DNA of 64,000 bases, from contig NZ_MWLL01000191.1 of NCBI RefSeq assembly GCF_002198675.1, positions 67,947-131,946 of the forward strand. Direction: 5' to 3'. The notes under the pieces are model-generated. The model worked only from the letters and a program-made list of their open reading frames with translations. It made no database searches and was not told where the DNA came from. The DNA comes from Kineosporia sp. R_H_3. GTDB taxonomy: Bacteria > Actinomycetota > Actinomycetes > Actinomycetales > Kineosporiaceae. Below, piece by piece: positions 1 through 64,000 of this stretch (positions are counted from its first letter, which is position 1; each line of letters begins with the position of its first letter). A program made the translations under genes and the position numbers.

Positions 1-75
1 CCCGTGGCGGCGCCCACCCGCCCGTCCGGCCCGCGGGTAGACGACGCACAGGTCCTTGACCTCGACTAGCGCCAT
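1..75 (-). CDS. Peptide ABC transporter, second ATP-binding subunit (5' fragment)
   Basis: Only the first 25 codons lie in the window; the gene runs off the left edge on the minus strand. The translation starts MALVEVKDLCVVYPRAG, the usual N-terminal strand of a DppF/OppF-type ATPase. Its ATG overlaps the last ten bases of the preceding ATPase gene (66-1043), so the two are translationally coupled and complete a five-gene peptide/nickel-type importer. The Walker motifs lie outside the window, so the call rests on context plus this short N-terminus. Confidence 0.6.
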   Translation of the reverse strand, partial: MALVEVKDLCVVYPRAGRAGGRRHG

Positions 76-1043
76 GCGACACCCCGCTCCGAGCGGGCCT
101 CGAGCTCGTCCCTGCGGACGCAGGCCGACTCGTGGCCGGACGTGCCGGGCCCCAGCGGGCCGGCCGCGTCGCAGGCGTCGACGGCGTGCGGGCACCGGGG
201 GGCGAACCGGCATCCCGCGGTGTCGGCGAGCAGCACCGGGGGCCGGCCCGGGATGCTGACGAGCCGGGCCCGGCGCGAGTCCATCCGCGGCGCGGCCGCG
301 AGGAGCGCCTCGGTGTACGGGTGCGCCGGATGCTGGAGCACCTCCCGGGTCGACCCGCGCTCGACGACCTGGCCGGCGTACATGACGTCGATCCGGTCGC
401 ACATCGTGCCGAGCAGCGGAAGGTCGTGGGTGACGTACAGGACGCCGAGGCCGCGGTCCTCGACGAGACGTCCGAGCAGCGCGACGAAACGGGCCTGGAC
501 GGTGACGTCGAGCGCCGTCGTGGGCTCGTCGCAGAGCAGCAGCCGCGGACTGCCGGAGAGCGCGGCAGCGATGAGGACGCGTTGACGCAGACCGCCGGAC
601 AGCTCGTGCGGGTAGGCGTCGACCCGGTGCTCGGCGTCCTCGATCCCGACCTCCTGCAAGAGGTGCACGGCAAGGTCGTGCGCGGCCCGCCGGCCCAGGC
701 CGTCCCGGCGGCGCGGCACCTCGGCGACGTGCTCGCCGACGGTCATGACAGGGTTCAGACCGGTCATCGGGTCCTGGAAGATCATCGCGACCTCGCCCGA
801 GGGCCGGCGGGTGTCGACCTCCCGCCCGTCGACCCGGACCGTCCCTTCGACCGCCCGCAGGCCGCGCGGCAGGACGCCCGCGATCGCCCGCAGCAGCGTG
901 CTCTTGCCGCACCCCGACTCGCCGACGACCCCGACGGTCCCGCGACCCTCGACAGTGAGCGAGACGTCGCGCACGGGGTAGGTCGTCCCCCGGCGGCCCG
1001 GGGCGGCGACGGAGAGCCCGTCGACCTCCAGCAGCGGGTTCAT
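66..1043 (-). CDS. Peptide ABC transporter ATP-binding protein (DppD/OppD type)
   Basis: ATPase of a peptide/opine/nickel importer, 325 aa. Walker A GESGCGKST is at about 41-49, the signature LSGGLRQR starts near 148 and Walker B CDEPTT near 171. The C-terminus has the cysteine-bearing tail typical of OppD/DppD (CRFAPRCPHAVDAC). The frame stays open upstream, but the start is taken at the ATG at 1043 because MNPLLEVDGLSV is the normal family start and it overlaps the stop of the upstream permease (ATGA). It is the fourth gene of a minus-strand operon: binding protein, two permeases, two ATPases. Confidence 0.93.
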   Translation of the reverse strand: MNPLLEVDGLSVAAPGRRGTTYPVRDVSLTVEGRGTVGVVGESGCGKSTLLRAIAGVLPRGLRAVEGTVRVDGREVDTRRPSGEVAMIFQDPMTGLNPVMTVGEHVAEVPRRRDGLGRRAAHDLAVHLLQEVGIEDAEHRVDAYPHELSGGLRQRVLIAAALSGSPRLLLCDEPTTALDVTVQARFVALLGRLVEDRGLGVLYVTHDLPLLGTMCDRIDVMYAGQVVERGSTREVLQHPAHPYTEALLAAAPRMDSRRARLVSIPGRPPVLLADTAGCRFAPRCPHAVDACDAAGPLGPGTSGHESACVRRDELEARSERGVAWR

Positions 1044-1885
1044 GCCTCGTCGACCTGTCGGGACAGCCCGTTGCCGAGCAGCGCCAGCGCGGCTCCGACG
1101 AGCACGACGGCCAGCCCGGGCGCGACGGTGAGCAGCGGCCGGACGGTGACGAACTGCTGTCCGTCGGAGACCAGCGCGCCGAGTTCGGGGGTCGGCGGCG
1201 TCACCCCGACGCCCAGGTAGCTCAGGGTCGCGGTGCTGACGATGACGACGACGACGTCGGTCACCGCGTAGGTCAGCGGCTGCTTGAAGACGTTGGGCAG
1301 CACGTGACGCAGCAGCACCCTGCTCCCGGAGAAGCCCGCACCGACCGCCGCCTGCACGTAGTCCTGCTGCATCGCGGAGTGGACCTCGGCCCGCACGATG
1401 CGCATGTAGGACACCCAGGCCACGGCCGCCACTGCGACGTAGATGCTCGACAGCCCGGCGCCGAGGAAGAAGGCGAGGACGAGGATGAACAGGTAGTAGG
1501 GGAACGCCTGGACGACGTCGGCGACCACCCCGACGACCTCGTCGACCCAGCCGCCGCGCCAGGCCGCGAGCGCGCCGAGCAGGGATCCCGTGACGAGCGG
1601 GACGAGCAGGGCCGTGACGCCGACGACGAGGTCGAGCCGGATCGCCGCGAGGACGCGGGCCAGCACGTCGCGACCGAGCTGGTCGGTGCCGAGCGGCGAG
1701 ACCGACGACGGCGGCGCCAGGATGTTGCCGAGGTCCTGCTCCGTCGGCGACGGAAGCCACCGCGGCCCTGCCAGCACGGCCGCCAGGAGGACGAGGAGAA
1801 CGGCGATCGCCGCGACGAGAGTCCCGTTGAGCCGCGGCGCCGTTCGGCTGCTGCCGCCTTCGGCTGCGAGGGTGGCGGCGCTCAC
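1040..1885 (-). CDS. Peptide ABC transporter permease (DppC/OppC type)
   Basis: 281-aa inner-membrane subunit with an N-terminal membrane segment (about 24-45), the periplasm-facing motif LGTDQLGRDVLARV, and further hydrophobic segments around the coupling region with GAGFSGSRVLLRHVLPN, the EAA-like loop that contacts the ATPase. These are hallmarks of the DppC branch. It starts with GTG at 1885, overlapping the TGA of the preceding permease gene by four bases, and its own stop overlaps the ATPase start. The ends are fixed by these two overlaps. Confidence 0.92.
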   Translation of the reverse strand: MSAATLAAEGGSSRTAPRLNGTLVAAIAVLLVLLAAVLAGPRWLPSPTEQDLGNILAPPSSVSPLGTDQLGRDVLARVLAAIRLDLVVGVTALLVPLVTGSLLGALAAWRGGWVDEVVGVVADVVQAFPYYLFILVLAFFLGAGLSSIYVAVAAVAWVSYMRIVRAEVHSAMQQDYVQAAVGAGFSGSRVLLRHVLPNVFKQPLTYAVTDVVVVIVSTATLSYLGVGVTPPTPELGALVSDGQQFVTVRPLLTVAPGLAVVLVGAALALLGNGLSRQVDEA

Positions 1886-2835
1886 CGCAACGACTCCTTG
1901 CCGTGCCGCAGGCGCGGGTCGAGGCCGATCCGGACGAGCTCCGTGGCGAGGTTCGTCCCGATCACCAGCAGGGCGATGACGAGGGCCAGGCCCTGGACCA
2001 CCGGGAAGTCGCGCGACAGTGTCGCGTCCACGAGCAGCGCCCCGACGCCGGGGATGGCGAAGACCTTCTCGACGATGAGGGTGTTGCCCACGAGCCAGCC
2101 CATGTTGAGCCCGAGGACGACGACCGCGGGAACGGCCGCGTTCCGGAAGACGTAGCGGCGCAGGACGCGCCAGGGCGGGACCCCGCGCGCCCGCGCCGCG
2201 GCGACGAAGTCGGCGTCCGCGGCCTCGATCATCGCCACCCGCAGGCTCTGGACGGTGAACGGCAGGATCGAGACCGCGGTGACCAGCGCCGGCAGGACGA
2301 GGGCCCGCAGGCTCTGCAGCGGCGAGCCGCCGTAGCCGCCGGCCGGGAACCAGCCCAGCCGCACGGCGAACACCTGGATGAGCACGAGGGCGAACCAGAA
2401 GGCCGGCAGCCCGAGGCCGAGCAGCGGGACCGTGCGGACGGCGTGGTCGACGAGCGAGCCCGGACGGCGCGCGGCCAGGGCGGCCAACGGCACCGTGAGG
2501 ACGACCGTCAGGATGGCCGAGCACAGGACGAGGGCCACCGTGGGGGCCGCCCGGCCCACCATGAGCGAGGTGACGGAGACGCCCTCGGCGACGGAGGTGC
2601 CCAGGTCCCCGCGCACCGCGTGGGAGAGGTAGTCGAGGAACTGGGCCAGCAGGGGCCGGTCGAGCCCGAGTCGGTCCCGCAGGGCGCTCACCGCGTCGGG
2701 CGAGGCCTGCGGGCCGAGGATCGCGCGCGCGGGGTCGCCGGGCACGATGTGGATGAACAGGAACGTCACGACGACGACGAGCGCGACGGCGACGAGCGCT
2801 CTCGCCAGCCGGCGCCGTGCGCTGGGGGCGGCCAC
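1882..2835 (-). CDS. Peptide ABC transporter permease (DppB/OppB type)
   Basis: 317-aa inner-membrane permease. The N-terminus has a membrane helix followed by FIHIVPGDPARAILG, the conserved DppB motif, and the C-terminal half has the coupling loop ARARGVPPWRVLRRYVFRNA and FAIPGVGALLVDAT. The chosen start is GTG at 2835 (VAAPSARRRLARAL), eight bases downstream of the binding-protein stop codon; longer readings run through the binding-protein gene. It is the second gene of the operon and overlaps the dppC-like gene by GTGA. Confidence 0.92.
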   Translation of the reverse strand: MAAPSARRRLARALVAVALVVVVTFLFIHIVPGDPARAILGPQASPDAVSALRDRLGLDRPLLAQFLDYLSHAVRGDLGTSVAEGVSVTSLMVGRAAPTVALVLCSAILTVVLTVPLAALAARRPGSLVDHAVRTVPLLGLGLPAFWFALVLIQVFAVRLGWFPAGGYGGSPLQSLRALVLPALVTAVSILPFTVQSLRVAMIEAADADFVAAARARGVPPWRVLRRYVFRNAAVPAVVVLGLNMGWLVGNTLIVEKVFAIPGVGALLVDATLSRDFPVVQGLALVIALLVIGTNLATELVRIGLDPRLRHGKESLR

Positions 2836-2843
2836 GGGACGTC

Positions 2844-4430
2844 CTACTCCTGGACGCCGACGGCGGCGAGGTCGATGACGCCCATCGGGTTCACGGCGAA
2901 CTGCTGCACCGACCGACGCCACACGTAGGCGTTGTCGCGGTAGGAGAGCGGCAGCTGCGGCACGTCCTGGACGACGATGTCCTGCACCTGGGCGTAGGCC
3001 GCGGTGCGCGCGGCGGGGTCCAGCGAGCTGCGGGCCTGCTTGATGAGCGCGGTGACCTTGGCGTCGGAGTAACCGGTGTAGTACGCGTTGCCACCCGCCT
3101 CGGGGTCGAGTATGAAGGACAGCTGCTCGTCGGGGTCGGGGATGTCTGAGGCCCACGCGGCCAGGCCCATCTGGTAGGCCTGCTGGCCGTAGACGGTGTA
3201 GAGCTCCCCCGAGTCCACGACCTTGATCTTCACGGTGACGCCGATCGCCGCGAGCTCGGCCTGGATGATCTGGGCCGTCGTCGAGGACTCCGGCAGGTTG
3301 TCGATGGTCAGCTCGACGGGGAAGCCCTGGGGGAACGCTGACCGGGCGAGCTCGGCCTTGGCCGCGGCGACGTCGAAGGGCGGGCAGGCCGGTGTGGCGG
3401 CGAACGGCATCGCCGGCGGGAGGAGCGAGCAGGCCGGGCGTCCGGCGCCGTAGAGGGTGCTCTTCGTGATCGCCTCCCGGTCGAGGGCCCGGGCGATGGC
3501 CCGCCGGACGTGGACGTCGGCGAACGGGGCGTGCCTCTGGTTGAAGATGAGCATGCTCGTGTACGTCGCGGGGAAGGTTCCGGCGGTCACCGCCGAACCG
3601 GCCTTGAGCGACGCCACCTGGCTGAAGGGGACGTCGCTGGCGACGTCGGCCTGACCGCCCTGGACCTGCGAGACCCGGGTGTTGGCGTCCGGGACGGTGT
3701 TCCACTGGATCGCGTCGAGGTAGGGCTTTCCCGGCTGCCAGTACCGGGCGTTCTTCGTCAGTCGCAGCGACCGGCCACGCTCCCAGGTGCCGAGCACGAA
3801 CGGGCCGCTGCCCACCGGAGCGGCGAAGAACGCGTCATCCGTCTTCCCCGCAAGGCCCTTCGGCAGGATCGAGGCGACCCACGAGCCGAGCGCCGGGACG
3901 AGCGTCGCGCTCGGCTCGGGCGTCTTGATGACGACGGTGTGCTCGTCGGACGCGGTCACCGAGTCGATCCCCCCGAGGAGGAACGAGAAGGCGCTCTTGG
4001 AGGTCCTGGCCCGGTCGAGCGAGAACGCCACGTCGGCGGCGGTGACCGGCGTCCCGTCACTGAAGGTCGCGTCCGTCCGCAGGCCGATGGTCCACACCGT
4101 GCCTCCGGCAGAGGCGACGGGAGCTGCGGTCGCCAGCGAAGGGTCGAGGGTCCGGCCGTCGTCGGACAGACGGTAGAGGGTGTCGTACAGCTCGTACATC
4201 GGCGCGATGTCCTCGGGCGACACCGCGGCGACCGGGTCGAGCGTCTTGGTCCCCTTGGCCTGCACGAGGACCAGGTCGCCACCGGCACCAGGAGTTCCTC
4301 CGGCGGTCGCCGAGACCCCGCCCGAGGCGTCGGGGGCCTGCGCGGCGCCGCCGCAGCCCGCGACCAGACCGACGGCCACGACGGAGGTCACGGCGAGCAG
4401 TGCGCGCTTCCAGGGCGATGTGGCGAGCAC
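2844..4430 (-). CDS. Peptide ABC transporter substrate-binding lipoprotein (SBP family 5)
   Basis: 528-aa extracytoplasmic solute-binding protein. The signal peptide is followed by lipobox VAGC (cysteine near residue 26), so it should be membrane-anchored. The body carries family-5 marks: YELYDTLYRLSDDGRTLDPSLA near the N-terminus, WTIGLRTDATFSDGTPVTAADV, and late LARSAFPQGFPVELTI. The GTG start at 4430 has a strong ribosome site (AAGGAGGGG, seven bases away). First gene of the operon, divergently transcribed from the TetR gene at 4584, which probably controls it. The ligand is unknown; peptides are the default guess for the family. Confidence 0.92.
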   Translation of the reverse strand: MLATSPWKRALLAVTSVVAVGLVAGCGGAAQAPDASGGVSATAGGTPGAGGDLVLVQAKGTKTLDPVAAVSPEDIAPMYELYDTLYRLSDDGRTLDPSLATAAPVASAGGTVWTIGLRTDATFSDGTPVTAADVAFSLDRARTSKSAFSFLLGGIDSVTASDEHTVVIKTPEPSATLVPALGSWVASILPKGLAGKTDDAFFAAPVGSGPFVLGTWERGRSLRLTKNARYWQPGKPYLDAIQWNTVPDANTRVSQVQGGQADVASDVPFSQVASLKAGSAVTAGTFPATYTSMLIFNQRHAPFADVHVRRAIARALDREAITKSTLYGAGRPACSLLPPAMPFAATPACPPFDVAAAKAELARSAFPQGFPVELTIDNLPESSTTAQIIQAELAAIGVTVKIKVVDSGELYTVYGQQAYQMGLAAWASDIPDPDEQLSFILDPEAGGNAYYTGYSDAKVTALIKQARSSLDPAARTAAYAQVQDIVVQDVPQLPLSYRDNAYVWRRSVQQFAVNPMGVIDLAAVGVQE

Positions 4431-4442
4431 GGCCCCTCCTTA

Positions 4443-4569
4443 TTGGACGTTAGACCAGTAGGACGCGGCAATCGTGCTGAATGACTCTCCGTACTGTCAA
4501 GGACATCAGGTAAAGTTCCTGTTCAATCGGCATCACATCGATGCACGCTCTGTTGGACGCTTGGACAAC
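4443..4569. promoter_or_regulatory. Divergent promoter region with two TTGGACG-type candidate TetR operators
   Basis: The 153-bp space between the binding-protein gene and the TetR gene is the only AT-richer stretch nearby. It holds TTGGACGTTAGACCA (4443-4457), whose ends form the imperfect dyad TGGNCNNNNGNCCA, and GTTGGACGCTTGGACAAC (4552-4569) with outer dyad GTTG/CAAC. Both begin TTGGACGNT, and each sits close to one of the two divergent starts. That placement fits a local repressor binding both ends; the assignment to the TetR protein is inference. Confidence 0.45.
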
Positions 4570-4583
4570 TAACGGGGAGTCAC

Positions 4584-5222
4584 ATGGCCACCGGACGCAC
4601 GCGGAAGCCGCCCGAGGTGCGCCGTCGGGAGATCCTCGACGCCGTCATCGCGATCGGGGCGGACCGCGGCCTGGACGCCCTGAACGTCCGTGACGTCGCC
4701 GAGCACTGCGGCGTCGCCCCCGGCCTCATCCACCACTACTTCCCGAGCGTGGACGAGCTGCTGGCCGAGTCGTTCGGCACCTGGGCCGACGCCTCGCTCA
4801 AGGCGCTGCAGCAGCTCTCCGAGTCCGCGTCACCCCGGATGGCGCTCGCGCTCACCGTCGCGAACGTGTCCCCGGACCAACGGATCTGGAACGACGCACT
4901 GAGCACTGCGTCCCGGAACCAACAGCTGCGCGCCCGCGCCAAGAGCCTCAGCGAGGACTACCTCGCGCACATCGAAGGGCTGATCCGCGCCGGCATCGAG
5001 AGGGAACAGTTCGACTGCCCCGACCCTCGACTGTCGGCCTGGCGCATCATCCTGGTCCTGGACGGCATGGTCGCGATGATGCACATCCTCGACCTCATCC
5101 ACCGCGACCAGCTGGCCACCATCGCCGGGCCCGTCGTCGAGAACGAGCTCGGTCTCGAGCGCGGCACCTTCACCGAACTGGTCGAGGCAATCCTCACCTC
5201 GGGCAACGGGACGGGCTGGTAG
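4584..5222 (+). CDS. TetR-family transcriptional regulator
   Basis: 212-aa one-component regulator. The N-terminal 60 residues form the TetR HTH: RREILDAVIAIGADRGLDALNVRDVAEHCGVAPGLIHHYFPS in substance, with the conserved recognition helix ending IHHYF. The C-terminal part is an all-helical ligand/dimer domain. ATG at 4584 is preceded by GGGGAG at good spacing. It lies head-to-head with the peptide importer operon, so local repression of that operon and itself is likely. The last 29 bases overlap tail-to-tail with the small membrane-protein gene at 5194-5484. The effector is unknown. Confidence 0.9.
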   Translation: MATGRTRKPPEVRRREILDAVIAIGADRGLDALNVRDVAEHCGVAPGLIHHYFPSVDELLAESFGTWADASLKALQQLSESASPRMALALTVANVSPDQRIWNDALSTASRNQQLRARAKSLSEDYLAHIEGLIRAGIEREQFDCPDPRLSAWRIILVLDGMVAMMHILDLIHRDQLATIAGPVVENELGLERGTFTELVEAILTSGNGTGW

Positions 5223-5484
5223 CGGCCGACCCGACGGCCGGTCGGCGCCGTGCGGCACGCAGGACGGACAGGACGCCGGCGCCCGACACCGCAGCCCAGA
5301 CACCCTCGAGGACCAGGAATCCGTAGTCGCGGCCGACGGCTGCGACGACGGCGAGCACCGCAGACCCGACAAGGTTGGACGCCAGGTAGGCGGCCGAGCG
5401 GGTGCCGGTCAGACCAGCCTGGGCGGCGAGGAACGCCGACAGGACCAACAGAGCCCCGACGAGTTGGACGAGCTGCAGGACCAC
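5194..5484 (-). CDS. Small CBU_0592-like membrane protein
   Basis: About 96 aa with three hydrophobic segments: LVGALLVLSAFLAAQAGL, ASNLVGSAVLAVVAAVG and GFLVLEGVWAAVSGAGVL. The order and the VLEGVWA motif match the CBU_0592-like small membrane family, whose function is unknown. I chose GTG at 5484 because GGAGG lies five bases upstream; an ATG at 5526 would add 14 charged residues. The 3' end overlaps the TetR gene by 29 bp, so transcripts of the two converge. Confidence 0.65.
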   Translation of the reverse strand: MVLQLVQLVGALLVLSAFLAAQAGLTGTRSAAYLASNLVGSAVLAVVAAVGRDYGFLVLEGVWAAVSGAGVLSVLRAARRRPAVGSAATSPSRCPR

Positions 5485-5864
5485 GCTGACCTCCGTCGCG
5501 TCGTCTTTGCGGCGGGTACGGCGCATCTCGTCCGGCGGGCCCGATTCAGCCCTCGACAAAGGCTCTCACACCGCACCCCGATCGCGACCCGTGCCCGCGC
5601 TCCCCGCGGCGAGCCACGACGCGACATGGTGATGCCGTTCACTGCAGGCCGGGCGAATGACGGTGGACGTCGGCGGCACCACGAGAACGGAGCACAGCAG
5701 ATCACGACGACAACCCGCTCCACCGCGCGACGGACCACCACCTGAGGACCGATCACCAGCAGCTCGGTCGATGCGGGCTGCTCACGAGCGGGTCACGTGG
5801 TCGGACCTTCCGACGGCATCGGAAGGTCCGACCGCAGGTTCGGTGATGCCGGTCCGATCATCGC
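5485..5864. other. Gap without a recognisable gene (about 380 bp)
   Basis: Frames here code for arginine/alanine-rich, low-plausibility peptides on both strands and none resembles a family I know. It holds the hairpin at 5799-5833 and presumably the promoter of the small membrane gene. Base composition looks slightly more mixed than the flanking genes, consistent with decayed DNA next to the MFS remnant at 5865. Confidence 0.5.
5799..5833. terminator. Perfect 15-bp hairpin, probable terminator
   Basis: GGTCGGACCTTCCGA (5799-5813) is followed after five bases by its exact reverse complement (5819-5833). There is no T-run on either side, which is common for actinobacterial terminators. It begins 32 bases beyond the stop of the minus-strand MFS remnant and may once have ended that transcript. 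Confidence 0.55.
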
Positions 5865-6065
5865 TCAGTGGTGCATGTGCATGCCGGCGCTGCCGCTCGC
5901 CCTGGTGGCCGGGAGACGCAGCCAGGCGATCACCGCGAGGAGGGCTGCGATCGCGGCGGCGACGTGCAGCCCGCGGCCGAAGGCGTCGACGACCTCGGAC
6001 GTGGCGGTGAGATCGCGCTCGCCCCTGCGACGGTGGCTCTGGCGAGAAGGACGTTCGTTGCTCAC
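5865..6065 (-). pseudogene. C-terminal remnant of an MFS (DHA2-like) transporter
   Basis: A 66-codon open stretch with one membrane helix, VDAFGRGLHVAAAIAALLAV, then a basic turn and a tail ending GMHMHH. A lone final helix preceded by a DAFxxGLHVA-type motif looks like the last segment of a 14-helix drug exporter. No upstream part of such a transporter exists before the GH13 gene, and the GTG at 6065 lacks a ribosome site. I read it as the surviving 3' end of a deleted gene; a real single-helix peptide with a metal-binding His/Met tail is the alternative. Confidence 0.4.
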
Positions 6066-6178
6066 ATGTGGAGGTCGGTGCTGGGCTGATGCTCTCCGAC
6101 CGGATCCGCACCCCCCCCCGCACCGGTGGGCTCCCACCGGCGCGACGCCTGATGCTGTGCGGCCGTGCCGCGCAGCCG

Positions 6179-7837
6179 TCACGCCCTGCTGATCCACACG
6201 GTCGTGTCGCCCGGCAGCGACGTCCCGTCGATCCGCCGACTGGACAGGATGACGCGCCCGGGCGGCAGCGGGCACGGCCGGTCGGAGAAGTTGACGATGG
6301 TGTGCCAGCCGTTGCGCCGGGCGAAGTGCAGCACCTGGTCGTCGTCGGTCTCGATCCAGTCGACTCCCATGTCGTCGGCGTTCAGCGCCCGGCGCAGCAG
6401 CAGGGCCTGCCGGTAGAGCGTGAGCGTGCTGTCCGGGTCGGCGCCCTGGGTCTGCACGCTGTACCCGGAGAACCACTCCGGCTGGGGGAGCCAGGCGCCT
6501 GCCGGACCGAACCCGAAGGACGGCCCGTCGGCGGTCCACGGGAGCGGGACCCGGCAGCCGTCACGCCCCTTGAGGGTGTGACCGGAGCGTTCCCACACCG
6601 GGTCCTGCAGTGCGCTCTCGGCCAGGTCGGCGACCTCGGGCAGCCCGAGCTCCTCACCCTGGTACAGATAGGCCGACCCAGGCAGGGCCAGCATCATCAA
6701 GGTGGCGGCGCGACCCCGGTCGTGCGCGGTGCGCGGGTCGACGGCGGGCACGACCCCGTCGGTGATCAGCCACTCGTCCGGGCTGGTGCCCGGGGGCAGC
6801 GCGTACCGCGACGGGTGCCGGGGGACGTCGTGGCTCGACAGCACCCAGGTCAGCCCGCCGCCGACGGCCTGGTGGTCGTGCAGGGACCGCCGGATGACGT
6901 CGCGGAACTGGTCACGGCCCCATTCCGCCTTGAGCAGCGAGAAGTCGAAGACCTGTCCGAGCTCGGACGGCCGGGCGTACAGGTAGGTGCGGCTCGTCGT
7001 CGGGTACCAGGTCTCGGCGACCGCCATCTTCGGCGGGTCGTAGCTGTCGAACAGGACACGCCACGTGCGGTAGATCTCGTGCACCTCGTCGCGGTCGTAG
7101 AGCGGGTCGGAGCCGTCCAACGGCAGGTTGCGGTCGAGGTCCGGCTGGCTGCGCAGCGGCTCGGAGAGGTCCTTGGCGAGCGAGTGCGCAACGTCGACGC
7201 GGAACCCGTCGACGTCGAGGTCGGCCCAGAACCGCAGGGTGCCGAGGAAGTACTCCCGGATCTCGGGGTTGTCCCAGTTGAGGTCCGGCTGCTCGCGGGC
7301 GAACAGGTGGCAGTACCACTGCCCCGGCGTCCCGTCGGGCTCGGTGACCCGCTCCCACGCGGAGCCGCCGAAGTGCGACTGCCAGTCGGCGGGCGGCAGC
7401 GCGCCGTCCGGCCCGGCACCGTCGCGGAAGATGTAGCGCATGCGCTCGGCAGAGCCCGGCCCGGCCGCGAGGGCGGCCTCGAACCAGGGGTGCCGGTCCG
7501 ACGTGTGGTTCGGGACGATGTCGATGATCACCTTGATCCCGTGGGCGTGGGCCTCCTTCGTGAGCGCGACGAAGTCGTCGACGGTGCCCAGCCGCGGGTC
7601 GACGGCGCGGTGGTCGGTGATGTCGTACCCGCCGTCGGCGAGCGGGGACGGGTAGAACGGGCTGAGCCACACGGCGTCCACCCCGAGATCGGCGAGGTGC
7701 CCGAGCCTGCTGCGGATGCCGGCGAGGTCGCCGATCCCGTCGCCGTCGGAGTCGGCGAAGCTGCGTGGGTAGATCTGGTAGACGACCGCGGTCCGCCACC
7801 AGTCGTGGTCGGCCGCGATGATCTCGTGCTCGGGCAT
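6179..7837 (-). CDS. GH13 alpha-glucosidase / oligo-1,6-glucosidase-like enzyme
   Basis: 552-aa cytoplasmic enzyme (no signal peptide) expected to hydrolyse imported alpha-glucosides. GH13 landmarks: WWRTAVVYQIYPRSF, DIVPNHTSDRHPWF, catalytic nucleophile D215 in GFRVDVAH, acid/base E275 in MAVAETW, transition-state D337 in SSHDVPR. Length and the QIYPRSF motif fit the alpha-glucosidase/oligo-1,6-glucosidase branch rather than secreted amylases. ATG at 7837 follows AGGGA. It is the last gene downstream of the sugar ABC importer, separated from it by a 111-bp space with a large inverted repeat. Confidence 0.92.
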   Translation of the reverse strand: MPEHEIIAADHDWWRTAVVYQIYPRSFADSDGDGIGDLAGIRSRLGHLADLGVDAVWLSPFYPSPLADGGYDITDHRAVDPRLGTVDDFVALTKEAHAHGIKVIIDIVPNHTSDRHPWFEAALAAGPGSAERMRYIFRDGAGPDGALPPADWQSHFGGSAWERVTEPDGTPGQWYCHLFAREQPDLNWDNPEIREYFLGTLRFWADLDVDGFRVDVAHSLAKDLSEPLRSQPDLDRNLPLDGSDPLYDRDEVHEIYRTWRVLFDSYDPPKMAVAETWYPTTSRTYLYARPSELGQVFDFSLLKAEWGRDQFRDVIRRSLHDHQAVGGGLTWVLSSHDVPRHPSRYALPPGTSPDEWLITDGVVPAVDPRTAHDRGRAATLMMLALPGSAYLYQGEELGLPEVADLAESALQDPVWERSGHTLKGRDGCRVPLPWTADGPSFGFGPAGAWLPQPEWFSGYSVQTQGADPDSTLTLYRQALLLRRALNADDMGVDWIETDDDQVLHFARRNGWHTIVNFSDRPCPLPPGRVILSSRRIDGTSLPGDTTVWISRA

Positions 7838-7879
7838 AGGGCATCCCTGGGTGCGTGGGCGGTCGGTGGGCGTGGTCGG

Positions 7880-7916
7880 CCCGCCGCCGGCACGGACCGG
7901 TTGCGCCGGCGGCGGG
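7880..7916. repeat. 11-bp GC inverted repeat inside the sugar operon
   Basis: CCCGCCGCCGG (7880-7890) and its exact complement CCGGCGGCGGG (7906-7916) flank a 15-base loop in the space between the permease stop and the GH13 start. In mRNA this would be a strong stem. It could be a partial terminator or an mRNA-stabilising stem that sets transporter and hydrolase levels separately. Confidence 0.5.
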
Positions 7917-7948
7917 ACGTCTCGTGGTCGTACCCGTTGGGGCGGCGG

Positions 7949-8782
7949 TCAGCCCTTCACGGCGCCGGCGAGCATGGCCCGCACGAAGAAGCGCTGGAAG
8001 ACGACGAAGACGAGGATCGTCGGCGCCATGATCATGAGGGCGCCGGCGTTGAGCAGGACGACGTCGGTCGAGTGCGCGCCGACGAAGCCCTGCAGGGCAC
8101 CTGCCATGGTGCGCTTGTCCGGGTCGTCGATGAGCACGATGGCGAGCAGGAACTGGTTCCAGGTGCTGAGGAACATGAGGACGCCGAGCGAGGCCAGGGC
8201 GGGGATCGCGAGCGGCAGCTGGATGTGCCGGAACGCGGTCCAGCTGCCGGCGCCGTCGATCATCGACGCCTCGGTGATGTCGGCCGGGACCGACTGGAAG
8301 TGGGTGCGCATCCAGTAGACCGCGAACGGCATGTTGAGCCCGATGAGCGGCAGGATCAGTCCGAGCCGGGTGTTGAGCAGCCCGAGGGACTGCATCTGGT
8401 AGTAGAGCGGGACGACGACGATCTCGAAAGGCAGCGTCAGCCCGAACACGAGCAGCAGGAAGAAGACGCTGCCGAAGGGGATCCGCAGCTGCGCGATGGC
8501 GTAGGCGGCCATCGCGGAGATGAGGACCGCGACCGGGACGACGCCGACCACGAGGATCGCGCTCGACTCCAGGAGGGTCGTGATGTTGGCGACGTTCCAG
8601 GCGTCGACGAAGTTGTGCCACTGCGGGTCGAGCGGGATCGAGATACCGGCCGGGGCGCTGCCCTGCGGGGCGAGCGCGGCGGACAGCATCGACAGCAGCG
8701 GGAAGACGGAGAACAGGGCTGCCGCTGAGAGCAGGACCGTCTTGGGTGCGGTGTCGCGAAGCCGGGTGAGACTGGTCGCCAT
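7949..8782 (-). CDS. Sugar ABC transporter permease (MalG type)
   Basis: 277-aa inner-membrane subunit with about six helices and the MalG coupling loop ITEASMIDGAGSWTAFRHIQLP. The C-terminus AGAVKG is the usual end of this family. Start ATG at 8782 is two bases after the TGA of the MalF-like gene. Together with 8785-9750 it forms the channel; no ATPase gene is present in the cluster, so a shared MsiK-type ATPase elsewhere is probably used, as is common in actinobacteria. Confidence 0.93.
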   Translation of the reverse strand: MATSLTRLRDTAPKTVLLSAAALFSVFPLLSMLSAALAPQGSAPAGISIPLDPQWHNFVDAWNVANITTLLESSAILVVGVVPVAVLISAMAAYAIAQLRIPFGSVFFLLLVFGLTLPFEIVVVPLYYQMQSLGLLNTRLGLILPLIGLNMPFAVYWMRTHFQSVPADITEASMIDGAGSWTAFRHIQLPLAIPALASLGVLMFLSTWNQFLLAIVLIDDPDKRTMAGALQGFVGAHSTDVVLLNAGALMIMAPTILVFVVFQRFFVRAMLAGAVKG

Positions 8783-8784
8783 GG

Positions 8785-9750
8785 TCAGCGCTCCCGGAAG
8801 AGTCGTTGCAGCGGAAGGATGACGGCGAGGACGAGCAGGCTCAGCACGACCGCGAGCGCGGACGACTGGCCGACCCGGTTCTCGGTGAAGGCGAGCTGGT
8901 AGACCTGCACCCCGGGGACGGTCGTGGCGTAGCCGGGGCCGCCCTGCGTCGACATGAAGACGACGTCGAAGCTCGCCAGCGCCGCGATGACCGTGATGGT
9001 GATGCAGACGCCGATCTCGCTGCGCAGGCCGGGAAGCGTGATGGCGAAGAACTGCTGGATCCGGTTGGCGCCGTCGATCTGGGCCGCCTCGTAGATGCTC
9101 GCGTCGATCTTGCCGATACCCGCGAGCAGGAGCAGCGTGCACAGGCCGGTGGCGAGCCAGGTGCCGATGATGCCGACCGCGGGCAGCGCCCAGGTGAAGT
9201 CCCCGAGCCAGGCCGTGCGGAGGGCGCCGAGTCCGACGGCGGAGAGCAGCTGGTTCACCGCGCCGTCCGGGGAGTACATCCACGTCCAGGCGATGGCCGA
9301 GGCGGCGCCGGGGATGATCTGCGGCAGGAACATCAGGGTGCGGGCCACGCCCCCCGCGAACTGCGAGCGGATCTCGCGGGTGATCGAGGCGACGACGAGG
9401 CCGAGGGTCACCGGCAGGAGGCTGAAGAACAGGATGAGGGCGAACGAGTGCCAGATCGAGGCGACGAGCTGCGGCTCGGTGAAGACCCGCACGTAGTTCT
9501 GCAGACCGGCCGGGGTCGCGACCCCGATGCCGTCCCAGTCGTAGAACGAGTACTGGACGGCGGTGAGCACCGGGTAGAGCTCGAAGACGGCGTACATGAC
9601 GAGCGCGGGCAGCGCGAAGAGCCACCCCGCCCAGCGGGCACGTCGGCGCGCGGCGGATGCGCCGGCCCCGGCCCGGCGGGAGGAGCGCCGGGCCGGGGTG
9701 ACCGCCCCCGCCTGCGCGGCGGGGGCGGTCATGCCGTCGAGGGAGGTCAT
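8785..9750 (-). CDS. Sugar ABC transporter permease (MalF type)
   Basis: 321-aa permease. A basic, alanine-rich N-terminal tail precedes the first helix (WLFALPALVMYAVFELYPVL) and the YSFYDWDG motif; the coupling loop is SIYEAAQIDGANRIQQFFAITLP and the late GGPGYATTV motif is typical. Start ATG at 9750 overlaps the binding-protein stop (ATGA); a second in-frame ATG lies 18 bases later. Partner of the MalG-like subunit downstream. Confidence 0.93.
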   Translation of the reverse strand: MTSLDGMTAPAAQAGAVTPARRSSRRAGAGASAARRRARWAGWLFALPALVMYAVFELYPVLTAVQYSFYDWDGIGVATPAGLQNYVRVFTEPQLVASIWHSFALILFFSLLPVTLGLVVASITREIRSQFAGGVARTLMFLPQIIPGAASAIAWTWMYSPDGAVNQLLSAVGLGALRTAWLGDFTWALPAVGIIGTWLATGLCTLLLLAGIGKIDASIYEAAQIDGANRIQQFFAITLPGLRSEIGVCITITVIAALASFDVVFMSTQGGPGYATTVPGVQVYQLAFTENRVGQSSALAVVLSLLVLAVILPLQRLFRER

Positions 9751-11105
9751 CGACCCAGTTCGCTTGCGTACTTGGCCTGGATGTTGGCCACGTACTTCTG
9801 CGGGTCGGACTTGCCGCCCAGCAGCAGCTGCGTCTCGGGGTTCCATGCCTGGTTGGAGATGCCCGCGGTCGCGTTCTGGACGAACGGCGTCTGGCCGCCG
9901 GCGGCGGACACGGCCTTGAAGGCGGCGACGACGTCGGTCTTCACCGAGCCGGCCGGGATCGTCGGCGCCGCCTGGTCGTCGGTGCCGCTCGGCATGAAGC
10001 CGTTGTCGACGGCGATCTGACGTGCCTCGTCGCTGGAGAGGAAGTCGAGGAACAGCGCGGCGGCGTCCTTGTTCTTCGCCTTGGCCGGGATGCCGAACGC
10101 CGTCGCTGCGTCCGACATCGCGCCGACCTGGCCGCCCGCCGTGGCCGGCGGCATCGGGATGAAGCCGGCCTTGCCCGGCAACGTCTTGTCGATGTTCGCG
10201 GCGTCCCAGTTGCCCCACGGGAAGAAGACGGCCTTGCCGCTGGCGAAGAGTGCGTCGGCGGCGTTCGCATCGAGCCCGTTGACGCCGTCGGGGAAGTAGC
10301 CGGCCTTGTTCCAGTCCGCCACCTGCTGCGCGGCCTTGACGGCCTCGGGGGTGTCGATCGTCGCGTCGGGGGCGTTGAAGACCCACGCGGCCACCTTGTC
10401 CGGGCCGAGCATCGAGTTGAGCAGCAGCTGGAACGGGAAGACGCCGCCGCCCTCCTTGTTGTGCACGACCATCGGCACGAGGCCGGCCGACTTCGCCTTG
10501 GCCATGAGGGCGGTGAGCTCCTCGACCGACGCCGGCGGATTCGTCATGCCGATCTTCGCCGCGTTGGCCTTGTCGTAGTAGAGGCCTGTCATCGTGAAGC
10601 CGGTCGGCTTGGCGTAGAGGTTGCCCGAGCCGGCGACACCGTCCTTCGCGCGGAACTGCGCGAGCTGCGAGGCGGGGAGCTTGTCCCACCCGTAGGCGGC
10701 CGCGTAGGGGTCGAGGTTCGTGAGCAGGCCGTTCTTGACGCCGGACGAGACAGAGATGACCCGGATGAGGTCCGGCGGCTCGGCGGCCGCGAGCTGACGC
10801 GGTTGGTTCTGCGTCGTCACGTTGTCCGGGTCGTACGTCGCCTTCACGGTCACGTTCGGGTACTTCTTCGTGAACGCGGCGATGAGCGCGTCGTCGACGC
10901 CCTTGAGGCCCTGACCGTCGTAGAGCGTGATCGTCACCGGGCTGGTGGGTGCCTGCGTGCTGATCGCCGCCGACGTGGCCGCGGTCGTCGCGGCCGGCTC
11001 GGACGACGCGCCCGGGGCACCGCACGCCGTGACGGTGGCGAGCGAGGCGAACGCTGCGATGGCGACGGCCGCGCGGGCCGGCCGGACGAGGTGTTGCCGG
11101 GACAT
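9747..11105 (-). CDS. Sugar-binding lipoprotein (SBP family 1)
   Basis: 452-aa extracytoplasmic binding protein. Signal peptide with lipobox VTAC (cysteine near 28), then an A/T/S-rich spacer, then VTITLYDGQGLKGVDDALIAAFTKKYPNV, the standard start of the family-1 fold. Late aromatic residues such as FFPWGNWDAAN are typical sugar contacts. ATG at 11105 has AGGAGG at seven bases. First gene of the binding protein / MalF / MalG / GH13 series, preceded by a LacI-type operator at 11164-11177. The GH13 enzyme in the same series suggests an alpha-glucoside ligand (inference). Confidence 0.93.
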   Translation of the reverse strand: MSRQHLVRPARAAVAIAAFASLATVTACGAPGASSEPAATTAATSAAISTQAPTSPVTITLYDGQGLKGVDDALIAAFTKKYPNVTVKATYDPDNVTTQNQPRQLAAAEPPDLIRVISVSSGVKNGLLTNLDPYAAAYGWDKLPASQLAQFRAKDGVAGSGNLYAKPTGFTMTGLYYDKANAAKIGMTNPPASVEELTALMAKAKSAGLVPMVVHNKEGGGVFPFQLLLNSMLGPDKVAAWVFNAPDATIDTPEAVKAAQQVADWNKAGYFPDGVNGLDANAADALFASGKAVFFPWGNWDAANIDKTLPGKAGFIPMPPATAGGQVGAMSDAATAFGIPAKAKNKDAAALFLDFLSSDEARQIAVDNGFMPSGTDDQAAPTIPAGSVKTDVVAAFKAVSAAGGQTPFVQNATAGISNQAWNPETQLLLGGKSDPQKYVANIQAKYASELGR

Positions 11106-11163
11106 GTGTCCTCCTGCGCCGTTGAAGGGACGGGCCCTGGGAAAGGCCGTTCCGATGCGGTTA

Positions 11164-11177
11164 TGGAACCGCTTCCA
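11164..11177. promoter_or_regulatory. LacI-family operator TGGAACCGCTTCCA
   Basis: The sequence fits the LacI/CcpA consensus TGNAANCGNTTNCA with a central CG, and lies 59 bases upstream of the sugar-binding protein start, between it and the divergent LacI gene. It overlaps GCGGTT-ATGG-AACCGC, another short dyad. The regulator encoded at 11286 is the obvious candidate to bind it. Confidence 0.75.
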
Positions 11178-11254
11178 CTGCGAGAGTGTGAACAAAGCTG
11201 CCTGCGGTGTCAAGACTCTGCCGACCAGCGACACGACCTGTGGTTCGACGAAGC

Positions 11255-11279
11255 GGAAGGCCTTCCATTCGCGTACACT
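11255..11279 (+). promoter_or_regulatory. Leaderless promoter of the LacI gene with overlapping palindrome
   Basis: A -10-like TACACT lies at 11274-11279, six bases before the ATG at 11286, with no ribosome site, so the mRNA probably begins at the start codon. Immediately upstream is the perfect palindrome GGAAGGCCTTCC (11255-11266), positioned where an autorepressing LacI dimer could block this promoter. Confidence 0.5.
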
Positions 11280-11285
11280 CGCGGC

Positions 11286-12302
11286 ATGACGCAGCCGACC
11301 GAGAAGGTGACGCTGGCTGACGTCGCGCGCCTCGCCGGGGTCGGCGTGGGGACCGCGTCCCGGGCACTGTCCGGGTCGGCCAAGGTCGCGCCGGAGACGC
11401 GCGCCAAGGTGCTGGAGGTCGCCGACCGGCTGCACTACGTCGTGTCGCCGGACGCCGCGAGCCTGGCCAGCGGCAGAACCGGTCGGGTCGCGCTCGTCGT
11501 CCCGCACCTGTCGCGCTGGTTCTTCGGCGAGGTCTCGGAGGGCATCCACGCGGCCCTGCGGGACGCCGACCTCGACCTGCTGCTCTACCCCGTCGGTGCC
11601 GTCCGGGACCGGCATGCGTTCTTCGAACGCCTTCCGGCCCGGCGCAAGGTCGACGCCGTCATCGTCGTCGCGTTCCCGGTCGACGAGGACGAGCGCCGCC
11701 GGCTCGAGCTGATGGGCGTGCACATCGTCGCCGCCGGCGGCCAGTCGGCCGCCTACCCGTTCGTCCGGATCGACGACTACGCCGCCGGACGGCAAGCGGT
11801 GGACCACCTGACTTTCCTCGGCCACCGCCGGATCGCCATGCTCGAGGCCCGGGACCCCGACCAGCCGGACCTCAAGCCGCCGCGGTCCGACGCGTACTAC
11901 GCCGCGCTCGCCGAGAACGGCATCGAGGTCGACCCCGACCTCGTCGTGGTCAGCGACTGGGGCGGCGAGGAAGGGGCCCGGGCGATGAGCCGGCTGCTCA
12001 GCCTGCGTCACCCGCCCACCGCGGTCTACGCGCACTCCGACGAGGTCGCTCTCGGCGCCGTCCGGACCATCCGCCGCGCCGGTCTGGAGATCCCGCGCGA
12101 CATCTCCGTCGTCGGTATCGACGACCACCCGCTGGCCGCCCTCACCGACCTCACCACCGTGCGGCAACCGGCGTTCGAGCAGGGCGTCCGGGCGGCCGAG
12201 ATGCTCCTCGGGCTGCTCGCCGGCGCCCCGGACGTCGACCAGTCCGTCACCCTGCCCACCGAGCTCGTCGTCCGCGGCAGCACCGCCCCGCCCCGCCGCT
12301 GA
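11286..12302 (+). CDS. LacI-family transcriptional regulator of the alpha-glucoside operon
   Basis: 338 aa. The N-terminal HTH/hinge reads VTLADVARLAGVGVGTASRALSG, then a periplasmic-binding-protein-like effector domain with the conserved IPRDISVVGIDDHPLA and TTVRQPAFEQG motifs near the C-terminus. Divergent from the sugar importer/GH13 series, whose promoter holds a LacI-type operator. Repression relieved by the imported sugar is the expected mode. The following 224 bp (12303-12526) separate it from the convergent rsgA gene and hold no gene I can support. Confidence 0.92.
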   Translation: MTQPTEKVTLADVARLAGVGVGTASRALSGSAKVAPETRAKVLEVADRLHYVVSPDAASLASGRTGRVALVVPHLSRWFFGEVSEGIHAALRDADLDLLLYPVGAVRDRHAFFERLPARRKVDAVIVVAFPVDEDERRRLELMGVHIVAAGGQSAAYPFVRIDDYAAGRQAVDHLTFLGHRRIAMLEARDPDQPDLKPPRSDAYYAALAENGIEVDPDLVVVSDWGGEEGARAMSRLLSLRHPPTAVYAHSDEVALGAVRTIRRAGLEIPRDISVVGIDDHPLAALTDLTTVRQPAFEQGVRAAEMLLGLLAGAPDVDQSVTLPTELVVRGSTAPPRR

Positions 12303-12526
12303 CCGCGACGGGCAAGCGGGCGGGGCGATCTCGGCCCACCTCGATCTCGACGATGCCGCGGACGACGCGCCTCGGGACGGACTGAAGGTCGACGATGGCG
12401 GGTCGAGCGCCGCAGCCGACGCGCTGCCAGGCCGCCTGCTGTCCGGCCGCGGCAGCCGCCACCACGGCGCTGTCAGCCGTAGTGCGACTCGGCTCGGCTG
12501 TCGGAGGTCGGGGCAGGGGTGCCGGA

Positions 12527-13621
12527 CTACTGCCGGTCCGCCCGGTCGCGGTACATCCGTCGCGCGGCCTTCGACCGGATCTTCAGATGTCGCTCGGCCT
12601 CGCTGCGGGCGAAGGGATCGTCCCGGCGGAGCTGGAAGTCCAGCTCCCGCCGGAGCTTGTGGTAGTTGGCGACCCGGCGGGCGTCGAGCTCGCCGGCGTC
12701 CACCGCGGCCACGACTGCGCAGCCCGGTTCCTGCTCGTGGTGGCAGTCGGCGAAGCGGCACCGGGCGGCGAGGGCCTCGACGTCGGGGAACGTGGAGGAG
12801 ACTCCCTCCCCGCCGGCCAGCGCGAGGCTGCGCAGACCGGGAGTGTCGATCAGCACACCTCCGGTGGGTACTGCGAGCAGCTGTCGGACGCTGGTGGTGT
12901 GGCGCCCGCGCCGGTCACCGGCACGGACGTCGCCCACGGCGAGCCGGTCGGTCCCCAGCAACGTGTTGGCCAGCGACGACTTGCCGGCACCCGACGGGCC
13001 CAGGAGCACCGCAGTGCGGCACGGACGCAGTGCGTCCGCAACCCGGTCCACCCCCGCACCGGTCACCGCGCTCGTGGCGATGACGTCCACGCCGACGAGG
13101 CGCGCACGCAGCTGCTCGACCAGTCCCGGTTCGGCAAGGTCCGACTTGGTGAGCAGCACGACGGGCTGGGCGCCGCTGTCCCAGGCGACCACGGTCTCGC
13201 GCTCGACGCGCGCAGCCGACAGCCTGTCCGCCGGTGCCGTGATGAACACGATGTCGATGTTCGCGGCCAGGACCTGGGTGAGGCCCTCCGCGTCGCGGCG
13301 GGTCAGCTGCGACCAGCGGGGCGCGACGGCTCCGACGAGCAGGTCATCCCTGCGGCGGCGGACGACCACCCAGTCGCCGACCGCCACTGCGAGGGTGGAG
13401 CGGGCCGCATGCTCGCCATCGGCGAGCGCCACCGCACAGCCGCCACGCTCCACGCGCACCACACGGCCGGGGAGCGCTTCGGCAGGGGGTTCGGCAACGA
13501 CGTCGGACGGACGAGCCCCGGGAAGCCCGGCCTCGGCGAGGCGGGCCTCGACCCGGGCGTCCCAGCCCAGCGCGGCGAGCGGAAGGACCGTGTGATCAGG
13601 AGAGGCGTTCTGAGCTGTCAA
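12527..13621 (-). CDS. rsgA: Ribosome small-subunit-dependent GTPase A
   Basis: 364-aa circularly permuted GTPase that acts in late 30S subunit maturation. The G motifs come in permuted order: TKSD (about 158-161), then P-loop GPSGAGKSS (208-216), then DTPG (259-262). The C-terminal zinc site has C288, C293, H295 and C301 (CRFADCHHEQEPGC). N-terminal OB-fold region covers about 50-105. The best start is TTG at 13621, with AGGAG nine bases upstream; an ATG three codons earlier in another frame meets a stop at once. The leader carries a hairpin at 13646-13685. Confidence 0.9.
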   Translation of the reverse strand: MTAQNASPDHTVLPLAALGWDARVEARLAEAGLPGARPSDVVAEPPAEALPGRVVRVERGGCAVALADGEHAARSTLAVAVGDWVVVRRRRDDLLVGAVAPRWSQLTRRDAEGLTQVLAANIDIVFITAPADRLSAARVERETVVAWDSGAQPVVLLTKSDLAEPGLVEQLRARLVGVDVIATSAVTGAGVDRVADALRPCRTAVLLGPSGAGKSSLANTLLGTDRLAVGDVRAGDRRGRHTTSVRQLLAVPTGGVLIDTPGLRSLALAGGEGVSSTFPDVEALAARCRFADCHHEQEPGCAVVAAVDAGELDARRVANYHKLRRELDFQLRRDDPFARSEAERHLKIRSKAARRMYRDRADRQ

Positions 13622-13645
13622 GGGAACATCTCCTCGTGACGGAGG

Positions 13646-13685
13646 TGCCCTCCCTCGACCGAGGCGGCTACACGAGCGGAGGGCA
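13646..13685. repeat. Inverted repeat in the rsgA leader
   Basis: TGCCCTCC (13646-13653) pairs with GGAGGGCA (13678-13685), with a small inner dyad CCTC/GAGG. It lies 25 bases upstream of the TTG start of rsgA. It could be a leader stem affecting translation or part of a promoter; no known riboswitch is recognised. Confidence 0.35.
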
Positions 13686-13876
13686 TGACGAACGGGACCA
13701 CGAAACGGGCACGGGGCACCCACCGATGACAGTCACGTTCGTCCTCCTTCCACGCTCGGATCCGATCCGCGAACTCGTCCTCAACGATACGCCTCGACCG
13801 TCAGCCCGGGCTTCCGCCCGTCCGGTGAGGTCACGTGATCGCGCGTACTGCCAGAGGTGTTGGTAGACACGAGGTC

Positions 13877-14911
13877 GTGACCGTCATCGGCATCCACGCC
13901 TCCCACGAGCAGGTCCACCCGACAGCCCTTCTGCGGGCCGTCCGACGCGCGCAGGACGCCGGTTTCACGGCGGCGATGTGCTCCGACCACTTCTCCCCCT
14001 GGAGCGAGCGACAGGGCCAGTCGGCCTTCGCGTGGTCATGGCTGGGCGCTGCTCTCGCCACCACCGACCTGCCGTTCGGCGTCGTCAACGCCCCGGGTCA
14101 GCGGTACCACCCGGCGATCGTCGCGCAGGCCGCCGCGACCCTCTCCGCGATGTTCCCGCAACGCTTCTGGGTCGCGCTGGGTTCGGGTGAGGCCTCCAAC
14201 GAGCACATCACCGGCGACGGATGGCCACGCAAGGACGTGCGCAACGAACGCCTCCTGGAGTGCGTGGACGTCATGCGCGACCTCTTCGCAGGCGAGGAGG
14301 TGAGCCACGACGGTCTGGTGACCGTGGACCGTGCTCGCCTGTGGACCCGGCCCGACACCCCGCCTGCGCTGATCGGTCCCGCCATCAGCGAGGGGACGGC
14401 GCGCATGGCCGCGGGCTGGGCCGACGGCCTGGTCACCGTCAACGCCCCGCACGACCACCTGCGCCGCATGATCGACGCCTACCGCGAGGCGGACGGCCGT
14501 GGCCGGCTGTCCCTGCAGGTGCACCTGTCATGGGCCCCGACGCTCGCCGAGGCCGAGGCGATCGCCCACGACCAGTGGCGCAGCAACGTCTTCCCGCCAC
14601 CGGTGTGCTGGGACCTGGAGACCGCCGCCCACTTCGACATCGCCTCCGGGCACGTCACATCGGAGCAGGTGCACACCTCGGTGCTGGTCTCGGACGACCT
14701 CGGGCAGCACGCCGGATGGATCGCCGAGTTCGTCGACCTCGGGTTCGACGACGTCTACCTGCACCACGTCGGCACGGAGCTGGACGGCTTCGTCGACGCC
14801 TTCGGCAAGGACGTGCTGCCGCAGCTGGGAGTGGAGCCCATGCCCCCCGTCGTGCCGGCCCCCGGACGGCGACGCGCCGCGGACGCACTGCGGCCGGAGG
14901 TGTCGGTATGA
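13877..14911 (+). CDS. Luciferase-like (LLM) flavin oxidoreductase, TIGR03885-like
   Basis: 344-aa TIM-barrel oxidoreductase. The opening VTVIGIHASHEQ, then AAMCSDHFSPWSERQGQSAF and WVALGSGEASNEH, are the marks of the TIGR03885 group, related to F420-dependent enzymes but thought to use another flavin. I start at GTG 13877 because this aligns with the family; the frame stays open to 13835. Its stop overlaps the start of the trehalose-synthase-like gene (ATGA), so the two are made together. The substrate is unknown; the pairing with a GH13 enzyme suggests a sugar-linked role (inference). Confidence 0.85.
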   Translation: MTVIGIHASHEQVHPTALLRAVRRAQDAGFTAAMCSDHFSPWSERQGQSAFAWSWLGAALATTDLPFGVVNAPGQRYHPAIVAQAAATLSAMFPQRFWVALGSGEASNEHITGDGWPRKDVRNERLLECVDVMRDLFAGEEVSHDGLVTVDRARLWTRPDTPPALIGPAISEGTARMAAGWADGLVTVNAPHDHLRRMIDAYREADGRGRLSLQVHLSWAPTLAEAEAIAHDQWRSNVFPPPVCWDLETAAHFDIASGHVTSEQVHTSVLVSDDLGQHAGWIAEFVDLGFDDVYLHHVGTELDGFVDAFGKDVLPQLGVEPMPPVVPAPGRRRAADALRPEVSV

Positions 14912-16587
14912 GGATCACCGACACCAGCGACACGTGGTGGAAGAACGCCGTCGTCTACTGCCTGGACGCCGAGACGTTCATGGACTGGAACGACGACGGC
15001 GTCGGCGACTTCGCCGGGCTGGCGCAGCGGCTCGACCACCTTCAGGAGCTGGGGGTGACCTGTCTCTGGTTGATGCCCTTCTACCCGACGGCCGAGAAGG
15101 ACGACGGGTACGACATCACCGACTTCTACGGCGTCGACCCGCGACTCGGGCACCACGGTGACGTCGTCGAGGCGATCCGCACCGCACGCGACCGTGGCAT
15201 GCGCGTGATCGTCGACCTCGTCGTCAACCACACCTCCGACCGCCACCCGTGGTTCCGAGCGGCCCGTTCGAGCAAGGACTCGCCGTACCGCGACTACTAC
15301 GTGTGGCGCTCCGACCCGCCGCCGGACACCTCGGCGGAGGTGGTCTTCCCCGACCAGGAGGACAGCATCTGGGAACTGGACGAGAAGACCGGCGAGTACT
15401 ACCTCCACAGGTTCTACAAGCACCAGCCCGACCTGAACGTCTCGAACCCGGCGGTGCGCGACGAGATCGCGAAGGTGATGGGTTTCTGGCTGGAGCTGGG
15501 CCTGTCCGGGTTCCGGGTCGACGCCGTCCCCTTCCTGCTGGAGACCGCGGGCATCCCGCAGGACGAGGCCGCCCGGCTGCCCGATCCGCACGCGTACCTT
15601 CGCGATCTGCGGTCCTTCCTCGGCCGGCGCTGCGGTGACGGCATCCTCCTCGGCGAGGTGAACCTTCCGCACGAGGGCCAGGCCGAGTTCTTCGGTGGTC
15701 TGGCGGGCGACGAGCTCACGATGCAGTTCGACTTCATCGCCATGCAGAAGCTCTACCTCTCGCTGGCCCGGGCGGACGCCGCGCCGCTCGCGGAGGCCCT
15801 CGCCTCCCGCCCGCCGATCTCCCCGGACTGCCAATGGGCCACGTTCGTGCGCAACCACGACGAGCTCACCCTCGACAAGCTCTCGGACGACGAGCGGGCC
15901 GAGGTGTTCGCCGCCTTCGGTCCCGAGGAGAGCATGCAGGTGTACGGGCGGGGCCTGCGCCGCCGCCTGCCTCCCATGGTGGACGGCGACCCGCGCCGCC
16001 TGCGCATGATCTACAGCCTGCTCTTCTCGCTGCCCGGCACGCCGGTGCTCTTCTACGGCGAGGAGATCGGCATGGGCGAGAACCTCGCGCTCGACGGCCG
16101 CTCCGCCGTCCGGACGCCGATGCAGTGGACCTCGGGGCGCAACGGCGGCTTCTCGCGGGGTGCGCCCTCACGCCTGACGGCACCCGTGGTCGAGGGCGCC
16201 TTCTCGCCCGAGCACGTCAACGTGGCCGACCAGCGCGCCGATCCCGGTTCGATGCTCGCCTTCATGACCCGTCTCGTGCAGCGCTACCGCGAGTGCCCCG
16301 AACTGGGCCGCGCCGAGTTCGCGGTGCTCGACCAGCCGCACCGGTCGGTGCTCGCGCACCGGTGCACCTGGGGTGACGGCACGCTCGTGGCGCTGCACAA
16401 CCTCGGACCGGACGCCTGCACGGTGCCGCTGACCCTGGACGGGTGCGACGACGAGCACCGGCTCGTCGACCTGCTGCAGGTCGGCTCGACACCGCTGGAC
16501 GGGAAGGGGACGGCGTCGGTGGCGCTCGACGGCTACGGGTATCGCTGGCTGCGCGTCGTCGGCCCGGCGAGCCGCCGCCTGGTGTGA
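14908..16587 (+). CDS. GH13 trehalose-synthase-like alpha-amylase family protein
   Basis: 559-aa cytoplasmic GH13 protein. WWKNAVVYCLDAETFMDWN replaces the usual VYQIYP-type opening; DLVVNHTSDRHPWF, D205 in GFRVDAVPF, E250 in LLGEVNL and D318 in RNHDEL keep the catalytic triad. The segment RGLRRRLPPMVDGDPRRLRMIYSLLFSLPGTPVLFYGEEIGMGEN closely follows maltose/trehalose interconverting enzymes, so isomerisation or hydrolysis of a trehalose-type sugar is likely. ATG at 14908 has GGAGG upstream and overlaps the oxidoreductase stop. No maltokinase domain follows, unlike many TreS operons. Confidence 0.85.
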   Translation: MRITDTSDTWWKNAVVYCLDAETFMDWNDDGVGDFAGLAQRLDHLQELGVTCLWLMPFYPTAEKDDGYDITDFYGVDPRLGHHGDVVEAIRTARDRGMRVIVDLVVNHTSDRHPWFRAARSSKDSPYRDYYVWRSDPPPDTSAEVVFPDQEDSIWELDEKTGEYYLHRFYKHQPDLNVSNPAVRDEIAKVMGFWLELGLSGFRVDAVPFLLETAGIPQDEAARLPDPHAYLRDLRSFLGRRCGDGILLGEVNLPHEGQAEFFGGLAGDELTMQFDFIAMQKLYLSLARADAAPLAEALASRPPISPDCQWATFVRNHDELTLDKLSDDERAEVFAAFGPEESMQVYGRGLRRRLPPMVDGDPRRLRMIYSLLFSLPGTPVLFYGEEIGMGENLALDGRSAVRTPMQWTSGRNGGFSRGAPSRLTAPVVEGAFSPEHVNVADQRADPGSMLAFMTRLVQRYRECPELGRAEFAVLDQPHRSVLAHRCTWGDGTLVALHNLGPDACTVPLTLDGCDDEHRLVDLLQVGSTPLDGKGTASVALDGYGYRWLRVVGPASRRLV

Positions 16588-16635
16588 CGCCCGGCCGGGC
16601 CTCAAGAACACGGAGCGACCGCCCGACAACATGAC

Positions 16636-17004
16636 ATGAGCGGGCTGTCCTGGCGCGAGGCCGACGGGGTGCGTTACCTCCACGTCGCATGGGCCGCGCT
16701 GCCCGAGGCCGACATGCTCACCACGCTGGAGGACCTCGCCGCACGGATCGCCGAGGAACCCGCAGGACTCGCCACGGTCACGGACGCACGGGGCATGGCC
16801 GTGTCCACCCGGTTCCTGACCCGGGCGAAGACGCTCAACCGAGACGTGTTCGGCCCCCGCCGCGGCACGTTCCTCGTCTACGGGCTGTCCGGGATCGTCC
16901 AGGTCATGGCCCGCGGCTTCAGCAACGTCGGCGGCGGCAGCAGGGTCGTCCCCTGCCGCGACGAGGACCACGCCGTCGCTCTGCTGCACGCCCTCCGACG
17001 CTGA
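16636..17004 (+). CDS. STAS/SEC14-like (SpoIIAA-like) small protein
   Basis: 122 aa, soluble. The pattern, an N-terminal strand (VRYLHVAWAALPEADML), a central LATVTDARGMAVSTRFL and a late GLSGIVQVMARGFSN / DEDHAVALLHAL, resembles SpoIIAA-like STAS/SEC14 proteins, which bind small hydrophobic ligands or partners. The match is by pattern only. It follows the trehalose-synthase-like gene by 48 bp with a weak ribosome site and may be in the same transcript. Confidence 0.5.
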   Translation: MSGLSWREADGVRYLHVAWAALPEADMLTTLEDLAARIAEEPAGLATVTDARGMAVSTRFLTRAKTLNRDVFGPRRGTFLVYGLSGIVQVMARGFSNVGGGSRVVPCRDEDHAVALLHALRR

Positions 17005-17090
17005 CGGGTCGCGAGCGCCACCGGTCGCACGCGCCGGTCGGGCAGGGCACTCGTGTCGACGCCGACCGGAACGGCTGAGACGGTGGGGAC

Positions 17091-18401
17091 GTGAGTGACG
17101 TGCTGCCGTTCTCCCAGCAGGGGCCGGCGCCGCGGCGGCCAGGGCTGATCGTGGCCGGGGTGCTCGGCCTGCTTCTGCTGCTGGTCGCCGTAGCCGCTGC
17201 AGCCAACTGGATGCTGCCGATCCCGGCGGAGGTTGCGCCGCGCACGACCGTGGGAGGCATCGACGTCGGCGGCATGACCCGGCCCGAGGTACGCGAGGTG
17301 ATCAGCGGACCGCTCGCGGAGAAGGCGGCAGCGACGATCACCCTCACCGCGGGCGACGGGCAGATCGACGTGGACCCCGGCGAGGCCGGGTTCGCGCTCG
17401 ACGCCCGGGCGACCGAGCGGGCGCTCCTCGCCACCGCCCCGGACACGCTTCTCGGTCGCTGGCGGCAGGGCCGCGAGGACACCCGGCGCGACCTCGACCC
17501 GGTCGTCACGGTCGACGAGGAGAAGGCGACGGCGTACCTCACGGAGCGGCTCGCGCCGCTCGACCGGGAGGCGAAGGACGCCACTGTCACGGCCCCGGTG
17601 CCCCGGCCCGTGATGACCACCCAGGGCACCGCGTCGTGGTCACCCCGGCCCGCGGACGTCGAGGTCGGCGAGGCGCGGACGGGCCAGGAGGTCGACCCGG
17701 CCCGGGCACTCACCGCCGTCCGCGCGGCGGTGAACGGCCTGCGCACCCGGGCCGAGGTCGAGGTACGGGTCACACAGCCGACACTGAGCACCGACGAAGC
17801 CCGCGAGGTCGACCAGCTCATCGGCACCTTCACCACGGCGCACCCCTGCTGCCAGCCCCGGGTGACGAACATCCACCGGATGGCAGAGATCGTCGACGGC
17901 ACGGTCCTCATGCCGGGTGACGAGTTCTCCCTCAACCGGACCGCCGGCCGGCGGACCGCCGAGCGCGGCTTCGTGCCCGCCCCGGCGATCGTCGAGGGCG
18001 AGTCCGAGGACCAGGTCGGCGGTGGCGTCTCGCAGTTCTCCACCACGCTCTACAACGCCACCTGGTTCGCCGGTATCGACCTCGTCACCCACGCGCCGCA
18101 CAGCCAGTACTTCTCCCGCTACCCGCCGGGTCGCGAGGCGACGCTGGACTACGACTCGATCGACCAGAAGTTCCGGAACGACACCGACGCGCCGATCCTC
18201 GTCCGCACCGCCACCACCGGCACGACCGTGACCGTCGCGCTCTACGGCCACACCGGCGACCGCACGGTCGTCTCGACCACCGGCCCGCGCATGCCGACGG
18301 CCGACGGCGGGTTCTCGATCGTCGTCACCCGCGTCGTCCGCGACGGGGGCGAGCAGGTCAGCACCAAGGAGGCGCGCGCCGTCTACAAGGGCAGGAGCTA
18401 G
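17091..18401 (+). CDS. VanW family protein with PG-binding (YoaR-type) domain
   Basis: 436 aa. One N-terminal membrane helix (about 18-42) anchors an extracellular part: a PG_binding_4-like region (VGGIDVGGMTRPEVREVI and the TITLTAG strand, about 55-230) and a C-terminal VanW domain (about 265-420) with NIHRMAEIVDGTVLMPGDEFSLN and GGGVSQFSTTLYNATWFAGI. Likely acts at the cell wall; the VanW biochemical role is unresolved. GTG at 17091 follows GGTGGGGAC. It converges with the diguanylate cyclase gene with only 23 bp between stops. Confidence 0.88.
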   Translation: MSDVLPFSQQGPAPRRPGLIVAGVLGLLLLLVAVAAAANWMLPIPAEVAPRTTVGGIDVGGMTRPEVREVISGPLAEKAAATITLTAGDGQIDVDPGEAGFALDARATERALLATAPDTLLGRWRQGREDTRRDLDPVVTVDEEKATAYLTERLAPLDREAKDATVTAPVPRPVMTTQGTASWSPRPADVEVGEARTGQEVDPARALTAVRAAVNGLRTRAEVEVRVTQPTLSTDEAREVDQLIGTFTTAHPCCQPRVTNIHRMAEIVDGTVLMPGDEFSLNRTAGRRTAERGFVPAPAIVEGESEDQVGGGVSQFSTTLYNATWFAGIDLVTHAPHSQYFSRYPPGREATLDYDSIDQKFRNDTDAPILVRTATTGTTVTVALYGHTGDRTVVSTTGPRMPTADGGFSIVVTRVVRDGGEQVSTKEARAVYKGRS

Positions 18402-18424
18402 CTGTCCGGCACCGGCGAGGCCCG

Positions 18425-19510
18425 TCAGGCGGGGAGGGCGAGGACGACGCGGTTGCGTCCGCCGTTCTTGGCGACGTACAGCGCCCGGTCCGCGACGTCC
18501 ACCGCCGTCCACAGCGAGTCGGGCAGCGGGTCGTCGGCGCCCGGGAACGTCTCGTGGACACCGATGCTCACCGTCACAGGCGCGAGCTCGGCGGCCACCT
18601 GTTCACGCAGCCGCTCGGCGATCTGCACCGCCTCGCCCGGGGTCACTGCGCACAGCACGAAGAACTCCTCGCCGCCCAGCCGGACGGTGACGTCGTCCTC
18701 GTGCCGCATGTTCGCCGCGATGAGGTCGGCCAGCCGGCGCAGGATGTCGTCCCCCGCCGCATGCCCCTGGGTGTCGTTGACCCGCTTGAAGTGGTCGACG
18801 TCGATCACGAGCACCGCCAACGGCGCGCGCTCCCGGGCCCGGGTGGACCAGCTGCGGGCACCCTGCTGCTCGAGGCCGCGCCGGTTGGCCAGCCCCGTGA
18901 GCGGGTCGGTGACCTCACCGCGCTTGGCCCGCTGGACGGCGGCCACCGCCATGTCCCGGAGCAGCCGGACGACGGCCGAGACGGCGATCAGGTCGAACGC
19001 ACCCGTCGACACCTCCTGCGGCCAGTGCGGGCCACCCCCGCCGAGCATCCCGGACAACGCGATCATCGCCGAGCCGAAGAGCGCCTGGACGACGACGTCG
19101 CGGCGGCGCCCGCAGAAGACGCCACCCATCAGCGCGACGCTGACGAGGCTGAGCGCCGTGACCGACACCTGTCCCCGCCCGATGCCCACCACGACGGAGA
19201 CCATCCCGAACACATGACTGACCAGGATCATCAGCAGGAACTCGGTGTCCCCTGCGCGTGGCCCGCGCCTCGTCCACGCGATCAAGCACAGCAGGTACGT
19301 CACGATCGCCGCCTGCACGGCCCAGAACGAACCGGTGGCAGGGCGGGCCGCCGCGGCCCCACCGGCCGTAGAGACCAGCCCGAGGAGCGCCGCCGCGGCC
19401 ATCACACGCGCGCGTAGCCGCCTCATCTCGACCGGGTCGGTGAAGTCGGTGTGCCAGATCCGCGCCAGACGGCGGCTCTGTGCCGTCACCGCGACGCGAA
19501 GGTCCTTCAC
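18425..19510 (-). CDS. Membrane diguanylate cyclase (GGDEF)
   Basis: 361 aa. The N-terminal 210 residues hold about six hydrophobic segments, an integral membrane sensor module. The C-terminal GGDEF domain has DPLTGLANRRGLEQQ, DHFKRVNDTQGHAAGDDIL and the active-site RLGGEEFF, so c-di-GMP synthesis is expected. I see no RxxD inhibitory site at the usual place, five residues before GGEEF. I start at GTG 19510 because GAAGGA lies seven bases upstream; an internal ATG near 19430 would remove 27 residues. The signal sensed by the membrane part is unknown. Confidence 0.88.
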   Translation of the reverse strand: MKDLRVAVTAQSRRLARIWHTDFTDPVEMRRLRARVMAAAALLGLVSTAGGAAAARPATGSFWAVQAAIVTYLLCLIAWTRRGPRAGDTEFLLMILVSHVFGMVSVVVGIGRGQVSVTALSLVSVALMGGVFCGRRRDVVVQALFGSAMIALSGMLGGGGPHWPQEVSTGAFDLIAVSAVVRLLRDMAVAAVQRAKRGEVTDPLTGLANRRGLEQQGARSWSTRARERAPLAVLVIDVDHFKRVNDTQGHAAGDDILRRLADLIAANMRHEDDVTVRLGGEEFFVLCAVTPGEAVQIAERLREQVAAELAPVTVSIGVHETFPGADDPLPDSLWTAVDVADRALYVAKNGGRNRVVLALPA

Positions 19511-19619
19511 GGTGAGTCCTTCGACAGCGCGGCGGAGCGGCTTGACCCCGGGGAGCCCGGCAGGTGGGCGCGCCCGGGCCGGGGATGTGGCCCGCCCTCT
19601 GTCGGAGGACGGGCCGGCG

Positions 19620-20084
19620 TCAGGCCCTCCGGGTTCGGGACCAGTCCCTCCAGCGTCGGGTGAGCTGCTGGACGTCGTCGCGGACGAAGGTGAAGTAGTC
19701 GCGGGTCTCCTCCACCCGCGCCCGGCCGGGTGACCCCTCCGGCAGCAGGTCGACGGCTTCCTGGACCTGTTCGACGATCCGGTCGAGCAGGGGCGCGCGC
19801 GAGGCCTGGATGGTCCCCCAGATATCGCCGTCCCTGACACGGAACAGGTCTCCGCGGCCGGCCGGGTTGCGCTCCCGGACGACGAGGTGGGTGTCCGTGA
19901 GGTACCGGACGGCGCCCGAGATCGCCGCCGGCGACACGTCGAGGCCGCGGGCCAGTTCTGCCGCGGTGTAGGTCTCCTGGTCGTCTGCCAGGACGAAGGC
20001 GAAGACCCGCGCCGGCATCCGGGGGATGCCGACGGCTTCCAGCGTCTGGCCGAGTCGTTCCACGGCCCGGTCGAGATCGGTCAC
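19620..20084 (-). CDS. MarR/GbsR-like regulator of the divergent ABC exporter
   Basis: 154 aa with a central winged helix: MPARVFAFVLADDQETYTAAELARGLDVSPAAISGAVRYLTDTHLVVRERNPAGRGD in outline, followed by a helical dimer region ending QQLTRRWRDW. This form is common beside daunorubicin-type ABC transporters. GTG at 20084 has no ribosome site but a TAAAGT -10 seven bases upstream (20092-20097 on this strand), so the mRNA is probably leaderless. A perfect 16-bp palindrome lies just behind this promoter and in front of the exporter genes. Confidence 0.85.
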   Translation of the reverse strand: MTDLDRAVERLGQTLEAVGIPRMPARVFAFVLADDQETYTAAELARGLDVSPAAISGAVRYLTDTHLVVRERNPAGRGDLFRVRDGDIWGTIQASRAPLLDRIVEQVQEAVDLLPEGSPGRARVEETRDYFTFVRDDVQQLTRRWRDWSRTRRA

Positions 20085-20091
20085 GAGCCGT

Positions 20092-20097
20092 ACTTTA
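20092..20097 (-). promoter_or_regulatory. Leaderless -10 box of the MarR-like gene
   Basis: TAAAGT read on the minus strand, seven bases before GTG 20084, with no ribosome site between. It directly abuts the palindrome at 20103-20118, so regulator binding would occlude this promoter and give autorepression. Confidence 0.5.
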
Positions 20098-20102
20098 CTG
20101 TA

Positions 20103-20118
20103 TTCACAAATTTGTGAA
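20103..20118. promoter_or_regulatory. Perfect palindromic operator TTCACAAATTTGTGAA
   Basis: A 16-bp fully symmetric, AT-rich sequence in an otherwise GC-rich region, located between the divergent MarR-like gene (start 20084) and ABC exporter (start 20139). Size and position fit a MarR-family dimer site that would silence both directions. Confidence 0.75.
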
Positions 20119-20138
20119 GGTCGTGAGATGCTGACGCG

Positions 20139-21029
20139 ATGTCCGCGATCGAGCTGCACGACGTCGTCAAGTCCTTCGGGTCCGTCCGCGCCTTGGACGG
20201 CCTCACCCTGAGCGTCGACCGGGGCGAGGTGCACGGCTTCCTGGGCCCCAACGGCGCCGGGAAGTCGACCACGATGCGGGTCCTGCTCGGGCTGCTCAAG
20301 CCGGACGTCGGCACGGCCCGCCTCCTCGATGGCGACCCGTGGGGGCAGGCGCCGGAGCTGCACCGCCGGATCGCCTACGTCCCCGGGGACGTCACGCTGT
20401 GGCCGAACCTCACCGGCGGCGAGGTCGTCGACATGCTCGGGCGGATGCGCGGCGGCCTCGACGAGCGGCGGCGCACGTCGATGCTCGAGCGGTTCGAGCT
20501 GGACCCCACGAAGAAGGCCCGGACCTACTCCAAGGGCAACCGGCAGAAGGTGGCCCTGGTCGCGGCGCTGGCGAGCCGGGCCGAGCTGTACCTGTTCGAC
20601 GAGCCGACCTCAGGGCTGGACCCGTTGATGGAGGCCGAGTTCCAGCGCTCGGTCACCGAGCTCAAGCGCGAGGGCGTCACCGTGCTGCTCAGCTCGCACA
20701 TCCTCGCCGAGGCGGAGGCGCTCTCGGACCGGATCAGCATCATCCGCGCCGGCCGGGTCGCCCAGACCGGCACCCTGGACGAGCTGAGGCACCTCACCCG
20801 GACCACCGTCACGGTGCAGACCACCCGCCCCGCCGACGGTGTCGGTGACCTGCCCGGCGTCCACGACGTGCGGTCCCACGACGGTCGGGCGACCTTCGAC
20901 GTCGACTCCGACCGGCTCGACGCCGTGCTCGCGCACCTGGCAGGGCTCGGCGTGCAGTCGCTCACCGCCCACCCACCCACGCTCGAGGAGCTGTTCCTGC
21001 GCCACTACGGGGAGCAGGTGACGGCGTGA
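20139..21029 (+). CDS. ABC-2 type exporter ATP-binding protein
   Basis: 296 aa, drug-resistance/lipid-type ABC ATPase. Walker A is GPNGAGKST (about 36-44) and Walker B is [13 protein letters not shown]. The signature is the variant [10 protein letters not shown] in place of LSGGQ, a form seen in this subgroup. The C-terminal 80 residues form the usual accessory domain ending [18 protein letters not shown]. It is followed by the membrane subunit with a GTGA overlap and controlled presumably by the MarR-like repressor. The exported substrate is unknown. Confidence 0.9.
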
Positions 21030-22648
21030 CCCGGCCGGCAACCGGCACCGTGACCGGCTCGTTCGCGGGCACCCGGCACCTCCTGCGGCTGATCCTGCGT
21101 CGCGACAGGGTCCGGCTGCCGCTGTGGCTGCTCGGCCTCGGCGGCATGATCACGAGCTCCGCCCTCGCCGTCCCGACCGTGTACGACACGCCGGCGAAGG
21201 TCGCCGGCTACGCGAGCGCGGTCGGCACCAGCCCGGTCAGCTATCTCATGTCCGGACGCCAGGCAGGGATCGACACCCTCGGCGGGATCGTCGCCAACGA
21301 GGTCTCCCAGGTCGCGCAGCTCGGCATCTGCCTGATGGTCATGTTCCTCGTCGTCCGGCACACCCGTGCAGAGGAGGAGAGCGGCCGCGCCGAGCTGCTC
21401 CGGTCCACCGTCGTCGGCCGGCACGCGGCCACCCTCGCCGGCCTCGTCCACGGCGTCACCGCCGCCCTGCTCGTCGGGCTGCTCACGACGGCCGCCATGC
21501 TCTCGGTCGGCCTGGACACCCTCGGCTCCGCGACGTACGGCCTCGGGCTGGCCCTGCTCGGGCTGTGCTACGCCGCCGTCACCCTCGTGGCCGCCCAGCT
21601 GTCGGCGTCCGCCCGGGGTGCGCTCGGCCTGACCGGCGCAGCGATCGCCGCCGGCTACCTCGTGCGCGGCGTCGGCGCGGTGCAGGACAACGCCCTCGTC
21701 TGGGCCTCCCCGTTCGGCTGGGCCCAGCGGATGGACGCCTTCGGCGCCGAGAGGGCCTGGCCGGTCCTGCCGCTCCTCGCCCTCACCGCCGCCCTGCTGG
21801 GGCTCGCGGCCCTCCTCACCGCGCACCGTGACTTCGCCGGCGGCCTGCTGCAGCCGCGACCCGGCCGCGCCCGCGCCTCCCGTGCGCTCGGAACCCCTGT
21901 CGGGCTGGCGTTCCGGCAGCAGCGCGGACTCGTCGTCGGCTGGGCGGCCGGGCTTGCCGCCCTGGGTCTGGTCTACGGTGCCGTGCTGCCCACGATCCCG
22001 GACCTCGTGGAGTCCAACCCCGACATCGCGTCCGTGATCGGTGCGACCGGGGACGTCGAGCAGGCACTGGTCGACGCCTTCCTGCGCTACGTCTTCGTCT
22101 TCATGGCCGTGGTCTCGACCGGGTTCGCCGTCGCCTCCGTCCTGCGGCTGCGCGCCGAGGAGGAGTCCGGCCGGGCCGAGCTTCTGCTCTCCACCGGGCT
22201 GAGCCGCACCAGATGGGTGAGCGCCACGGTGAGCGTCACCGCGTTCGGTGTCCTGGCGATCGCGACGTCGACGGGCCTCGGGCTGGGCGTCGGTTACGCC
22301 CTCGGCAGCGGCCGCTGGGACCGGGTCGCGAGCCAGGTCGCCGGGCAGCTGAGCTACACCCCGGCGGTGCTGCTCGTCGGGGCGGTCGCGTTCGCCCTCG
22401 CCGGGATGCTCCCCCGCTGGTCGGCTGCGGCATGGGCGGTCATCGCGTTCGTGTTCTTCCAGGTCCTGCTCGGCGGCACCGTGCGGCTGCCCGACTGGGT
22501 CGACGCCGCCTCCCCGTTCTGGCACCTGTCCCAGGTGCCGGTCGACGCGTTCGCCCCTGCACCGCTGCTCGTTGAGGTGGCCGTGGCTGCCACTCTGGTG
22601 CTGCTCGGCACCTGGGGCTTCCGGCGTCGCGCCGTCGTCCCCGGCTGA
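21026..22648 (+). CDS. ABC-2 type exporter permease (TnrB3-like, double length)
   Basis: 540 aa with about twelve hydrophobic segments in two related halves. Each half has the motif [12 protein letters not shown] (near residues 113 and 376), a duplication typical of the tetronasin-resistance TnrB3-type permeases. GTG at 21026 overlaps the ATPase stop. With 20139-21029 it forms a drug or lipid exporter. Confidence 0.88.
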
Positions 22649-22663
22649 GGAGACTGGCTCACC

Positions 22664-24238
22664 ATGGCTCTGCTCCTCGTCGCCCTGCTCATCGCCGGCG
22701 TCGTCGTCCTCACCCCTGTCGCGGACCGCATCTCGGTCCCGCAGCCCATCCTCCTGCTGCTCTACGGGCTCGTCCTGGCCCTTGTGCCCGCCCTGCCCGA
22801 GCTGTCGGTGGACGCCGACCTCGTGCTGCCCGTCGTCCTGCCGCCGCTGCTGTTCGCGGCCACCCAGCGGACGACGGTCGGCCAGTTCCGCGAGCAGGCC
22901 CGCGCCGTCCTCCTGCTCGCCGTCGGGCTCACGCTGGCGACGGCCGGCGTCGCCGCCGTCGTCGCCCACCTGGCCGGGCTGCCGTGGCAGGCGGCCGCCG
23001 TCCTCGGCGCGATCGTGTCACCGCCGGACCCGGTCGCGGCGACCGCGGTCGCCCGCCGGCTGCGGCTCCCCGAAGGCATGGTGACCGTCCTCGAGGGCGA
23101 GGGGATGTTCAACGACGCCACCGCCCTCGTGCTCTACAAGGTCACCGTCGCCGTCGCCGTGACCGGCGAGCTGACCGCGGGCGGCGTCGCCGCCGAGCTG
23201 CTGCTGGCACTCGTCGTCGGGCTCGCCGCCGGGCTGCTCGTCGGCTGGCTCACCAAGGTGGCGCTCGCGGCCCTCCACGACGCCGCCCCCGAGACGACGG
23301 TGACGCTCGCTGCGCCGTTCGTGGCCTATCTGGGAGCCGAGCACCTGCGCGGCTCGGGGGTTCTCGCCGTCCTCGCCCTCGGGCTGTACCTGCGGTCCTA
23401 CGGGCACGCCGCCCTCACCGCCCGCGGCTGGCTGCTCGGCCGCTCGGTCTGGGACTACGCGGACTTCGCGGTCACCGGCCTCGTCTTCGTGCTCGTCGGG
23501 TTCGAGCTGACGACCGTCATCGAGCACTCGAGCACCGACGCCTCGACGGTCTGGCTCGCCGTCGCGGTCGTCAGCTCCGTCGTGCTCTTCCGGCCGCTCT
23601 GGGTCTTCCCGTCCGTCGCCCTCGCACGCCGCACCGCCCGGCGCCGGGACCGCACGCTGCCCTACGGCTGGCGCGAGACCGCCGTCGTCTCGTGGGCCGG
23701 TATGCGCGGCATCGTCACCGTCGCCACGGCGCTCGCCCTGCCGACGGCAGCGGACGACGGCAGTCCGCTCGAGTGGCGCGAGAGCGTCGTCCTCGTCGGG
23801 CTCGCCTGCGTGCTCGTCACCCTCGTCGCCCAGGGACTCACCCTGACCGGGCTCGTGCGGCGGCTCGGTGTCGGCGTCGAGGCCGACGAGCGTGCCGAGG
23901 TCGCGCGGCTGCGCCGGGCAGCCCTGACCGCCGCCCTCGACCGGCTGCGCGACCACGCCGGCGAGCCCGCCGACGCGGCCTGCCGCGCCGCGATCCTCCA
24001 GTACGAGGGCCGCCTCGAGGCCCAGGACGTCCTCGACGGGCTGCGGTCCGGCTCGTCCGGCGACGACACGGACGGCGGACCGGACGTCGACGAGCGCCTC
24101 ACCCGGACGCTCGCCACCGCGACCGCCGCCGAGCGCGACGTCGTCCTCACCGCACGCGCCCGAGGCGAGGTGAGCCCGGGCGCCGCAGACGAGGTCCTCC
24201 ACGAGATCGAGGTCCGCGCCGCCCGGACGGGCGGCTGA
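22664..24238 (+). CDS. Na+/H+ antiporter, CPA1 family (NhaP/YjcE-like)
   Basis: 524 aa. The first 400 residues hold ten to twelve membrane segments with VSPPDPVAATAVARR and the ion-site motif EGEGMFNDATALVLYK, where the ND pair marks CPA1 antiporters; the family form is usually EGESLxND. The C-terminal 120 residues are a cytosolic helical tail (ERAEVARLRRAALTAALDRLRDHAGE). ATG at 22664 follows TGAGGAG. The neighbours suggest a role in envelope or pH stress (inference). Confidence 0.88.
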   Translation: MALLLVALLIAGVVVLTPVADRISVPQPILLLLYGLVLALVPALPELSVDADLVLPVVLPPLLFAATQRTTVGQFREQARAVLLLAVGLTLATAGVAAVVAHLAGLPWQAAAVLGAIVSPPDPVAATAVARRLRLPEGMVTVLEGEGMFNDATALVLYKVTVAVAVTGELTAGGVAAELLLALVVGLAAGLLVGWLTKVALAALHDAAPETTVTLAAPFVAYLGAEHLRGSGVLAVLALGLYLRSYGHAALTARGWLLGRSVWDYADFAVTGLVFVLVGFELTTVIEHSSTDASTVWLAVAVVSSVVLFRPLWVFPSVALARRTARRRDRTLPYGWRETAVVSWAGMRGIVTVATALALPTAADDGSPLEWRESVVLVGLACVLVTLVAQGLTLTGLVRRLGVGVEADERAEVARLRRAALTAALDRLRDHAGEPADAACRAAILQYEGRLEAQDVLDGLRSGSSGDDTDGGPDVDERLTRTLATATAAERDVVLTARARGEVSPGAADEVLHEIEVRAARTGG

Positions 24239-24265
24239 CAGCACGCTCGCTCCTCGGGCGTCATC

Positions 24266-24277
24266 GGATCGTCATGC
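24266..24277 (+). promoter_or_regulatory. GGATCGTCATGC box, copy 1
   Basis: This 12-mer lies 86 bases upstream of the PRC-barrel start at 24363. The first 11 bases recur exactly at 26297 and all 12 recur at 27629-27618 (minus strand), each upstream of a transcription unit. Downstream there is a strong GC hairpin (GACGCCCCGTCACGGGGCGTC, split by a CA turn) before the ribosome site. Confidence 0.5.
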
Positions 24278-24362
24278 GGCCACGTGGTTGGAAGACGCCG
24301 GGTTCCGGGCACGGTCGTGGGGACGCCCCGTCACGGGGCGTCGCCCGGACGAAGGAGGAACG

Positions 24363-24806
24363 ATGGAGAAGACACCGACCACTCTGAGGCCGCTCGGCGA
24401 CACCGGGAGGACGGTGGCCGACCCGGCCGAGGACGTGCGCGGGATGACCGTCCTGGACAGCGCGGGCGAGGATCTCGGGACCGTCGACGAGCTGCTCGTG
24501 GACGACGGGACCACGCGCGTCCACTTCCTGCGCATCACCCACGGTGGACTCCTCGGCTTCGGGGCCTCGGCGTCGCTGGTGCCCGTCGAGGCGGTCACCG
24601 CGATCGACGAGGACGCCGTGCACGTCGACGTCGACCAGGAACGTGTGGCCGGCGCGCCCGTCTACGACCCGGACATGACCGACGAGATCGGTTACTACGA
24701 GTCGCTGTACGGCTTCTACGGGTGGATGCCGTTCTGGGCCGGCGGCTACGCCTACCCGGAACTACCCGTGCTGCGGAGCGGCCCGCGGGAGCACCCGCGC
24801 CTCTGA
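24363..24806 (+). CDS. PRC-barrel domain protein
   Basis: 147 aa, soluble. The PRC-barrel core spans about 28-105: VRGMTVLDSAGEDLGTVDELLVDDGTTRVHFLRI followed by a G/F turn and LVPVEAVTAIDEDAVHVD. The tail has an aromatic stretch (YYESLYGFYGWMPFW). Such proteins occur with general stress genes; the molecular role is unknown. Its ATG has GAAGGAGGAAC directly upstream, a strong ribosome site that rules out the longer frame from 24288. Confidence 0.85.
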   Translation: MEKTPTTLRPLGDTGRTVADPAEDVRGMTVLDSAGEDLGTVDELLVDDGTTRVHFLRITHGGLLGFGASASLVPVEAVTAIDEDAVHVDVDQERVAGAPVYDPDMTDEIGYYESLYGFYGWMPFWAGGYAYPELPVLRSGPREHPRL

Positions 24807-24857
24807 GGGCGACCGCAGGACGGTCCGGGTGCCGCTGCCCCGGGGCCGGGCCACGCG

Positions 24858-24863
24858 TACCGT
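24858..24863 (+). promoter_or_regulatory. Leaderless -10 box of the DUF2254 gene
   Basis: TACCGT is followed by six bases and then ATG 24870 with no ribosome site. The surrounding GCGTACNNTCGCGGCATG matches the arrangement in front of the LacI gene at 11286, supporting both as real leaderless starts. Confidence 0.5.
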
Positions 24864-24869
24864 CGCGGC

Positions 24870-26261
24870 ATGAGCGTTTCAGGAGCAGCCGCCCGGGTCC
24901 GCGGCCGGGTCGACGACCTGCGGACCCGGCTGTGGCCGGTCCCCGTGATCGGCATCCTGGCCGCCGTCGTCCTCGGTGTCCTGCTGCCGCGCGTCGACCG
25001 TGCGTGGCAGACGTCGGCCGGCGGCAACGGCGCCGCGCTGCACCTGTTCGGCGGCGGCGCCGACGCGGCCCGCGCCGTCCTGTCGACGATCGCCGGGTCC
25101 CTCGTCACCGCCACCTCGCTGATCTTCTCGCTCACCGTCGTGACGCTCCAGCTCGCCAGCAGCCAGTACTCGCCCCGGCTGCTGCGGACGTTCACCCGCG
25201 ACGGCGTCGTCCAGGTGACCCTCGGGCTGTTCCTGGCCACCTTCACCTACGCGCTGGCGGTGCTGCGCGTCGTGCGGTCCAGGGACACCGACTCGGTGGT
25301 GGACGAGGTGTTCATCCCGAGGTTGTCGGTGACGGTCGCGGTCGGGCTCACCCTGGCCAGCGTCGTCACGCTGGCGCTCTTCCTCGCCCACCTGGCGCGC
25401 GAGATCCGGGTGGAGACGGTGCTCGCGCGCGTCCACGAGGAGTCGCTGGGCGTCATCCGGCGGGTGTACCCGCACCCGGCGTCGCAGGAGCCGCACGAGG
25501 AACCGCGGCCGACGTCGCCCGGCCGCCCGGTCCTCGCCCCGCGCAGCGGCTTCCTGACCGCCGTCGGGCAGCAGGAGCTCCGCTCGGCGGCCCGCGAACA
25601 GCGAGGACTGGTCGCGCTGCAGACGCCGGTGGGCAGCTTCGTGGTGGCCGGGGCCACGGTGGGACGGGTGCACGCCGACGCCGACGCCGATGAGGAGGAG
25701 CTCGCGACCGCCGCAGCCCGCGCCCTCACGATCGAGGACGAACGGACGGCGGTGCAGGACCCGGCCTTCGGTCTGCGTCAGATCGTCGACGTCGCCGTCC
25801 GCGCGCTGTCGCCGGGTGTCAACGACCCGACGACGGCGGTGCACGCGCTCGGCTGGGCAGGGGCGCTCCTGGTCGATCTCGCAGGCCGGGAGTGCGGCCC
25901 GCTCGTCCTCCACGACGACGACGGCGACGTCCGCGCGGTCGTCGCGAGGCCGTCGTTCGCCGAGCTCATGACCCTCGGATTCGAGCAACCGCTGCGTTAC
26001 GGCAGCACGGACCCGCAGGTCCTCGCCGCGCTGGCGTCCGGCCTCGACGAGGTGGGGCGTGCCTCGACGACGCCCGGGCAGAGGATCACCGTCCGGGCCT
26101 GGCTCGGACGCCTGCGCGGGACCGTCGACGAGGCGGCGCCGCAGGAACCCGCGCGGCAGTACCTGCACGAGCTCTGCGACCGCGCCGCCGACGGGATCGA
26201 ATCCGCCGGACTCGACGCCTCCGGTGAGCCGAGAGGGTTCGGGCACCGCACTCACGTGTGA
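24870..26261 (+). CDS. DUF2254 family membrane protein
   Basis: 463 aa. Four hydrophobic segments in the first 185 residues (around 22-42, 68-92, 113-132 and 153-175) include the family motif VLSTIAGSLVTATSLIFSLTVVTLQLASSQYSPRLL. The rest is a cytosolic domain with SGFLTAVGQQELRSAA and FGLRQIVDVAVRALSPGVNDPTTA, both typical of DUF2254. The function is unknown. It sits between PRC-barrel and FAIM-like genes in the same direction but probably has its own leaderless promoter. Confidence 0.88.
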   Translation: MSVSGAAARVRGRVDDLRTRLWPVPVIGILAAVVLGVLLPRVDRAWQTSAGGNGAALHLFGGGADAARAVLSTIAGSLVTATSLIFSLTVVTLQLASSQYSPRLLRTFTRDGVVQVTLGLFLATFTYALAVLRVVRSRDTDSVVDEVFIPRLSVTVAVGLTLASVVTLALFLAHLAREIRVETVLARVHEESLGVIRRVYPHPASQEPHEEPRPTSPGRPVLAPRSGFLTAVGQQELRSAAREQRGLVALQTPVGSFVVAGATVGRVHADADADEEELATAAARALTIEDERTAVQDPAFGLRQIVDVAVRALSPGVNDPTTAVHALGWAGALLVDLAGRECGPLVLHDDDGDVRAVVARPSFAELMTLGFEQPLRYGSTDPQVLAALASGLDEVGRASTTPGQRITVRAWLGRLRGTVDEAAPQEPARQYLHELCDRAADGIESAGLDASGEPRGFGHRTHV

Positions 26262-26296
26262 CGACGGCGGCGATGCCTCACGGGCTGCCCGTCACA

Positions 26297-26307
26297 GGAT
26301 CGTCATG
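26297..26307 (+). promoter_or_regulatory. GGATCGTCATG box, copy 2
   Basis: Identical to the first 11 bases of the copy at 24266, 73 bases upstream of the GTG at 26380. A GGGTAT hexamer at 26327-26332, resembling a stress-sigma -10 element, lies 20 bases further on; no equally good -35 is evident. Confidence 0.45.
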
Positions 26308-26379
26308 TGCTTCCGCGGGCCCTGCGGGGTATGTGCCTGGCCGGGCCGCGAAGGACGCGGACGACGACAGGAGGGCGAC

Positions 26380-26649
26380 GTGAGCGAGGCGGACAACACG
26401 TGGCGGGTCACGGTCGACGGCCGGGAGCGCGAGATCGAGGTGACCCACAGCACGATGACCGGCAAGGTCGTCGTCTCGGTCGACGGCGTGCCGACGAGGA
26501 CGGGCCGGCTCATCCTGTTGCGGCAGGAACTGCCCGTGCCACTGGGCGAGCATCAGGGGCAGGTCAGCGTGGCCTTCGCCTACGCAGGGTTCGGGGCGCG
26601 CAGCGCGCTGCACGTCGACGGCCGGTACGTCGAGCCGCTGCGCCGTTGA
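26380..26649 (+). CDS. Small FAIM1-like beta-strand protein
   Basis: 89 aa, no signal or membrane segment. WRVTVDGREREIEVTHSTMTGKVVVSVDG, then a hydrophobic strand pair, and a closing ALHVDGRYVEPL follow the strand and motif order of the FAIM1 half-domain (W-x-V, IE-x-x-H, GK-x-VV-x-VDG). The resemblance is by eye and unverified. GTG at 26380 is preceded by AGGAGG at good spacing, which fixes the start. It is a separate unit with its own GGATCGTCATG box, convergent with the SpoIIE-like gene. The role is unknown. Confidence 0.7.
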   Translation: MSEADNTWRVTVDGREREIEVTHSTMTGKVVVSVDGVPTRTGRLILLRQELPVPLGEHQGQVSVAFAYAGFGARSALHVDGRYVEPLRR

Positions 26650-26699
26650 GCCCGGGGCGGCGGCTCGTCGGCACAGGGCGGGCCGCCGCTCCCCGGCTC
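26648..26699. terminator. Imperfect long hairpin between convergent genes
   Basis: GAGCC-CGGGG-CGGCGGC on the left pairs with GCCGCCG-CTCCCC-GGCTC on the right with small bulges. It fills the 48 bp between the stops of the FAIM1-like gene and the SpoIIE-like gene, so it can serve as a terminator for both directions. Confidence 0.55.
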
Positions 26700-27204
26700 A
26701 GCCGGGCCGTGACGGGTCGTTCACGATGACGGCGAGCGACGGCTCGGCGGACCGGGTGTCCGCGAGGAGCGCGTCGATCGCGGCGACGACCTCGTCGGTC
26801 ACGCCGTCGCCGATCCGCTCCCCCAGCAGGCCCGTCACGGCCGCCATCGCCGCGGGCGCCTCCTGCAGCAGGTGGCAGGAGGCCACCACCGCGAGGTCGC
26901 CGGGCTCCACGAGAGCGGTCGCGGCGCCGTGCCCGGTGTCCGGCACGAGGGCGCGGGTCCCGGACGCCCTCAGGTGGACGACCGGTGGTGCGCAACGGCA
27001 CCACACGTTGAGCGTGCCGTCGGTCAGCAGCTCGACCGCCGTCCCACCGCCGACCTCGCTCCGGTACAGGACGCCGCCGGTGTACCGGAAGGCGTCGGCG
27101 GCCACCCGTGGGGCGCCCCACAGGTGCACGGTCCACGGGGCCGGCAGCCGACGGACCACGTGCCGGGCACGACCGTCCGGCGGCGCCGTCGCGACGGCGC
27201 TCAC
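26698..27204 (-). CDS. Degenerate SpoIIE/PP2C-like domain protein
   Basis: 168 aa. The second half, APPVVHLRASGTRALVPD, VEPGDLAVVASCHLL and the helix DEVVAAIDALLAD, follows the late part of a PP2C-type SpoIIE domain (the pattern PPxLLRxDG ... LxPGDxLLLYTDGL). The TDG aspartate and the terminal DD metal ligands are missing, so catalysis is doubtful. GTG at 27204 overlaps the stop of the STAS gene, giving a two-gene unit reminiscent of a partner-switch module. Identification is tentative. Confidence 0.5.
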   Translation of the reverse strand: MSAVATAPPDGRARHVVRRLPAPWTVHLWGAPRVAADAFRYTGGVLYRSEVGGGTAVELLTDGTLNVWCRCAPPVVHLRASGTRALVPDTGHGAATALVEPGDLAVVASCHLLQEAPAAMAAVTGLLGERIGDGVTDEVVAAIDALLADTRSAEPSLAVIVNDPSRPG

Positions 27205-27554
27205 GCCGGGACCCCGGCCGGGACCGGCCCGGACGGCGTCATCCGTTCGATGGCGAACACCTCGGCCAGACCCGACGTGCGCAGCATGCGGAGCACGCCG
27301 GACGACGGCGCGCGCAGGGTGACCGTGCCGCCGCGAACGCGGCAGAAGCGTTTGGCGCGCAGCAGAACGGCGACCGCGGGCGACGACAACCGACCCAGGC
27401 CCGAGACGTCGACCGTCAGGGACCTGGCACCGCACAGGACGTGGTCGGCGAGGTGCCAGCGCAGGTCGGCCAGCCCGGACGGCAGGTCCTCGTCGCCGAG
27501 CCGCACCACGACCTCCTGGTCGTGCCGGGCCAGAACGACGACTCCCGCAGTCAT
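27201..27554 (-). CDS. STAS-domain protein (anti-sigma antagonist-like)
   Basis: 117 aa single STAS domain: VVVRLGDEDLPSGLADLRWHL, SLTVDVSGLGRLSSPAVAVLLRAKRFCRVRGGTVTLRAPSSGVLRMLRTSGLAEVF. The SSPAVAVLL segment is where the phosphorylatable serine of SpoIIAA-like proteins normally lies (pattern LSSxAVxxLL). ATG at 27554 follows an AAGGGG ribosome site. It is translationally coupled to the SpoIIE-like gene. No cognate anti-sigma kinase is nearby. Confidence 0.8.
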   Translation of the reverse strand: MTAGVVVLARHDQEVVVRLGDEDLPSGLADLRWHLADHVLCGARSLTVDVSGLGRLSSPAVAVLLRAKRFCRVRGGTVTLRAPSSGVLRMLRTSGLAEVFAIERMTPSGPVPAGVPA

Positions 27555-27617
27555 GAGCAGCGCCCCTTTCGACCGGCCTGCGCCGGCCCCTCGCGTCGTC
27601 CCGACTGTGCCGCGCCG

Positions 27618-27629
27618 GCATGACGATCC
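27618..27629 (-). promoter_or_regulatory. GGATCGTCATGC box, copy 3 (minus strand)
   Basis: The full 12-mer GGATCGTCATGC of copy 1, read on the minus strand, 64 bases upstream of the STAS-protein start at 27554 and inside the divergent region shared with the response-regulator gene. Confidence 0.45.
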
Positions 27630-27719
27630 CCCGGTCGAGGACTTTGCGGTTCCATGACGAAACGTGGCAAGCGGCCACGACGAGCCGCCGGAACGCCGGA
27701 TCCGGGTGAGGATCAGGGC

Positions 27720-28424
27720 ATGCCTTCCCGCGTCCTGGTCGTCGAGGACGACGATGCGATCCGGATCGGTCTGCGGCTGGCCCTCGAGGACGAGGGGTAC
27801 GCCGTGGACGACGCTGCGTCGGCCGAGGACGGCCTGCTCGCCGTCCGGCGTGACCCGCCGGACGTCATGGTCGTCGACCTCATGCTCGGCGGCATGGACG
27901 GGTTCGACTTCATCCGGTCCGCACGGGTTTCGTGCGGCGCTCCCGTCATCGTCGTCAGCGCTCGTGCGGACACCCACGACATCGTCGCCGCGCTCGAGGT
28001 CGGCGCGGACGACTACGTCACCAAACCGTTCGAGATCAAGGAGCTCAGCGCCCGCCTGCGCGCACTGCGTCGCCGGTCGGCGTCGGCGCCGGCGGGCGAT
28101 GAGCGTCGGCCGCCGCTCGTGCTCGACGGGGCAGAACCCGCGCTGGTGCTCGACGTCGACGCCGCGACGCTGCACCGGGGTGCGGAACCGGTCGGGCTCA
28201 CGGTGACCGAGCTGCGGCTGCTCTGCGAGCTGGCCGCGGTGCCGGGCCGGGTGCTCAGCCGCCAGCAGCTGCTGGAACGGGTGTGGGACCGCGGGTTCTT
28301 CGGGGACGAGCGCATCGTGGACGTCCACGTGCGGCGGCTGCGGACGAAGGTCGAGATCGACCCGTCCGCCCCGCGGACCGTCGTCACCGTCCGCGGGCTC
28401 GGTTACCGGCTGGACCTGTCGTGA
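27720..28424 (+). CDS. OmpR-family response regulator
   Basis: 234 aa. Receiver domain 1-115 with acidic pocket EDDD (9-12), phospho-acceptor D53 in VVDLML, and K102 in TKPFE; then a winged-helix DNA-binding domain from about 135 ending VVTVRGLGYRLDLS. ATG 27720 is chosen (GAGGATC upstream) over an in-frame start at 27654 that would add a basic leader. It is followed 31 bp later by its histidine kinase and then a GerMN lipoprotein, the same order as mtrA-mtrB-lpqB. Confidence 0.92.
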   Translation: MPSRVLVVEDDDAIRIGLRLALEDEGYAVDDAASAEDGLLAVRRDPPDVMVVDLMLGGMDGFDFIRSARVSCGAPVIVVSARADTHDIVAALEVGADDYVTKPFEIKELSARLRALRRRSASAPAGDERRPPLVLDGAEPALVLDVDAATLHRGAEPVGLTVTELRLLCELAAVPGRVLSRQQLLERVWDRGFFGDERIVDVHVRRLRTKVEIDPSAPRTVVTVRGLGYRLDLS

Positions 28425-28455
28425 GGGGACGGACAACGGTGCCGGACGGCCCGCG

Positions 28456-29865
28456 GTGAGGTACCTCGCCGACGTGCAGGCCTTCTCCCGAGGACCGCGA
28501 TCCCGGCGCCGGGCAGGGCTGCGGCGCCGGCTCGTCGTCGCGGTCACCACGGGCTCGGTGCTCCTCGCCACGTTCCTGGGCACCGGGACGTTCGTGCTGG
28601 CCCGCGGGTACCTGCTGGACCTCCGTGAACGGTCGGCGACCCGGGCGACGCTCGCGGACGCGGTGGTGGTCCGCGAAGGACTGCGGACGGCGGGCCGGCC
28701 CGTCAGCGAGGTCCTCGGATCGCTGTCCGCCGAGTCGTCGACGGTCGTCGCACTGCGCCGCGACGGCGCCTGGTACGGCTCCGCCCTCTCCGGCTCGGCA
28801 CAGGATCTCCCGTCCGACGTCCTCGACGCCGTCCGCGACGGTCACGTCGTGCACGCGTGGACCTCGCTCGACGGTCGACCGGCCGTCGTCGTCGGCGTCC
28901 CGCTGCCCGCGGTCGGCGGCGAGCTGTTCGAGATCCGCGCCGCCGACGAGCTGTCCCAGACGCTGACGACCCTGCGGACCGTGCTCCTCGCGCTCACCCT
29001 GCTCACCGCCGCCGTCGCCCTGGCAGCGGGGCGCCGCCTCGCCGACGTCGTCATGGGCCCTCTCCACGAGGTCGGCTCAGCGGCCGGCCGGATCGCCGCC
29101 GGAGACCTCGGGACCCGGCTCGCCCCCACCGACGACCCCGACCTGAGCGCCATCGTCGGGTCGTTCAACGCCATGGTCGACACCCTCGACGAACGCCTGG
29201 CCCGGGACGCCCGGTTCGCGGCCGACGTGAGTCACGAGCTCCGGACACCGCTCACCGCCCTCGTGACCAGCGTCGAGGTGCTCCGGGGCCGGGCGTCCGC
29301 GATGCCGCCCGGCAACGAGCGGCTCCTCGACGTCCTCGCGACGGGTCTCGCGCGCCTGCGCCGGCTCCTCGAGGACCTCATCGAGCTCGCGCGCGCCGAG
29401 GCGGTCCCTGACGACACATCCTGGAAGGTGACCGACCTGCGCGAGCTCGTCCGGCACACGCTCACGGACAGCGGACGCGACCCGGACCTGCTCACGCCCG
29501 GACCTGCCGTCACCGTCCGCGCCGAGCCGAGAATGCTCCGCCGGGCGGTGGTCAACCTCGTGGAGAACGCCGACGCTCACGCCGGCGGCGTGACCCGCGT
29601 CGTCGTGCACACGTCCACGGACGACGCGCTCGTGCACGTCGACGACGCCGGGCCGGGTGTCCCCTGGCCGGACCGCGAGCTCATCTTCGAACGGTTCGCC
29701 CGCGCCGGACGGCGGACCCCGACGTCCGGGTCCGGGCTCGGTCTGAGCCTCGTCCGGCAGATCGCCCGGGCGCACGGCGGTGACGTCTGGTGCTCCGACA
29801 CCGACGCCGGCGGCGCCCGGTTCACGATCCGCTTGCCGAGGACCACCGCCGGAGCCGACCGGTGA
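28456..29865 (+). CDS. Sensor histidine kinase
   Basis: 469 aa. Membrane helices at about 24-48 and 175-192 enclose an extracellular sensor loop; HAMP at about 193-245; phospho-acceptor H260 in ADVSHELRTPLTAL; ATPase boxes NLVENADAHA, VDDAGPGV and GSGLGLSLV. It autophosphorylates and should activate the OmpR-type regulator encoded just upstream. The GTG start follows a weak purine stretch. The stop overlaps the GTG of the lipoprotein gene, so the three genes form an operon. Confidence 0.92.
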   Translation: MRYLADVQAFSRGPRSRRRAGLRRRLVVAVTTGSVLLATFLGTGTFVLARGYLLDLRERSATRATLADAVVVREGLRTAGRPVSEVLGSLSAESSTVVALRRDGAWYGSALSGSAQDLPSDVLDAVRDGHVVHAWTSLDGRPAVVVGVPLPAVGGELFEIRAADELSQTLTTLRTVLLALTLLTAAVALAAGRRLADVVMGPLHEVGSAAGRIAAGDLGTRLAPTDDPDLSAIVGSFNAMVDTLDERLARDARFAADVSHELRTPLTALVTSVEVLRGRASAMPPGNERLLDVLATGLARLRRLLEDLIELARAEAVPDDTSWKVTDLRELVRHTLTDSGRDPDLLTPGPAVTVRAEPRMLRRAVVNLVENADAHAGGVTRVVVHTSTDDALVHVDDAGPGVPWPDRELIFERFARAGRRTPTSGSGLGLSLVRQIARAHGGDVWCSDTDAGGARFTIRLPRTTAGADR

Positions 29866-30539
29866 CCCGCCCGCTGCGGGCGCTCGGAGCCCTGCTCATG
29901 GTGCTGCTCGTCGCCGGGGTCTGCGGCTGCGGCGCCCCACGCTCGGGTCGGCTGACGGTCGTCGATCCCACCGCGCTGCCCTACGGCCTGGCCACGACAC
30001 CACCGACGTCGACCGGCACCGAGCCGCCGGCCACCCTCCGGTCCGGCAGGGGGCCGCAGGTGTTCTTCGTCGACGGGACGACGCAGCTGCGCCCCGTCGA
30101 CGTCGACGTCACCGGACTGGCCGCCCCCGAGGCGCTGCAGCGTCTGCTCGGAGTGCTCGTGCAGGGACCCACAGCAGCACAGCGGGACTCCGGGCTCGCC
30201 ACGGTCTTCCCGCCAGGGACGTCCCTGGAGCTCACCCGCCTCGACCGCGGGACCGCCACCGTCCGGGTGCAGCTCGCCGTCAGTCCGCCGGCGCCGGACG
30301 CGCTACCGCTCGCTGCCGGCCAGATAATCCTCACCGCGACGTCGGTCCCCGGCGTCGAACAGGTCGTTCTGCTCGACGACAGCGGGCCGGTCCCCGCTCC
30401 GCTGCCGGGCGGCCGTCTCGCGGACGGGCCGGTCGGCGCGAGCGCCTACCGCTCCCTGCTCACGACAGCGGCACCGGCGCCGGGTCGCCACGAAACCCGC
30501 ACGACGTGTGCCGCCCGACAGGGGACGATGACCTGCTGA
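29862..30539 (+). CDS. GerMN-domain lipoprotein (LpqB-like accessory)
   Basis: 225 aa. A signal helix (ALGALLMVLLVAGVCGC) ends in a lipobox-like cysteine, giving an extracytoplasmic lipoprotein. The middle part, PQVFFVDGTTQLRPVDVDVTG ... LLGVLVQGPTAAQRDSGLATVFPPGT ... ATVRVQL, is a GerMN domain. GTG 29862 overlaps the kinase stop. In the MtrAB-LpqB system the lipoprotein modulates the kinase; a similar role is inferred here. It lacks the C-terminal propeller of LpqB, so it is only a partial analogue. Confidence 0.82.
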   Translation: MTRPLRALGALLMVLLVAGVCGCGAPRSGRLTVVDPTALPYGLATTPPTSTGTEPPATLRSGRGPQVFFVDGTTQLRPVDVDVTGLAAPEALQRLLGVLVQGPTAAQRDSGLATVFPPGTSLELTRLDRGTATVRVQLAVSPPAPDALPLAAGQIILTATSVPGVEQVVLLDDSGPVPAPLPGGRLADGPVGASAYRSLLTTAAPAPGRHETRTTCAARQGTMTC

Positions 30540-30561
30540 CCCTCGCCCGGAGGAGGCCACG

Positions 30562-31110
30562 ATGGACGGAGCCGCACACACGGACGGCGCACTGCTCCGC
30601 CGGGGTCCCGCGGCAGGGCCCGACCCGGTGCGCATCGTCACCTGGACCGGTGACCGGACGCCGCTGAGGCCGCTGTTCGAGCTGGCCGAGGACTCGCCGG
30701 AGCAGCTCGACTCCTACATCGATGCCGGCATGGTGCTCGTCGCCTACGTCGCAGGCGAGCTCGTCGGCCACCTCCAGCTCGTCGACCTCCCGCTCCGTGA
30801 CCTCGCCCTCGCCGGCGAGGTCGAGGTGAAGAACATGGCCGTGGCGGCAACGCACCAAGGCCAAGGGATCGGCCGTCTGCTCGTCGCAGACGCCGTCCGG
30901 CGCGCGACGGCAGCAGGGCTGTACCGCATCCTCGTCGCCACCGCCGCCGCGGACATCGGCAACCTGCGCTTCTACCAGCGTCAGGGCTTCCGGATGCTCT
31001 CGGTGGAACGAGATGCCTTCACACCAGCCACCGGTTACCCGGGCCCGACGGACATCGACGGGATCCCGTTGCGCGACAGGGTCTGGCTGGACCGCGGCCT
31101 CCGATCGTGA
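30562..31110 (+). CDS. GNAT-family N-acetyltransferase
   Basis: 182 aa. Acetyl-CoA site VEVKNMAVAATHQGQGIGRLLVADAVRRA fits the Q/R-x-x-G-x-G/A motif A; motif B region NLRFYQRQGFRML follows at about 133-146. The substrate cannot be told. ATG 30562 is preceded by GGAGGAGG. It follows the two-component operon by 22 bp and may share its transcript. Confidence 0.85.
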   Translation: MDGAAHTDGALLRRGPAAGPDPVRIVTWTGDRTPLRPLFELAEDSPEQLDSYIDAGMVLVAYVAGELVGHLQLVDLPLRDLALAGEVEVKNMAVAATHQGQGIGRLLVADAVRRATAAGLYRILVATAAADIGNLRFYQRQGFRMLSVERDAFTPATGYPGPTDIDGIPLRDRVWLDRGLRS

Positions 31111-31688
31111 CCCGGTCTCGCCCGATGGCGTCGTCGCGCGATCGGCCGGCCGATGCAACAGACCTGCGGGCGCTCGCACGATCACATGGCTTACGCCTCG
31201 TACACCCCGGACCCTGTCGACGACCGGCGTGGCTGCGACCAGCTCCTGCTGAAGCCATCGCGACGTTCGCGCCCGCCCCCACGGCCCGGCCGCCGTTCGC
31301 GACGGTCTCGGCTGCCAGCGTGACCGACCCTGGGCAGCCTTCGACCGGTCCTCGCGCCATGCTGACTCCCGGGGCGCGACTGTCGTCACCTCGGCGATCT
31401 CGGCCACGTCAACACCGCCAGTGGGCACGGGCCGCGGAGGCACGGCCTCGAACTGGTCGAGCGCGTCCGGTGAACCTGACCACCCGGCTCGTCCGTCACG
31501 TCCTCGGCGCCACCACGCCCCCGGTCTCTTCGGCCCGTGGGTGCCGCATCTCGAACGCCCTCGAGCCGCACGCGATCATCTCCGCCGGGCACCACCCCTG
31601 TTCGGCTGCTTGCACCGGCTCCTTCGGTGAGACGACCGTCACCCTCGGCCGGGGTAAGACCGGGGTGGGCGGACGACGCGAACAAGGC
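31111..31688. other. 578-bp gap, probably decayed coding sequence
   Basis: No frame gives a convincing protein. One plus-strand reading around 31377-31471 gives GDLGHVNTASGHGPRRHGLELVERV before a stop, which resembles the C-terminal ATP-lid of an anti-sigma/HATPase domain. That suggests a lost gene, but the match is weak. No clear hairpin or operator seen. Confidence 0.35.
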
Positions 31689-32375
31689 ATGAATGTCGAG
31701 CAGCTGTGGCGCTACCCGGTGAAATCGATGCGCGGAGAGTCGTTGTCACAGGCCAGGATCGAGGCCGACGGGATCGTCGGCGACCGGCTCGTGCACGTCG
31801 AGGACGACCGCGGGCTCGTCACCGCGCGCAGGCACCGTGCGCTCCTCGGTCTCGCCGCGACCACAGGCCCGGACGGGACCGTCCTGGTCGACGGTTTCCC
31901 GTGGCACACCTCGCAGGTGGCGGACCTGGTCCGGGCGGCGGGCGGTCCGGACGCGCGGCTCGTGGCGTTCGACGGGCCGGAGCGGTTCGACGTGCTCCCG
32001 TTGCTCGTCGCCACCGACGGTGCCGTGTCCGCCTTCGGGCGGGACGGTCGCCGGCTGCGGCCCAACATCGTGGTGGGCGGCGTCGAGGGTCTGGCCGAAC
32101 GCACCTGGGAGGGCCGCGTGATGGCGATCGGACCGGTGCTCGTGCAGCTGCACTCGTTGCGCCAGCGATGCGTGATGACGACGTTCGACCCGGACACCCT
32201 CACCCGCGACGGCGAGGTGCTTCGCGACATCCACCGCCGGTTCGGCGGGACGCTCGCACTGGACACCGCGGTCCTCGTGCCCGGCACCGTCAGCGTCGGG
32301 GACCCGGTCCGGCTCCTGACCCCGGCCGAGGTCTCCGAGGTCGCCGGGGTTCTCGACGGACGCACGGCGGGGTGA
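31689..32375 (+). CDS. MOSC-domain protein
   Basis: 228 aa. Starts VEQLWRYPVKSMRGESL, the MOSC N-terminal beta-barrel mark, and continues with FGRDGRRLRPNIVV and a late QRCVMTTFDPDT, where the single cysteine is the expected sulfur/molybdenum ligand of MOSC domains. Related enzymes move sulfur to molybdenum cofactor or reduce N-hydroxylated compounds. ATG 31689 is the first start consistent with the family. Confidence 0.88.
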   Translation: MNVEQLWRYPVKSMRGESLSQARIEADGIVGDRLVHVEDDRGLVTARRHRALLGLAATTGPDGTVLVDGFPWHTSQVADLVRAAGGPDARLVAFDGPERFDVLPLLVATDGAVSAFGRDGRRLRPNIVVGGVEGLAERTWEGRVMAIGPVLVQLHSLRQRCVMTTFDPDTLTRDGEVLRDIHRRFGGTLALDTAVLVPGTVSVGDPVRLLTPAEVSEVAGVLDGRTAG

Positions 32376-32395
32376 CGCCCGCCATCCGGCGTCCG

Positions 32396-32668
32396 TCAGA
32401 CGGGGTCCGGGCCGGCGTCGCCGAACCGACCGGCGGACTCCAGCAGGCCCAGGTAGTCCTCGTGGCACGCCGGGCAGCGACGCAGGTGGACGGCCAGCCC
32501 CGGCAGCTCCTCGGCCGGGTCGCCGCCGGCGAGCTCGGACTCCACGTACAGGTGCAGGACCTCGAACCCGGCCGCGCACCCGGCGTCCACGACAGGCGCC
32601 GCGTCGTCGCCGTCCGACCGGTCCGGGTCGTCGCCGAGAAGACGCTCCAGCTGCGTCGGCCCGTTCAT
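32396..32668 (-). CDS. Zinc-finger anti-sigma-like protein
   Basis: 90 aa, soluble. The motif HLYVESELAGGDPAEELPGLAVHLRRCPACHEDYLGLL contains a late HLxxCxxC typical of zf-HC2/RsrA-like anti-sigma factors, together with an earlier cysteine at DAGCAAG. There is no membrane segment, so a cytosolic, possibly redox- or zinc-responsive partner is expected. ATG 32668 overlaps the sigma-factor stop (ATGA). Binding to that sigma factor is inferred from this arrangement. Confidence 0.72.
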   Translation of the reverse strand: MNGPTQLERLLGDDPDRSDGDDAAPVVDAGCAAGFEVLHLYVESELAGGDPAEELPGLAVHLRRCPACHEDYLGLLESAGRFGDAGPDPV

Positions 32669-33345
32669 GCCCTCTCCTCCGACCGTGCCGGCGCGACGTA
32701 CCCCGCTGCCGCCAGACTCGACCGCAGCCTGCGCCGGGCGTCGAACAGGACCTTGTACACCGCGTTGCGGTTCGAGCCCAGCTCCCGGGCGAACGCATCC
32801 ATCGGCACCCCGTTCAGCACGATCGCGACGAACACCCGCCGCTGCAGGTCGGTCAGGTCGTCCCGGATCGCCGCCCCGAGCGCGTCCCACAGCTCGCCGT
32901 GCTCGACGACGTCATGCGGCACCGGCGACCTCTCGTCGGGCAGCCGTTCCCAGCCGTCCTGGTCGAGGTCGGCCGGACGGTTGCGCCAGAAGTGCCGCCC
33001 CAGCTTCGAGGACACCTCCAGGACCACGAACCGGTACGCCCACGTCGTGAACCGGCTCTCCCCCCGGAAGTCGCCCACCTTGGCCTTGACCGCCATCAAG
33101 GCGTCGTCCGCGGCCTGCTGCGCGACGTCGTCCAGCTCCGGGCCCGACAGACCGAGCGACCCTGATCGGCGCGACACCTCGTGCCGGGCCACCCGCAGCA
33201 GCAGCGCGTGCAACCGGGCCACGCACTCCTGGTACCGGGCCCCGGTGGCCTGCAGGCCGTCCACCCACTCCTGCGAGACGACATCGCGCGGTGCGGCGCC
33301 GCTCGCGGCGGCAACCGACTGCTCGGCGCGCGGTTGTGCCTGCAC
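32665..33345 (-). CDS. ECF-type RNA polymerase sigma factor
   Basis: 226 aa. Region 2 lies at about 40-125: ELDDVAQQAADDALMAVKAKVGDFRGESRFTTWAYRFVVLEVSS contains the -10 recognition and melting segment. Region 4 spans about 165-215 with DLTDLQRRVFVAIVLNGVPMDAFARELGSNRNAVYKVLFDARRRLR. GTG 33345 has no ribosome site but lies six bases after TAGTGT (33357-33352), pointing to a leaderless mRNA. It is co-transcribed with a zinc-finger partner. The regulon is unknown. Confidence 0.88.
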   Translation of the reverse strand: MQAQPRAEQSVAAASGAAPRDVVSQEWVDGLQATGARYQECVARLHALLLRVARHEVSRRSGSLGLSGPELDDVAQQAADDALMAVKAKVGDFRGESRFTTWAYRFVVLEVSSKLGRHFWRNRPADLDQDGWERLPDERSPVPHDVVEHGELWDALGAAIRDDLTDLQRRVFVAIVLNGVPMDAFARELGSNRNAVYKVLFDARRRLRSSLAAAGYVAPARSEERA

Positions 33346-33351
33346 CCGGCG

Positions 33352-33357
33352 ACACTA
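33352..33357 (-). promoter_or_regulatory. Leaderless -10 box of the sigma-factor gene
   Basis: TAGTGT on the minus strand is followed by six bases and GTG 33345, with no ribosome site. Same geometry as several other starts in the window. Confidence 0.5.
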
Positions 33358-33426
33358 CCCCGCCCCGGATCACACCTGCCGGACCTGCCCCTGCCCCGAA
33401 CGGCGAGCCGGATGGACGATGGTCCG

Positions 33427-34005
33427 GTGACCAGCGGACCCGCGGACGCAGACATCCTCGCGCCGGACCTGCGCCTCCTGATCGTCGCCATCAACCCCGC
33501 GACCCGGTCCGCCGCCGTCGGCCATCCCTTCTCCTCACCCGGCAACCCGTTCTGGCGACTCCTGCACGCCTCCGGCCTGACGCCCCACGAGCTCGAGGCA
33601 TCACAGGCCCACCAGCTGCTCGACCACGGCATCGGGCTCACCTCGACCGTGCGGCGGGCGACCCGGACCGCCGCCGAGCTGCCCCTCCACGAGCTGCGCG
33701 CCGGAGCCACCCGGGTGGAGAACCTGGTCGACACGCACCGCCCGGAGACGGTGGCACTGCTCGGCCTGACGCTGTACCCGTTGTTCTTCGCCTCCCGGCC
33801 GGCACCCGGCCCCGGACCCAAGTCGGCGACCATCGCGGGATCCCGGGTGTTCGTCCTGCCCAACCCCAGCGGCCGCAACCGCGCCTACCCCGGCTTCGAC
33901 GCCAAACTGGTCTGGTACCAGGCACTGGCACGAACTCTCGGCCCGCCGGGTCCACCCCTACGCCGGTGGTCGCTTCCGACCGACGGCCCGATCCGAGGCA
34001 ACTGA
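33427..34005 (+). CDS. mug: Mismatch-specific uracil-DNA glycosylase (Mug family)
   Basis: 192 aa. Active-site motif LLIVAINPATRSAAVGHPFSSPGNPFWRLLHASGL matches Mug (the form GINPG...S...NPFWR), and the second loop VLPNPSGRNRAYP carries the NPSG-R motif. Such enzymes remove uracil or thymine mispaired with guanine. GTG 33427 lies six bases after GACGAT, a leaderless arrangement; the frame is open further upstream but runs into the divergent sigma gene. Confidence 0.87.
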   Translation: MTSGPADADILAPDLRLLIVAINPATRSAAVGHPFSSPGNPFWRLLHASGLTPHELEASQAHQLLDHGIGLTSTVRRATRTAAELPLHELRAGATRVENLVDTHRPETVALLGLTLYPLFFASRPAPGPGPKSATIAGSRVFVLPNPSGRNRAYPGFDAKLVWYQALARTLGPPGPPLRRWSLPTDGPIRGN

Positions 34006-34130
34006 ACCGTGTGCCCGGTGACCGGCCCCGCCACGAGGAGGACGACGCGGGACACGGGCGGACGGGGGACCGGTTCGGTGGCACCATGTTCGTCCGAGCG
34101 CGAACGGCATCCGTCGATGCGAGGTGGGCG

Positions 34131-34757
34131 ATGAGGTCCGAGGGACGTCGAGCACCCGACGTCGACGTCCGCGTCCTGGATCCGAAGGTGCCCGCCGCCA
34201 CGGTCGACGGCTACCGCGACACCCTGGCCCACGTCGTCCCGGACATCACCGACTTCTTCAACCCCGCGTGGACGAACCGGATCCGCCTCGTCATCGATCC
34301 TGGCTACACCGACGGCCCCGCGGCCGCCGGGGACGGCGTGATCACCGTCAGCGCGGGCTACGCCCGCACCCATCCCCGCGACCTCGACGTCGTCACCCAC
34401 GAGGTCACCCACCTCGTGCAGGCGTACTCCCCTGGCACGTACGGCGATCGGTGGCACTGGGTCGAGGGCGTCGCCGACTACGCCCGGTACCGGTTCGGCC
34501 GGGACAACGCCGCATGCGGGTGGTCGATCGCCCGGTACGAGCGCGGCAGCGCCCTCACCGACGGGTACCGGGCCACCGCCCGGTTCCTGGCCTGGGCCGT
34601 CGAGGCCGGCGGCGACGGCATCGTCCAGGACCTCGACGCGGCTCTGCGCAAGGGCACGTACGGCGACGAGTTCTGGGCGGCGCGGACCGGCGACGACATC
34701 GCGGCGCTGTGGTCCAGGTACGTGCGCGCGTCGGTGACGGGGTGGAGACCCGTGTGA
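34131..34757 (+). CDS. Basic-secretory-protein-like zinc metallopeptidase
   Basis: 208 aa. HEVTH (about 90-94) within DVVTHEVTHLVQAYS is a zincin motif, followed by WVEGVADYARYRFG, where the glutamate/aspartate region supplies the third ligand in this family (PF04450-like). No signal peptide is visible at this start. ATG 34131 is preferred since GAGGTGG lies just upstream; an in-frame ATG at 34086 would add 15 residues. Substrate and export route are unknown. Confidence 0.8.
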   Translation: MRSEGRRAPDVDVRVLDPKVPAATVDGYRDTLAHVVPDITDFFNPAWTNRIRLVIDPGYTDGPAAAGDGVITVSAGYARTHPRDLDVVTHEVTHLVQAYSPGTYGDRWHWVEGVADYARYRFGRDNAACGWSIARYERGSALTDGYRATARFLAWAVEAGGDGIVQDLDAALRKGTYGDEFWAARTGDDIAALWSRYVRASVTGWRPV

Positions 34758-34824
34758 CGACGCCCCGTCAGAGCAACCGTCCGCGGGCGTCGAGGACTCA
34801 TCCGTCGCCATGTGCGGGACCGTC

Positions 34825-34830
34825 TAGGCT
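34825..34830 (+). promoter_or_regulatory. Leaderless -10 box of the VOC gene
   Basis: TAGGCT followed by six bases and GTG 34837 with no ribosome site. Confidence 0.5.
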
Positions 34831-34836
34831 GCCCCG

Positions 34837-35241
34837 GTGGAACTCGCCCTCGTCACCGTCGTCGTGCACGACTACGACGAGGCGATCGACTTCTTCACGA
34901 AGGTCCTCGGCTTCGTGCTCACCGCGGACAGCCCGGCCACGACGACGTCCGGAGCCCCGAAACGCTGGGTCGTCGTCAGCCCGCCGGGCGGCGGTACCGG
35001 CCTGCTCCTGGCCCGGGCCGACGGCGCGCACCAGACGGAGGTGGTCGGCCGCCAGGTCGCCGACCGGGTCGGCTTCTTCCTGCGGGTGGACGACTTCGAC
35101 GCGACGCTCGCCCGGCTCGTCGCGGCGGGGACGACGATCGTGAGACCGCCACGGAGCGAGCCCTACGGGCGGGTCGCCGTCTTCGTCGACATCGCGGGCA
35201 ACCGCTGGGACCTGCTCGGGGACCACGCGCCGGGCGACTGA
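34837..35241 (+). CDS. VOC-family (glyoxalase/dioxygenase-like) protein
   Basis: 134 aa, one VOC module pair: LALVTVVVHDYDEAIDFFTKVLGFVLT opens the first beta-alpha-beta unit with the metal-site histidine H10 position, and the second unit ends VAVFVDIAGNRWDLLG. Members include glyoxalases, fosfomycin-type resistance proteins and dioxygenases; this one cannot be narrowed. GTG start supported by the leaderless box. Confidence 0.85.
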   Translation: MELALVTVVVHDYDEAIDFFTKVLGFVLTADSPATTTSGAPKRWVVVSPPGGGTGLLLARADGAHQTEVVGRQVADRVGFFLRVDDFDATLARLVAAGTTIVRPPRSEPYGRVAVFVDIAGNRWDLLGDHAPGD

Positions 35242-35487
35242 GCCCGGAGGCTCCGTCGTTCCTGCGCCGGGCGGGCGCCGGCCCGGTCGTCCGGTGACAC
35301 GCTTCGGCAGGGTGCCCCCGCACTGCGCCGGAGCCGGGGCCATCGAGGCGAACTGCGGACGCCCGCCGGCGTCTGCCCGTTCCCTGGTCGGCGGACTTTC
35401 GGACCGCGGTCGACCAGCCTAGGGTGGACGGCTCCAGGAGTGGCCGCGTCCTTGCCCGGGCGCCTTCCGGTCGGAGCGGGGGAACGG

Positions 35488-36072
35488 ATGGACACGCCGA
35501 CGGACGGCAAGGATCTGCCCGCCCCGGCCGACTCCGCGGAGAGCCGTCTGCAGCGGCGTCTGCGCGACGCGGACGAGCGCGACCGCCTGGCGGACGAGCG
35601 GGACACCGCCGCCGACCGTCGTGACCGGGTCGCGGACCAGCGTGACCTGAAGGGGGACGAACGGGACAGGCGCAGCGAGCAGCGTGACGCCCACATCGAC
35701 GAGGTCCTGCGGGCGGCGGACGCCAGGGACCTCGAGGCCGACCGGCGCGACACGGCAGCCAGGGCCCGCGACCTCGACGCGCAGGAGCGCGACCACGGGG
35801 CGACGACGGTGCCGGTGGCGGTCGCGGCGCTCGACCGGAGCCTGGCCGCCGTCGACCGGGACTGGGCCGGTCTCGACCGTGACGCCAGCGCCTCGGATCG
35901 GCTCGCGCTCGTCGAGGCACGCAACCGCGCCGCCGCCCAGCGCGACGCGGCCGGCGCCCAGCGCGCCGAGTCCGCGGTCGACCGCACCCAGGCCGAGTCC
36001 GACCGGGCGCAGGCCGCCAAGGACCGCGAGGACTCCGCGCACGACCGACAGGCCACCGGCGACACGAACTGA
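35488..36072 (+). CDS. Heptad-repeat Arg/Asp-rich helical protein
   Basis: 194 aa, extremely charged. From about residue 30 to 110 it is an almost perfect series of seven-residue units of the form D-x-R-D-x-x-A (DERDRLA, DERDTAA, DRRDRVA, DQRDLKG, DERDRRS and so on), with looser repeats to the C-terminus (AAVDRDWAGLDRDAS). It has no signal, membrane segment or catalytic motif. An i/i+4 salt-bridged single alpha-helix or coiled coil is expected. Such proteins occur in actinobacteria without known function. ATG 35488 follows GGGGGAA; the longer frame from 35440 lacks a site. Confidence 0.75.
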   Translation: MDTPTDGKDLPAPADSAESRLQRRLRDADERDRLADERDTAADRRDRVADQRDLKGDERDRRSEQRDAHIDEVLRAADARDLEADRRDTAARARDLDAQERDHGATTVPVAVAALDRSLAAVDRDWAGLDRDASASDRLALVEARNRAAAQRDAAGAQRAESAVDRTQAESDRAQAAKDREDSAHDRQATGDTN

Positions 36073-36168
36073 CCAGGTTCGCCGTGCCGGCCGGGCCGGT
36101 GACGACGACACCACCCGGTTCGCGGGGGTGCGCTTGCCGTGCCGCCCTGCGTTCGGGAGGGTCTGGTC

Positions 36169-36372
36169 ATGGACGACGACGCCGCTGACGTCAGCATCGA
36201 CACGCTCTTCGAGCGCGAGTTCCGTGGGTATCACAAGCAGCAGGTGCAGGACTACGTCACCTGGCTGCAGGAGCAGACCCGCTCAGCCCAGCACCAGGTG
36301 AACGTGCTCGAGGCGCGACTCGCAGAGGCCGAGCAGGAGATCGCGCGGCTGCGGGCATCTCCTGCCGGGTGA
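36169..36372 (+). CDS. Short DivIVA-like protein
   Basis: 67 aa. IDTLFEREFRGYHKQQVQDYVTWLQEQ is a DivIVA N-terminal membrane-targeting motif (pattern F...RGYxxxxVxxYV), followed by one short coiled coil with the heptads VNVLEARLAEAEQEIARLRA. Full DivIVA/Wag31 proteins are much longer, so this is a minimal or adapter version. ATG 36169 has GGGAGGG upstream. It follows the heptad-repeat protein gene by 96 bp in the same direction, and the two may work together. Confidence 0.78.
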   Translation: MDDDAADVSIDTLFEREFRGYHKQQVQDYVTWLQEQTRSAQHQVNVLEARLAEAEQEIARLRASPAG

Positions 36373-36524
36373 CCGCGACCGACCCCGTGCCGTTCCGCTG
36401 GTACGTACGGCGATCGGCGACATCGGGTCGACGCCGTCGCCGACCACCGACCTCGCGCCCGACGGATCGTCGGGCTCCCCGCAGCGCATCGGAAAACGGG
36501 TGTCGCCTTCCGACGGAGCGGGCG

Positions 36525-36530
36525 TACCTT
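36525..36530 (+). promoter_or_regulatory. Leaderless -10 box of the beta-lactamase-like gene
   Basis: TACCTT followed by seven bases and ATG 36538; no ribosome site. Confidence 0.45.
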
Positions 36531-36537
36531 TCGGGCG

Positions 36538-37542
36538 ATGCGATCACTCCAGGAAGCGGTGGGTGTCGCAGCGGCGCGCTCGGGGTTCTCGGGAGTGGTC
36601 CGAGTGGACCGCGCGGGGGAACCGGAGCTCTGCACGGCGTACGGTCTCGCGGACCGCGGCCACGGCATCGCCAACGCGGTCGACACCGTGTTCGCGACGG
36701 CGAGCGGGACGAAGACCCTGACGGCACTGGCGGTCGTGAGCCTCGTCGAGCAGGGCGTGCTCGGGCTCGCCACGACCGCCCGCTCGTTGCTCGGTGAGGA
36801 CCTGCCGCTGATCGGCGACGACGTGACGGTCGAGCACCTGCTGGCTCACCGATCCGGGATCGGCGACTACATCGACGAGGACGAGATCGGCGACGTGCGC
36901 GACTACGTGATGCCGGTGCCGGTGCACCGGCTCGCCACCACCGAGCAGTACCTCCCGCTCCTCGAGGGGCACGAACCCGTGTTTCCCGCCGGCACGCGCT
37001 TCGCCTACAACAACGCCGGCTACGTGCTCCTCGCGCTGCTGGCCGAACGGGCCGCCGGAACGCCGTTCCACGACCTCGTCCGCACCCTCGTGACCGAGCC
37101 GGCAGGCATGGTCGACACCGCGTTCCTCCGCTCCGACGAGCTGCCCGGTCGCGCCGCGCTCGGCTACCTGTCCTCGGAAGGGCTGCGGACGAACGTGCTG
37201 CACCTGCCCGTGCGCGGCAGCGGCGACGGCGGCATCTACTCGACCGCCGCCGATCTCAGCGCCTTCTGGGACGCCCTCTTCTCCGGCCGGATCGTCCCGC
37301 CGCGGCGGGTCGCCGAGATGATCCGGCCGCGCAGCGAGTGGCCGGAGGAGTCCAGGCGCTACGGCCTCGGGTTCCACCTCCATGAGCGCGACGACGACGT
37401 CTGGCTCGAGGGGTACGACGCAGGCGTGTCGTTCACGAGCCTGCACCGGCCTGCGGCGTCGACGACCTTCACCGTCATCTCGAACTGGTCGGACGGTGCC
37501 TGGCCGACCGTCCGGCTCCTCAGGGACCATCCGGACAGCTGA
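36538..37542 (+). CDS. Serine hydrolase, beta-lactamase class C-like family
   Basis: 334 aa. The catalytic S56-x-x-K59 lies in FATASGTKTLTALAV; the second motif Y157-N-N is in RFAYNNAGYVLLALL; a late GYDAGVSF stands in for the HxG motif. LLAHRSGIGDYIDE is also typical of the family. No signal peptide, so probably a cytosolic esterase/peptidase rather than a secreted beta-lactamase. Convergent with the PPOX gene 48 bp away. Confidence 0.87.
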   Translation: MRSLQEAVGVAAARSGFSGVVRVDRAGEPELCTAYGLADRGHGIANAVDTVFATASGTKTLTALAVVSLVEQGVLGLATTARSLLGEDLPLIGDDVTVEHLLAHRSGIGDYIDEDEIGDVRDYVMPVPVHRLATTEQYLPLLEGHEPVFPAGTRFAYNNAGYVLLALLAERAAGTPFHDLVRTLVTEPAGMVDTAFLRSDELPGRAALGYLSSEGLRTNVLHLPVRGSGDGGIYSTAADLSAFWDALFSGRIVPPRRVAEMIRPRSEWPEESRRYGLGFHLHERDDDVWLEGYDAGVSFTSLHRPAASTTFTVISNWSDGAWPTVRLLRDHPDS

Positions 37543-37590
37543 TGGTGCCGGTGACCCAGGCAGCCGTCGTCGGCGCCCGCCCGGGCCGCA

Positions 37591-38010
37591 CTAGGCCCAG
37601 GGACCGACTCCGCTGATCCGCTCGACCTGGTAGCGGACGACGAACCCCGGCGCGCGAGGGGCCGGGAACTCGGCCTGCGGGGACAGGTACACCTTGGTGA
37701 GGCGGTCGAGCAGGTCCCAGGCCTGGTCGCTGGCCTCGACGCTCGCTCTCGCGCGGATCACCGCGTAGGGATTGAGGAACGTGGTGCGGTCGTGCGGCGC
37801 GGTGAACGACAGGACGACCCGAGGGTCCCGCTCCATGTTGGCGATCTTGACCCGGCGACCCAGGTGGCCGCTGACGATGTCGTCGCCGTCCAGCCCGATC
37901 CAGATCACGGAGACCTGCGGGCTGCCGTCGGCGTTGAGGGTGGTCAGGTGGGTCAGCGGACCGGAGGCGATGAGGACCTGCAGGTCGGCGGGGACGGGGC
38001 TCGGGGTCAT
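37591..38010 (-). CDS. PPOX-class (pyridoxamine 5'-phosphate oxidase-like) flavin/F420 protein
   Basis: 139 aa split-barrel protein: LTHLTTLNADGSPQVSVIWIGLDGDDIVSGHLGRRVKIANMERDPRVVLSF is the classic front half of the fold, which binds FMN or F420. The reaction is unknown. ATG 38010 lies six bases after a TACCCT -10 box on the minus strand with no ribosome site; the longer frame to 38043 is not needed. Divergence or convergence with neighbours gives no hint of substrate. Confidence 0.85.
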   Translation of the reverse strand: MTPSPVPADLQVLIASGPLTHLTTLNADGSPQVSVIWIGLDGDDIVSGHLGRRVKIANMERDPRVVLSFTAPHDRTTFLNPYAVIRARASVEASDQAWDLLDRLTKVYLSPQAEFPAPRAPGFVVRYQVERISGVGPWA

Positions 38011-38016
38011 CGGACC

Positions 38017-38022
38017 AGGGTA
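38017..38022 (-). promoter_or_regulatory. Leaderless -10 box of the PPOX gene
   Basis: TACCCT on the minus strand, then six bases, then ATG 38010. Confidence 0.5.
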
Positions 38023-38056
38023 GGCAGCGAGCGCACCGCCCACCGGGCATCCGGCG

Positions 38057-38899
38057 TCAGCGGGTCAGCTGGGTCCCGACGACCGACAGCAGCTGCATCT
38101 TCTCGTGGCTCTCCGACCCGGGGGCGGCGGTGTAGACGAGCAACGAGTGCGACTGGACGGGGTCGAGGAGCTGCTGGCACTCCAGCTCGAGCGCACCGAC
38201 CTGGGGGTGCACGAAATGCTTGACCGCCTGCGGCCGCAGCCCGACCTCCTGCCGTTCCCAGAGCTCGCAGAACTCGCCGCTGCGCTCGAGCAGCAGGTCG
38301 GTCACGAACGCCGCACGCGAAGGCCGACCGCGGCGGGCCAGCACCTCGCGCAGGCCGCACACCCACAGCCGCGACAGGAACGCGTGATCCTCCTCGGCGT
38401 AGAGGTGCCGGCTGCGCGGGTCCGTGAACCAGCGGAAGCCGATGCTCCGGGCGGGGCCGGACAGGCCGGCCATGTCCCCGGTGAGCGCCACGCCGAGGGG
38501 TGACTGCCGCAGGGTCTCCCCGAGCTCGGTGACGACCTCGGCCGGGGTGTCGTGCAGCCGGTCCAGGACGCGCAGGAGGCCCGGGCCGACGTGGTCGCCG
38601 GAGGCGTCCCCGGCGGGCGGCCGGTGCCCGGCGAGCCGGAACAGATGGTCGCGTTCGGCCGTGGACAGGTGCAGACCCTGGGCGATCGCGGCGAGCATCT
38701 GCTCCGACGGCTGCGGGCCGGTGCCCCGCTCGAGGCGGGCGTAGTAGTCGGTCGACATGTGGCAGAGCACCGCCACCTCCTCGCGACGCAGCCCCTCGGT
38801 GCGGCGGCGTCCGGTGCGAACGAGGCCCACGTCCTCCGGCTGGAGGGCCGCCCGCCGGTGCCGCAGGAAGCCGCCCAGCCCGTCCCGGTCACTCGTCAC
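38057..38899 (-). CDS. XRE-family regulator with MmyB-like ligand-binding domain
   Basis: 280 aa. The N-terminal HTH has FLRHRRAALQPEDVGL, GLRREEVAVLCHMSTDYYARLERG, then the C-terminal MmyB-like domain (about 100-270) with RWFTDPRSRHLYAEEDHAF and VKHFVHPQVGALELECQQL. This family usually represses an adjacent oxidoreductase and responds to a small lipid-like ligand. GTG 38899 has AGGAGAG upstream. Divergent from the SDR gene at 39008, with a 13-bp palindrome between them. Confidence 0.9.
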   Translation of the reverse strand: MTSDRDGLGGFLRHRRAALQPEDVGLVRTGRRRTEGLRREEVAVLCHMSTDYYARLERGTGPQPSEQMLAAIAQGLHLSTAERDHLFRLAGHRPPAGDASGDHVGPGLLRVLDRLHDTPAEVVTELGETLRQSPLGVALTGDMAGLSGPARSIGFRWFTDPRSRHLYAEEDHAFLSRLWVCGLREVLARRGRPSRAAFVTDLLLERSGEFCELWERQEVGLRPQAVKHFVHPQVGALELECQQLLDPVQSHSLLVYTAAPGSESHEKMQLLSVVGTQLTR

Positions 38900-38936
38900 A
38901 CGCCCACTCTCCTGCCGTCGCGGCCCCGCGAACAGT

Positions 38937-38949
38937 GACCTGCCAGGTC
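38937..38949. promoter_or_regulatory. Palindrome GACCTGCCAGGTC, candidate XRE operator
   Basis: Perfect 6-1-6 dyad in the 108-bp space between the divergent XRE regulator and the SDR gene, overlapped on the right by a second partial repeat CAGGTCCTGG. Placement fits control of both promoters. Confidence 0.5.
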
Positions 38950-39007
38950 CTGGTTACCGCCCGGCCCCCGGGCGACGATCGGACCACACGACGACCAGGA
39001 GAGACCC

Positions 39008-39988
39008 ATGACCCGCCGCACCACCGAGCTCCGCCTGCCCGACCTCGCCGGACGACGTGCCGTCGTCACCGGCGGCAGCGACGGCATCGGCCTGCGCATC
39101 GCCACCCGCCTCGCCGTGGCCGGTGCCGACCTCGTCCTGCCCGTCCGCAACCCCCGCAAGGGCGAGGACGCCGCGGCCCGGATCCGTGCGGCGGCACCGG
39201 ACGCCCGCGTGACGCTGCTGCCGCTGGACCTGTCGTCCCTCGACTCCGTCGCCGCGCTGGGCGCGACGCTGCGCGAGGACGGCCGCCCGGTCCACGTGCT
39301 CGTCAACAACGCCGGGGTCATGACACCGCCGCAGCGGGGAACCACCGTCGACGGCCACGAGCTGCAGTGGGGCACGAACCACCTCGGCCACGTCGCGCTC
39401 GTCGCGCACCTGCTCCCGTTGCTGCGCGCGGGATCCGCCCGGGTCACCTCCCAGGTCAGCGTCGCCGCGGCCCGCGGTGGCATCACCTGGGACGACCTGG
39501 ACGCCGAGCGCTCGTACGACGGGATGCGCTCCTACCGGCAGTCCAAGATCGCTCTGGGCCTGTTCGGTCTCGAGCTCGACCGCCGCAGCCGGGCGGCGGG
39601 CTGGGGCGTCACGAGCAACCTGTCGCACCCGGGCGTCGCACCGACGAGCCTGCTGTCGGCCCGGCCCGAGGTCGGCCGCAACCGCGACACCGTCGGCGTG
39701 CGCGTCATCCGGGTGCTCTCCGCCCGCGGCGTCCTCGTCGGGACACCGGAGTCCGCCGCCGGGCCGGCCCTGCTCGCCGCCACGACCCCCGACGGCGGCG
39801 GCCGCTTCTACGGGCCGTCCGGACCCGGCCGCCTCGGTGGCCCACCGGCCGAGCAGTCGCCGTACCCGCCGCTGCGGGACGCCGAGGCGGCCCGCCGGCT
39901 CTGGGACGTCTCGCAGGAGCTGGCCGGCGTCTCGTTCCCCACGACCGGCGCACCCGGTCGACCCGGGCCCGGTGCCCGCCAGGCCTGA
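39008..39988 (+). CDS. Short-chain dehydrogenase/reductase
   Basis: 326 aa Rossmann enzyme. Cofactor motif TGGSDGIG (21-28), structural NNAG, catalytic YRQSK (Y-x-x-x-K). The extended C-terminus [18 protein letters not shown] is common in retinol-dehydrogenase-like SDRs. The substrate is unknown. ATG 39008 follows AGGAGA. It is probably under control of the divergent XRE regulator. Confidence 0.9.
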
Positions 39989-40057
39989 GGGTGCGAGGCG
40001 AGCGCCTTCTTCCCTCGGACGGCCGTCACGGCAACGGGTGCGGACCGGCTCGTCGAC

Positions 40058-40906
40058 TCAGCGCCGCGCCGCCGGCCCCAGGCCGCCGGCGACGGCCCGC
40101 AGCGCAGTGACGACATCGCCCGCCGCGGGCTGGACCTGGATGCACACGTGGTCGGCGCCCGCGTCCAGGTGCGCCCGCACCGCGGCCGCCAGGTCGCCTG
40201 CGCTGCCGTGGGCCACGATCGCGTCGACCAGGGCGTCGCTGCCACCGTCGGCGACGTCGTCCGCGGTGAACCCGGCCCGCTGCATGGTGCTCGTGTAGTT
40301 GACCAGCCCGAGGTACATCTCGAGGAACGCTCGGGCGGTCCGCCGCGCCGACACCGGGTCGTCGTCGAGGACGACGGTCTGCTCCGGGGCGACGAGCACG
40401 CCGGGCCCGAGCAGCTCACGCTGCGCGCGGGTCTGCGCCGGGACCGTGAGGTACGGGTGGGTGCCGGCACTGCGCTCGGCCGCCATCGCGAGCATCTTCG
40501 GGCCCAGTGCGGACAGCAGCCGGTCCTCGACCGGCACACCGCGATCGTCGAGGACGTCGAGGTAGGCGGCCATCGCGTCCAGCGGGCGCACCCGCTCCGG
40601 GGTGGCCTCCCTGTGACCGGAGCCGATCCCGACGAGGAGCCGGCCCGGGTGCCTGGCCCGGATGCGGTGGTAGGAGTCGGCGAGCTCGACCGGGTCCGAC
40701 CGCCAGATGTTCACGACGCCGGTGGCCACGACGAGCGACGTGGTGGCGTCGAGCAGCTCCTCGGCCGCCCGCAGGTCCGAGGTCGGCGTCGCCCCCTGCC
40801 AGACGGTGCCGTAGCCGAGCTCCTCGACGGTCCGCGCCAGCGCCGCGTCGGTCGCGGTCCAGCCACGCCAGACACCCACCGCGCCCAGCCGGTCGTTCCA
40901 GGTCAT
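40058..40906 (-). CDS. LLM-class F420-dependent oxidoreductase (TIGR03620-like)
   Basis: 282-aa luciferase-like TIM barrel: LGAVGVWRGWTATDAALARTVEELGYGTVWQG opens the barrel, LLVGIGSGHREATPERVRPLDAM is the family phosphate loop and the C-terminal GADHVCIQVQP closes it. Similar proteins from mycobacteria are assigned F420 as cofactor. ATG 40906 has GGAGGGG upstream, deciding the start. The substrate is unknown. Confidence 0.87.
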   Translation of the reverse strand: MTWNDRLGAVGVWRGWTATDAALARTVEELGYGTVWQGATPTSDLRAAEELLDATTSLVVATGVVNIWRSDPVELADSYHRIRARHPGRLLVGIGSGHREATPERVRPLDAMAAYLDVLDDRGVPVEDRLLSALGPKMLAMAAERSAGTHPYLTVPAQTRAQRELLGPGVLVAPEQTVVLDDDPVSARRTARAFLEMYLGLVNYTSTMQRAGFTADDVADGGSDALVDAIVAHGSAGDLAAAVRAHLDAGADHVCIQVQPAAGDVVTALRAVAGGLGPAARR

Positions 40907-40976
40907 CGTCCGCCCCTCCGTCGGTGTGCGCGTCGTCGTCCGTCGCCGGACGCCGGCGGTCCGAGCGGCCGGCGCA

Positions 40977-41672
40977 TCAGGGCCTGCCTGCTCGTCCGGC
41001 CGCGGGCCCCGCGGCGATCCCGACGAGCTCGCCGACCGCTGCGACTTCGTGGTCCGGGCGGCGGAACGTCTCGGGCCAGGTGCGCCCGTCGCGGTTGACC
41101 CACGCGGTCGACAGACCGGCAGCCGCGGCGCCGTGCAGGTCCCACGGGTGGACGGCGACCATGAGCAGGTCGGACGGCGCCACCCCCAGCTCGGCAACGG
41201 CGTACCGGTACGCACCGGCGGCCGGCTTCCAGACGCCGGCGTCCTCGACGGAGAGCACCCGCTCGAACCGGTCGCGCAGCCCCGCGTCGCGCAGCAACCG
41301 CTCGCCGACGGCCGCGCCCCCGTTGCTCAACGTCGCGAGCCGCACGCCGGCGTCCGCCAGGGCCCGGACGCCGTCGGCGACGTCGGGGTGCAGGCCCAGC
41401 CCTGCGAACCCGGACATCACGTGCTCGACGGCCGACTCGACGTCCGCCGCAGGCACGACCCCGTGGAGGACGGCGCGCAGCCCCTCCCGACCGAGGTCGG
41501 CGAACGTGCGCAGCTCGCCGACGGCGGCGAGCGCGAACCCGTCCCGCAGCAGCGCCGCGAACCAGGTCTGCAGCAGGTGCGGCCCCGCGCCGACCTCGGA
41601 GAACCGGTGCGCCAGGGGCGCCATGTCGGAGAGCGTCTCGTTGACGTCGAACAGGACCGCACGGGAGGGCAT
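40977..41672 (-). CDS. HAD-superfamily, haloacid dehalogenase type II-like hydrolase
   Basis: 231 aa. Motif I nucleophile D9 in LFDVNETL, motif II serine in LATLSNGG, lysine in GVWKPAAGAY, and motif III as VAVHPWDLHGAAAAGL, close to the HDWD form of 2-haloacid dehalogenases. Cap domain lies between motifs I and II. ATG 41672 is the family start. It is 70 bp upstream, on the same strand, of the LLM gene and may be co-transcribed. Confidence 0.85.
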   Translation of the reverse strand: MPSRAVLFDVNETLSDMAPLAHRFSEVGAGPHLLQTWFAALLRDGFALAAVGELRTFADLGREGLRAVLHGVVPAADVESAVEHVMSGFAGLGLHPDVADGVRALADAGVRLATLSNGGAAVGERLLRDAGLRDRFERVLSVEDAGVWKPAAGAYRYAVAELGVAPSDLLMVAVHPWDLHGAAAAGLSTAWVNRDGRTWPETFRRPDHEVAAVGELVGIAAGPAAGRAGRP

Positions 41673-41785
41673 GCGGGGATCGTGCCCCCGGCGCCGACGC
41701 GGCACAAGGTGACCCGTCGTGCCACGCCGCGGTCCGTCTCAAGCAGGCGATGACCGATCCCGGGGCGGGCCGCCGGGGCGGACCG

Positions 41786-42391
41786 TCACGACCCGGTGGC
41801 CAGTGGGGGGCGGTCGAGCACCCGCGGACGGTACTCGACGAGCTGCGTGCGGCCGTCGAAGGTGCGGCTGTCGGTCATCTCCAGGGCGACGTCCGGGTAC
41901 CCGTCGTAGATGCGTTCGGCTCCCGTGGCGCCGGTGATCACCGGGAACATGACGACCCGCAGCCGGTCGACCAGGCCGGCGCGCAGCAGCGAACGGCTCA
42001 GGCCCAGGCTGCCGAGAGTGCTCAGCAGCCCGTCCCCCTCCTGCTTCATCGCACGGACCGCCGCCACGGCGTCCCCGCGGACGAGCGTGCAGCCGGGCCA
42101 TGTCAGGGGATCTTCGAGCGAGGCCGAGAAGACGACCTTCGGCGCCCTCGTGAGGCCGTCCACCGACTCGCCCTCCTCGCCGCCGAGCTCCGCCGTCCCG
42201 TCCGGGAGGGCGCCCGCGGCGAAGCCCGACATGAGCCTGTAGGTGTTCGCCCCCATCAGGTAGGTCACCTCGGGCTGCTGCTGCAGCCACGCCAGGTACT
42301 CGGGCCCCTGCAGGCCCCACCAGCCGGGCCAGCCGTCCCCGGATGCGTACCCGTCCAGCGAGGTGATGAAGTCGACCAGTAGCTCGCGCAC
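41786..42391 (-). CDS. Dihydrofolate reductase-like (RibD C-terminal) protein
   Basis: 201 aa. LLVDFITSLDGYASGDGWPGWWG is the characteristic start, YLMGANTYRLM the second motif, and DGLLSTLGSLGLSRSLLRAGLVDRLRVVMFPVITG the late core of the RibD_C/YyaP fold. An NADPH-dependent reductase is possible but no substrate is known. GTG 42391 has GAGGAGG at six bases and fixes the start. Confidence 0.87.
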   Translation of the reverse strand: MRELLVDFITSLDGYASGDGWPGWWGLQGPEYLAWLQQQPEVTYLMGANTYRLMSGFAAGALPDGTAELGGEEGESVDGLTRAPKVVFSASLEDPLTWPGCTLVRGDAVAAVRAMKQEGDGLLSTLGSLGLSRSLLRAGLVDRLRVVMFPVITGATGAERIYDGYPDVALEMTDSRTFDGRTQLVEYRPRVLDRPPLATGS

Positions 42392-42553
42392 AGAGACCTC
42401 CTCGGGTCGTCGCGCCGTGCTCTCCGTCAGGACGGACCCGCCGACACCCCCGAAGTCATCGTCCGGCGACGCCCTCCGCCGCAGGGACACCCGACCCGAC
42501 CGGGCACGTGCACGCGGACGGGCGCGCGGCGCGTCCGCGAAGACACTGGTGGG

Positions 42554-42904
42554 ATGGCGAGCTACTCCGTCAACGAGGACGCCGTGGTGTTCCTCCGCGA
42601 GGCGATCGGCAAGCGTCGCTACGTGCTGCGCAGCGACTGGGGCACGGTCCAGCCGGACGCCAAGAGCCAGAACGCGTACCTGCGTCGGCACGGGTGGGAC
42701 GAGTACGGCCGGTGGCACCTGGGCCTGACCGACGGCGCCGCTGAGGAGACCAAGGCCCGGTACGCCTTCGCAGTGGGCGACTTCCGCCGAGTGCACCGGT
42801 CCGGGCTCATCGCCTGCGTCTACCGGGCCGCCGAGTGGCGGCACAAGGACGTCGAGCTGGCCGCGCACGAGCTGCTCCAGCACCTCGACCGCGTCTCGGG
42901 CTGA
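42554..42904 (+). CDS. Conserved actinobacterial hypothetical protein
   Basis: 116 aa, soluble, rich in Trp/Tyr/His. Motifs YVLRSDWGTVQPDAKSQN, WDEYGRWHLGLTDGAAEETKARYAF and GDFRRVHRSGLIACVYRAAEWRH appear in a widespread uncharacterised family I recall from actinobacteria. The strong conservation suggests a housekeeping role; I cannot name it. ATG 42554 lies six bases after GACACT, a leaderless-like arrangement. Confidence 0.8.
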   Translation: MASYSVNEDAVVFLREAIGKRRYVLRSDWGTVQPDAKSQNAYLRRHGWDEYGRWHLGLTDGAAEETKARYAFAVGDFRRVHRSGLIACVYRAAEWRHKDVELAAHELLQHLDRVSG

Positions 42905-42932
42905 TGGACGCGTGAGCGCCTCAGCGGCCGGA

Positions 42933-44405
42933 TCAGCAGGAGGGGCCCGCCTGGGACAGCAGGCCGATCCGCCAGGGCACCGGGGCGCCGTCGGCCACGG
43001 GCCGGTGCCCGCTGACGAGGTAGCGCAGGCCGCACGGGTCGATCGTCATCGTCTGGTCCGCCCCGGCCCGCAGCAGCTCGCCCTGGGCGACGTCCTGCGT
43101 CCACGGCGACCCGGCGAACGCGACCGTGCCCGCCGTCGCGAACGGGCTGCGGCGCGGCGTCCACGGCCCGGCCGGCGTCGGCGCCAGCCACGACCGCGTG
43201 TAGCGGTGACCCGCACCGTCGATCGCCTCGGCGAGCAGGAGGTACCCGCCGCCGCCGGCCAGCCGGTAGACGGCGGCACCGTCGAGCAGGTCGTTGCCCG
43301 TCGGTTCCTCGAGGGCCACGACGGGTTCGCCCATCCCTCGGGGGAAGTCGCCGAGCCGCGTCTGCGAGCGGTAGAGGCGTCCGTTGGTGTCCGTGGAGAA
43401 CAGGTGGCAGGTCGTGCTGTCGCACACGACCCACATGTCGACCCAGGTGCCCCGGCCGAGGCGGTCGCTGACGGTCCTCGGCGTGCTCGGGTAGAAGTTC
43501 TTCGGTGCGCTCCAGCCCAGGGGGTCGTCGATGTCGGGGTTCGTCGAGTACGAGGCGTTGCCGTCCGTCTGGTAGACGAGGTACCAGAGCTTCTGCGGCG
43601 CGAACCAGAACACGTGCGGTGCGGCGCGGTAGCCCGGGCCGAGGGGTGACAGCTCGAGGTGGTCCTGCGGCGCGGCCGCGGCCCGGGACCAGTCCGTGAA
43701 GCTCAGGTGGACCAGACCCAGCGCCGGGGGCGCGACGGCGGTGGCGAAGACGTGCCAGCGGCCGTCGTGGTAGACGACCGACGGGTCCTTGATCCCCACG
43801 GTGCGCCCGGTCACGTCGGACCGGGGCGCGATGACCGGCCCCGAGGCGGACCAGGAGGACGTCGACGGCAGGCGGGAGCCGCCGGACGACGCCTGCGCCG
43901 ACGGCGTCGACGACACGGACGTCGCGGGCGGCAGCGCAGGCACGGACCGCGTGCCGCCCCGCGTCCCGCCGGTCGGTGGCGGTGGGACGGGGACGCCGAG
44001 CGTCGGCCGCTCCTGGGGTGTCGTCCCGCCCTGGCCGGCCACCCCTGCCGGTCCGGGCGCCCCCTGGTCCCCGCCGACGAGCCGGACGGCGGTCGACCCG
44101 CCGACGATGACGGCGACGCACGCGGCGGCGGCCAACGCCGTCTGGACCCGGGCGCGCCGCCGCACGGCGAGGGTCGGGTCGGGGACGACCGCCACCCGGC
44201 GCAGGACCGTCGTCGGCGGGGACGACGGCTCCGGCCGCAGCGGCCCGCACTCCGCGGACAGCCGGACGAGCAGCGCGTCGACGTCCACCGAGTATCCGTC
44301 GGCGTGCGCGCGCAGGACGTCGCCGATGGCGCGGCCGTCGTCGCTCGCGGGGCGGTCCCGGCCGTCGTCCGCGGGGTCCGGACCGGAGAGGTCGTCAGCG
44401 AACAT
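42933..44405 (-). CDS. Membrane-anchored GH62 arabinofuranosidase with anti-sigma-like cytosolic tail
   Basis: 490 aa. Residues 1-85 are a cytosolic acidic tail with a short helical segment (AIGDVLRAHADGYSVDVDALLVRLSAECGP, 26-54); a single membrane helix is at about 88-110; a Gly/Pro/Ser/Thr linker runs 111-200; a GH62 alpha-L-arabinofuranosidase domain fills 201-490. GH62 marks: IKDPSVVYHDGRWHVFA with candidate base D207, YRAAPHVFWFAPQKLWYLVYQT, ASYSTNPDI, WVDMWVVCD (D323), LLAEAID (candidate acid E393). ATG 44405 overlaps the sigma-factor stop by 11 bp. GH62 enzymes are normally secreted with a plain signal peptide; this anchoring and pairing is unusual. Confidence 0.85.
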   Translation of the reverse strand: MFADDLSGPDPADDGRDRPASDDGRAIGDVLRAHADGYSVDVDALLVRLSAECGPLRPEPSSPPTTVLRRVAVVPDPTLAVRRRARVQTALAAAACVAVIVGGSTAVRLVGGDQGAPGPAGVAGQGGTTPQERPTLGVPVPPPPTGGTRGGTRSVPALPPATSVSSTPSAQASSGGSRLPSTSSWSASGPVIAPRSDVTGRTVGIKDPSVVYHDGRWHVFATAVAPPALGLVHLSFTDWSRAAAAPQDHLELSPLGPGYRAAPHVFWFAPQKLWYLVYQTDGNASYSTNPDIDDPLGWSAPKNFYPSTPRTVSDRLGRGTWVDMWVVCDSTTCHLFSTDTNGRLYRSQTRLGDFPRGMGEPVVALEEPTGNDLLDGAAVYRLAGGGGYLLLAEAIDGAGHRYTRSWLAPTPAGPWTPRRSPFATAGTVAFAGSPWTQDVAQGELLRAGADQTMTIDPCGLRYLVSGHRPVADGAPVPWRIGLLSQAGPSC

Positions 44406-44967
44406 GACCGTTCCGTTCCGCCCGGGAGCGCACGCGTTCCCCGGACTCCCTCGGCTGCGGAGTGCGGATCGCACCGTTCTCCAGCTCGCGGCGGAACTGC
44501 GCGGCCGCCTTCGAGGTCTGGCTCTTGACCGCGCCGACGGTCACCCCGAGCATCTCGGCGACCTCACGGTCGCTGAGGTCGAACGCGTAGCGCAGGACGA
44601 GGCACGCCCGTCGGCGGGGCGGGATCCGTTGCAGCACCGCCTGGACGTCCACGACCGCGTCGCTGTCGGGGGCGGGGCTGCTGCGCGGGACGAAGTCCCG
44701 CAGCCGCTCGAGCCCGAGCCGCTCCCGGATGACGCGCTTGTGGCGCGCCGCCGCCTGGTTGACCATGACCTGCCGCAGGTACGCGACGGGATGGTTCGCG
44801 GTGCGCACCTGGTCCCACTGCTTCCAGGCGGCGAGCATGACGTCGGCGACGAGGTCGTCCGCGGCGTGCGCGTCCGCCACGAGGAGGTAGGCGAGCCGGC
44901 CGAGGCCCCGTGCGTGGGCGGTGACGAACTCGGCGAACTCTTCGGCCGTCGACCGTGGGGGCGACAT
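44395..44967 (-). CDS. SigE-family (ECF) RNA polymerase sigma factor
   Basis: 190 aa from ATG 44967. Region 2 is about 10-80: EEFAEFVTAHARGLGRLAYLLVADAHAADDLVADVMLAAWKQWDQVRTANHPVAYLRQVMVNQAAARHKR in outline; region 4 at about 110-165 has LQRIPPRRRACLVLRYAFDLSDREVAEMLGVTVGAVKSQTSKAAAQFRREL. It overlaps the GH62 membrane-protein gene downstream. The frame continues to 45069, where another ATG exists; neither has a good ribosome site. It likely responds to the membrane partner (inference from arrangement). Confidence 0.88.
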   Translation of the reverse strand: MSPPRSTAEEFAEFVTAHARGLGRLAYLLVADAHAADDLVADVMLAAWKQWDQVRTANHPVAYLRQVMVNQAAARHKRVIRERLGLERLRDFVPRSSPAPDSDAVVDVQAVLQRIPPRRRACLVLRYAFDLSDREVAEMLGVTVGAVKSQTSKAAAQFRRELENGAIRTPQPRESGERVRSRAERNGHVR

Positions 44968-45098
44968 GGTGCCCGTGGTCAACGCTGCCTCACCGACGGC
45001 TCCGCGGTCCACGTCGTTCGGCCCGCGCCCATCCCGTGCGACGCCCACGACAGCTCCCCGCCCACCCATCGGTCACATGCATCAGTGCGTCGAGGTGG

Positions 45099-45114
45099 GG
45101 GGAAAGGTTTCCCC
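45099..45114. repeat. Inverted repeat GGGGAAAGGTTTCCCC
   Basis: Perfect 7-bp arms around a GG centre, about 130 bases upstream of the sigma-factor ATG. The GGGGAAA arms recur at 45216-45235. Confidence 0.6.
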
Positions 45115-45215
45115 GGTCGGCGGATTTTCTTCCCCGGGTCCCCTGCGGTCACCGAGCGCGTGCCCGTCGTCACGATCCGCACCGCCGGGACGGTCGCGCA
45201 GGGCTCGGACCCGCC

Positions 45216-45235
45216 GTTTCCGCGGTCGGGGAAAC
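45216..45235. repeat. Inverted repeat GTTTCC-N8-GGAAAC
   Basis: Second copy of a GGAAA-type dyad in the same intergenic region, with different spacing from the first. Regulator or sigma contact site are both possible. Confidence 0.5.
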
Positions 45236-45372
45236 CTGCGTCGCCGATCCGGAGCACTCATCATCGTGCACCCGCCGCCGGTGGGGCCGCGCCGGCGGCG
45301 GTGCACACCCGGACGGAGAACGTCCGGATCCCGCCCTAGCATCCTGGTCGACCCGGGAACCGAGGGAGGACC

Positions 45373-45861
45373 GTGCCCCAGCCGATGACGGTCGAGCAGG
45401 TGCTGGCCCAGCTCCGGTCGACGCCCGCGCGGCTGCGCGACCTCAGCAGGGGCGTTGCCCCGGAAGTGCTCCGGACGGCGCCGGCCCCGGACGAGTGGTC
45501 GGCGAACGACGTGCTGGCGCACCTGCGGGCGTGCGCCGACCGGTGGGGGGAGGCGGCGACCAGGATCGTCGAGGAGGACGAGCCCCGGATCCGGGGCACC
45601 GAGCCGCGGGTCTGGATCACCAGGACCGACTACCCCGACCTGCAGTTCGCCCCGTCGCTGCGGGCGTTCGTCCGTCAGCGCAGGGCCCTGCTCGCCGTCC
45701 TGGAACCCCTGTCCCCCGAGGACTGGCAGCGCACCGGGATCCTCGTCGGTGCCGGGAGGCCGGTGCCCCGGACGGTCCACACCTACGCCGAGCGGCTCGC
45801 CCGGCACGAGCGCCCGCACGTCAAGCAGGTCGAACGGACGCTCGCCCTCCTCGCCCGCTGA
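45373..45861 (+). CDS. DinB-superfamily protein
   Basis: 162 aa four-helix bundle protein. WSANDVLAHLRACADRW carries the first metal histidine, and RLARHERPHVKQVERTL the last pair, giving the three-histidine site of DinB/YfiT-like proteins. These act as thiol-dependent S-transferases or have unknown roles. GTG 45373 has GAGGGAGGACC upstream; MTVEQVL four codons later is an alternative start. Confidence 0.82.
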   Translation: MPQPMTVEQVLAQLRSTPARLRDLSRGVAPEVLRTAPAPDEWSANDVLAHLRACADRWGEAATRIVEEDEPRIRGTEPRVWITRTDYPDLQFAPSLRAFVRQRRALLAVLEPLSPEDWQRTGILVGAGRPVPRTVHTYAERLARHERPHVKQVERTLALLAR

Positions 45862-46001
45862 CCTCGGGCACCGGGGGCCGCTCCGGTCGGCTCCCACGGA
45901 CCGCGGCCCCGCCCGGTAGCATCGGACGTGCCGGGCCGGAGTCTGTCGTCGTGACGACGCGAGGCCGAGGCCGCACCCGAAACCTCCACGTGGAGCCCTC
46001 A

Positions 46002-46955
46002 GTGCCGCATGCAGTCGTCCGCTGGTTCGACCCCGACCGGGGCTTCGGGTTCCTGGCCCCCGACGACGGCGGCGAGGACCTGTTCGTCCACGCCTCCGAG
46101 ATCGCCTCGTCCGGCGGCCCGAAGATCCTTCGCGAGGGCCAGGCCGTCGAGTTCGAGATCGGTGAGGGAGACCGTGGCCCGCAGGCGCTCCGCGTCCGCG
46201 TGACCGGTGAGGCGGCCCCGGACTCCGCGCTCGGTCTGCTGGGCACGGTCGTCTGGTACGAGCCGAGCAAGGGCTACGGCTTCGTCGCACCGGACGACGG
46301 CGGACCGCAGATCTTCGTCCACAGCTCCGCCATCGTCACCGGCGGTGTCGTCAGCGAGGGGCAGCGGGTCGCCTTCCTCGTCGGCGAGGGCGAACGCGGC
46401 CCGCAGGCCGAGAACCTGCTGCCGCTGGCCGCCGACGTCGCCCGGCCCGCCGCCGGCGACGGAGCCGACGGCACCGTCTCCTGGTACGACGAGGGCAAGG
46501 GCTTCGGCTTCGTCACCCCCGACTCGGGTGGTGACGACGTCTTCGTCCACGCCCGGGCGCTCGGCGAGGGTCTGACCTGGCTGTCCGAGGGCGACCGGGT
46601 CACGTACGAGGTCGTCCAGGGGGACAGGGGCCCGCAGGCGCGGGACGTCCACCTGGTCCAGGGCAGCGGCGGCACGGGCGGGCCTCCGCCGGCCCGGCAC
46701 GAACCGGCCGCCCGGCGCCGGCCGGCCGACGGGCCGGCCCAGGCCGGCCCTGCCCGCGGCGGGGAAGGTGTCGTCGCACGGTTCGACGCCGACCGCGGGT
46801 TCGGCTTCATCACCCCCGACGCCGGCGGCGCCGACCTGTTCGTGCACGTCTCGGTCGTGGCCGGCGCCGCGCCTCTGCAGCAGGGCGAGCGGGTCCGCTA
46901 CGCCGTGCGACAGAGCGACCGCGGTCCGCAGGCAGACCGCGTCGAGCGCCTCTGA
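46002..46955 (+). CDS. Four-fold cold-shock-domain protein
   Basis: 317 aa made of four tandem cold-shock domains: about 2-69, 76-142, 157-220 and 257-317. Each has the RNP1 site (RGFGFL, KGYGFV, KGFGFV, RGFGFI) and RNP2 site (LFVH, IFVH, VFVH, LFVH), and each ends GPQA. A basic Pro/Ala-rich linker separates domains 3 and 4. Ordinary bacterial Csp proteins have one domain of about 67 residues, so this protein should bind longer single-stranded RNA or DNA. GTG 46002 is chosen (TGGAG upstream, directly before domain 1); an in-frame GTG 15 bases earlier is possible. Confidence 0.88.
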   Translation: MPHAVVRWFDPDRGFGFLAPDDGGEDLFVHASEIASSGGPKILREGQAVEFEIGEGDRGPQALRVRVTGEAAPDSALGLLGTVVWYEPSKGYGFVAPDDGGPQIFVHSSAIVTGGVVSEGQRVAFLVGEGERGPQAENLLPLAADVARPAAGDGADGTVSWYDEGKGFGFVTPDSGGDDVFVHARALGEGLTWLSEGDRVTYEVVQGDRGPQARDVHLVQGSGGTGGPPPARHEPAARRRPADGPAQAGPARGGEGVVARFDADRGFGFITPDAGGADLFVHVSVVAGAAPLQQGERVRYAVRQSDRGPQADRVERL

Positions 46956-47098
46956 GCAGGCGCCCGCCACGGCGCGCACCGCTGCACCGTCGAGGTGTCG
47001 ACGGGCCCTTACGCGTAGATCGACTAGGCTGGAGGCGGCCCAGAAAACCGCCACGCACCAACCGTTCACGGGCCGCCCAGGTCACTCAGGGGGGACTT

Positions 47099-48016
47099 GT
47101 GAGCGAGCACACCGTGGGGAGTGTCACCGCACGACGGATGATGCTCGGCGTCCGGTTGCGGCGGCTGCGCGAAGGGCACAACATCACCCGGTCCGAAGCG
47201 GGCTACACGATCCGGGCCTCCGAGTCGAAGATCAGCCGGCTCGAGCTGGGGAAGGTCTCCTTCAAGGAGCGTGACGTCGCCGACCTGCTGATCCTCTACG
47301 GCGTGACCGACCCGGCCGAGCGGGCGGCGGTGCTGCAGCTGGCCCGCGAGGCGAACCGGCCCCCGTGGTGGCGGGAGTACGAGGACGTCCTGCCGGGCTG
47401 GTTCCAGGACTACATCGGCCTGGAGCAGGCCGCGCGATCCATACGCGCGTACGAGACCCACTTCGTCCCCGGCCTCCTGCAGACCGACGACTACAGCCGC
47501 GCCGTCATCTCCTCGAGGCTGCCCGCACCGTCGGAGGCCGACGTGGAGCGGGCCGTTGCGTTGCGCAGCCGCCGCAAGCGCCTGGTCACCTCGGCGCACG
47601 CCCCCGAGATCCGGGCGATCGTCGACGAGGCGGCGCTGCGACGTCCCGTCGGATCCGAGCAGGTGCGCCTGGAGCAGCTGCAGCACCTCCTCGCACTGGC
47701 CAAGGCGTCGACGACGACCCTCCAGGTGCTCCCCGTCGAACGCTCCGTGCACGCGGCGGGCTGCGGCGCCTTCACCATGCTGCGCTTCCACCAGGAGGAC
47801 CTGCCGGAGGTCGTGTACGTCGAGCACCTCCTCGGCGCCCTCTACATCGACCGCCACGACCACGTGCAGCGGTACACCCAGGTGTACGACCGCCTCGGCG
47901 ACCTCAGCCTGACGCACGCGGAGACCATCGACCTCCTCACCGAGCTCGTCGAGGGCCGGGAACGACGCCGGAAGAGCCCACCGGCGACCGCCGACGCAGG
48001 GCGCCACGTCACCTGA
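47099..48016 (+). CDS. XRE-family regulator with DUF5753 (Scr1-like) domain
   Basis: 305 aa. N-terminal HTH: LGVRLRRLREGHNITRSEAGYTIRASESKISRLELGK; the rest is the DUF5753 region with WFQDYIGLEQAARSIRAYETHFVPGLLQTDDYSRAV and VYVEHLLGALYIDR. In Streptomyces these proteins often pair with a small DUF397 partner, but none is adjacent here. GTG 47099 follows GGGGGGAC-like purines. The target is unknown. Confidence 0.88.
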   Translation: MSEHTVGSVTARRMMLGVRLRRLREGHNITRSEAGYTIRASESKISRLELGKVSFKERDVADLLILYGVTDPAERAAVLQLAREANRPPWWREYEDVLPGWFQDYIGLEQAARSIRAYETHFVPGLLQTDDYSRAVISSRLPAPSEADVERAVALRSRRKRLVTSAHAPEIRAIVDEAALRRPVGSEQVRLEQLQHLLALAKASTTTLQVLPVERSVHAAGCGAFTMLRFHQEDLPEVVYVEHLLGALYIDRHDHVQRYTQVYDRLGDLSLTHAETIDLLTELVEGRERRRKSPPATADAGRHVT

Positions 48017-48028
48017 CGAGGACGACCG

Positions 48029-48046
48029 GTGGATAACGTTGTCCAC
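48029..48046. promoter_or_regulatory. LacI-type operator GTGGATAACGTTGTCCAC
   Basis: Near-perfect 18-bp dyad with central AACGTT, just upstream of the -10 box of the LacI gene at 48070. The core GATAACGTT recurs in the palindromes at 54713-54732 in front of the sugar-binding protein gene. Likely autoregulatory site of that LacI protein. Confidence 0.7.
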
Positions 48047-48056
48047 CGCGCATCGG

Positions 48057-48062
48057 TACTAT
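48057..48062 (+). promoter_or_regulatory. Leaderless -10 box of the second LacI gene
   Basis: TACTAT, then seven bases, then GTG 48070 with no ribosome site. The operator at 48029-48046 sits where it would block this promoter. Confidence 0.5.
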
Positions 48063-48069
48063 CCCGGGT

Positions 48070-49074
48070 GTGGAGACCGTAGGGCGCGTCAAGATGGCCG
48101 ACGTCGCCCGCGAGGCCGGTGTCTCCGTCGCGACGGTCTCGAAGGTCGTCAACGGCCGGTACGGCGTCTCCCGGGCCACCCTGGAGAAGGTCCTCGGCGT
48201 GATCGCGGACCTCGGCTACGAGGCGAGCCTCGGCGCCCGGAGCCTTCGCAGCCTGCGGACGAACGTCATCGGCGTGCTCGTCGCCGAGTTCGAGCCGTTC
48301 AGCACGGAGCTCCTCAAGGGGGTGTCGGACGCGATCGACAGCACCGGGTACGAGCTCATCGCCTACTCGGGCCGTCACCACGGGGAGACCGTGGGCTGGG
48401 AGCGCCGGTCGCTCGTGCGGCTGGCCGGCTCCGTCATCGACGGCGCCATCGTCGTGACGCCGACGATCGTCGACGCGGAGATCGGCGGGATCCCCGTGGT
48501 CGCCGTCGATCCGCACACCGGCCCGGTCGACGTCCCGACCGTGGACGCCGACAACTACGCGGGCGGCGTCATCGCCACCGAGTACCTGCTCGGTCTCGGT
48601 CACCGTCGGATCGCGCACCTCAGCGGCCGCCCGGACCTGGAGTCCGCCAGGCTGCGGGAGCGCGGGTTCCGGGAGGCGATGGCACGCGCCGGCGTCGAGG
48701 TCGACGAGCGGCTCGTCGTGGTCGGCGGGTTCCGCGCCGAGTCGGCCGAGGGCCCGGCCCGCGAGCTGCTGTCGGGGCCGGACCGCCCCACCGCGGTGTT
48801 CGCGGCGAACGACCTGTCGGCGATCCGGACGATGGAGGTCGCCCGGTCGCTCGGTCTGCGCATCCCGGAGGACCTGTCGATCATCGGTTTCGACAACGTC
48901 CCCGAGTCGGCACTGGCGACACCGCCGCTGACGACGATCGCGCAGCCGCTCAAGGCGATCGGCGCGGCAGCGCTGCAGATGCTCGTGACGATGCTCGACG
49001 GCGCGACGCCGGCCCCGGCGCACGTCCGGCTGCCCACGACCATGGTCGAGCGGGCCTCCTGCCGGGCGCTCTGA
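48070..49074 (+). CDS. LacI-family regulator of the GH3/ABC sugar operon
   Basis: 334 aa. HTH and hinge VKMADVAREAGVSVATVSKVVNGRYGVS, then the effector domain with TNVIGVLVAEFEPFSTELLKGV, VDADNYAGGVIATEYLLGLGHRRIAHL and IPEDLSIIGFDNVPESALATPPLTTI. GTG 48070 fits the leaderless box; an ATG at 48094 is an alternative. It converges with the GH3 gene (24 bp between stops). Its own operator shares GATAACGTT with the promoter of the binding-protein gene at 54644, so it probably controls that operon. Confidence 0.92.
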   Translation: METVGRVKMADVAREAGVSVATVSKVVNGRYGVSRATLEKVLGVIADLGYEASLGARSLRSLRTNVIGVLVAEFEPFSTELLKGVSDAIDSTGYELIAYSGRHHGETVGWERRSLVRLAGSVIDGAIVVTPTIVDAEIGGIPVVAVDPHTGPVDVPTVDADNYAGGVIATEYLLGLGHRRIAHLSGRPDLESARLRERGFREAMARAGVEVDERLVVVGGFRAESAEGPARELLSGPDRPTAVFAANDLSAIRTMEVARSLGLRIPEDLSIIGFDNVPESALATPPLTTIAQPLKAIGAAALQMLVTMLDGATPAPAHVRLPTTMVERASCRAL

Positions 49075-49098
49075 GCCCCGTCCGGATCGCGACGTCCC

Positions 49099-51399
49099 CT
49101 ACTCGGTGACGGTCCACCGCCCGTCCGCCGTGGTCACCGGGTGCACCCCTCCCCCGAGCACCGTCGACGTCTGCACCGCGCGGTCCGCGGACGTCCCGAC
49201 CCACAGCTCGAGCTCGCCGGGCTCGACGACACGGCGTCCGTCGCGCGCGGTGAAGGCGAGACGGCCCGCGGGGACGCGGAACCTGACGACGGTCCCCTCC
49301 CCCGGCCCGAGGTGGACCCGCCGGTAGCCGAGCAGCTGGGCGACCGGCCGGGTGACGCTCGCGTAGACGTCGTGGCCGTAGAGCTGGACGACGTCGTCGC
49401 CGGGCACCGCCCCCGCGTTGCAGACCCGCACCGAGACGACCACACCGGCGTCCGTCGTCGGCTCACCGAGGACCGTGAGCTCCTCGTACCGGAACTGCGT
49501 GTACGACAGGCCGTGCCCGAAGGGCAGGGCGGGAGCGCTGGACAGGCTGGTCACCTCGCTGTCGGTGCCCAGCCGCGGGCGCAGGTACGAGAAGGGCTGC
49601 CCCCCGGCAGGCCGGGGCATGCTCACGGGTAGGCGGCCGGAAGGGTTGACCCGCCCCGTGAGGACGCCGGCGACGGCCGGACCGCCCTCCTCGCCGGGGA
49701 AGAACGCCTGGACGACGGCGGCGCACCGCTCGAGGGCCCAGCCGACCGCGTAGGGGCGGCCGGTCAGCATCACGAGCACGACCGGGGTGCCGGACTCCAG
49801 GACCTCCTCGACGAGGAGGCGCTGCACGCCCGGCAGCTCGAGGTCCTCCCGGTCGTTGCCCTCGCCGACCGTCCCGCGGCCGAAGAGCCCGGCCTGGTCG
49901 CCGACGACGACCACGGCCACGTCGGCGTCCTGCGCCGCGGCCCGCGCGGCCGCCAGACCCGAGGTGTCGTCGCCCTCGACGTCGCAGCCGGCGACGTGCA
50001 CGACGTCGGACCCGGCCAGCTCGGTGCGCAGCGCGTCGAGCACGGTCGCGACGACGAGGCCGGTCCGGGTCCCGGGGTGGTGCGGCAGCACGTGGTTGAC
50101 GAAGGAGTAGCAGCCGAACATCGCCTCGAGCCGGTCCGCGTTGGGGCCGAGGACGGCGACCCGACGGGGGCCGGCGAGCGGGAGCGTGCCGTCGTTGGCG
50201 AGGAGCACCACGGACTCCTCGGCGAGCCGGCGGGCGATCTCACGGTGCTCGGCGTCGTCGAGGTCCGGCGCCGCAGGGGGTTCGCCCTCGAAGGTCGCGT
50301 CGAGCAGCCCGAGCTCCTGCTTCTGCCGCAGGGCCCGGCGGACCGCCCGGTCCACGAGCGCCTCGTCGACGGCGCCGCTGCGCACCGCGGCGGCCAGCGG
50401 AGCGAGGTACGCGTCGCCCGTCGGGAGCTCGACGTCGATACCGGCCTCCAGGGCCTGGCCCGCCGCGTCGCCGAGGTCGGCCGCGACCTTGTGCAGCACG
50501 TGGAGGAAGGCGACGGCGAAGTAGTCGGCGAGCACGGTCCCGTCGAAGCCCCACTCACCGCGCAGGACGTCGGTGAGCAGCCCCTTGTCGGCGGACACCG
50601 GGACCCCGTCGATCTCGTTGTACGCCGGCATCACCGAGCGGGCGCCGCCGTCCAGCACGGCCATCTCGAACGGCACCAGGAACACGTCCCGGAGCTCCCG
50701 CGGCCCGGCGTGGACCGGCGCGAAGTTGCGTCCGGACTGGGGACCGGAGTGACCGGCGAAGTGCTTGAGGGTGGCGTGGACGCCCTCGGACTGCAGGCCG
50801 CGGACGTAGGAGGTGGTGACCGTGCCGACGAGGTAGGGGTCCTCGGAGACGCACTCCTCGACCCGTCCCCACCGCGGGTCGCGGACGACGTCGAGGACCG
50901 GCCCCAGGCCGACGTGGACGCCGAGGGCGCGCATGACGCGACCGATCGACGCACCCATCCGCTCGACGAGCTCGTGGTCGAAGGCCGCACCCCAGGCCGT
51001 GGGCGCCGGGAAGGTCGCCGCCCCCCAGGCGGCGAGCCCGGTCAGGCACTCCTCGTGGACGATCGCCGGGATGCCGAGCCGGGTCCCGGTGACGAAGCGG
51101 CGCTGCCGGTCCCACAGCCAGCGCAGCCTCTCGTCGGGGTCCACGGGGCGGGTGCCGTAGACCCGTGTGAGGTGTCCGAGACCTTCGCGGGCGACGTCGT
51201 CCAGCAGCGCCGGGGCCGCGAAGTCGTCCTGCATCGGTGCGACGGCCTCGCCCGTGCCCTTGTCCCAGAAGCCGACGATCTGCGCCAGCTTCTCCTCGAG
51301 CGTCATCCGGGCGACGAGGTCGCCGATGCGGTCGGTGGGAGCGGGAGCAGGGCCGCGGTCGGGTGCGGACGCCCCCGGGGCGTGGTGCAGCTGGGTCAC
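49099..51399 (-). CDS. GH3 beta-glucosidase/beta-xylosidase
   Basis: 766 aa, no signal peptide, hence a cytoplasmic hydrolase for imported oligosaccharides. The N-terminal TIM barrel has RMTLEEKLAQIVGFW, the KHFAGH motif (212-217) and nucleophile D292 in GTVLADYFAV, where the common SDW is ADY. The middle alpha/beta domain starts RLAEESVVLLANDGTLPL, and a C-terminal fibronectin III-like domain covers about 660-750. Substrate is beta-gluco- or xylo-oligomers by family. GTG 51399 follows GGAAGG. It is last in the binding protein / permease / permease / GH3 operon. Confidence 0.92.
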   Translation of the reverse strand: MTQLHHAPGASAPDRGPAPAPTDRIGDLVARMTLEEKLAQIVGFWDKGTGEAVAPMQDDFAAPALLDDVAREGLGHLTRVYGTRPVDPDERLRWLWDRQRRFVTGTRLGIPAIVHEECLTGLAAWGAATFPAPTAWGAAFDHELVERMGASIGRVMRALGVHVGLGPVLDVVRDPRWGRVEECVSEDPYLVGTVTTSYVRGLQSEGVHATLKHFAGHSGPQSGRNFAPVHAGPRELRDVFLVPFEMAVLDGGARSVMPAYNEIDGVPVSADKGLLTDVLRGEWGFDGTVLADYFAVAFLHVLHKVAADLGDAAGQALEAGIDVELPTGDAYLAPLAAAVRSGAVDEALVDRAVRRALRQKQELGLLDATFEGEPPAAPDLDDAEHREIARRLAEESVVLLANDGTLPLAGPRRVAVLGPNADRLEAMFGCYSFVNHVLPHHPGTRTGLVVATVLDALRTELAGSDVVHVAGCDVEGDDTSGLAAARAAAQDADVAVVVVGDQAGLFGRGTVGEGNDREDLELPGVQRLLVEEVLESGTPVVLVMLTGRPYAVGWALERCAAVVQAFFPGEEGGPAVAGVLTGRVNPSGRLPVSMPRPAGGQPFSYLRPRLGTDSEVTSLSSAPALPFGHGLSYTQFRYEELTVLGEPTTDAGVVVSVRVCNAGAVPGDDVVQLYGHDVYASVTRPVAQLLGYRRVHLGPGEGTVVRFRVPAGRLAFTARDGRRVVEPGELELWVGTSADRAVQTSTVLGGGVHPVTTADGRWTVTE

Positions 51400-51424
51400 G
51401 GTGCAACCTTCCGACGGTTCGGGC

Positions 51425-52315
51425 TCAGCCCTTGACGGCGCCCTGCAGCCCGCTGACGATGCGGCGCTGCATGGCGAGGAAGAAGACGAGTGCGGGGACC
51501 ATGGCGAGCGTCGTGAACGCGAACACTCCCGCCGTGTCGGAGGAGTACTGCGACGAGAAGTCCGCGACCCCGAGCGGCAGGGTCTTGCGGTCCTCCTGCA
51601 GCAGCAGCAGCGGCAGGAGGTACGCGTTCCACGACGCGACGAACGCGAGCACCCCGACGGTGACGACACCGGGCCCCGACAGCGGCACCACGATCCGCCA
51701 GAAGAACTGGATCCGGCTGGCCCCGTCGAGGACGGCCGCCTCCTCGAGCTCGGTCGGGATGGCCATGAGCACCGGCCGCAGGATGATGATCGTCGTCGGC
51801 AGCGCGAACGCGGCCTGCGGCAGCGCCACCCCCCACCAGGTGTTCCCGAGCTGGAGCTGGCGGGTGATGATGACGAACAGCGGGATGATCGCGACCGTCG
51901 CCGGGAACAGCAGACCGAGGACGAAGACCGTGTAGAGCGGCTCGCGCCAACGGAACTGGTACCGCGCCAACGGATATGCGGCCATCAGGCCGAACGTCAC
52001 GGCGACGACCGTGGTGACGACCGCGATCACGGTCGAGTTCAGTGCGTACGACCAGAACGACGAGTCGGTCAGCACCCGGATGTAGTTGTCCAGGACCCAG
52101 GGGTTCGGCAGGCCCGCCGGTGACTCGGCGAGCTGGGCGTTCGTCCGGAACCCGCCGAGGACGGCGTAGAGCACGGGGCCGAGGGTGAACCCCACGACGA
52201 CGAGCGCGACGAGGTACACCAGCGGGGAGGCACCGCGGGACGGCCCGGAGGCCTTGCGGGGCCGGGGCGCGCCGATGCCGGCATCCCCGCCCCGGACGGC
52301 GGTCGCGCTGGTCAT
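51425..52315 (-). CDS. Sugar ABC transporter permease (MalG type)
   Basis: 296 aa, about six membrane helices; coupling loop ELEEAAVLDGASRIQFFWRIVVP; C-terminus GLQGAVKG. ATG 52315 overlaps the MalF-like gene stop. Part of the operon for the importer linked to GH3. Confidence 0.93.
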   Translation of the reverse strand: MTSATAVRGGDAGIGAPRPRKASGPSRGASPLVYLVALVVVGFTLGPVLYAVLGGFRTNAQLAESPAGLPNPWVLDNYIRVLTDSSFWSYALNSTVIAVVTTVVAVTFGLMAAYPLARYQFRWREPLYTVFVLGLLFPATVAIIPLFVIITRQLQLGNTWWGVALPQAAFALPTTIIILRPVLMAIPTELEEAAVLDGASRIQFFWRIVVPLSGPGVVTVGVLAFVASWNAYLLPLLLLQEDRKTLPLGVADFSSQYSSDTAGVFAFTTLAMVPALVFFLAMQRRIVSGLQGAVKG

Positions 52316-53343
52316 CGGACTCCCCTCCGGGCGCTCGCGTCGGCCTCGGCCACGTCACGCCGCAGGACGAGGAACTGGTAGAGCAGGGCGAAGACGAGCG
52401 CGACGGCGAAGAGGATCACCGAGGCGGCGGTCGCGATGCCGTAGTTGTAGCGCTTGGTGCCCTCGTTGATGAGGTAGGTCGCCATCGTCGTGGTGGCGTT
52501 GGCCGGCCCTCCGCCGGTGAGGATCCACACCATGTCGAAGAGCTGGATGGAACCGATCATCGACAGGAACGCCCAGGTGCGGACGGTCGGGCCGAGCAGC
52601 GGGACGGTGATCCGCCGCTGCACCTGCCACCACGACGCGCCGTCCATCTGCGCGGCCTCGATCAGCTCGTCGGGGACTCCCTGCAGGCCGGCGAGGAACA
52701 GCAGCACCGCGAGCCCGAGGTACTTCCACGTGAGCACCCCGAAGACTGTGAACAGCGCGATGTCGGGCGTCCCGAGCCAGCCCTGCTCCGGGCCGGGGAT
52801 GCCGACGACGCCGAGGATCCCCTCGATGACTCCGTACTGCGGCTGGAGCAGCTGGAACCAGACCACGCCCGCGATGACCTCGGAGAGGACGTAGGGGACG
52901 AAGATGACGGTGCGCAGCACACCCTGGCCGCGGATCTTCCGGTTGAGCAGCAACGCGATGGCGAGCCCCAGCGGCAGCTGGACGAGGATCGACAGCACGA
53001 TGATGACCATGTTGTGGGTGAAGGCCGCGACGAACACGTCGTCCTGGAGCACCGTCACGTAGTTCCGCAGGCCGACGAAGTCCTCCAGCGGACCGAAGCC
53101 CTTCCAGCGGTAGAACGAGAACTGCACGGCCCGGGCCACCGGCCACACGACGAAGACGACGAACAGGGCCAGGGCCGGCCCCACGAAGAACAGCACCTCC
53201 AGCGCCGTCCGCAGGCCGGACCCGCTGCGGGCGGACGCGTTGCGGCGGGCCGCCGACCGCGCGGGAGCGCGGTCGGCGGCACCGTTGCTCACGCCGGTCC
53301 CCGTGTGCGGGGCGGCGTCGGAGCGGCGGACGACGGACGTCAC
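52312..53343 (-). CDS. Sugar ABC transporter permease (MalF type)
   Basis: 343 aa. A 45-residue basic/alanine tail precedes the first helix; YRWKGFGPLEDFVGLRNYVTVLQD and the coupling loop ELIEAAQMDGASWWQVQRRITVP are MalF hallmarks, and TGGGPANATTTMATYL closes the last part. GTG 53343 overlaps the binding-protein stop (GTGA). No ATPase gene lies in the operon, so a shared ATPase is presumed. Confidence 0.93.
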   Translation of the reverse strand: MTSVVRRSDAAPHTGTGVSNGAADRAPARSAARRNASARSGSGLRTALEVLFFVGPALALFVVFVVWPVARAVQFSFYRWKGFGPLEDFVGLRNYVTVLQDDVFVAAFTHNMVIIVLSILVQLPLGLAIALLLNRKIRGQGVLRTVIFVPYVLSEVIAGVVWFQLLQPQYGVIEGILGVVGIPGPEQGWLGTPDIALFTVFGVLTWKYLGLAVLLFLAGLQGVPDELIEAAQMDGASWWQVQRRITVPLLGPTVRTWAFLSMIGSIQLFDMVWILTGGGPANATTTMATYLINEGTKRYNYGIATAASVILFAVALVFALLYQFLVLRRDVAEADASARRGVR

Positions 53344-54644
53344 TTCTCGGCGTCCGCCGCGGTCTGGGTCTTCGCGACGATGTCCTGCGGGGTGGCCTTG
53401 CCCGCGAACAGCAGGGCGATCTGGTCGTTCATCACGCCACCGACCGCCTGACCGAACGCGGTGTCGAAGTACAGCTGGACGAAGGGCGAGTCGTCACGGA
53501 CCTTGAGCAGGCCGGCCAGCGCCGGGTCCTTCACCGACCCCGAGGCCGACGGGTTCGTCGGCAGACCCATGTCACGCTCCGCGAAGCCCTTCTGGACCTC
53601 GTCGGACAGCAGGTACTTGACGAAGTCGACCGCAGCGTCCGGGGCGTTCTTGGACACGGCCCACGCGTCGCCGCCGCCGAGAGCCGCCGCCGGGTCACCC
53701 TGACCGCCTGCGACCGACGGGAACGGGAACCAGCCGAGCTTGTCGCCCAGGCCCTTCTTGTCGGCCGTCAGGCCCTGCATGACGCCCGGCTCCCAGTGGC
53801 CCTGCATCTCCATCGCCACCTTGCCCGTGGCCAGCAGGCCGGAGGCGCTCGTCGGGCCGGTCTGGGCCGGGGTCGACAGGAAGCCGCGGTTGAAGGGCTT
53901 CGCCTTGACGACCTTCTCGAGCTCCTGGCCCGCCGTGACGAAGCACGGGTTCGAGAAGTCCAGGCTCTTCACGGCGTCCTGGAGCACCTGCTGCGGGCAC
54001 GCCCGCAGCGCCAGGTAGTACCAGTAGTGGGCGGCGGGCCACTTGTCACCCGCGCCGACCGAGATGGGGTCGACACCTGCTGCCCGGAGCTTGTCCGAGG
54101 CCGCGAGCAGGTCGTCCATCGTCGCCGGGGGCGTGGTGATCCCGGCCTTCTCGAAGAGGTCCTTGTTGTACCAGAAGCCCACCACCCCGACGGAGAACGG
54201 CAGGGCGTACGTCTTGCCGTCCACCTGCCAGCCGGCCACGGAGCCACCGAGGGTCGAGATGACGTCGGCGGCGGGGGCCGAGATGTCCTTGACCAGGTTC
54301 GCCTCGACGTGGTCGGCGAGCTCGCCGCCGCCCCGCTCCATGTAGACGTCCGGGACGTCGCCGCTCTGGAAGGCCGCGTCGAGCTTGGTGAGCATGTCCT
54401 CGTGCTGGAGGGCGCTGACCTCGACGGTCACGCCCGGGTTCGCCGCCTCGAACTTCTTCGCGACCTCGGCGTAGTAGCCCTTGCCGGGGTCGGTGTTGGA
54501 GTTGTGCCACCACGTGATGGTGGTCGCCGCACCGCTCGACGCGGGTGCGTCGGCAGGAGATTCTTCGCCGCCGGTGCCGCATGCGGCGAGTACCGCCACC
54601 GCAGCTCCGAACGCCAGGGCCCGCGTGACCGAAGTCCGCCTCAT
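53340..54644 (-). CDS. Sugar-binding lipoprotein (SBP family 1)
   Basis: 434 aa. Sec signal with lipobox LAAC (cysteine near 21), then TTITWWHNSNTDPGKGYYAEVAKKFEAANPGVTVEV, the family-1 opening. PFSVGVVGFWYNKDLFEKAGI and GHWEPGVMQG are typical ligand-cleft segments. ATG 54644 has GAGGAG eight bases upstream. First gene of the GH3-linked importer operon; its promoter region carries overlapping LacI palindromes at 54713-54732. Ligand probably a beta-linked oligosaccharide (inferred from the GH3 enzyme). Confidence 0.92.
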   Translation of the reverse strand: MRRTSVTRALAFGAAVAVLAACGTGGEESPADAPASSGAATTITWWHNSNTDPGKGYYAEVAKKFEAANPGVTVEVSALQHEDMLTKLDAAFQSGDVPDVYMERGGGELADHVEANLVKDISAPAADVISTLGGSVAGWQVDGKTYALPFSVGVVGFWYNKDLFEKAGITTPPATMDDLLAASDKLRAAGVDPISVGAGDKWPAAHYWYYLALRACPQQVLQDAVKSLDFSNPCFVTAGQELEKVVKAKPFNRGFLSTPAQTGPTSASGLLATGKVAMEMQGHWEPGVMQGLTADKKGLGDKLGWFPFPSVAGGQGDPAAALGGGDAWAVSKNAPDAAVDFVKYLLSDEVQKGFAERDMGLPTNPSASGSVKDPALAGLLKVRDDSPFVQLYFDTAFGQAVGGVMNDQIALLFAGKATPQDIVAKTQTAADAEK

Positions 54645-54712
54645 CGTGACGCTCCTCGTCCTTGAGTGAGTTGACGCCGCCACCGTGACACTGCGGCGAT
54701 CGTCTCGTCAAT

Positions 54713-54732
54713 CGTTATCGATAACGTTATCG
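54713..54732. promoter_or_regulatory. Two overlapping GATAACGTT palindromes (LacI-type operators)
   Basis: CGTTATCGATAACG (54713-54726) and CGATAACGTTATCG (54719-54732) are both perfect 14-bp palindromes sharing eight bases. They lie 69-88 bases upstream of the binding-protein start and just before the ROK gene. The half-site GATAACGTT also occurs in the operator of the LacI gene at 48029-48046, linking the two. Confidence 0.75.
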
Positions 54733-54783
54733 TAAAGGCGCGAGCCAGCACCGCGACCGTCGGGGAGGTGCCGTCGCCCGGGG

Positions 54784-55917
54784 GTGGGCCTGTCCCGCTC
54801 GAAGGTGGCCCTGGAGCTGGACCGGCTCACCGACCTCGGTCTGGTCGAGACGCCAGGGCTGGCGAGGTCGCGCGGCGGGCGCCGGTCCCATCTGGTGTCC
54901 CTGAGCGCCGGGCTGCGGTTCGTGGGCATCGACATCGGGGCGACGTCGGTCGACGTCGCGATCACCGACGGCGAGCTGCGGATCCTGGCCCACGCGGCGG
55001 ACGAGATCGACATCCGGCAGGGGCCCGTCGCCGTCCTGCAGCACGCGGTCAGCCTCGTCGAGAAGCTACGGGCCGACGGGGCCGCCCCGCAGCTGCACGG
55101 CATCGGCGTCGGCGTGCCCGGCCCTGTGAGCCAGCGCGAGGGCGCTCCGGTGTTCCCGCCGATCATGCCGGGCTGGAACCACTTCCCCGTCCGCGACACG
55201 TTGTCGGCGCGGCTCGGCGCACCGGTGCTCGTCGACAACGACGTCAACATCATGGCGCTCGGCGAGCTCCACGCCGGCACGGCCCGAAGCGTCCGGGACT
55301 TCCTGTTCGTCAAGGTCGGCACGGGGATCGGCTGCGGCATCGTCGTCCACGGGGAGGTCTACCGGGGCGTCGGCGGCTGCGCCGGGGACATCGGCCACAT
55401 CGCCGTCGACGAGTCGGGCCCGACGTGCAGCTGCGGCAACACCGGCTGCCTCGAGGCCTACTTCGGAGGCGCCGCGCTCGCGCGCGACGCCGAGGCGACC
55501 GCCCGGTCCGGGCGCTCCGACATGCTCGCCGAACGCCTGCGTGCCACCGGCCGGCTGACGGCGCGGGACGTCGGGGAGGCCGCAGCGGCCGGCGACCCGG
55601 CCGCGGTCGCCCTGATCCGGGACGGCGGCGCCCGGCTGGGTGCGGCCCTCGCCACGCTGGTCAGCTTCTTCAACCCGGCCATGGTCGTCATCGGCGGGGG
55701 CGTCGCCGGGCTCGGGCACCGGCTCCTCGCCGAGATCCGCAGCGTCGTCTACCGCAGGTCCCTGCCGCTGGCCACCGGGAACCTGCCCATCGTGCTCTCC
55801 GAGCTGGGCGGCACGGCGGGCGTCGTCGGCGCGGCGCGGTTCGTCTCCGACTCTGCGTTCAGCACCCTGGCGGAGGCGGACCCGCGACCGCGCCGCACCC
55901 CCGGAGCCGTCCCGTGA
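54784..55917 (+). CDS. ROK-family regulator/kinase-like protein with incomplete HTH
   Basis: 377 aa. The N-terminus begins inside the winged helix (GLSRSKVALELDRLTDLGLVE), so the first helices found in NagC/Mlc-type ROK regulators are missing. The ROK fold follows: VGIDIGATSVDVAI (phosphate-1), IGVGVPGPV, LVDNDVNIMALGE, and zinc site with CSCGNTGCLEAY. Just upstream, another frame reads TVGEVPSPG, which would continue the HTH after a one-base shift within the G-run at 54780-54784. The gene is therefore either frameshifted or 5'-truncated. The stop overlaps the ATPase start, and it heads the ribose-type transporter operon. Confidence 0.8.
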   Translation: MGLSRSKVALELDRLTDLGLVETPGLARSRGGRRSHLVSLSAGLRFVGIDIGATSVDVAITDGELRILAHAADEIDIRQGPVAVLQHAVSLVEKLRADGAAPQLHGIGVGVPGPVSQREGAPVFPPIMPGWNHFPVRDTLSARLGAPVLVDNDVNIMALGELHAGTARSVRDFLFVKVGTGIGCGIVVHGEVYRGVGGCAGDIGHIAVDESGPTCSCGNTGCLEAYFGGAALARDAEATARSGRSDMLAERLRATGRLTARDVGEAAAAGDPAAVALIRDGGARLGAALATLVSFFNPAMVVIGGGVAGLGHRLLAEIRSVVYRRSLPLATGNLPIVLSELGGTAGVVGAARFVSDSAFSTLAEADPRPRRTPGAVP

Positions 55918-57467
55918 CCGAGCCCGGGGTCGCGGAAGCGGGGCCCCTGCTGCAGATGCGGGGCATCGTCAAGCAGTTCCCCGGCGTCCGGGCCCTCGAC
56001 GGGATCGACCTGACGGTGCACCCCGGCGAGGTGCACTGCCTGCTCGGGCAGAACGGCGCGGGCAAGTCGACCCTCATCAAGATCCTCTCCGGTGCGCAGC
56101 GGCCCGACGCGGGCGAGATCCTCTGGCGGGGCTCGGAGCTCGTGCTGGCCCGACCGAGCGACGCCCTGCGGCAGGGGATCGCCACCATCTACCAGGAGCT
56201 CGACCTCGTCGACGGCCTCACGGTCGCCGACAACGTCTACCTGGGCCAGGAGCGGTCCCGCGGCGGTGTGCTCGACCGCCGCCCGCAGCGACGCGCGACC
56301 GCGCAGGCCCTGCGCCGGCTCGGGCACCAGGACATCGACCCCGACAGCGAGGTCGTCGACCTGTCCCCCGCGAGCCGGCAGATCGTCAGCATCGCCCGCG
56401 CACTCGTCCACGACGCACGCCTGATCGTCATGGACGAGCCGACGGCCGCGCTGGCGCAGGCCGAGGTCGACAACCTCTTCCGGGTCATCGGCGAGCTCAC
56501 CGCGGCCGGTGTCGCCGTCGTGTACATCTCGCACCGGCTCGAGGAGATCCGCCGGGTCGGGGACGTCGTGACGGTCCTCAAGGACGGCCGCACCGTCGCG
56601 ACGGACCTGCCGGCCCGGACCACGCCGACGCGGCAGATCGTCGGCCTCATGACGGGCCGCACGATGGAGCGGGCCTTCCCGCAGCGGCGTCCGGCGGCCG
56701 GCGACGACCGGCCGGACGCCCCGGCGGCGCCCGGCACGACGCTGCTGGAGGTCCACGGCCTCGCCCTGGACGGCGTGCTCCGCGACGTCGACCTGACCGT
56801 CGCCGCCGGTGAGGTCGTCGGCATCGCCGGGCTCGTCGGCTCCGGGCGCTCCGAACTGCTGGAGACCATCTACGGCGCGCGACGGCGCACCGCGGGGCAG
56901 GTGCTCGTCGACGGCCGGCCGCTGCGCCCCGGAGCGGTCACGGCGGCCGTGCGGGCCGGTCTCGGGCTGGCCCCCGAGGAGCGCAAGGCGCAGGCGTTGC
57001 TGCTCGACCAGCCCGTCTCCCGGAACATCACCCTCGCGTCGCTGTCCCGCTTCGCCCGCGCAGGCTGGTTCGACCGTCGCGCCGAGCGCCTGCAGGCGGC
57101 GAGGTCCGTGGCGGACCTGGAGATCCGCCCGCCCGCGGTGACCCGGCCCGCCCGGAACCTGTCCGGCGGCAACCAGCAGAAGGTCGTGCTCGCCCGCTGG
57201 CTGCTGGGGTCCACACGCCTGCTGCTGCTCGACGAACCCACGCGTGGCGTGGACGTCGGCGCCCGGCTCGAGCTCTACGAGCTCATCCGCCGGCTCGCCG
57301 ACGACGGTATGGGCGTCCTGCTCGTGTCGAGCGACGTCACCGAGGTCCTGGGGCTGTCGGACCGGGTCCTCGTCATGCGTGACGGGCACATCGTGCACGA
57401 CGCGCCCGCGGCCGACCTCGACGAGGACGCGGTCCTCAACCTCCTCATGGAAGGGAGCCCGGTGTGA
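55914..57467 (+). CDS. Ribose-type sugar ABC transporter ATPase (RbsA/XylG-like)
   Basis: 517 aa with two fused ATPase domains. First: Walker A GQNGAGKSTLIKIL, a degenerate signature (LSPASRQIVSIARAL) and VMDEPTAAL. Second: GLVGSGRSELLETIYG in place of a full Walker A, LSGGNQQKVVLARWLL and LLDEPTRGVDVG. This asymmetry is normal for the CUT2 family. GTG 55914 overlaps the ROK gene stop, and its own stop overlaps the permease start. Confidence 0.93.
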   Translation: MTEPGVAEAGPLLQMRGIVKQFPGVRALDGIDLTVHPGEVHCLLGQNGAGKSTLIKILSGAQRPDAGEILWRGSELVLARPSDALRQGIATIYQELDLVDGLTVADNVYLGQERSRGGVLDRRPQRRATAQALRRLGHQDIDPDSEVVDLSPASRQIVSIARALVHDARLIVMDEPTAALAQAEVDNLFRVIGELTAAGVAVVYISHRLEEIRRVGDVVTVLKDGRTVATDLPARTTPTRQIVGLMTGRTMERAFPQRRPAAGDDRPDAPAAPGTTLLEVHGLALDGVLRDVDLTVAAGEVVGIAGLVGSGRSELLETIYGARRRTAGQVLVDGRPLRPGAVTAAVRAGLGLAPEERKAQALLLDQPVSRNITLASLSRFARAGWFDRRAERLQAARSVADLEIRPPAVTRPARNLSGGNQQKVVLARWLLGSTRLLLLDEPTRGVDVGARLELYELIRRLADDGMGVLLVSSDVTEVLGLSDRVLVMRDGHIVHDAPAADLDEDAVLNLLMEGSPV

Positions 57468-58522
57468 ACGACGCAGGAGTCACGGGACCGACCGTCGCAG
57501 AGGGCGTCGGGGCCGCCGGGTCCCCTCCCGGTCCCGCCCGGGACGAGGTCACGGCGCGTCCCGCTCGCGGCGGCCTGGTGCGGAGCCTGAGGTTCGCCGA
57601 CGCGGGCCTGGTCGTCGTCCTCGTCCTGCTCGTCGTGGCCGGCACGGTGACGAGCGACGCCTTCCTCACCGGCAGCAACCTGCGCAACATCCTGGTCAGC
57701 TCCTCGGTCATCGGCGTCGTCACGGTCGGGGCGACGCTCGTCATCATCGGCGGCGGCATCGACCTGTCCGTCGGTGCGATCGTGGCGCTGGCCTCCGTGT
57801 GGGCGACGACCCTGCAGACGCAGTCGTACGGGCCGGTGGTGATGGTCCTGTGCGCCGTCCTGGTCGGTGCCGGGGCCGGTCTGGTCAACGGGGTGCTCAT
57901 CTCCTACGGCCGCCTGGTGCCGTTCATCGCCACGTTGGCGATGCTCGTCGCGGCCCGGGGGCTCGCCGCGCGGATGGCCGAGAACCGCACCCAGCTCGTG
58001 ACCCAGGACGCGATCAAGCGGATCGCGACGACCGACGTCCTCGGCGTCCCCGCGCTCGTCCTGGTGCTGCTCGCCACCGGCCTCGTCGGCTGGTTCATCC
58101 TCGAGCGCACGACCTTCGGGCGCCGGGTGATCGCGGTGGGCGGCAACAGCGAGGCGGCCCGGCTGGCCGGGATCGACGTGCGGCGCGTCACGGCGAGCCT
58201 GTACGTCATCTCCGGCGTCTGCTGCGGCATCGCCGCAGTGATGATCATGGCGCGCACCACGACCGGTTCCAGCACCCACGGCTCGCTCTACGAGCTCGAC
58301 GCCATCGCGGCGGCCATCATCGGCGGCACCCTGCTGACCGGTGGTCGCGGCACCATCGTCGGCGCCCTCCTCGGCGTGCTCGTCTTCACGACGATCACGA
58401 ACATCTTCATCCTCAACAACCTCTCGACCGACGTCCAGAACATCGCCAAGGGAGCGATCATCGTCGCCGCCGTGCTGATCCAGCGCCGCACGCCGACCCG
58501 GTCGGCCCCCGTGACCACCTGA
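57464..58522 (+). CDS. Ribose-type sugar ABC transporter permease (RbsC-like)
   Basis: 352 aa. A 45-residue disordered N-terminal tail, then eight to ten membrane segments with the CUT2 motifs ATLVIIGGGIDLSVGAIVALASV and YELDAIAAAIIGGTLLTGGRGTIVGALLGVLV. GTG 57464 overlaps the ATPase stop. It forms the channel with the RbsA-like ATPase and takes sugar from the binding protein at 58627. Confidence 0.93.
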   Translation: MNDAGVTGPTVAEGVGAAGSPPGPARDEVTARPARGGLVRSLRFADAGLVVVLVLLVVAGTVTSDAFLTGSNLRNILVSSSVIGVVTVGATLVIIGGGIDLSVGAIVALASVWATTLQTQSYGPVVMVLCAVLVGAGAGLVNGVLISYGRLVPFIATLAMLVAARGLAARMAENRTQLVTQDAIKRIATTDVLGVPALVLVLLATGLVGWFILERTTFGRRVIAVGGNSEAARLAGIDVRRVTASLYVISGVCCGIAAVMIMARTTTGSSTHGSLYELDAIAAAIIGGTLLTGGRGTIVGALLGVLVFTTITNIFILNNLSTDVQNIAKGAIIVAAVLIQRRTPTRSAPVTT

Positions 58523-58626
58523 GGCTCAACGGAATCCCGTCCTTCCCGTCGCGTCACGTCCTGTCCCGTCCCGCACGGCACTGCCTGTTCCCCGTGTCCC
58601 CATCCACGCGAAAGGTGTGTCCCGCC
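58523..58626 (+). other. Pyrimidine-rich spacer before the binding-protein gene
   Basis: 104 bp with repeated CCCGTC/TCCCGTCC units and no gene. It separates permease and binding protein within an otherwise overlapping operon. It may be an mRNA-processing point or hold an extra promoter raising binding-protein levels; neither is demonstrated. Confidence 0.35.
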
Positions 58627-59691
58627 ATGTCCGAGAACCCCGCCCAGCCCCTGATCGACCGACGCCGCCTCCTGTTCGGCGCCGGCGCGCTCGGTGCCGG
58701 TGCCGCGCTCGCGGCCTGCACGAGCAACAGCCCTGCCGAGAGCGCGACGACCGCCGCGGCGGCAGCCACCACGTCCGCGGCCGCGGCCGGAACCCCCGTC
58801 ACGATCGGGTTCTCGGCGCCGGCGGCCGACCACGGCTGGATCGCCGCGATCACGACGAACGCGAAGAGCCAGGCCGCCACGTTCGGCGACGTGACGCTCG
58901 AGGCGGTCGAGGGCAGCAACGACGTCAACCAGCAGATCAGCCAGGTCCAGACCCTCATCGACAAGAAGGTCGACGCGCTGGTGATCCTGCCGTTCGACGG
59001 CAACGCCCTCACCGAGATCGGCATCACGGCGATGGAGGCCGGGATCCCGGTCATCAACCTGGACCGGATCTTCGCCTCGCCGCGCGGTTCCCGGACGTGG
59101 ATCGGCGGGGACAACTACGGCATGGGTGTTGCCGCCGGCCGCTACATCGGCGAGCAGCTCAAGGCCAAGGGCGTCAGCAACCCCGTGATCGGGGAGATCC
59201 AGGGTATCGCGAACCTCCAGCTGACCCAGGAGCGTTCCAAGGGCTTCGCGGACGCGCTGGGAACGTTCGGGTTCAAGGTCTCGCGCCAGGTCTCGGCCGA
59301 GTTCACCGTCGAGTCCGGGCAGAAGGTGACCGCCGACCTGCTCCAGGCGGCCCCGAAGCTGGACGCCGTGTGGAACCACGACGACGACCAGGGCATCGGT
59401 GTGCTCGCGGCGATCGACCAGGCCGGCCGCAAGGAGTTCTTCATGGTCGGCGGCGCCGGCTCGCGCAACGCCATGGACCTCATCAAGGCCGACTCCGGCG
59501 TGCTCAAGTGCACCGTGACGTACCCGCCGACGATGGCGTCCTCGGCGATCAACCTGGCGCGTCTCGTGGCCCAGGGCAACGGTATGGGCGACCTCGTGGA
59601 GAACGAGATCCCCGCATCCATCACGCTCGCCAGCGCCACCGTGACGAAGGAGAACGTGGACAAGTACCTCCCCCTCGGCTTCGCGTCGTGA
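58627..59691 (+). CDS. Tat-exported sugar-binding lipoprotein (RbsB-like, SBP family 2)
   Basis: 354 aa. The signal has twin arginines (DRRRLLFGAG, about 11-20) and lipobox LAAC (cysteine near 31), so export via Tat followed by lipidation is expected, unlike the two Sec-type sugar binding proteins in the window. The mature part is a periplasmic-binding fold: ITIGFSAPAADHGWIAAI-like opening, ALVILPFDGNALTEIG, GGDNYGMGVAAGRYIGEQL. ATG 58627 is preceded by AAAGGTGTG. Fourth gene of the ribose-type transporter operon. Confidence 0.92.
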   Translation: MSENPAQPLIDRRRLLFGAGALGAGAALAACTSNSPAESATTAAAAATTSAAAAGTPVTIGFSAPAADHGWIAAITTNAKSQAATFGDVTLEAVEGSNDVNQQISQVQTLIDKKVDALVILPFDGNALTEIGITAMEAGIPVINLDRIFASPRGSRTWIGGDNYGMGVAAGRYIGEQLKAKGVSNPVIGEIQGIANLQLTQERSKGFADALGTFGFKVSRQVSAEFTVESGQKVTADLLQAAPKLDAVWNHDDDQGIGVLAAIDQAGRKEFFMVGGAGSRNAMDLIKADSGVLKCTVTYPPTMASSAINLARLVAQGNGMGDLVENEIPASITLASATVTKENVDKYLPLGFAS

Positions 59692-60908
59692 GCGCGCCGC
59701 CTTCCCGGCTCGGGGTGGCGCTCGTCGGCTACGCCTTCATGGGGGCCGCGCACTCCCAGGCCTGGCGCACCGCGGGCCGGTTCTTCGACCTGCCCTACGA
59801 GGTGGACCGGCGCGTGCTGTGCGGCCGGGACCGGGAGGCCGCCACCGCGGCGGCCTCCCGGCTCGGGTGGACGGAGGTCGTCACCGACTGGCGCGCCCTC
59901 CTGGACCGGGACGACGTCCAGCTCGTCGACATCTGCACCCCGGGGGACAGCCACGCCGAGATCGCGGTGGCCGCGCTCGAGGCCGGCAAGCACGTGCTCT
60001 GCGAGAAGCCGCTCGCGAACACCGTCGCCGAGGCGGAGCGGATGGCCGCGACCGCGGCGCGGGCCGCCGGCCGCGGGGTGCGGTCCATGGTGGGCTTCAA
60101 CTACCGGCGGGTGCCGGCCCTCGCCCTGGCCCGGAAGCTGGTCGCGGCCGGCAGGCTCGGCGAGATCCGGCACGTGCGCGCGCAGTACCTGCAGGACTGG
60201 ATCGTCGACCCGACGTTCCCGCTGGTGTGGCGTCTCCAGAAGGAACGCGCCGGCTCGGGCGCGCTCGGCGACATCGGTGCGCACATCGTCGACGCGGCCC
60301 AGTTCGTCATCGGGCAGCGGATCCGGGGCGTCAACGCGATGACGGAGACGTTCGTCCGGCGGCGACCGCTGCCGACCGCCTCCGCCGGCCTGTCGGCGTC
60401 CGCCGGGTCCGACGCCACCGGCCCGGTCACCGTCGACGACGCCGCGCTGTTCCTCGCCCGCTTCGACGGCGGTGCGCTCGGCTCTTTCGAGGCCACCCGC
60501 TTCGCCACCGGCCGCAAGAACGCACTGCGGCTGGAGGTCAACGGCAGCAAGGGCTCGCTGGTGTTCGACTTCGACGCGATGAACGAGCTGCAGGTGTACG
60601 ACGGCTCCGCGCCGGCCGACGAGGCGGGGTTCACCCGGATCCAGGTCACCGAGCCGACGCATCCGTACATGGCGGCCTGGTGGCCGCCCGGTCACCTCAT
60701 CGGCTACGAGCACACGTTCACGCACGAGGTCGTCGACCTGCTGGGCGACATCGCCGCCGGCCGTGACCCGGAGCCGTCGTTCGCCGACGGGCTCCAGGTG
60801 CAGCGCGTGCTCGCCGCGGTCGAGGAGTCCGCGGCGGACGAGGGTCGGTGGACCGGGTGCGGCGACGACCCCGCAGCGGGCACCGCAGCGACGAACAGGA
60901 GGTTGTGA
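59688..60908 (+). CDS. Gfo/Idh/MocA-family sugar dehydrogenase
   Basis: 406 aa. Rossmann domain with [19 protein letters not shown][32 protein letters not shown] (the EKP lysine motif), then the catalytic half with [19 protein letters not shown] and a late [18 protein letters not shown](P)-dependent oxidation of a sugar or cyclitol is expected. GTG 59688 overlaps the binding-protein stop, so the enzyme is made with the importer and likely acts on the imported sugar. Confidence 0.92.
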
Positions 60909-60909
60909 G

Positions 60910-61914
60910 ATGGCTCGACCTGTCACGCTCTTCACCGGCCAGTGGGCGGACCTGCCCTTCGAGGAGGTGGCCCGGCTCGCCTCCGGATGGGGGTACGACG
61001 GGCTCGAGATCGCCTGCTGGGGCGACCATCTGGACGTCGTCCGGGCCACCGAGGACGACGCCTACGTCCGGAGCCGGCGCGACGTGCTCGAGCGTCACGG
61101 GCTGCGGACGTGGGCGATCTCCAACCACCTGGCCGGTCAGCTCGTCTGCGACGACCCGATCGACGAGCGGCACCGGGGCATCGTCTCCGCCCGGATCTGG
61201 GGCGACGGCGACCCCGAGTGCGTGCGCGGGCGCGCCGCCCGGGAGATGGAGGCCACCGCGCACGCGGCGAAGGCGCTCGGCGTCGACGTCGTGGTGGGCT
61301 TCACGGGCTCCAGCATCTGGAAGGCCGTCGCGATGTTCCCGCCCGCGACCCAGGAGTTCGTCGACCGCGGGTACACCGACTTCGCCGACCGGTGGAACCC
61401 GGTCCTCGACGCGTTCGACGCGGCCGGGGTCCGGTTCGCCCACGAGGTGCACCCGTCGGAGATCGCCTACGACTACTGGACGACGGTCCGCACCCTGGAG
61501 GCGATCGGGCACCGCCCGGCGTTCGGCCTCAACTGGGACCCCAGCCACTTCGTCTGGCAGGACCTCGACCCGGTGGGCTTCCTGTGGGACTTCCGCGACC
61601 GGATCTACCACGTGGACTGCAAGGACGCGAAGCGCCAGGTCGGCAACGGGCGCAACGGCCGGATGGGGTCGCACCTCGCCTGGGCGGACCCCCGCCGCGG
61701 CTGGGACTTCGTGTCCACCGGTCACGGCGACGTGCCGTGGGAGGCGTGCTTCCGGATGCTCAACACGATCGGGTACACCGGCCCGATCTCGGTCGAGTGG
61801 GAGGACGCCGGGATGGACCGGCTCGTCGGCGCCCCCGAGGCGCTGGAGTTCGTCCGCCGGCTCGCGTTCGACCCGCCGTCCGCCGCGTTCGACGCCGCCT
61901 TCTCCTCCGAGTAG
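60910..61914 (+). CDS. Sugar phosphate isomerase/epimerase-like TIM-barrel protein
   Basis: 334 aa AP-endonuclease-2-like barrel. [36 protein letters not shown] opens it; metal-site residues appear as [11 protein letters not shown] (E, H), [10 protein letters not shown] (D, H), HVDCKDAK (H, D) and [10 protein letters not shown] (E). Such proteins are isomerases, epimerases or dehydratases in inositol and rare-sugar pathways. ATG 60910 has AGGAGG upstream and follows the dehydrogenase by one base. Last gene of the operon. Confidence 0.9.
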
Positions 61915-61942
61915 CCGGCTCCCGGCGGCTCCTCGCAGGGCC

Positions 61943-61978
61943 GTGGTCGGGGGTCGCCGTGAGGCGGCCCCCGACCAC
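61943..61978. terminator. Strong bidirectional hairpin terminator
   Basis: GTGGTCGGGGGTCGCC-GTGA-GGCGGCCCCCGACCAC forms a 16-bp stem with one T-G wobble and a four-base loop. It lies between the convergent isomerase and SDR genes and can end both transcripts. Confidence 0.8.
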
Positions 61979-62003
61979 CGTCAGGTCCGCTGCGCGTCCG
62001 GGG

Positions 62004-62765
62004 TCATCCCCACTGCTGCTCCGACATCGGCCGCAGCGCGCTCTCGAGGATGCGCATGTGCCGCGGGCGCGTGAGCACGAAGACGATGAGCTCGGCGACG
62101 TCGTCCGCGCGCATCATGTCCTCGACCTGGGTGCTGCCGTGCTGACGACCCCGCCCGTCCCCCATGGCGAAGTTCGTCCAGACGCCGCCCGGGCAGATGT
62201 TCGTCGCTCGGATCCCGTGCTCGCGCAGCTCCCCGTCGAGCGCCCGGGTCAGCCCCACCTGGGCGAACTTGGTCGCGCAGTAGACCGCTTCGCCAGGGAA
62301 CCCTCGCCGGCCCGCCTCGCTCGTCACGGTGACGAGGTCTCCGCGGCCGCGCTCCAGCAGGAAGGGGACCGCCGCTCGGTAGAGGTTGATCGTGCCCGTC
62401 ACGTTCGTGGCGACCATCTCGGTGTCGTGACGCCGCGGGACGTCGAGGAAGCCGCCGTACGAGCCCACCCCGGCGTTCGCCACGGCGATGTCGAGGCCCC
62501 CGAACTCGGCGGCGGCAGCGCCCACGGCGGCGTCCACCGCCGCGGAGTCCGTGACGTCGACGGCCAGCCGGAGCGCACCCGGCAGGTCCGGCCCGCCGCC
62601 GCTGCGGCTGAGGAGGGCGACCCGGGCACCACGGGCGGCGAGCGCGTGCGCGAGAGCCTCCCCGATGCCCGAGCTCGCTCCGCTGATCACCGCGGCCCTC
62701 CCGGTGAGGTCCTCGGCCGGGTACGTGCCGTTCGGGTAGGGGGTGGGTGCGCTTGGCTGGGACAT
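62004..62765 (-). CDS. Short-chain dehydrogenase/reductase
   Basis: 253 aa. Cofactor motif GASSGIGEALAHAL, ANAGVG, catalytic VTSEAG...YCATK, and ICPGGVWTNFA. The order fits classical NADP(H)-type SDRs (R after the second strand: LLSRSG). I start at ATG 62765, where GGAGG is seven bases upstream; the ATG at 62771 would lie directly on that site. It follows the MalG-like permease gene on the same strand by 53 bp, so it may act on the sugar that transporter imports. Confidence 0.9.
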   Translation of the reverse strand: MSQPSAPTPYPNGTYPAEDLTGRAAVISGASSGIGEALAHALAARGARVALLSRSGGGPDLPGALRLAVDVTDSAAVDAAVGAAAAEFGGLDIAVANAGVGSYGGFLDVPRRHDTEMVATNVTGTINLYRAAVPFLLERGRGDLVTVTSEAGRRGFPGEAVYCATKFAQVGLTRALDGELREHGIRATNICPGGVWTNFAMGDGRGRQHGSTQVEDMMRADDVAELIVFVLTRPRHMRILESALRPMSEQQWG

Positions 62766-62818
62766 CGTCATCCTCCGGTCGGAACGTGACCCCGGCGCAC
62801 CCGCGCCGGGGCGTCGGG

Positions 62819-63697
62819 CTACTTGAGCGCCCCCGCCGTCGCGCCGGCGGCGACGTACTTCTGCGCCACGAGAAGCAGGACGACGGCAGGCAGGGACGCG
62901 AGGACGGCGGTCGCCATGACGGCGCTCCAGTCCTGCACGTACGACCCGATGTACTGGTAGAGCCCCAGGGTCACGGGCCGCACGTCGTCCGTCGTGGTGA
63001 GCGTCAGTGCGAAGAGGAAGTCGCTCCACGTGAAGAGGAACGTGAACAGCCCCGCCGTGACGAGCGCGTTGCGGCTCATCGGGACGACGACGGACCAGAA
63101 CGTCCTCAGCTCGCCCGCGCCGTCCACCCGTGCGGCCTCGACGACCTCGCCCGGCACCGTGGCCATGAAGGCCCGCAGCACGAGCACGGCGAACGGGATC
63201 CCGGCGCTGGAGTCGGCGAGCACCAGCCCGGGCAACGAGTTCAGCAGGCCCAGGTCGCTGTAGACGCCGTAGAGCGCGTTGGCCACGACGATGCCGGGCA
63301 CCATCTGGCTGACGAGGATCCCCAGCAGGAACGCGTCGGTGAACCGCAGCCGGAACTGGGCGAGGGCGTACGCGGCGGGCGTCGCCAGGACGAGGCTCAC
63401 GACGACGCTGCCGAGCGACACCACCAGGCTGGTCAGCAGGTGCGGGCCCTGGTCCCGCAGCGCCTTGGCGTAGCCGGACACGTCCGGGTGCAGGGGCAGC
63501 CACGGGCTCGCGACGGCACCGCCGCCACCGGGCTGCAGCGACACGTTGAGCATCCAGTAGACCGGGAAGAGCATCACCGAGACGAGCAGCACCGCCACGG
63601 CGGTCGACCCCCAGCCGCCACGGCCCCGGCCCACGGAGGATGCGGACGTCGTCGGCGTCGTCGCGGTCGTCGTGGTGGTCGTCATCGCGGTCGCCAT
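62819..63697 (-). CDS. Sugar ABC transporter permease (MalG type)
   Basis: 292 aa. A threonine-rich N-terminal run (MATAMTTTTTTATTPTT) precedes the first helix; the coupling loop is EVVEAARVDGAGELRTFWSVVVP and the protein ends AAGATAGALK. Part of a third family-1-type sugar importer whose remaining genes lie beyond the right edge. Four bases separate it from the MalF-like gene upstream. Confidence 0.92.
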   Translation of the reverse strand: MATAMTTTTTTATTPTTSASSVGRGRGGWGSTAVAVLLVSVMLFPVYWMLNVSLQPGGGGAVASPWLPLHPDVSGYAKALRDQGPHLLTSLVVSLGSVVVSLVLATPAAYALAQFRLRFTDAFLLGILVSQMVPGIVVANALYGVYSDLGLLNSLPGLVLADSSAGIPFAVLVLRAFMATVPGEVVEAARVDGAGELRTFWSVVVPMSRNALVTAGLFTFLFTWSDFLFALTLTTTDDVRPVTLGLYQYIGSYVQDWSAVMATAVLASLPAVVLLLVAQKYVAAGATAGALK

Positions 63698-63701
63698 GGC
63701 G

Positions 63702-64000
63702 TCAGCCCTCCGCCCGCTGCCGGCTCAGGCGCAGGTAGAGCAGCGCGAAGAGGAGCGACACGACGATGAGCAGGTTCCCCGTCGCGGCCCCCTGCCCGAA
63801 GTCGAACTCGACGAAGGACAGCTGGTAGGCCTGCGTGGCCAGGGTCTGCGTCGCGTTGGCCGGCCCGCCCTTGGTCAGGCCGAGGATGATGTCCAGGACC
63901 TTGAGCGTGTAGACCACGCCGAGCACGAGCACGACGTTGACGACCGGGCGCAGCAGCGGCCAGGTGATGTGACGGAACGCCCGCCACCCGGTCGCGCCGT
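63702..64000 (-). CDS. Sugar ABC transporter permease (MalF type), 3' part
   Basis: The last 99 codons or so of a permease that begins beyond the window. The visible part contains the end of the coupling loop (WRAFRHITWPLLRPVVNVV), VLDIILGLTKGGPANATQTLATQAYQLSFVEFDFG and a final helix with a basic tail. Partner of the MalG-like gene downstream. Confidence 0.9.
   Translation of the reverse strand, partial: GATGWRAFRHITWPLLRPVVNVVLVLGVVYTLKVLDIILGLTKGGPANATQTLATQAYQLSFVEFDFGQGAATGNLLIVVSLLFALLYLRLSRQRAEG

Follow-up and report, generated by a model that had tools for sequence, protein, structure and literature searches.

In Clostridium thermocellum, the sigma factor SigI6 is paired with the membrane protein RsgI6, whose GH10 head is reported to have very low activity yet bind xylan; sigma-I6 is described as acting on its own promoter and on the promoters of GH10 and CE1-containing xylanase genes (PMC4711584). 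RsgI proteins combine an autocleaving periplasmic domain (PMC12203970) with an outer polysaccharide-sensing module, which is sometimes a glycosidase. Actinobacteria possess the ECF52 and ECF53 sigma systems, for which outer carbohydrate-binding or glycosyl-hydrolase domains are predicted in addition to a membrane part; there, sigma factor and membrane part are fused in one protein, and the membrane part has a zinc finger (PMC10766802, PMC8999054). The membrane anti-sigma factors of ECF sigma factors include class I and the CnrY type, CnrY being a known inhibitor with two helices (PMC7406223). Here we analyze a sigma factor gene and its overlapping neighbor in a 64,000-nucleotide stretch of a Kineosporia genome (the window; its genome is designated G000), which probably constitute a sigma/anti-sigma signaling unit that senses arabinoxylan through a decayed GH62 head and controls a small xylan regulon.

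The sigma factor gene (44395–44967, reverse strand) encodes a protein of 190 residues in which regions 2 and 4 are both present. Pfam and NCBIfam searches place it in the SigE family, with a score of 149.1 bits against TIGR02983 (SigE-fam_strep; curated cut-off 141.55), and the SigI model was absent from the best 25 of its 88 NCBIfam matches. The end of this gene, at its stop, has 11 bp (44395–44405) in common with the start of a second gene in a different frame (42933–44405, reverse strand), which encodes a single-pass membrane protein of 490 residues with a GH62 head, the proposed anti-sigma factor and sensor. Such an 11-bp overlap between a SigE-family sigma gene and a 490-residue GH62 gene had been called from the sequence alone, and the open reading frames and family searches bear it out. 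Approximately 3 kb from the sigma gene, the window also contains a stretch (48070–55914) encoding a LacI regulator, a GH3 enzyme (49102–51669, reverse strand), a sugar ABC transporter (51428–54683, reverse strand) and a ROK protein; the promoter-like site described below was not found in this stretch.

The membrane protein begins with a cytosolic tail of 88 residues (44142–44405, reverse strand), the proposed sigma-binding part. The tail had been described as acidic and as spanning residues 1–85; it exists, but is only mildly acidic overall, with 15 Asp and Glu against 12 Lys and Arg, and contains one Cys. A single hydrophobic segment follows the motif RRRAR and forms the membrane helix at about residues 89–107 (44085–44141, reverse strand; hydropathy 1.96), which leads into a linker rich in Pro, Ser, Thr and Gly by sequence (residues 108–178; 43872–44084, reverse strand), in agreement with the architecture of one helix and a linker given in the sequence-only reading. 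The structure model is confident for the head, while the tail, helix and linker mostly have pLDDT values below 50; the model sets the membrane helix at residues 78–101, but with pLDDT below 50 there, and linker residues 118–175, likewise below 50, are predicted to be disordered. Two short helices (residues 22–36 and 42–53) are predicted in the tail with low confidence.

The tail matched no anti-sigma family in Pfam or NCBIfam, and neither the Hx3Cx2C motif nor a recognizable class I anti-sigma domain was found in it. A Pfam scan of the whole membrane protein at E values up to 1 returned GH62 alone, without RsgI_N, and gave no match between the helix and the GH62 head, where RsgI has its periplasmic autocleaving domain. 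When scored against a profile built from the tails of twelve related proteins, the window protein reached 7.4, a weak likeness equaled by 2 of 300 shuffles; the corresponding proteins of two congeners (see below) scored 9.8 and 6.5, with no shuffle as high. We infer that the membrane protein acts as an anti-sigma factor through this tail.

Turning to the outer head, residues 179–490 (42936–43871, reverse strand) form a GH62 domain nearest to 5b6s and 4n2z. The match to PF03664 (150 bits against a cut-off of 22.1; residues 178–458) and the five-bladed fold assign it to the GH62 sequence family, as had been read from the sequence. The best solved match of the predicted head is 5b6s, a fungal GH62 structure, with a TM-score of 0.93 by target length and 55% identity; the sequence match of the membrane protein to 5b6s has an E value of 3.9e-116. 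GH62 catalysis is described as depending on two aspartates and one glutamate (PMC6556953). Both aspartates named in the sequence-only reading, D207 and D323, are present. For the Streptomyces coelicolor GH62 enzyme, we take the catalytic residues to be D202, D309 and E361, with spacings of 107 and 159; these spacings agree with the 3wmy chain when E361 is taken as the Glu of LFEGVQVY; the alternative Glu would give 177. This places the catalytic Glu column at residue 375 of the window protein, where the codon (43281–43283, reverse strand) specifies Asp, so that in the set of Asp, Asp and Glu characteristic of active GH62 arabinofuranosidases the Glu is replaced by D375. The earlier assignment of E393 as the kept catalytic Glu was accordingly rejected: E393 is a different Glu, conserved in enzymes and replaced by Gln in both congeners, and correcting this call strengthens the sensor idea.

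The catalytic Glu column holds Asp in all three sigma-linked proteins, and Glu in each of the 34 unlinked GH62 domains that were checked; a domain counts as unlinked if its locus, taken with 1.5 to 4 kb of flanking DNA as far as the contig allowed, gave no sigma match at E 1e-5. These 34 comprise 33 domains correctly aligned together and one (L059) that was misaligned in the joint alignment, because only its last 420 residues entered it, and that has the Glu in a separate alignment. The His of the ISHGE motif is likewise Gln in the three linked proteins, whereas it is His in 32 of 33 unlinked domains and Ser in the remaining one (L058). Because the catalytic Glu is Asp in the sigma-linked proteins, the GH62 head is probably a binding sensor rather than an enzyme; the earlier suggestion that it perhaps also cleaves its ligand is thus not favored, with the caveat that Glu-to-Asp replacement is conservative and some activity may remain.

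Among 13 genomes of the family, including that of the window, the membrane form occurs in two others, both of the same genus: Kineosporia sp. A_224 (G011; L057) and a groundwater metagenome assembly (G012; L052). Their membrane proteins are 49–51% identical to the window protein, and the adjoining sigma factors are 55–56% identical to the window sigma. As the pair recurs in two further genomes of the genus, the linkage of sigma and GH62 is more than chance. Both share the gene order NUDIX-like, sigma, GH62 and then a secreted CBM13–GH10 xylanase (GH10 and ricin-type domains were confirmed by search for G012 and G000, and the NUDIX-like genes were named by eye). On contig C265 of the window's genome, a NUDIX-like gene is followed directly by GH10 with no pair between them; therefore, the pair occupies two different loci, while GH10 stays put. 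The GH10 genes are cut by contig ends in all three genomes (L018, L019 and L080), perhaps as a result of near-identical GH10 stretches elsewhere, such as a GH10–GH62 gene.

The sigma-linked proteins constitute a single clade among actinobacterial GH62 domains (support 100/98), and since all three fall in this one clade, loss of the Glu and linkage to sigma count as one event. A wider search for linked GH62 genes, using two peptide patterns over genome contigs, gave 21 loci, two of which, both the congeners, were sigma-linked; 16 loci were examined for sigma in a first pass and 19 in a later one, with L069 and L070 (partial or weak) dropped. Across the order, GH62 matches at E 1e-40 or better came from 14 of 297 genomes, with no more than five candidates scored in any one genome, and the membrane form with tail was present in the three congeners only; two weak pieces (L016, L017) were dropped. 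The search for further sigma-adjacent genes combining a transmembrane helix with GH62, as had been suggested, therefore recovered the pair in two congeneric genomes. GH62 genes that encode an ordinary signal peptide and are unlinked to sigma factors, which had been named as evidence that would tell against the sensor, do exist, but solely outside this clade, on other branches in which the Glu is kept.

A promoter-like site, GAAACC-N17-GCACT, lies about 117 bp before the sigma start (45084–45111, reverse strand). A second, divergent copy (45231–45258, forward strand) stands ahead of a DinB_2 superfamily gene (45373–45861, forward strand), a possible further target. Both congeners have GCAACC-N17-ACACT before sigma and GCAACC-N17-GCACT before GH10. 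Since the motif was read off these upstream regions together, the five sites (sigma and GH10 of G011 and G012, and sigma of the window) are training data; those outside the derivation precede the GH10 gene of G000 and the esterase genes of G000 and G012. Across the three genomes, the pattern GMAACC-N17-RCACT is matched exactly at 12 sites: three at sigma genes, three at GH10, one at an esterase, the divergent site of the window and four others in gene-like frames, while its reversed control has 2 sites in G000, 10 in G011 and none in G012. The variant MAACCT-N16-RCACT, which picked up the esterase gene of G012, also has 12 sites (two sigma, three GH10, two esterase, one divergent and four others in open frames, which are less clear for C127 and C226), with 1, 1 and 0 control sites in G000, G011 and G012, respectively. 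The window holds two sites against 0.02 expected, and none of 100 shuffles held two. Extension of the regulon by allowing one mismatch was rejected, with 19 sites against 12 in the control. Of the five exact sites considered there, one more, on C252, falls within a coding frame. From the observed sites, we infer that G(A/C)AACC-N17-(A/G)CACT is the promoter used by the sigma factor.

The esterase site lies inside an open frame on the opposite strand, yet that frame has no start codon before the site. It falls a few bases before an ATG; a GTG further downstream, accompanied by a ribosome-site-like GGGGAG and a signal sequence, would be the better-fitting start. The esterase matches a feruloyl esterase (1.2e-64) and acetylxylan esterase A (9e-62), and a PHB depolymerase family entry at only 4.8e-11, and the G012 protein bears ricin-type CBM13 modules. 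It thus appears nearest to the feruloyl/acetylxylan type, although NCBIfam names the family PHA depolymerase. G011 gave no esterase match at E 1e-30. The secreted GH10–GH62 gene of the window's genome was rejected as a regulon member, as a relaxed form of the pattern gave no match in the 612 bp upstream. The region upstream of this gene (L012) carries an AT-rich CGATAACGTTATCG palindrome, which suggests that this ordinary enzyme may be under LacI-type control, apart from the sigma pair. The presence of the sigma factor's DNA signature before xylan-degrading enzyme genes as well suggests that the cell senses arabinoxylan before making xylan-degrading enzymes.

In the mechanism that we propose, the cytosolic tail would keep the sigma factor inactive, and the outer GH62 head, which has lost its catalytic glutamate and is predicted to keep the fold, would bind arabinosyl-substituted xylan. 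Ligand binding would release the sigma factor, possibly by proteolysis, and the freed sigma would transcribe its own operon, the CBM13–GH10 xylanase gene and, where present, the feruloyl/acetylxylan-type esterase gene, from putative promoters at the (A/C)AACC-N17-(A/G)CACT sites. Synteny and promoter sites thereby support the view that this is an actinobacterial counterpart of RsgI coupling arabinoxylan recognition to hemicellulase genes, although it is not RsgI itself.

Alternatively, the GH62 protein could be a target of the sigma factor, either a tethered enzyme or a xylan-binding surface protein, with the sigma regulated in some other way. Its gene does lie in an operon behind the sigma promoter, and its tail holds no recognized anti-sigma domain; we nevertheless consider this unlikely in view of the gene overlap, the long N-terminal tail, RRRAR ahead of the helix, the lost catalytic Glu and the like layout behind 25 other sigma genes of this genome (from 30 loci). 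A head that is still an active arabinofuranosidase and senses by cleavage, with Asp375 serving as the acid, seems rather less probable again: the invariant Glu of the 34 unlinked domains and the Gln residues at the ISHGE His (in the three linked proteins) and at E393 (in the congeners) argue against it, even though the fold and the two catalytic aspartates are kept and Asp is also a carboxylate. Least plausible by far is that a sigma factor of other function merely neighbors a GH62 gene and that the promoter-like sites arose by chance. Control patterns do match these GC-rich genomes too, as the 10 sites in G011 attest, but the pair persists in three genomes, where it occupies two distinct loci, and exact sites precede GH10 in three genomes and the esterase in two.

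The window's genome contains 43 matches to the sigma protein, and 30 loci were examined, one being the window's own. With L025, L035, L044 and L045 dropped for want of a clear membrane ORF, the next ORF at the 25 other loci has a hydrophobic segment after a tail of 42–91 residues. Of these neighboring proteins, 20 of the 25 were scanned with Pfam (L036, L039, L041, L043 and L047 left out), which gave a family over the cut-off in three, GH12 (L022), DUF1996 (L033) and a WD40 propeller (L049), with none for the other 17. At L022, the GH12 profile matches only the first 49 of its 207 positions, and no GH12 structure was found among the matches of residues 217–382; another protein (L030) is perhaps GH16-like, on weak matches. 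The L022 site, GCAACC-N17-GACAGA, has one match in each of the three genomes: its own promoter in G000, a position upstream of an uncharacterized secreted protein in G012 and gene-like frames in G011; these yield no regulon. When the 260 bp before 39 such sigma genes of several genomes were compared (one short stretch left out), 12 contained GCAACC, whereas shuffling predicts 2.85 and the opposite strand has 4. In other Kineosporiaceae genomes, an outer domain with the pattern DW..IG.RND..RK...LSWTGG.PEQ recurs behind the closest relatives of the sigma factor (L021, L114 and L116–L123), and no Pfam family exceeded the cut-off in the five such proteins scanned.

Possibly, the pair belongs to a family of modular sensors in actinobacteria whose origin is separate from that of RsgI, an idea we advance tentatively. 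Members of such a family would have exchanged their outer parts, drawing on former hydrolases and on other folds (GH62, GH12, DUF1996, WD40 propeller and perhaps GH16), the related sigma factors would have GCAACC in common as their −35 element but diverge at −10, and each decayed head would report its former substrate to a private regulon. The pair also hints at the signals to which some of the many orphan SigE-type pairs of these genomes could respond. If the model is true, a former enzyme has become an antenna a second, separate time, outside clostridia and on another sigma class, and this antenna would serve genes encoding the former co-workers of that enzyme. The model gives predictions for promoter, ligand and regulon that are directly testable in an actinobacterium.

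No description of a GH62 sensor or GH62 anti-sigma factor was found in the open-licence literature, which does not prove absence. The window protein resembles GH62 arabinofuranosidases in sequence, fold and the two catalytic aspartates, and differs from them in its Asp for the catalytic Glu, its membrane anchor and its linkage to a sigma factor. Like ECF membrane anti-sigma factors of class I and of the CnrY type, it is encoded beside a sigma factor and passes the membrane once; unlike them, it matches no known anti-sigma family, and its outer part is a former hydrolase. We regard the fused ECF52/ECF53 proteins as the nearest actinobacterial analogy, from which the present system differs in consisting of two genes and in having no Hx3Cx2C motif in the tail. 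With SigI6–RsgI6, it shares a sigma gene that overlaps or adjoins the gene for a protein that crosses the membrane once and has a head of a glycosidase family (PMC4711584), and the GH62 domain may stand in the place of the outer sensing module of RsgI. The differences are a SigE-family sigma, the lack of RsgI_N and of a recognized autocleaving domain, GH62 instead of GH10, a short tail and an actinobacterial host. The pair is not a member of the RsgI family, because neither RsgI_N nor, among the best 25 NCBIfam matches, SigI was recognized; by analogy, the best reading is that it would function like SigI6–RsgI6, but from outside that family.
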